From positions 1 through 22,728 of the IMG/VR virus record IMGVR_UViG_3300042881_006724: 22,728 nucleotides of DNA; one strand, given 5' to 3'. Below are positions 1 to 22,728 of the stretch, piece after piece. The stretch's first letter is position 1; each line of letters starts with the position of its first letter. Made by a program: the position numbers and the translations under genes. The DNA comes from a virus. The notes under the pieces are model-generated. The model saw nothing but the letters and a program-made list of their open reading frames with translations. It had not been told where the DNA came from and made no database searches.

Positions 1-1143
1 TGGGGTATCTCCCGCGTGCTGACCAACTTTAGGCAGGCGTGGTATTACCAGATTTTGCACAGGTACAACGAAGCCGTCGCGCTTGACTACGTCATTCCTT
101 TTCGCGTTATTACGCCGGCACCGCGCGGCGGCGACGCGCAGTCGAGTGACCCGGTACACACTATCAACCTGTCTAACTTTTCCGCGCGCGTCAGCGCGAT
201 GCTCCGTGCTCGCCGCACCGACCCTGCGCGCTGGAACGTGCTGCCGTTCCCAGTGAATTATCAAGCACTCGGCGGTGACGCCAGCCAGTTAGCCCCGAAA
301 GACTTGCTAGAGCAAGGGCTTGATACGTTGTTGAAGTGTATTGGCATGCCCGTCGAATTGTTCAACGGCACGCTTCAACTGCAAGCGGCGCCAGCCGCGC
401 TTCGTTTATTTGAGGCAAACTGGAGTCATCTGCCGCACAATATGAATCGGTTTCTGACAGACCTTGCGGCAAACATCGCCAAGATTATGTCGTGGGAACC
501 GGTTGGCGCGAAGTTAATGCGCGTCACACACGCCGACGACCTCAACCGGCAGATGGCCAAACTGCAACTTATGCAGGGCCAGCAAATCAGCAAGACAACA
601 GGTCTCAAGTCTGTCGGCTTGGATTACGAGGAAGAGACAAAGCGCATGCTCGACGAAGAGCGGATTTACGCAGAAGAGCAAGAGCGCATGCAAAAGGAAA
701 TGGAACAGTCGCAGCAGATGAAGGACCTGTCACAACAGGCGCCCATGATAGGCAACGTCGGCAACGCTGGCGCAGGCGCGACAGGAATGCCGCAGCAAGG
801 CGGCGCACCGGCTCCCGCTGGTGGCGCGGCGCCTCCGGGCGCGCCACCCGGCCCGGGACAACCGACGGCTGTAGATCAGTTTCTTATGCAGCGGCAAAAT
901 TCCGGCAACATTCCTCGTACACCGGAAGACATGCAGCAGCAAGCGCAACTTATCGCCAATCAATTGCTGTCGCTGCCTGAATCGCAAAAGGATTCAGAAC
1001 TCATCAAACTCAAGCGCGGCGATCAAACAATGCACGCGCTTGTTACCAGTATTATTGACGACATTCGACAGCAGGCGCGGTCGCAGGGCGGCGCTATGGT
1101 TATGCAACAACAATATGGCCAACCCAGTCCTGCGGGTGGGTAA
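1..1143 (+). CDS. Portal-like protein, C-terminal part (5' end outside window)
   Basis: The reading frame is open from base 1 (first codons W-G-I-S-R) to the stop at 1141-1143, so the gene starts upstream; a GTG at 16 is only an internal codon. The visible N-terminal stretch (NF-QAWYYQ, HRYNEAVALDY, PFRVITP) and the segment around GMPVELFNGTLQLQAAPAAL resemble portal (head-tail connector) proteins of large tailed phages, in which a dodecameric ring is the channel for DNA packaging and ejection. The middle is helical and charged (EEETKRMLDEERIYAEEQERM), as in portal stem and wing helices. After it comes a low-complexity Gly/Pro/Ala/Gln linker (about 760-880) and a Gln-rich C-terminal tail. The portal call rests on remembered sequence similarity; another virion protein cannot be excluded. 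The expected protease and major capsid genes do not follow in this window. Confidence 0.6.
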   Translation, partial: WGISRVLTNFRQAWYYQILHRYNEAVALDYVIPFRVITPAPRGGDAQSSDPVHTINLSNFSARVSAMLRARRTDPARWNVLPFPVNYQALGGDASQLAPKDLLEQGLDTLLKCIGMPVELFNGTLQLQAAPAALRLFEANWSHLPHNMNRFLTDLAANIAKIMSWEPVGAKLMRVTHADDLNRQMAKLQLMQGQQISKTTGLKSVGLDYEEETKRMLDEERIYAEEQERMQKEMEQSQQMKDLSQQAPMIGNVGNAGAGATGMPQQGGAPAPAGGAAPPGAPPGPGQPTAVDQFLMQRQNSGNIPRTPEDMQQQAQLIANQLLSLPESQKDSELIKLKRGDQTMHALVTSIIDDIRQQARSQGGAMVMQQQYGQPSPAGG

Positions 1144-1145
1144 TA

Positions 1146-2189
1146 ATGAACGTTGGCATCTACACGCATTACGCACAATGCGACCAAACATATCTTACTG
1201 TGCGGCTGGCTGAGTATTTGCGCAGTTGCGGCGTAGATTTTTCTATCTATGCCGATAACCAGCCTGCAAAGTTAAAAATTCCGTACGACAATCTTGTCGT
1301 GCACCGCTCGCGGCAAAAGTATAGCGAGTGGCTGAAGGGGCGCAGCGCTGTCGTTTGGACGCATATTCCCAAGATAGAGCAAATTAACATTGCTAAGCGC
1401 CGCGGCATCTTAACCGTTTTAGCCCCTATGTGGCAGGAACTGAGTCCGCCTTTTCGCAAAGCCGCCAGACAAGCCGACCATGTAATTGCGCTATGCACAG
1501 AAAATCGCGAACTATTTCACGGCGTATACAAGTTTCGAAACACCACGCTAATTCCCTTTGACGCTGGTTTGCCGCCGACGAAAAAAGACGCAGCAGTTAA
1601 CGCGCGCAAGATAAAACTGTTTTTGCCGTGGTATGACCGAAATGCTCGTTGCGCTCAAAGTTATTTTTTGGATCGTTTGGCATATTTGTTAACTCACATG
1701 CCAGAAGCGCATTTGACGGTTTGCATTTCGTCTAGTAAATTTTCTCCGGCAATTGCTAAGTTTTTTCAACGGCTTGGCCAAAAGACGGATGGCCGCGTTG
1801 TTGTTGCCCGCAATGTGCCTATTCAAAAAAGACCCAGTCTATATGCCGCGCACGATTTAACCATCAACCCCGCTGAGTGCGACAACTATGGTTTATGTAA
1901 TTTAACGTCTATTTGCTGCGGCACTCCGGTGCTAACGTTTGCTGTAGCGCCGCAAACAGATTTTGTATATCCAGAAGTAAACGGCGTGCTTGTAAAAACA
2001 AAAGTCGATTACGATGAAAACGGCGCACCTCACGCCAACCCTGATTACGACAGTTTTGCTGATGCCCTGCAAACCCTTATCGCGGAGCCTAGGCATATTG
2101 ACCTGATGAACAAAAAAATCAACTACAATTTGAACTCTAGACGCAAGGCCTTTGAATTAGGTTGGCAGTCAGTCTTGCGGCTTGTTTGA
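1146..2189 (+). CDS. GT-B fold glycosyltransferase (GT4-like), 347 aa
   Basis: The N-terminus MNVGIYTHYAQCDQTYLTVR looks like the first Rossmann strand and helix of a GT-B glycosyltransferase. The C-terminal half carries the family's donor-binding region: NPAECDNYGL at residues 241-250, ICCGTPVLTF at 257-266, and PEVNGVLV at 276-283. These match the usual E-G-F-G-L...A-C-G-T-P-V and N-G-L-L-V motifs, but the two glutamates of the EX7E motif are replaced by Asp246 and Thr254 in the natural alignment. The enzyme would transfer a sugar from a nucleotide donor; the acceptor is unknown and could be a virion protein, phage DNA or a host surface molecule. ATG at 1146 lies two bases after the portal stop, so the genes are probably co-transcribed. 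Fold confidence is good; specificity cannot be told. Confidence 0.72.
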   Translation: MNVGIYTHYAQCDQTYLTVRLAEYLRSCGVDFSIYADNQPAKLKIPYDNLVVHRSRQKYSEWLKGRSAVVWTHIPKIEQINIAKRRGILTVLAPMWQELSPPFRKAARQADHVIALCTENRELFHGVYKFRNTTLIPFDAGLPPTKKDAAVNARKIKLFLPWYDRNARCAQSYFLDRLAYLLTHMPEAHLTVCISSSKFSPAIAKFFQRLGQKTDGRVVVARNVPIQKRPSLYAAHDLTINPAECDNYGLCNLTSICCGTPVLTFAVAPQTDFVYPEVNGVLVKTKVDYDENGAPHANPDYDSFADALQTLIAEPRHIDLMNKKINYNLNSRRKAFELGWQSVLRLV

Positions 2190-2209
2190 ATTGGTGCATG
2201 GAGGCACCT

Positions 2210-2977
2210 ATGAAAAAGGCCGACGATTTGTCGATAGACAAGACATTTCAATTTGCGACGCAGTGTTACGCAGACAAAAAAACCAACACCGGCTACGAAT
2301 TGATGGAGCACTGCAAATGCGTAGCCCGGCAGGCAGAAGTTATAGCGCAGCGGCTGTATAACGAGTTACGCCCAGATTACGTATCCGAACACATGAAAGA
2401 AACGGTCGCGGCTATTGTGCATTGCGGCCTGCTTCACGACGTTTTGAATGTGAGTGCGTGTGCCTTTGAAAACATCGCCGAAATCACCAACGTGCAAATC
2501 GCCGCTATGGTGGCCGCAATTAGCCGCGACTACCGGCTTGTTGAAACCAAACGCGACATGGAATTTCGCGGTCGACTTAGCCAGAGCGCTGTCGGAACAC
2601 AAATAGTCGCCGTGGCAGATGTTATTTGCACGGCTAAAGAAATAGCAAAAACAGTCGACACAACTGGGCTGGCTACAGCGGCTAGGTCCAAAAAAATAAT
2701 GGCCCAACTGGACGGCGACCTATTGGCAATTCACGCTGCTAGCAAGTACTATGCGCTTCGCATGTATGTTCATGCAGCCAAAAACTTGCTGAACGACATC
2801 AGTCAAAAGATTAAAGCCCAAAAGCAAAAAGCCAAGATGGAAAAGGCGTTGCTGCAAACAGCCAAAAATATCAAAGAAGCAGCCGCCGCAAAGAGTAAAG
2901 AAACGAAATCTAAGAAAGACAAGAAAGCCGAGGTGCGTTATGCCCGAAAGCGAAATATTCGATCAGATTCGGAATGA
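2210..2977 (+). CDS. HD-domain phosphohydrolase-like protein, 255 aa
   Basis: I chose ATG 2210 over the in-frame TTG at 2162 because GGAGG sits at 2200-2204, five bases upstream, and the earlier start would run into the preceding gene. The metal-binding pattern of HD domains is visible in order: His34 (MEHCK), His71, the pair His76-Asp77 (HCGLLHD), and Asp137 (VAVADVI). HD enzymes hydrolyse phosphomonoesters or nucleotides, and phage members are often nucleotidases or (p)ppGpp-hydrolase-like. The substrate cannot be deduced here, but a dNMP or dNTP role would fit the nearby kinases. Residues about 197-245 form a Lys/Ala/Gln-rich, probably coiled helix (KIKAQKQKAKMEK), unusual for a minimal HD enzyme and perhaps a nucleic-acid or partner-binding tail. 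The last 38 bases overlap the next gene. Confidence 0.65.
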   Translation: MKKADDLSIDKTFQFATQCYADKKTNTGYELMEHCKCVARQAEVIAQRLYNELRPDYVSEHMKETVAAIVHCGLLHDVLNVSACAFENIAEITNVQIAAMVAAISRDYRLVETKRDMEFRGRLSQSAVGTQIVAVADVICTAKEIAKTVDTTGLATAARSKKIMAQLDGDLLAIHAASKYYALRMYVHAAKNLLNDISQKIKAQKQKAKMEKALLQTAKNIKEAAAAKSKETKSKKDKKAEVRYARKRNIRSDSE

Positions 2978-3257
2978 TTACGTCGTAGCGGAAAACGCCG
3001 ACGACACAGTGGCGGATACCTTGAAGAAATTTTGCGAATACGCTAAGACATGGTTCGCAAAAAACGGCATAATTGGTGTGGGGCAAACTTCGCAGGGTTT
3101 TGCGTTCCGGTTCCAAGACGGTACGGAACGAGTTCTGTTTTCGCCAAATCAACGCACTGTCGCGGATCAGCCGGCCATGTCTATTTCTGGTAACTCCGGC
3201 GGCCCCGTGCGCATGGTTGCCCCTATGACCGATACCTCTTTCAAAATCACTGGCTAA
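2940..3257 (+). CDS. Hypothetical protein, 105 aa
   Basis: I do not recognise a family. ATG 2940 has a GAGG at 2930-2933 as a plausible ribosome-binding site and starts inside the end of the HD gene in another frame. The first 55 residues are acidic and helical (SEIFDQIRNDY, DTLKKFCEYAKTWFAKNG). They are followed by a beta-like stretch (GVGQTSQGFAFRF, TERVLFSPNQ) and a Gly/Ser/Pro-rich C-terminus. There is no signal peptide or membrane segment. Its position between the HD protein and dTMP kinase, in a tight co-directional run, supports expression with them but says nothing certain about function. Confidence 0.6.
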   Translation: MPESEIFDQIRNDYVVAENADDTVADTLKKFCEYAKTWFAKNGIIGVGQTSQGFAFRFQDGTERVLFSPNQRTVADQPAMSISGNSGGPVRMVAPMTDTSFKITG

Positions 3258-3272
3258 CACAAGGAACTATTC

Positions 3273-3959
3273 GTGTTTGTTTGCTTCGAAGGAATCGACG
3301 GCGCCGGTAAAAGCACTCAAGCCCGCCTGCTTCAGCAGCGCCTTGCCGCGGAAGGTTACAAGGTTGAACTCGTGGCAGACCCCGGGACAACCAAAATAGG
3401 CACAGCAATTCGTCAAATTCTTTTGGACAACGACGGCCCAATTACGCCAGCGGCGCAGATGTTGTTGTTCTCTGCCGCCCGGGCCGAGTTATCTGCGCAC
3501 ATCAAACAACAGATAAAGAAAAAGACGATCATCGTCTGCGACCGCTGGTTTCTCTCGACGCTTGTGTATCAGGGCGTCATGAACGATCTGCCAATAGACG
3601 TGCTTATTGATATCTTTGACATGTCGGACTGTATCTTCCCTGACATCTGCTTTTTGCTTGACCTTGATCCGCGCGATGCCAAAAAGCGGACGGGCAAACC
3701 CCGCGATCGTTATGAGCGCAAATGCGCAGCAGACCGCCGAACCATGCGGGCGGCGTACTTAGAATTCGTACGCGACGCTGACTACGCCGAACGCACGGCA
3801 ATTGTGCCGGCTGAAGAAAAGCCGGATACCGTACACAACACGATTTACGACGTCGTCAAATCGGAGTTGCGGGAGCGTAACCTGAAACCTATTGCTAGAA
3901 GGGACTCTGCAAATGGTCGTAGTAAACGCGCAGCAAGAGCAGTTAAAGCAAGAACGTGA
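3273..3959 (+). CDS. tmk: Thymidylate kinase (dTMP kinase), 228 aa
   Basis: This enzyme phosphorylates dTMP to dTDP with ATP. The P-loop GIDGAGKST is at residues 7-15 after the FVCFEG strand, the DR(W/Y/F) motif CDRWFLST is at 89-96, and LLDLDP at 128-133 gives the strand before the lid, with RYERK at 146-150. The usual (R)EPGGT nucleoside-binding motif is changed to ADPGTTKIG at 35-43, so Arg is missing and Glu is Asp. The start is GTG 3273 with AAGGA about seven bases upstream; it places the first strand just before the P-loop as in the family. The protein is about 20 residues longer than typical bacterial Tmk. The extra tail is very basic (PIARRDSANGRSKRAARAVK) and is encoded largely in the 47-base overlap with the next gene. 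The only other likely reading is a broader dNMP kinase. Confidence 0.88.
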   Translation: MFVCFEGIDGAGKSTQARLLQQRLAAEGYKVELVADPGTTKIGTAIRQILLDNDGPITPAAQMLLFSAARAELSAHIKQQIKKKTIIVCDRWFLSTLVYQGVMNDLPIDVLIDIFDMSDCIFPDICFLLDLDPRDAKKRTGKPRDRYERKCAADRRTMRAAYLEFVRDADYAERTAIVPAEEKPDTVHNTIYDVVKSELRERNLKPIARRDSANGRSKRAARAVKART

Positions 3960-4416
3960 CTACTCGCTCTTCGCCGCTCGCAAGGAAGTTCGCAAGTTAG
4001 AGCGCGAACTTATCGTTAATCCAGAGAATCGGACAGCGAACGCGGCTTTACGCAGCATCGCCTATATGCTGTTGCAGTTGGCGCAAAAGTATGTGCCCAA
4101 CACGACGGGCGCCTTTGCCGACCACTCCGATCTCGTTTACTGCATCAAACTTTTGCAAGAAATGGGTTTTAAACCAGAGATTACTTCTAAATTCGACAGC
4201 GCTGTGTCGAGTGTCAGTCTTAACGTTATCCGCAATTCCTTTGAGTACAGGCAATTACGGAATAAAATAAAGGCGTGTCTGGCTGTGATTGCCGACCTAA
4301 CGGACAGGCCAGCAGCGGCTGGTACGCAGGACTACCAAAAAGGAATTCGAGAGGGCTATCGTCGCGCTAGTGATATCGCGGTGTTGTTCCTCGAAGACAT
4401 TAACGAAAACTTATGA
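3913..4416 (+). CDS. Hypothetical helical protein, 167 aa
   Basis: No family is recognised. I prefer ATG 3913, preceded by AGAAGGGA with normal spacing, to the in-frame TTG at 3892. The gene overlaps the end of tmk by 47 bases and ends in an ATGA overlap with the next gene. The protein is predicted mostly helical: a charged N-terminal coiled region (QEQLKQERDY, ARKEVRKLEREL), a central hydrophobic helix (LRSIAYMLLQLAQKYV), and a C-terminal helix ending LFLEDINENL. It has no signal peptide. Its size and helicity would suit a small head or tail completion protein or a regulator, but neither can be shown. Confidence 0.62.
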   Translation: MVVVNAQQEQLKQERDYSLFAARKEVRKLERELIVNPENRTANAALRSIAYMLLQLAQKYVPNTTGAFADHSDLVYCIKLLQEMGFKPEITSKFDSAVSSVSLNVIRNSFEYRQLRNKIKACLAVIADLTDRPAAAGTQDYQKGIREGYRRASDIAVLFLEDINENL

Positions 4417-4685
4417 GCATGGATTCGCATAGCGTCGTGGCGGCATTAAGCGATCTCAATCCTGATGCCGTATTGTTTGACAACATGGATTCCGCCGTCA
4501 TTGGCATTGGCTACGTCGGGCATCATGAACCTGTCGCCGTGTACAGCAAAGCCAAGATTTACGAAAAGTTGCTGGCTGACGGCTTTTCGCAAGAAGATGC
4601 GGAAGAGTATTTTTCTGGCAAGTTCACCAACTTGTGGGCGGCTGAACATACGCCAGTAATCGTCGACGATCTTTCGGAGCAGTAA
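4413..4685 (+). CDS. Small conserved-type phage protein, 90 aa, function unknown
   Basis: The pattern DNMDSAVIGIG ... VAVYSKAKIYEKLL ... FSQEDAEEYFSG ... WAAEHTPVIV resembles a small uncharacterised protein found in many phage and bacterial genomes, usually read as 'DNMDxAlIGi...vavYd...cie.L...gms.eEA.eyfe.n..gawvGe.TP'. I know of no established function. The start codon overlaps the stop of the previous gene as ATGA (4413-4416), so translation is probably coupled. The protein is acidic and soluble with an alpha/beta pattern. A second in-frame ATG two codons downstream is possible. Confidence 0.68.
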   Translation: MSMDSHSVVAALSDLNPDAVLFDNMDSAVIGIGYVGHHEPVAVYSKAKIYEKLLADGFSQEDAEEYFSGKFTNLWAAEHTPVIVDDLSEQ

Positions 4686-4688
4686 TCT

Positions 4689-4982
4689 GTGGCGAGTATT
4701 GTTGAAAACCGGGCTGACCTTATTCAGTACGTAAACGGTTCTGGTAAGGATTCTCCCGCGCTGATAGTCCAATCTGGTGACTGGGATATCGGCGATCACG
4801 TTGAGTCGGGGATTGTGTTTGACGTATTTGGCGATCAGCCGCCGATCCTGACTTCGGCTGACGCGCGTAAATTGGCAAAATGGCTTACGCGCGCAGCAGA
4901 CAACTTAGACGGCGTAAAGAAATCTGAGAAAAAGCACAAGCAGCGCCATTACTACGAGCAAGACGATATCGACGAATACTGA
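4689..4982 (+). CDS. Hypothetical protein with charged C-terminus, 97 aa
   Basis: No family is firmly recognised. GTG 4689 is preceded by GGAG at 4676-4679, nine bases upstream, and the gene begins three bases after the previous stop. The core has beta-like segments (PALIVQSGDWDIG, GIVFDVFGDQPPI) followed by one amphipathic helix, SADARKLAKWLTRAADNL, of a kind common in small phage proteins. The last 20 residues are highly charged, first basic (KKSEKKHKQRH) and then acidic (EQDDIDEY). It is probably a cytoplasmic accessory protein. Confidence 0.58.
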   Translation: MASIVENRADLIQYVNGSGKDSPALIVQSGDWDIGDHVESGIVFDVFGDQPPILTSADARKLAKWLTRAADNLDGVKKSEKKHKQRHYYEQDDIDEY

Positions 4983-4990
4983 GGCCATTT

Positions 4991-5335
4991 GTGAAAAATC
5001 TGCTGCTCTGCCTGTTTCTGCTCGCAGCCGCTGCTCGCGCAGAAGCGGCAGAGTTGCTCATTTTTACGGCAGAGTGGTGCGGCCCGTGTCAATTGCTTAA
5101 AGCCGACCACGCCGCGGACCCTACGCTTTTTGATAACTATACGTGGGGCTATGTCGATTTTGACGCGGAAAAAGAACTTGTGCAAATGTACGGTGTGCGT
5201 ACGGTCCCTACATTTCTTATACTGGAGCGCAATACAGTCGTCCGGCAGCAGGTCGGCTATCAGGGGCCAGAAAAGTTGAAAAACTGGCTCAAGGGTACGC
5301 AACCCAGACGTTTTAGGCGTAGCCATGTCGAATAA
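4991..5335 (+). CDS. Thioredoxin-fold protein with N-terminal signal peptide, 114 aa
   Basis: Residues 3-15 form a short hydrophobic core after Lys2, followed by A-R-A-E-A-A, a plausible signal peptidase I site near residues 17-20. The active site WCGPC is at residues 29-33 ([14 protein letters not shown]), and the cis-proline motif is in [11 protein letters not shown]. Strands such as [14 protein letters not shown] match the thioredoxin core, with a short C-terminal helix ([11 protein letters not shown]). Cytoplasmic phage thioredoxins act with ribonucleotide reductase; this one is probably exported, so thiol-disulphide exchange in the periplasm or on virion proteins is more likely. The start is GTG 4991 with GAGG at 4981-4984. 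The 3' end overlaps the next fibre gene by 11 bases. Transmembrane anchoring instead of cleavage is possible. Confidence 0.85.
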
Positions 5336-6443
5336 AAAAATCTCAGAACTGCCTATAAAGACAGAACCACACCCGGCCGATTTTGTGCCGATTGTCGACA
5401 CTGGCGTTACGCCGATAACGACAAAACGAACAACCATACAAAATATTGTTGGAATTCTTCGCGGTCTCCCCGGCGGCGTGGCCAGTCTTGACGGCGATGG
5501 AAAAATTCCCACGATTCAATTGCCCGCTGGCATCGGCGGAGGCGCCTCTGGCCCGACAGGCGCCACAGGAGCGATTGGCGCTACTGGCGTTAGAGGACCC
5601 ACAGGCACACGAGGGGTCACGGGCGCAACTGGCGCCGGCGCTACTGGTGTTACTGGCCCTGTCGGCGCTACAGGCGCTGTTGGCCCCAGTGGGCCTTTGG
5701 GACCAACCGGGGCTACAGGGGTTTCCGGACTAGCCGGCGCAACAGGCGTTGCTGGTCCGAGCGGCGCGCTGGGACCAACTGGGGCTACAGGCGTTTCTGG
5801 ACCAGTTGGCGCAACAGGTGCTTCTGGCCTCGCGGGAACTTCTTGGGCGGAACTAACAAGTTCAAGTTTTGTAGGCAATTCCTTCACGGCGACGCCCGGC
5901 GGACAATACTACTTAGCCCCCAACGACGCGGCGTCGTTGATTGACAGGACAATAGTCGACCCGTCGTCGCCGGCATTGGGTGACTACTATCTCGTTTGGA
6001 ATCAGGGCGAACCAACTAACACGCTCGTCGGCGGCACCGCGGTTCGCTCAGGACAAATTGTCGCGCGAATTTTTTCCGGGCCTCTCAGCGGCTGGACAAA
6101 CGAAGTATTGGTCGATACGAACAGCGTCGGCAGCGATTACGAATTTTCTGTTTCGTATAGCGGCTCGTCTCCAAGCGCCGTGACCGGTTTGCCACCCGGC
6201 TGGTCGGCTAGCATATCGTCGAACGACGTCACGATTACACACACCGTCGGTAAGCAGGTAAAAGACGTTACGTACTGGGGCTACACCGCGGCAACAGGTT
6301 TGTGGCACGCGAGATACCCAACAGCCTCTAGCGAATTAACACTGACCGAAAGCACAAAAACTTCGGCATTTAAAATTCGCATTTCTAACACCGTCGTGGC
6401 ATGCGACACAGGTGGCACAGCGCGTATTGTTTGCTTCTTCTAA
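5325..6443 (+). CDS. Collagen-like tail fibre protein, 372 aa
   Basis: There are three parts. Residues 1-75 are a phage-fibre N-terminal module ([30 protein letters not shown], then [18 protein letters not shown]), which probably docks the fibre on the virion. Residues 76-173 are about 32 Gly-X-Y triplets, rich in GAT, GPT and GVS, with one two-residue break (G-A before GAT). Residues 174-372 form a beta-rich C-terminal domain with many aromatic residues and two late cysteines ([15 protein letters not shown]), likely the trimerisation or receptor-binding tip. The N-terminal module closely parallels the fibre starting at 16066. ATG 5325 lies within the end of the thioredoxin gene. This is a virion adhesion protein with high confidence at class level; its receptor is unknown. 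Confidence 0.82.
5550..5843 (+). repeat. Collagen-like Gly-X-Y repeat tract (about 32 triplets)
   Basis: The translated frame shows continuous Gly at every third residue, with Thr most often in the third position (GAT, GPT). One register slip of two residues (GAT-GA-GAT) falls about a third of the way in. Synonymous codons vary from triplet to triplet, so the DNA repeat is much less perfect than the protein repeat. Confidence 0.9.
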
Positions 6444-6460
6444 CAGCAAAAGCCTGAGCC

Positions 6461-8425
6461 ATGTCATTCACGCCAACGAAGGTTCTTTTAGTAACTCTAA
6501 GCAACACGACTCCAGTTGCCTTTTGGGCGGCGGGAGGTCCGTGGGAAGGAGCGGCGTATCGTTGGTCGGCCACTCTCAATGTTTTGCCGCAAGCCCACGG
6601 CGATCCCAGCACGCCCACCCCAAATTTTTATGACGGCAATGATATCAAAGCCGGCGACTACATCGTTACGGGAGGCCGCGGCCGCATACTCAAAGTAGTT
6701 TCAATCACGACAGCCGATGACACTGAAGTCGCGTGCGTGCTTGAAGACGAAAATCAACAAAACGCATTTCTAAACGAAAACCAAGACGGCGACGGTTTGA
6801 TATCAGAGTCTGAAGGTTTGCTTTTTGAAGTAGTCAACGGTTGGCCAATCCTTCATCCGTTACCAGACTCTTTATCTGGTTATTTGCCGCCATATTTCTC
6901 GGCTGACATCATCGCGCGGTTTATGTACACGCGCGTAGACCCGTCGGCTGGCGCCACAGGCGCTACCGGCGCCGCCGGAGCAACAGGCGTTCAAGGTGAT
7001 CCCGGCGGACCAACTGGCCCTACTGGCGCTACAGGCGTTTCTGGTCCGGCTGGCCCAACTGGCGCGTCTGGCGTCAACGGCACCACAGGTCCTACTGGCG
7101 CCACGGGCGTTTCTGGCCCTGCCGGCCCAACTGGCGCGTCTGGTGTCGCTGGCGGAGTCGGGGTAACTGGCGCTACAGGCGTCTCCGGACCAGAAGGCCC
7201 TACAGGTCCGTCTGGCGTTAACGGCCAAACGGGGCCGACGGGCGCTACCGGCGTTATCGGCGCTACGGGGGCAACTGGCCCACGCGGCGTCGCCATGCGC
7301 ATCATGGGCGAACTTATAGAGTGGCCTCCAAGTCCCTCGCCGGACTTCGGCGATTTGTGGGTCGCCGTTGATCCGATCCCCGCTGATGTCCCTGCTGATT
7401 TAAGCGTCAATCCGTCTGACGGTATTGTATGGGCAGAGTCTGGCGCCGGCGGTGATTGGCTGAACATAGGTCCTTTTCAAGGACCTTCAGGCCCTTCCGG
7501 GCCTATAGGCGCCACAGGCGCTACAGGCGTTCGCGGTATACAGGGCGTTCGTGGCGCAACCGGCCCGCAGGGCGATCCGGCTACAAATTACGTTTTGAGC
7601 GTAAATGCACAAACAGGCGCAGTCCTGCTCGATTCCGCCGATATCGCCATTGACCAAAACATTACCGTCATGGCGGTTAGCCAAGGAGCGTACGCCGACG
7701 GCAATGTAATTTCTGCTGGTACAACGCTGACGACCATACTTAAAAATATGTTGCAAGTTCGCGTGCCGGCGACATACACGCAGCCCGCGTTGACTATTTC
7801 TACGTCTTCCGCGCTGGCTTACGAATACGGCTCTAACATATCTGTTACGACAAGTTTGAATTGGACTAAGAACGACGCGGGGAATGCTGCGGCGTTTAGA
7901 TACAAAAAAGACGGCACGGTAGTTCAGACTATTAGCGACACAACACCGACCTCTTTTTCGCAAAGTTTTACGCTCAACGCCGCGGCCACAATCACAGGCG
8001 AAGCCGACTACGAAATTGGCCCGCAAAAATACGACAACATGGGAGACGCGTCCGGTTCGCCAATTGTCGCGGGAACGAAAACAACGGCAAATAGCGTTGT
8101 ATTTACGCCGCGGCATAAGCGGTACTGGGGCTTGTCAGCAAACGCTACGCTTACAGACGCTGAAATTAGGGCTTTAAACTCTGAACTGGCGACAACCCGC
8201 GTGCAGACCCGTAATGACTTTAACCCGGTCAATCAGTACATTTATATCGCGTATCCGGCGTCGTTTGGCCTAGCAACAATCAAATTCAACGGGTATATTG
8301 CGACCAGTTCGTGGCCGCTTACAACTAGAGACTTCACAAACGCGCAAGGCTACGCAGAGTCGTATCATATTTATAGAACGCAATACACACAAAACTCGCC
8401 TGACATTGACATAGAGGTGTTGTGA
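6461..8425 (+). CDS. Collagen-like fibre with EF-hand-like loop, 654 aa
   Basis: Residues 1-163 are a beta-rich N-terminal domain. It contains an EF-hand-type loop at 107-118 ([12 protein letters not shown]), then [19 protein letters not shown]. Residues 164-278 are about 38 Gly-X-Y triplets with one extra Gly. Residues 279-340 are an inserted small domain ([31 protein letters not shown]), a pattern seen in phage fibres. Residues 341-373 are 11 more triplets. Residues 374-654 form the C-terminal domain, with Ig-like strands and a distal [20 protein letters not shown] ... YIAYPASFG segment seen at the ends of other phage fibre proteins. The N-terminus differs from the other two collagen-like fibres, suggesting another attachment point. 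ATG 6461 follows the previous stop by 17 bases with only a weak ribosome-binding site. Confidence 0.8.
6950..7294 (+). repeat. Collagen-like Gly-X-Y tract 1 of the 654-aa fibre
   Basis: About 38 Gly-X-Y triplets ([15 protein letters not shown]), with a single inserted glycine after the sixth triplet (GDP-G-GPT). A five-triplet pattern of the type [18 protein letters not shown] recurs, indicating growth by duplication of short blocks. Confidence 0.9.
7481..7579 (+). repeat. Collagen-like Gly-X-Y tract 2 of the 654-aa fibre
   Basis: Eleven uninterrupted Gly-X-Y triplets ([33 protein letters not shown]) after a 62-residue non-collagen insert. It is more charged than tract 1, with two Arg and one Asp. 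Confidence 0.88.
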
Positions 8426-8700
8426 TGGGGACAATCTCTGGCGGCATCAATCTTGGTGCGCCGATTTTGCCGGCAACCACAGAAGATATTTTTCCGACGC
8501 ACGACGCAAACTACGGTAAAGGCGGATATCGCGCAGTGGCAAATATTAACGCCCGTAACGCGATTCCATACGCCCGGCGCGAAGTTGGCATGATTGTGCG
8601 CACAACGGACACTAATATCAACTGGATTCTAAAAGTTAACACTGAAGACATCACACAAGCCACATGGGTCGAAGAAACACTTGACGGCGGCACATTTTGA
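8425..8700 (+). CDS. Small fibre-associated structural protein, 91 aa
   Basis: The pattern YGKGGYRAVANINARNAIPYARREVGM followed by VRTTDTNINWILKV and TWVEETLDGGTF resembles short phage structural modules ('GGYRsVatiadRdaI...rReGMlVyV...Y.L.gg.....W') that occur alone or fused to head or tail fibres. I read it as a virion decoration or fibre-base protein. ATG 8425 is chosen over GTG 8422 because GAGG at 8414-8417 is then seven bases away; the start shares one base with the previous stop. The C-terminal residues LDGGTF are identical to those of the next, unrelated 1313-aa fibre, which may mark a common assembly signal. Confidence 0.62.
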   Translation: MGTISGGINLGAPILPATTEDIFPTHDANYGKGGYRAVANINARNAIPYARREVGMIVRTTDTNINWILKVNTEDITQATWVEETLDGGTF

Positions 8701-8712
8701 ATCTGATATACT
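8681..8712 (+). promoter_or_regulatory. Possible sigma70-like promoter before the 1313-aa fibre
   Basis: TTGACG at 8681-8686 matches five of six bases of a -35 box and TATACT at 8707-8712 five of six of a -10 box. The 20-base spacer is longer than the preferred 17, which weakens the call. It lies at one of the few intergenic gaps in the window. Confidence 0.25.
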
Positions 8713-8720
8713 TTGATCGC

Positions 8721-8734
8721 CACACACACACACA
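8721..8734 (+). repeat. (CA)7 dinucleotide tract in a 5' leader
   Basis: Seven perfect CA units lie in the 55-base gap between the 91-aa and 1313-aa genes, just upstream of the ribosome-binding site GAGG at 8745-8748. The tract is outside coding sequence, so slippage would change leader length or promoter spacing and not the reading frame. Confidence 0.9.
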
Positions 8735-8755
8735 TCTTTAGATTGAGGTACTTCG

Positions 8756-11700
8756 ATGGCCAATACACTTCGGATCAAACGTCGCGCAACAGGTGCTGTT
8801 GGCGCGCCTACAACCTCGCAGTGCGTCAACGCCGAACTCGCGTTTAACGAAGTAGACGGCACGTTGTATTACGGTAAAGGCGGCAACGCTAGCGCGTCGT
8901 CGAGCGTAGTGGCCATTGGCGGTGAAGCAGCGGCGTTTACCAACAAAGTAAACGTTTTTACGCAAGCGCAGGAAATAAGTGTTCCTGCTGTAGGCGTAGG
9001 CCAAAATGCGGGCGACTACGTTCCGTTTCTTATTTCTTATGACGCCGGCCAAGTATTCGGCGTTGGTGCGACGGGCGATGTGTACGCCAGCGGGACCATA
9101 ACAGGCGACACGGTTACCGGTTTGTTTCTCAAGGCGACTGGTGGCGCAACATCTCAAGACTCGATTGAAATCACGGGGCGAAATGGCGGCACGAGCAGTT
9201 ACGTGGCCACACTGACGCCCGCGACGTTAAGCGCTAATCGCACGCTTACTATTCCCAACTCAACCGGCACGCTGGCGATCACTGGCGATAAGTTAAGCGC
9301 GTTTGCCGCAACAACTAGTTCCGAACTTGCGGGAGTGATTAGTGACGAAACTGGTTCTGGCTCTTTGGTTTTCGCCACCAGCCCGACGCTTACGACGCCG
9401 AACATTGGCACCCCCTCTGCCGGCACGCTTACCAACTGCACTGGCTTGCCTGTCAGCACAGGCGTGTCTGGTCTTGGTACTGGCGTCGCTACGTTCCTCG
9501 CTACGCCGTCCAGCGCTAATCTCGCTGCTGCCGTTACTGGAGAAACCGGTTCCGGCTCTTTGGTGTTTGCTACCAGCCCAACTCTTGTAACCCCGGTACT
9601 CGGTACGCCAACCTCGGGCACGCTTACCAACTGCACCGGATTGCCAATCAGCACTGGCGTTTCCGGTCTTGGAACTAACGTTGCGACGTTCTTAGCGACA
9701 CCCAACAGCGCGAATCTGTACGCAGCCCTTACCGACGAAACTGGTTCGTCTCTGGGCAGTCCTGTAGTTGTTTTCTCTGTGCGGCCGACGATCACAAATT
9801 ATTTACGCGTATCCACCAGCGGCGGCTCGACGTATACGCAACTGAGTAATACCGGCCTGACCACGTATAACTCGTCAAACGACGCAACGCTCAGTAATTT
9901 TTATTACGCTGCTGCCGCGCAATACACGCCAGCAAGCGGATTGTGGTGCGATACTGGTACTAACGGCGGCTTGAATCTCACTGCCACTTACGGCGGCAAC
10001 GCAACGCCAATTCGTTGGATTCCAGCGAGCAGCCCGGCCGTCGCCGGCGAGTCCGCTGTCTGGACAACGCTCTCTGCGGCAACTCTGCCCGCAACATACG
10101 CTGCGCACCCGGCCGGTGAAAGTGGTTACGGCAAAATAGCCTACGCACTCAGGTTGCCGGCCAACAGCGGCGAACTTGCTACAACTTCTTATGTGGCTGC
10201 GGCTGTCGCCGCCGCTACAGGCACATCTACGTCGTTAAAGCAGGCTGTTGCTGTTGCAACCACGGCAAACATCACCTTGTCTGGCCTACAGACTATCGAC
10301 GGTTACACCACCGTCGACGGCAATCGTGTACTCGTTAAAAATCAAACGACTGGTTCTGCTAACGGTGTTTATGTTGCTGTAGCCGGCTCGTGGACCCGCG
10401 CCACGGACGTTGACACCGCCGGAGAGATCAGCGGCGCTAGCGTGTTCGTACAAAACGGTACGACTAATGGCAGCAAAACTTTTACCTGCACAACGAGCAA
10501 CATCACGCTCGGCACAACGGCGCTTACGTTTGCTGAAACGTCTTCTATCGCTTTTACTGCTGGTAACGGTTTAACGCTCACCGGCAGCACTCTTGATATC
10601 GGTACTGCGTCGTCGTCGCGTATCGTAATTAACAATAACGATATTGATTTGGCGTCCGGCGTTATTTCGTCGACGGGCACATACCGCAGCGTAACGGTCG
10701 ACACGTATGGTCGTGTCACCGCCGGAACAAATCCAACGACGTTTAGCGGCTACGGCATTAGTGATACAAGCGCCAACCTTGCCGCCGCTCTTTCTGATGA
10801 AACTGGTTTTACAACTGGCGCTAAGGCTGTATTTAGCACTAGCCCGTCTTTTGAAACTAGCGTCACGACAAGTAGCACGACGATTGGCGTGTTTGATACG
10901 ACGGCGACAACAGTCAATGCTTTCGGCGCCGCCACGACCGGCAACATTGGCTACGACGGCACGGACAACAGCACAACAAATATTGCTACGGGCGCAACGG
11001 CCAACACTAAAACCGCTACCGTAAATATTGGAACCAGCGGCGCGGCGGGGTCTACAACAAACGTCAACATAGGGTCCGCTACCGGTACAAGTGCCGTAAA
11101 CGTCTATAAAACTTTGAATGTGGGTGATTCCAACACACATGGCACGTTCAACGTAGCGGCGGCTGATGTCGGATATTATTTTCGCGTGTTCTCACAGTCT
11201 TCGAATTACCGCACGCAAGTAAATACTCCGCTTTATTTAGACACCGCAGCCGGCGGCGGCAATACATTAATTAGCATGGGCAACGGATCGCCCGGCACTC
11301 CCGCTAACAATCATCGTATTTTAGTTGGCGGCATCACGATAGACTCCGCCGGCGCAACGATTGCTGTCGACACATACAAGGGCGCTATTTCTGGGTGCGT
11401 CTGGCAGGGCGACGCAATTGGCGCCACATACGGCGGCACCGGGCAATCCAGTTACGCGACTGGCGACGTGGTGTACGCGTCGGCTTCAAATACGCTGAGT
11501 AAACTCACTAAACCAGCCTCAGCGACCTCTGTTTTACAAATGACGTCTGCCGGCGTGCCGTCGTGGAACGCCGCAACCGGAACCGGCAGCGTTGTTTTCG
11601 CAACCAGTCCGGTTCTGACAACGCCTAACATCGGCACGCCCTCTGCCGGCACACTGACCAGTTGCACCGGGTTGCCTATTAGTACTGGCGTTTCTGGCCT

Positions 11701-12697
11701 TGGAACTGGTGTGGCTACGTTCTTGGCTACGCCGACCAGCGCTAACCTTGCAGCGGCGCTTACAGACGAGACTGGCTCTAGCGCGGTGGTATTTTCTACC
11801 AGCCCGGCGTTTACAACTAGCGTCACCACTGCCAGCACAACGTTTGCTGTGTTTAACACAGCGGCCACGACAGTCAACGCGTTCGGCGCTGCGACTGCGC
11901 TCAATATGGGCGCCAGCACCGGCACGACAACGATCAACAATAACTTGACCGTTTCGGGCAACCTCACTGTCAGCGGCACTACTACAACCGTGAACAGCAC
12001 TACGCTGACGGTTACTGATAAGAACATCGAACTCGGGAAAGTTGGAAGTCCAACAAATACGACTGCGGACGGCGGCGGTATTACATTGCTGGGCACGACA
12101 GACAAGACGCTGAACTGGGTGAATGCGACCAGCGCGTGGACGTCTAGTGAAGATTTTAATTTGCTCACGGGCAAGGTTTACGAGATTAACGGCACGACAG
12201 TCTTGTCGGCCACAACTCTCGGTAGTGGCGTGACTGGCTCTAGCCTAACCAGTGTCGGCACGATCGGTACTGGTACATGGCAGGGCACAGCCGTTGCTGT
12301 ACTTTACGGCGGTACCGGCGCTACGACGGCCGCGGGTGCGCGCACAAACCTTGGACTCGTTATCGGCACAGACGTGCAGCAGTATAACGCTACCTTGGCG
12401 GCCGTGGCGGGCGGCACGTACTCGGGTGATGATAGCATAACCACAGTCGGCACGATTGGCACGGGCACGTGGCAGGGTACGGCCGTTGGCGCCGTCTATG
12501 GCGGCACCGGTCAAACGACGTGGGCCGCGGGCGACCTGCTCTACGCGTCGGGTACGAATACGCTAAGCAAACTAGCAAAGCCCAGCACGGGCACAACCGG
12601 TTATGTTCTGACTATGAATGGCACGACCGGCGCCCCGGCTTGGGTTGACCCCTGCACAGCAGTGGCTAATTGCACGCTCGACGGCGGCACGTTCTAA
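8756..12697 (+). CDS. Very large repetitive tail fibre protein, 1313 aa
   Basis: The N-terminus NTLRIKRRATGAVGAPTT...CVNAELAFNEVDGTLYYGKG matches the short N-terminal module of phage fibres and major tropism determinant-like proteins (IKR...GELA.N..DG.L) and is shared with the 432-aa fibre at 12931. Three copies of a 65-residue repeat lie at residues 200-264, 265-329 and 942-1006 (FATSPTLTTPNIGTPSAGTL ... TGLPxSTGVSGLGTxVATFL). A second repeat, VFxTSPxFxTSVTT ... TTVNAFGAAT, occurs twice. Three W-Q-G-x-A-x...YGGTG units occur near residues 885, 1180 and 1245. The composition is Thr/Ser/Gly/Ala-rich, typical of long beta-structured fibres. The protein ends TLDGGTF with no recognisable cleaved chaperone domain. 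The ribosome-binding site GAGG at 8745-8748 supports ATG 8756. It is likely a host-binding side or tail fibre. Confidence 0.83.
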   Translation: MANTLRIKRRATGAVGAPTTSQCVNAELAFNEVDGTLYYGKGGNASASSSVVAIGGEAAAFTNKVNVFTQAQEISVPAVGVGQNAGDYVPFLISYDAGQVFGVGATGDVYASGTITGDTVTGLFLKATGGATSQDSIEITGRNGGTSSYVATLTPATLSANRTLTIPNSTGTLAITGDKLSAFAATTSSELAGVISDETGSGSLVFATSPTLTTPNIGTPSAGTLTNCTGLPVSTGVSGLGTGVATFLATPSSANLAAAVTGETGSGSLVFATSPTLVTPVLGTPTSGTLTNCTGLPISTGVSGLGTNVATFLATPNSANLYAALTDETGSSLGSPVVVFSVRPTITNYLRVSTSGGSTYTQLSNTGLTTYNSSNDATLSNFYYAAAAQYTPASGLWCDTGTNGGLNLTATYGGNATPIRWIPASSPAVAGESAVWTTLSAATLPATYAAHPAGESGYGKIAYALRLPANSGELATTSYVAAAVAAATGTSTSLKQAVAVATTANITLSGLQTIDGYTTVDGNRVLVKNQTTGSANGVYVAVAGSWTRATDVDTAGEISGASVFVQNGTTNGSKTFTCTTSNITLGTTALTFAETSSIAFTAGNGLTLTGSTLDIGTASSSRIVINNNDIDLASGVISSTGTYRSVTVDTYGRVTAGTNPTTFSGYGISDTSANLAAALSDETGFTTGAKAVFSTSPSFETSVTTSSTTIGVFDTTATTVNAFGAATTGNIGYDGTDNSTTNIATGATANTKTATVNIGTSGAAGSTTNVNIGSATGTSAVNVYKTLNVGDSNTHGTFNVAAADVGYYFRVFSQSSNYRTQVNTPLYLDTAAGGGNTLISMGNGSPGTPANNHRILVGGITIDSAGATIAVDTYKGAISGCVWQGDAIGATYGGTGQSSYATGDVVYASASNTLSKLTKPASATSVLQMTSAGVPSWNAATGTGSVVFATSPVLTTPNIGTPSAGTLTSCTGLPISTGVSGLGTGVATFLATPTSANLAAALTDETGSSAVVFSTSPAFTTSVTTASTTFAVFNTAATTVNAFGAATALNMGASTGTTTINNNLTVSGNLTVSGTTTTVNSTTLTVTDKNIELGKVGSPTNTTADGGGITLLGTTDKTLNWVNATSAWTSSEDFNLLTGKVYEINGTTVLSATTLGSGVTGSSLTSVGTIGTGTWQGTAVAVLYGGTGATTAAGARTNLGLVIGTDVQQYNATLAAVAGGTYSGDDSITTVGTIGTGTWQGTAVGAVYGGTGQTTWAAGDLLYASGTNTLSKLAKPSTGTTGYVLTMNGTTGAPAWVDPCTAVANCTLDGGTF
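9353..9742 (+). repeat. Two tandem 195-bp (65-aa) fibre repeats
   Basis: Units 9353-9547 and 9548-9742 translate to 65-residue repeats with the same landmarks in the same places: GSGSLVFATSPTL, TPxLGTP, SGTLTNCTGLP, STGVSGLGT, VATFLATP. Spacing is exactly 195 bases. Many third positions differ, so the duplication is not recent or codons have been actively diversified. Confidence 0.9.
11579..11773 (+). repeat. Third, distant copy of the 195-bp fibre repeat
   Basis: This unit, about 2 kb downstream of the tandem pair, carries the same 65-residue pattern (GTGSVVFATSPVL ... IGTPSAGTL ... GLPISTGVSGLGT ... VATFLATPTSANL) over exactly 195 bases. It is followed by the second class of repeat (FSTSPAFTTSVTT). 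Confidence 0.88.
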
Positions 12698-12707
12698 GGA
12701 ATTAACA

Positions 12708-12866
12708 ATGCAATTTAACGTTTCTGTACAGGGTAAACCGTACAAGACAGTAGAGGCGCCTAATACCGGCGTTGTGCTGTCGTTAATTGCAGAAGATATT
12801 GCCGCTGGGCGCGTCCCTGATTTTGACCCGGCCGCGGCGCACAATATCGTTGTCGTGCCGGTCTAA
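12708..12866 (+). CDS. Small hypothetical protein, 52 aa
   Basis: ATG 12708 is preceded by AAGGA at 12696-12700 with seven bases of spacing, which clearly decides the start; longer in-frame versions would begin inside the preceding fibre gene. The 52-residue product (MQFNVSVQGKPYKTVEAPN ... VLSLIAEDIAAGRVPDFDP ... HNIVVVPV) has a beta-hairpin, helix, beta pattern. It looks like small phage proteins found beside structural genes, but I know of no function. There is no membrane segment or signal peptide. Confidence 0.68.
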   Translation: MQFNVSVQGKPYKTVEAPNTGVVLSLIAEDIAAGRVPDFDPAAAHNIVVVPV

Positions 12867-12872
12867 CTTGAC

Positions 12873-12901
12873 TTGTCAGGATTTTAGCCTGCGGGTACTA
12901 T
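12873..12901 (+). promoter_or_regulatory. Possible sigma70-like promoter before the 432-aa fibre
   Basis: TTGTCA at 12873-12878 (five of six) and TACTAT at 12896-12901 (four of six) are separated by an ideal 17 bases in a 64-base intergenic gap. A transcript would start around 12908, inside the adjacent inverted repeat. Confidence 0.33.
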
Positions 12902-12922
12902 AGCGACATTCTGTCGTTATAG
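12898..12922 (+). promoter_or_regulatory. 11-bp inverted repeat (hairpin) upstream of a ribosome-binding site
   Basis: The arms CTATAGCGACA (12898-12908) and TGTCGTTATAG (12912-12922) pair over 11 positions with one G-U, closing a TTC loop. No U-run follows, so it is not a standard intrinsic terminator. The ribosome-binding site AGAGGG (12921-12926) abuts the 3' arm, so the hairpin could modulate translation or mRNA stability, or be a protein operator. Confidence 0.6.
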
Positions 12923-12930
12923 AGGGCGGT

Positions 12931-14229
12931 ATGCCAAATACTATCCAGATCAAGCGCAGTTCTACGGCGAGCGCTACGCCAACGGCCGGCCAACTTTCTG
13001 CTGGCGAACTTGCTATTAATACGGCTGACGGGCGTTTGTTCGCCAAGAATTCAGCCGGCACTGTGGTCAATCTTCCTGTTACGAGCATCAGCGGGCAGAC
13101 GGTTACGCCCGGTAAAGTAACCGCGGCTAGCGGGGCTGGTCTTGGCACCAGCGCCGACCCGGCAAACTTTGGCATTGCGGGCTGCAAACTGCTGACGCGC
13201 GGCGACGCTTTTATTGGCAATGCTGCCGGAACAGTCGGTGTGCATGTTGGCGTCGTTGCCGCGAATACGTGGGACAACACTGCTGCTTCCGTTTATTTTG
13301 AAAGCCTGAACGAAGCGGTCACGCAGTACAAGCCGATGATTTTGACCACCGGTTTTTTTCCGCAATTGGCGCTAAGCACTGACGGCAAGATCGGCGTCAA
13401 CACGGCAAACCCACAGGCTAATTTTCAGATTATCACCGGGTATGATTTAACAGGCTACGATCAATCAGACCCCCCACTTCCACTATACGATAAGACTACA
13501 AGCGCACTTATAGGCGCCGCGCAATCAGAAATTTTGCAGGTCATTCACGGCGGTTACGAGTACGATGCAAACAACGCCGAATACACGGTAAACGAATACA
13601 TCAATCTTGCGCGTTTTCATGTAAACGGCCCGGCTTCTCGGGGTTCGTTTTCTTTAAGCAACTCAGGGACGGGTGCTTGGGAAAACAACGTCATGCAGTT
13701 CTTTATCCACGGCTCGTCATACGCTCCGGGATATTACGGCGGCAACGCCTCTGACGCCGGTTGCGCGATGATCGTGACGCAGGGCAGCGACATCGTTAAA
13801 CTTCAAATCGGCAACTATAATACTGCGCCAATCGAGTTTTTTACTGGCAACACAAAACGGTTTCGGATTCGCCAAAGCGACGGAAATTACGACCTGTACA
13901 GTTATGTTGAAAATGACTATACCGCCGGGCCAGCGTTTGTTTGGAATAATCGGTACGACTCGGAAAACAACTACTCCGGCGAAGTTGCGGCCATTCAGAT
14001 GGTTACGGGCACAGCGCCTAACGAGGGTACGCTGGCTTTCTACACCGGGCAAGCCGACGCAATTGTTGAACGTGTACGAATTGACGGTTCTGGTAATGTC
14101 GGGATTGGTGTTGCGACGCCTACCGTAAAGTTAGATGTAGATGGCGAAATAAATTGCGCGGGGGTTGTTGTGCAAGGTCGGTTGCAGTCACCGCAGACAG
14201 CCTTATACTTGTGGCAGAATTTCCGTTAA
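12931..14229 (+). CDS. Tail fibre protein with IKR-type N-terminal module, 432 aa
   Basis: The N-terminus PNTIQIKRSSTASATPTAGQ then SAGELAINTADGRLF is the short module seen at the start of many phage fibres and in major tropism determinant-like proteins; it is shared with the 1313-aa fibre. The middle (about residues 170-340) is aromatic and beta-rich with isolated globular features (GYEYDANNAEYTVNEY, MQFFIHGSSYAPGYYGG). The C-terminal part has the widespread fibre motif RVRIDGSGNVGIGVATPTVK then LDVDGEI at about residues 381-408, normally found just before a terminal chaperone or adhesin domain. Here only about 20 residues follow, so that terminal domain is absent. ATG 12931 is supported by AGAGGG at 12921-12926. 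It is likely a host-recognition fibre. Confidence 0.8.
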   Translation: MPNTIQIKRSSTASATPTAGQLSAGELAINTADGRLFAKNSAGTVVNLPVTSISGQTVTPGKVTAASGAGLGTSADPANFGIAGCKLLTRGDAFIGNAAGTVGVHVGVVAANTWDNTAASVYFESLNEAVTQYKPMILTTGFFPQLALSTDGKIGVNTANPQANFQIITGYDLTGYDQSDPPLPLYDKTTSALIGAAQSEILQVIHGGYEYDANNAEYTVNEYINLARFHVNGPASRGSFSLSNSGTGAWENNVMQFFIHGSSYAPGYYGGNASDAGCAMIVTQGSDIVKLQIGNYNTAPIEFFTGNTKRFRIRQSDGNYDLYSYVENDYTAGPAFVWNNRYDSENNYSGEVAAIQMVTGTAPNEGTLAFYTGQADAIVERVRIDGSGNVGIGVATPTVKLDVDGEINCAGVVVQGRLQSPQTALYLWQNFR

Positions 14230-14247
14230 CTCTTCAAGGATGTAAGC

Positions 14248-14631
14248 ATGGCGGCTAATCCGGCATTTGCGACCACACCGCGTATTGGTCTTGGGCAAGC
14301 CACAGCGGCGAACACCAACCGCGACGGCACCGGCACGATTGCGACGATTCTTACAGGCGTCGCTGCCGGCACGCGTATTAACGAGATCGTGGTTGAAGCA
14401 ACGACCACTACCACAGCGGGTATGGTGCGGCTCTATTTAAACGACGGCACCAACACGCGCTTGTTCGACGAGTTTCCTGTTCCGGCACAGACCGCCAGTA
14501 ATTTTGCGCAGACGTATCGCGCGGCAAAGACGTACGACAACCTTGTGTTGCCCAGCGCGTCGTGGAGCATTCGGGCTTCTACGCACAACGCTGAAACGTT
14601 TAACGTCTTCGTACTCGGAGCCGACCTGTGA
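14248..14631 (+). CDS. Virion structural protein, 127 aa
   Basis: The sequence MAANPAFATTPRIGLGQATA ... ANTNRDGTGTIATILTG ... GTRINEIVVEATTTTTAGMV resembles small phage structural proteins of beta-sandwich type that accompany glycine-rich adhesins. The C-terminal half (FDEFPVPAQTASNFAQTY, VLPSASWSIRASTHNAETF, VFVLGADL) continues the strand-rich pattern and contains no cysteine. AAGGA at 14236-14240 supports ATG 14248. The stop overlaps the next gene's start (GTGA), pointing to coupled synthesis with the glycine-rich protein. Its precise location on the particle is unknown. Confidence 0.66.
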   Translation: MAANPAFATTPRIGLGQATAANTNRDGTGTIATILTGVAAGTRINEIVVEATTTTTAGMVRLYLNDGTNTRLFDEFPVPAQTASNFAQTYRAAKTYDNLVLPSASWSIRASTHNAETFNVFVLGADL

Positions 14632-15566
14632 ACAGCGGCATCTTTGGCGCGGCTAAAAGTAATACGCCCGGCGCACCCACGGTCGAACTATTTGAATTCA
14701 CGCGGACATCTGCGCCGCTTGGTGCCTTCGGCCGCGGGTCTATGGGTTCATACCTGTGGACTATTCCGGCAAACGCCAAGTACATCACGATTGAATGTAT
14801 TAGCGGCGGCGGCGGGGGCGGCTCTGGTCGCCGGGGCGCGGCCGGAACGCTCCGCTCAGGCGGTGTCGGCGGCGCTGTTGGCGGTAAATCAGTCTGGTCG
14901 ATACATACACGCCAGTTAGAAGACAACCGCACGCTGTTTGTGTCAGTTGGTGCCGGTGGCGTTGGTGCTGCCGCGCCGACAACAGACGATACAAACGGCA
15001 ACCCCGGCGGAACCGCGACCGGCAGCAACGTCGCGTTATGGACGGCGTCGGCAGTAAAATATCTTTGTCTTTCTTGGCAAACGACCGCCGCACCGGGCGG
15101 CACAAGCGGCTCTGGTGTGACTGGTGGCGGCGCCGCGTGGGTTTCTACATGGCCGGGCGTGGCGGGCGGCGCTGGTTCTGCCACAGCGACTGGCGGCAAT
15201 GCCGGAACCGTTATGGCGGCGCAGCCGGGAGCCGGCGGCGGCGGCGTAAACAATTCAAACGTGGCTTCCGCCGGCGGCGCTGGCTACTACAATGAAATTA
15301 GTCGCGGCGTTCCGGCCGGCGGTAGCGCGGCTGGCGGTACTGCTGGCGGCGGTGCTGGTGCAAATGCCTTGCCGTCGTATTGCGGTGGTAACGGCGCTGG
15401 CGGCGCCGGTGGCGGCGGTAATGCGGCAGGCGGTGGCGGTGCGGGCGGCAACGGCTCGTTTCCCGGCGGCGGTGGCGGAGGCGCAGGTGGCGGCACCAAC
15501 GGCGCGACAGGCGGAGCCGGCGGCAACGGCGGCGACGGTGTAGTTCGTATTTACGTGTGGTACTAA
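14628..15566 (+). CDS. Glycine-rich tail adhesin-like protein, 312 aa
   Basis: Residues 1-57 are an ordinary beta-rich domain (YLWTIPANAKYITIECISG). Gly-rich runs then start at 60 (six consecutive Gly) and 107 (VGAGGVGAA), and residues 157-302 are dominated by GG, GGG and GGGGG blocks separated by N, A and T. The end, GGDGVVRIYVWY, is typical of phage proteins with a polyglycine-II type glycine-rich domain. T-even phage gp38 adhesins also use such glycine-rich domains to present receptor-binding loops, so this is a good candidate for a fibre-tip adhesin. The start GTG 14628 overlaps the previous stop by four bases (GTGA). Receptor and partner fibre are unknown. Confidence 0.74.
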   Translation: MNSGIFGAAKSNTPGAPTVELFEFTRTSAPLGAFGRGSMGSYLWTIPANAKYITIECISGGGGGGSGRRGAAGTLRSGGVGGAVGGKSVWSIHTRQLEDNRTLFVSVGAGGVGAAAPTTDDTNGNPGGTATGSNVALWTASAVKYLCLSWQTTAAPGGTSGSGVTGGGAAWVSTWPGVAGGAGSATATGGNAGTVMAAQPGAGGGGVNNSNVASAGGAGYYNEISRGVPAGGSAAGGTAGGGAGANALPSYCGGNGAGGAGGGGNAAGGGGAGGNGSFPGGGGGGAGGGTNGATGGAGGNGGDGVVRIYVWY

Positions 15567-15567
15567 C

Positions 15568-15981
15568 ATGGGTGCAAATCAAACATCGTGGGCTTACGTT
15601 CGTCCAGACGGCTACGTCGAAACGTTTTTACGGCTTGATCTTCCAGAGACGTGGGAACCTGCCGAGGGTTATACCGTTGTGCCTGATGACGAGTTACCCG
15701 AAGGCTGGCAGCGCGTCCCCGAAGAAACGTTACCCGTGCCGCCGACTGTTTCGGCGCGGCAAATTCGTTTATGGCTCGTCGGCCACGGCATAAGCCTCGC
15801 AACGGTCGAGGCCGCCATTGATAGCATTCCCGACCAGACGACGCGCGACATGACGCGCGTGGAGTGGGAGTACGCGCCCTACGTTGAGCGCACGCACCCA
15901 ATGCTGATTCCGCTCGCGGCCGCGCTTGGTTTGACAGAATCCGCGGTAGATCAGGCGTTTCGTGAAGCCGTAAATTTGTAA
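15568..15981 (+). CDS. Fibre-associated or fibre-assembly-type protein, 137 aa
   Basis: The N-terminal part (SWAYVRPDGYVETFLRLDLP then WEPAEGYTVVPDDELPEGWQ) is like phage proteins encoded directly after tail fibres. The C-terminal part (VSARQIRLWLVGHGISLATV ... IDSIPDQTTRDMTRVEWEYA ... LAAALGLTESAVDQAFREA) is a helical domain common at the C-terminus of such proteins, with conserved ARQIRL and VEWEYA...R.HP. It may be a fibre assembly helper or a small structural subunit; no member with a proven role comes to mind. It starts one base after the previous stop with little Shine-Dalgarno sequence, so it may depend on coupling. Confidence 0.62.
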   Translation: MGANQTSWAYVRPDGYVETFLRLDLPETWEPAEGYTVVPDDELPEGWQRVPEETLPVPPTVSARQIRLWLVGHGISLATVEAAIDSIPDQTTRDMTRVEWEYAPYVERTHPMLIPLAAALGLTESAVDQAFREAVNL

Positions 15982-16065
15982 GTTGTTAATTTACTTCGTC
16001 GCCGTGTAATTCGCGGCCAATTATGCTATTTTATAGGCTATCACCGCCCTCTGCGAGAATAGCCC
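15982..16065 (+). promoter_or_regulatory. 84-base AT-richer intergenic gap, possible promoter
   Basis: This is the longest gap in the window. It contains several weak -10-like hexamers (TATGCT at 16022-16027, TATTTT at 16027-16032) and a small inverted repeat, CTAT-TTT-ATAG at 16026-16036. No convincing -35 box is placed correctly for either, so the call is tentative. Confidence 0.2.
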
Positions 16066-18078
<2,013 letters not shown>

Positions 18079-18084
18079 GGTCAT

Positions 18085-18963
18085 ATGCGCGGTAAATTAG
18101 GCATTAGAACGTCGCGTGTCATAAAAGACGTTCGCAATACGTATTCTCGCGCTTACGTTCTTGTACGCACAACTAACACAGTGTTGCGCAATACGTATTC
18201 GCGCGCTTACGTGCTGATTGCGCAAAAAGCAACAGCACAAAAACTGACTTACGCGCGACCGAATGTTTTGATAGTTCAAAAAGAAACTACTCAAAAACTG
18301 ACTTACGCACGATCTAACGTTTTGATAGCCCAGCAAGCGGCAGAGAGTATTCAAAAGTTAACGTATGCGCGCGCTAGCGTTCTCGTGCCGCAACAGCCGT
18401 TTACGCAGCAATTGACTTATTTCCGTAGTAGAATTTTGTTATCAGAAAAACCGGCGACAACCGAACGCGTAACAGTGTTTGGTGTTGACGCGCTCGCTGC
18501 TGCACCGGCCGCCGAAACAACTCGTGTGACAAACTTCGGCATTGATATGCTGGTGTACGAACCAGATAGGCCAAAAATAGAAATGTCGGCATTTGGGGTG
18601 GACGCGGTATCTTTTGAAACTCCAGCCCCGACTTTGCGCACAACGATATTTGGCGCGGACATATTAGCGTACGAGCCAGATACACCAAAAGTCGAAGTAT
18701 CGGCGTTTGGTGTGGATTCGTTATCTTATCAACTACCAGTAGATGAAATTCGTGTATCCGAGTTTGATGTCAGTACGTTGATTTTTGAACCGCCATTGCC
18801 GGGCATTACGTTGTCAGCCTTAAACGTGGATTCGTTAACGTATCAGTTGCCGGCAGACGATTTGCGCGTAACGGCATTTGCGGTAAATTCACTTGCAATT
18901 GCCATCCCGACAACAGTTTCACGCGTGTCGGCTCTTGCTGTCGACGTGCTTGTCATAGACTAA
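18085..18963 (+). CDS. Tandem 18-20-residue repeat protein, 292 aa, function unknown
   Basis: After a 17-residue basic leader the whole protein is 14 full repeats of 18-20 residues and one final 12-residue partial repeat. The first six are basic and Tyr-containing, for example LTYARPNVLIVQKETTQK (core TY-x-R-x-x-V-L-I). The later nine are acidic or neutral with a Phe-Gly core, for example VTNFGIDMLVYEPDRPKIE (core (S/T)-x-F-G-V-D-x-L-x-Y). The two classes align without gaps, so they are one family that diverged. The alternating hydrophobic pattern suggests one or two beta-strands per unit, as in a beta-solenoid or elongated beta-rod. There is no signal peptide or cysteine. GAGG at 18077-18080 supports ATG 18085. 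Its position between fibre genes makes a virion role likely; I do not know an established family name. Confidence 0.78.
   Translation: MRGKLGIRTSRVIKDVRNTYSRAYVLVRTTNTVLRNTYSRAYVLIAQKATAQKLTYARPNVLIVQKETTQKLTYARSNVLIAQQAAESIQKLTYARASVLVPQQPFTQQLTYFRSRILLSEKPATTERVTVFGVDALAAAPAAETTRVTNFGIDMLVYEPDRPKIEMSAFGVDAVSFETPAPTLRTTIFGADILAYEPDTPKVEVSAFGVDSLSYQLPVDEIRVSEFDVSTLIFEPPLPGITLSALNVDSLTYQLPADDLRVTAFAVNSLAIAIPTTVSRVSALAVDVLVID
18136..18960 (+). repeat. Fifteen tandem protein repeats of 18-20 codons
   Basis: Unit lengths in order are 18, 18, 18, 20, 18, then nine units of 19, then a 12-residue partial. The first two units are most alike at DNA level (both contain AATACGTATTC and CGCGCTTACGT), suggesting the most recent duplication. 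The switch from the TYxR class to the FGVD class occurs at about 18463, with LTYFRSRILL as an intermediate unit. Confidence 0.88.
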
Positions 18964-18980
18964 GAAAAATACTGTATAAT
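18950..18980 (+). promoter_or_regulatory. Possible sigma70-like promoter before the tandem paralogue pair
   Basis: A perfect -10 box TATAAT lies at 18975-18980 in the 45-base gap. TTGTCA at 18950-18955 matches five of six bases of a -35 box, but the spacer is 19 bases. A start near 18987 would leave a short leader containing GAGGTG before ATG 19009. Confidence 0.4.
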
Positions 18981-19008
18981 TGAACGATTACCGCTTACGA
19001 GGTGCCTT

Positions 19009-20208
19009 ATGGCTTTGATTTTTTTCGAGGGTTTTAACCGCACATTTGCTACCACAGACCCGGCCGCAGGTTATGCCGGCAAATGGGAGTGGGCTACTGT
19101 CGAGAGCCTTACGCCAACGTTTGGGTACTCGTCTACGGTGCGCAACGGCTCTGGCTCGCTTTACTTGCCGACAAATCAAGGCGCCGGTAATAGTTTGCAG
19201 TGTTACGCAGACTTAACAATAAGTGCGCAATCAAATAAAACACTCTATCTCGGTTTTGCTGTTTACACGCTGCACACCGGTTACGCCTCCGCGACAACTG
19301 GATCGCCGTATGCCGCCACGTTGCTTCGGTTCTATAACGCGCTTGGCACCGAACAATTTAGGCTTGATCTGGACCGCACACCTACGGCTTCCGGCACTAT
19401 CGGACTTGCGTTTAAAAACTCTAGCGGCGTTATTCAAGGTTCGCCGCTTATTCTTAATGGCGCAACAGACAACGGAAGTTACTCGCAGGCGCGGCAGTAC
19501 GGATATTTAAATAACTACACAAGTTGGGCGTACGTTGAACTTAAAATCACTTTGAATTCTTCTGCGTCGGGGTCTGTAGAGGCGCGAGTAGACGGATTAG
19601 CGTTACAGACCAGTTCAAATTCCGCCACCGTGACACTACCGACAATTTCAAATATCTATAAGATTCGGTTTTGCGCCAATGAAACCGGCGACACACACGT
19701 TGACGACCTTTATCTGTTAGACAGTTCTGGCAGCAGCCTCAATACGTGGTTAGGGCCAACAACAAAGGTCTTTAGTCCGGCGCTTTACACAACTAATACA
19801 GACGTCACGACTACGACCGATCAAGAATGGGATACGGTTGGTTCTTTGTCTTTGGATTCTCACACCCCTGACGGCGACTATATCACTACCAAACTGCCGG
19901 ACAAACTACAGTTCTACGTGCTTAACAGTTCTGATGGTTTGTTTTCGATTCCGGCTGTTGAAACTGTAGCGGCGGTGCAGATGCGATCTATTGCGCGCGA
20001 AACGAGTTTGCCAGCCGCATACAAACAAGTGTTCAAAACAAATACTGCCGGAACTGTGACAAACGTGTCGAGCGAGTTGCAGACAGAAGCCTACTATCAA
20101 AGTGCCGCCACAATTCTTACAACAAATCCGGTTACAAGCGCGGCGTGGACAGTGGCTGATTTAACGACAGCCCATTTTGGCGTAAAATCGGTTACCCGTA
20201 CAGCATAG
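19009..20208 (+). CDS. Beta-sandwich-like virion protein, paralogue A, 399 aa
   Basis: The first 250 residues have the pattern of a concanavalin/LamG-like jelly roll: MALIFFEGFNR, WEWATVES, KTLYLGFAVYTL, WAYVELKITLNSSASGSVEA, and HVDDLYLLDSSGSSLNTWLG. The DDLYLLDxxG...WLGP ending is common in phage particle proteins. The C-terminal 150 residues form a second domain (EWDTVGSLSLDSHTPDGDYI, VAAVQMRSIARETSLPAAYK, AAWTVADLTTAHFGVKS). The protein shares all these landmarks with the next gene, so the two arose by duplication. GAGGTG upstream supports ATG 19009. It is likely a carbohydrate-binding or decorative virion component; direct evidence of binding is lacking. Confidence 0.74.
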   Translation: MALIFFEGFNRTFATTDPAAGYAGKWEWATVESLTPTFGYSSTVRNGSGSLYLPTNQGAGNSLQCYADLTISAQSNKTLYLGFAVYTLHTGYASATTGSPYAATLLRFYNALGTEQFRLDLDRTPTASGTIGLAFKNSSGVIQGSPLILNGATDNGSYSQARQYGYLNNYTSWAYVELKITLNSSASGSVEARVDGLALQTSSNSATVTLPTISNIYKIRFCANETGDTHVDDLYLLDSSGSSLNTWLGPTTKVFSPALYTTNTDVTTTTDQEWDTVGSLSLDSHTPDGDYITTKLPDKLQFYVLNSSDGLFSIPAVETVAAVQMRSIARETSLPAAYKQVFKTNTAGTVTNVSSELQTEAYYQSAATILTTNPVTSAAWTVADLTTAHFGVKSVTRTA

Positions 20209-20215
20209 GTGAATT

Positions 20216-21433
20216 ATGGCGCTTATTTTTTGTGAAGGTTTTGAAGAGTCCCGAGTAATTAACGGCAACACCGTATCGGACCTGCCGGATATCTGGGAAT
20301 TTGTTTCCGGTAGCGGCTATAGTTTCGTCGCAAACAACGGCCGCTCGGGTTACGGGTCTGCAAGATTAAACACGGATACAACTGAGATTACAAAACTCAA
20401 ATTCAAACTAGACACGCTTGGCACACAAAGCGGCAAAACGTTGTATGTTGGTTTTGCTGTGTACCACATGCAGTCTACGCCCGGCACGCAGGGTACAACA
20501 CTTCCGCACCGTTTGGTGACTTGCTTTAACACCGCCGGTACTGAAGTGCTGCAAGTTAGCGTGAAAAAAGAAGCGGCCAGTGACATTTCCATGCGGCTTG
20601 TTATCGGGCAGGCAGGCACGGTGTTTGCGGAATACGCGCTCACTGATCTCGCGTTTACCTCGACGACCGATGGCGCGAACCCGTACATTTATTTTTCATC
20701 GTGGGTGTATCTTGAGTTTAAAATTGATCTCGTGGAGAACGAGTTTACACTGCGTGTCAATGGCATCCCCAAAGTCGTCGTAGCGACATCCAGCGCAGAA
20801 TCGACATACACCACCGCTATAAGCGAAATTGCTGCCATTCAGTTTCACGGAAATACTAATACTGCCACCAACAACGACACGTACATTGACGATTTCTACT
20901 TGATCGACAACACGGGCGACTCGTCTAATGCTTGGCTTGGTCCGTGTCGGGTAATGACGCCCGCCTTCACGTACGGGAATTTTCCGCTTGGTGAAGTATG
21001 GGATTCCGCGAAGCAGTCTTCGTGGCCAAGCGACTTAGAATCAAATAACGGTGATTCGTCTTTTGTTTCGTCGGGCACTACAGGGAAAAAACAACTTATT
21101 GGTTTGATGACCACAAATTTGAATCTAGGCGCCAACACTATAGCCTTAAGCGATGACGAATACATTGCTGCCGTACAATTGAACACAGTATTACGCAAAA
21201 CGAATCTAGACGCGGCTGTAAAACCTATCTATAAATCTGCCACAGATACGTATCACGATCTCGGCCCCAGCATCGCGATTGCCGGCCAGCCTTTTGAAAA
21301 TTACAGGTCGCAAATCTTCGTTGCTCACAAGAACCCCGCGACAAATACGAATTGGAATTTGACAGAAGTTGCTAGCGCGTCACCTACTGCGGCTAACATT
21401 GGATTTGGCTTACAGATTGTCGATCCGGCGTAA
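20216..21433 (+). CDS. Beta-sandwich-like virion protein, paralogue B, 405 aa
   Basis: This tandem paralogue of the preceding gene has the same landmarks in the same order: MALIFCEGFEE, KTLYVGFAVYHM, WVYLEFKIDLVENEFTLRVN, YIDDFYLIDNTGDSSNAWLG, and a C-terminal domain with EYIAAVQLNTVLRKTNLDAA. Between these conserved strands the sequence is strongly diverged, so the copies may bind different ligands or occupy different positions. AGGTGA (20207-20212) overlaps the previous stop and precedes ATG 20216 by three bases, favouring coupled translation. There are few cysteines and no signal peptide. The class assignment follows paralogue A. Confidence 0.74.
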   Translation: MALIFCEGFEESRVINGNTVSDLPDIWEFVSGSGYSFVANNGRSGYGSARLNTDTTEITKLKFKLDTLGTQSGKTLYVGFAVYHMQSTPGTQGTTLPHRLVTCFNTAGTEVLQVSVKKEAASDISMRLVIGQAGTVFAEYALTDLAFTSTTDGANPYIYFSSWVYLEFKIDLVENEFTLRVNGIPKVVVATSSAESTYTTAISEIAAIQFHGNTNTATNNDTYIDDFYLIDNTGDSSNAWLGPCRVMTPAFTYGNFPLGEVWDSAKQSSWPSDLESNNGDSSFVSSGTTGKKQLIGLMTTNLNLGANTIALSDDEYIAAVQLNTVLRKTNLDAAVKPIYKSATDTYHDLGPSIAIAGQPFENYRSQIFVAHKNPATNTNWNLTEVASASPTAANIGFGLQIVDPA

Positions 21434-21447
21434 TTTATACTAGAGTC

Positions 21448-22116
21448 ATGGCTAAACTAACGCTACTCAATACGTGCTGCGGTTTAGCGTTACGCCGCGA
21501 TGGCTGCGACGGCTCGCTGGTGCTCGCCAAAGAGTCCAATGATGATCCGTGCTGCTGCTGCCCGGACATTCCGCAAACTTGCTGCGTAAGAATTCAAAAG
21601 TCAAACGGGGAAGGAAGTAAAGAAGCGCCAGCAACGATTTCGGGTACTTTTTACGTCATGCGCTGTAGCCCGAGCCTGCCATCCGGTAGTCCTGCGTGCG
21701 CAGACGGGCCTACTAGTTGCGCCGGAGACCATACAAAGGCTGCTGTCAACGGCAATTGTAAAACAGGTTTTCCGCAGTGTATCGTAGACGCGTACAAAGT
21801 ATACGGCAAAGTCAAAGCAGGCTCGGGTTTTGACGACTTCGGTGAGGTAGAGGGAATTACGTTTGATAATCACATACCTTGCGGTCCGGGGTTAGCGTCA
21901 AAAACGACAACCACAACGACAGACTCGGAAGAATTTGAATTGACGTTCGAGGCGCTCGAACCAAACCCCTGCGAAGAGGGCGGTTCTGCTATGTATTGCA
22001 TACCGATTAAATGGTCGGCTACTAGTTCGAATTGCGGCCCGCCACAAGGAATCAACGCACAAGTTTGTATTCGTTTTGAGAGTAAAGACAGTTCAAACGA
22101 TCCTATTCCTATTTAA
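21448..22116 (+). CDS. Cysteine-rich protein, 222 aa, 19 Cys, function unknown
   Basis: I do not recognise a family. Nineteen cysteines are spread over the protein: 10, 11, 20, 35-38 (a CCCC run), 45, 46, 73, 84, 91, 104, 111, 145, 175, 184, 196 and 207. The CC...C...CCCC...CC cluster in the first 46 residues (TCCGLALRRDGCDG, DPCCCCPDIPQTCC) could bind metal ions or form a disulphide knot. The rest is beta-rich (ATISGTFYVM, AYKVYGKVKAG, EEFELTFEALE, CIPIKWSA, QVCIRFESK) and contains a run of six Thr before residue 159. There is no signal peptide. TATACT at 21436-21441 lies so close to ATG 21448 that it is probably not a useful promoter. It is probably a virion component, given its neighbours. 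Confidence 0.7.
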   Translation: MAKLTLLNTCCGLALRRDGCDGSLVLAKESNDDPCCCCPDIPQTCCVRIQKSNGEGSKEAPATISGTFYVMRCSPSLPSGSPACADGPTSCAGDHTKAAVNGNCKTGFPQCIVDAYKVYGKVKAGSGFDDFGEVEGITFDNHIPCGPGLASKTTTTTTDSEEFELTFEALEPNPCEEGGSAMYCIPIKWSATSSNCGPPQGINAQVCIRFESKDSSNDPIPI

Positions 22117-22137
22117 AAAGGCTTACGTAACCGGCGC

Positions 22138-22728
22138 ATGGCTAAACTCTATTTCCGTCACGGCACTGTCGGGAGCGCGAAGACTCTCAATCTACTGGCT
22201 ACAGCGCACAACTATCGCCAGCAGGGCAAAGAAGTTTTGCTCGTCAAACCTGAACTCGATACGCGGTTTGGCCAAAATATCATTAAGACCCGCGCCGGCT
22301 TAGAAATGAAAGCCGACGTTTTGGCTCCGCCTGCTGGGCTGATTCAGTTCCCGGCTCTTGACGACATAGCCTGCGTCCTCGTGGACGAAGCGCAATTCTT
22401 GTTTCCTGACGCCATAGACCAATTGCACCGTATTGCGCACGCTGCCGTGGCCCCAGAAAGCCCCGGCGGCATTCCAGTTATTTGCTACGGCCTGCGTACG
22501 GATTTCCGTACTCGTGCATTCCCGGCGGCGCAGCGCTTATTTGAGTTGGCTGACAGTATCGAAGAAATCAAAACTATCTGCCATTACTGCTTGCGGAAAG
22601 CCGTCTTCAACCTTAAACTCGTCGACGGCAAACCAACTAAATTTGGGCCGTCTGTTGAATTAGGCTGCGAAGAGAAATACTTACCGTCTTGCGCCGACTG
22701 TTATGAATTCCAACACCGAAACAGTTGA
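22138..22728 (+). CDS. tdk: Thymidine kinase, 196 aa
   Basis: The enzyme phosphorylates thymidine to dTMP with ATP. The P-loop variant GTVGSAKT is at residues 9-16 (after KLYFRH), the catalytic DEAQF at 83-87, and the conserved YGLRTDFR at 117-124. Two CxxC pairs, C148-C151 and C185-C188, form the structural zinc site, separated by the thymidine-binding segment (VELGCEEKYLP). Length is typical of TK1-like enzymes. The start ATG 22138 puts the first strand directly before the P-loop; AAAGG upstream is farther away than ideal (about 16 bases). The stop is the last codon of the window, so the gene is complete. With the dTMP kinase at 3273 it would supply dTDP from thymidine. Confidence 0.9.
   Translation: MAKLYFRHGTVGSAKTLNLLATAHNYRQQGKEVLLVKPELDTRFGQNIIKTRAGLEMKADVLAPPAGLIQFPALDDIACVLVDEAQFLFPDAIDQLHRIAHAAVAPESPGGIPVICYGLRTDFRTRAFPAAQRLFELADSIEEIKTICHYCLRKAVFNLKLVDGKPTKFGPSVELGCEEKYLPSCADCYEFQHRNS

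Follow-up and report, generated by a model that had tools for sequence, protein, structure and literature searches.

What does a protein built almost wholly of short tandem repeats contribute to a phage when its gene lies between a gene for a collagen-like fibre and two genes for ConA-like proteins? This question is raised by IMGVR_UViG_3300042881_006724, a 22.7-kb viral contig that forms the window analysed here in its full length of 22,728 nucleotides. The first gene is portal-like, since tblastn matched it weakly to a protein annotated as a portal, and a search with this gene retrieved 80 kin loci, several of them on contigs of 193-205 kb. The source of the window is a large-genome bacteriophage. 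The families of the repeat and its partner are already known from databases, where they stand without function (phrog_13560 and phrog_2448); the searchable literature, subscription papers (including the YSD1 virion study) aside, described neither the two-block, 15-unit form set out below nor a connection of repeat number with adhesin paralogs.

Architecture of the repeat protein

The repeat gene (18085..18963, plus strand, ATG start) encodes 292 aa and was delimited by its ORF, self-alignment and a unit HMM; an earlier note on this DNA had given the span 18136-18960, which lies in the same frame and starts at residue 18. Self-alignment compared with shuffled residues revealed periods of 38 (z 18.2) and 19 (z 11.5), along with 57 and 76. 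The first 122 residues showed period 18 (z 11.3), and the residues after them showed periods 38 (z 15.3) and 19 (z 14.0). A one-unit HMM found 15 domains and an unsupervised motif search 15 units, which, together with a block model, confirmed the previously described 15 tandem units of 18-20 residues in two classes. The units measure 18, 18, 18, 20, 18 and 19 residues, then 19 each with a final unit of 13, and their cores align without gaps across the shift from 18 to 19, just as had been read from the sequence.

Mixture clustering into unit classes merged classes with a common register, so the block model was used instead. A model of two contiguous blocks, divided between units 6 and 7, outscored the one-block model by 11.8 nats. 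The non-repeat leader (residues 1-16; 18085..18132, plus strand) carries the motif MRGKLGIR, which is conserved as MRG[KH][LI]G[IF][RK] in the window protein and all four relatives found. It is followed on the same strand by a basic block (units 1-6, 18133..18465) with a TYAR/TYSR core and 18-20 residues per unit, and by an acidic block (units 7-15, 18466..18960) with an FGVDxL core and 19 residues per unit, the last having 13. Both blocks were defined by the block model and by charge, since K+R/D+E counts were 16/3 in the basic block and 9/24 in the acidic block, in line with the reported contrast between basic early units and acidic or neutral later ones. The profiles of the two blocks are nevertheless alike in register (permutation p 0.006).

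The AlphaFold2 monomer of the repeat protein, a low-confidence model (pLDDT 52, pTM 0.35), is all-beta and its strands follow the repeats, so the repeat periodicity anticipated for a monomer prediction is present in the model, and an elongated beta-rod is suggested by it. Foldseek searches with this low-confidence model returned no significant match; as regards a beta-solenoid with one coil per repeat, the top PDB matches were mostly left-handed beta-helix enzymes with E of at least 0.04 and a probability of ~0.1. The protein as a query matched nothing in Pfam, NCBIfam, PHROGs, PDB, 50,697 phage records and viral contigs, with no PHROG match below E 0.3 and no matching solved structure in the PDB, such as a triple beta-spiral fibre shaft with its trimeric, intertwined 15-20-residue repeats. 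Unlike its upstream neighbour, it has no match to Pfam Collagen with its Gly-x-y triplets. No match to a characterised non-structural family was found in Pfam, PHROG, NCBIfam and PDB. The proposal of a beta-structured protein that belongs to a phage structural module and to no named family is supported by the low-confidence all-beta model, by synteny and by mass spectrometry of virions for a related protein. Promoter and terminator scans flanking the repeat gene gave no signal above chance.

Neighbouring genes and partner proteins

Directly upstream, on the plus strand like the other genes of the cassette, lies a gene for a collagen-like fibre protein (16066..18078; Pfam Collagen E 1.4e-70). 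All five phages with the repeat protein have the C-terminal tip domain of this fibre, which was absent from every non-carrier seen; in unrelated phages a different tail-fibre tip domain is often found at that place, including Chi gp31 and phiCbK gp101. The structural region of the window contains three collagen-like, G-x-T-rich proteins (5325-6443, 6461-8425 and 16066-18078), and kin phages have several each.

Downstream follow two paralogous ConA-like 'DGFD' proteins (19009..20208 and 20216..21433, plus strand), which matched phrog_2448 with E 5.5e-15 and 6.2e-19. A full-length alignment was obtained for fourteen members of phrog_2448, drawn from the window, its kin, scanned contigs and phiCbK (gp103); the ConA-like neighbour as a direct query retrieved no relatives. 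The model of the 19009..20208 product has 162 residues at pLDDT 70-90, and with this partly confident model Foldseek found ConA-like jelly-rolls at E ~1e-5 and 8-17% identity, among them an L-type lectin, polysaccharide lyases and, in clostridial neurotoxins, the lectin-like half of the binding domain. The predicted likeness is at the level of the fold only and has no bearing on toxicity.

The cassette is followed by a gene for a Cys-rich protein (21448..22116, plus strand), which is present in kin too and found no family match in PHROG and Pfam searches. Enzyme-like genes are scattered among the structural genes of the window (1146-2189, 3273-3959, 4991-5335 and 22138-22728) and appear by sequence to be glycosyltransferase-like, dTMP-kinase-like, thioredoxin-like and thymidine-kinase-like.

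The repeat array in kin phages

The repeat protein was found in 4/40 kin records (G002, G008, G014 and G021), and a profile search of the kin returned the same four carriers with a further weak match in G072. The gene order fibre, repeat, ConA-like is common to the window and these four phages. Among 30 kin records sharing the portal, the same four were the only ones with ConA-like genes, a co-presence with a chance of 1 in 27,405 if the genes were independent; as neighbours they are inherited together, and their co-presence therefore shows a cassette and not an interaction.

The ortholog in G014 (329 residues, 37% identity to the window protein) has 7 + 10 = 17 units, with the same block order and charges (K+R/D+E) of 13/1 and then 9/20. 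The blocks and the charge split are thus maintained in G014, and the array changes by whole units. Between the window and G014 the repeat protein is 37% identical, and its neighbours 61% and 50%. The proteins of G008 (124 aa, 6 units) and G002 (110 aa, 5 units) contain a single class, with unit cores such as RLTQLAADVLLY, and in G021 the units lie within a 1406-residue protein, ahead of fibronectin-like segments.

The earlier note had pictured an array that grew by duplication and then split into two halves. The two classes stand, but simple drift of one array is probably not the whole story. It is the acidic class that recurs in the one-class relatives, and the basic class turns up in the lineage with the second ConA-like gene; this distribution points to a functional partition. 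The window clade of the ConA-like tree groups the paralogs of the window and G014 as two pairs, with the single-copy kin as a third group, so that the lineage with the second paralog is also the one with the second repeat class.

In close kin, unrelated proteins occupy the position of the cassette. Replacements in kin without the cassette (L096 5259-8366, L097 1974-5132 and L095 3286-3627) start with 'MSRGRVGGRFGARD', 'MPRGRVGEHIGNRD' or 'MLGRTGGRIGS', which resemble the leader MRGKLGIR and are perhaps a shared attachment motif, to judge by their sequence. Another kin phage (L074 12493-14796) encodes 'TYLAADVMATQNVTNIVD' repeats between poly-serine linkers (profile E 1.6e-6), possibly a further form of the repeat.

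A wider repeat family

The one-class units resemble RxTQxxVEVL, a repeat of other phages, and this lead was tested. The consensus query was found in phiCbK-like and Brevundimonas phages, and a DNA pattern of the repeat was found in nine viral contigs. A search with a canonical-unit HMM and a cut-off of E <= 10 missed the window ORF, and the family link was tested by column permutation of profiles after this miss. The acidic block matched the canonical units best at register 0 (p 0.003 over all shifts), the one-class kin matched at p < 0.001, and the basic block alone was borderline (p 0.058). The window protein has the family core, that is, tandem units of 17-20 residues with RxTxxxxx[DE]xL in register. 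Since the canonical-unit HMM misses it, profiles, intermediates and synteny are the basis of the relation, and the protein appears to be related to the RxTQxxVEVL (phrog_13560-like) family and not a proven member of it.

The likeness to phiCbK gp102 and phrog_13560 comprises tandem units of 17-19 residues in one register, a strand-like core ending in [DE]xL, and for gp102 a gene flanked by those of a tail protein and a phrog_2448 member, as in the window. Canonical phrog_13560-like proteins have 2-5 units in one block, whereas the window protein has 15 units in two. Long multi-class repeat proteins, as in the window, are encoded by Salmonella phage Chi (gp36) and other Casjensviridae (XAP3, Saba, AS-M1_NWU, JS26 and AchV4_0028), in which the repeat gene directly follows several ConA-like paralogs and a tail-fibre gene. 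These proteins differ in their units, which number 28-31 and are more diverged, and in the count of paralogs (three or four), and significant pairwise sequence similarity between them and the window protein was not found. A structure search with the weak repeat model ranked Saba 5th and JS26 24th, neither significantly. Chi gp36 (L136 7271-9400) is a 709-residue multi-class repeat protein annotated as hypothetical; its gene comes after gp31, the putative tail-fibre gene, and after those of four ConA-like paralogs (gp32-35), and the protein bears on the make-up of the Chi tail fibre.

Recurrence of the cassette in unrelated phages

Loci found by the repeat pattern in unrelated phages have an adjoining ConA-like gene (L120, L121 and L123-L126), and gp101-gp102-gp103 of phiCbK follow the order of the window cassette. 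The cassette also occurs in Brevundimonas phages, in Chi and other Casjensviridae, in Mesorhizobium phage Cp1R7A and in Tetraselmis virus S20. The phages that have it include siphophages, jumbo phages and N4-like podophages. In a forward check, phages were chosen solely via the ConA-like gene (DSS3P8, RcXuper, XM05, DS-1410Ws-06 and the Vibrio jumbo phage vB_pir03), and repeats were found beside it or in its cluster in 5/5, with the two units of XM05 barely above shuffled sequence and vB_pir03 matched by a repeat query as well. Repeats of the 'VSKxxxYAVL' type occur in six phage records, and all six also have a ConA-like gene of the query type. In Sphingomonas phage Kharn and BcepSauron, no clear repeat protein was found near the ConA-like gene. 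At one locus (L121 3208-5070, 5072-6127 and 6127-6393) the ConA-like gene lies between two repeat proteins of 4 and 5 units, and in vB_pir03 (L157 3155-5035) an array with ~5 block-wise unit types adjoins at least four ConA-like genes.

Repeat number and ConA-like paralogs

Across 32 repeat proteins, from phages that are not independent, arrays have more units where there are more ConA-like paralogs (rho 0.82). When the first 27 proteins were collapsed to 21 lineages, rho was 0.77 for units and 0.67 for blocks, values computed with uncorrected by-eye ConA-like counts for Vibrio phage VCPH and JS26. The HMM did not confirm these by-eye calls in VCPH or the fifth in JS26, and the final paralog test dropped VCPH and counted JS26 as four.

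A single block was found in all 17 cases with one paralog, and more than one block in 7 of the 15 cases with several (Fisher p 0.002), in a block test that has more power on longer arrays. The window and G014 have two blocks and two ConA-like paralogs, and their one-block kin have one. Leszy, Fanboy, Cp1R7A, Strzyga, Saba, AS-M1_NWU and vB_pir03 have one block despite several paralogs, and LR756511 has two ConA-like paralogs and one unit class. By eye, classes and paralogs agree in more phages (3/3 in AchV4; 5 against 4-6 in vB_pir03). A strict equality of class count and paralog count, suggested by eye, was not confirmed by the block model.

Proposed function

A docking strip is the favoured reading; this one idea would cover the cassette, the scaling and the blocks. 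The repeat protein would be an elongated beta-repeat component of the virion, belonging to the host-binding fibre apparatus, in which each unit of 18-19 residues may be a single strand-turn module and the array may offer a row of binding sites to the ConA-like (jelly-roll) adhesins of the next genes, a reading to which a probability of about 0.45 is assigned. The docking of one adhesin by one unit is proposed tentatively, at somewhat less than even odds, and the unit number would set how many adhesin copies are displayed. Specificity between blocks and paralogs, by which the basic block would hold one adhesin paralog and the acidic block the other, is doubtful, and so to a similar degree is a complete docking code with one block per ConA-like paralog, in which units and block composition would set the number of copies of each lectin. 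In tandem beta-zipper adhesins and cohesin-dockerin scaffolds, a repeated peptide strip recruits several folded partners; the comparison of beta-zippers and cellulosome scaffolds with the window protein is one of working principle only, and no sequence relation is claimed.

The all-beta prediction in step with the repeats, the whole-unit gains between the window and G014 and the adjoining collagen-like fibre gene would also suit a passive shaft, that is, a beta rod, perhaps trimeric, that spaces the ConA-like proteins from the fibre, with units setting its length and the charge change being a by-product of duplication. By itself such a shaft leaves unexplained both the rise of unit number with ConA-like paralogs and the restriction of multi-block arrays to phages with several paralogs, and the preservation of block order and charge split at 37% identity also speaks against it; this alternative is considered unlikely.

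Binding of the array itself to a host surface polymer, with the basic block contacting an acidic glycan and the ConA-like proteins acting as separate binders inherited in the same host-range cassette, is quite improbable. The strong charge segregation fits such a direct adhesin, as do the exchange of the cassette for unrelated proteins in close kin, in the manner of host-range modules, and the faster divergence of the repeat protein than of its neighbours, but it does not require the repeat and ConA-like genes to recur jointly in unrelated phages.

The docking reading places the repeat protein in the virion, and other phages bear on this point. Roseophage RPP1 gp80, gp81 and gp82 were detected in virions by mass spectrometry (PMC4193335); gp81 contains three to four 19-residue units, above shuffled sequence, and gp82 is ConA-like (HMM E 4e-15). 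Of the AchV4 proteins, ConA-like 0025 and 0026 were detected in virions; neither the repeat protein 0028 nor the third ConA-like protein, 0027, was (PMC7996906). Both gp102 and gp103 are missing from a list of eight virion proteins of phiCbK (PMC3556154). The repeat protein probably has a tail-fibre or virion role, attached to the fibre. The absence of AchV4 0028 from virions with two ConA-like proteins and of phiCbK gp102 from virions would agree with a non-virion or transient chaperone that gathers the ConA-like proteins in fibre assembly, but RPP1 gp81 is present in purified virions, and some of the repeats are found joined to larger proteins of fibre-like or Gly-rich lectin-like kind; such a helper is very improbable.

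Implications for phage tail fibres

The flagellum-using phages Chi and phiCbK are well studied, yet the composition of their tail fibres is unsettled (PMC3556154, PMC10399903), and both possess a cassette of the same kind as the window. If the repeats mount ConA-like proteins, many genes annotated as 'hypothetical' would gain a testable role, and adhesin copy number would be readable from sequence. Should docking fail, the linkage is nonetheless the sign of a reusable tail-fibre cassette, the components of which lack functional annotation.
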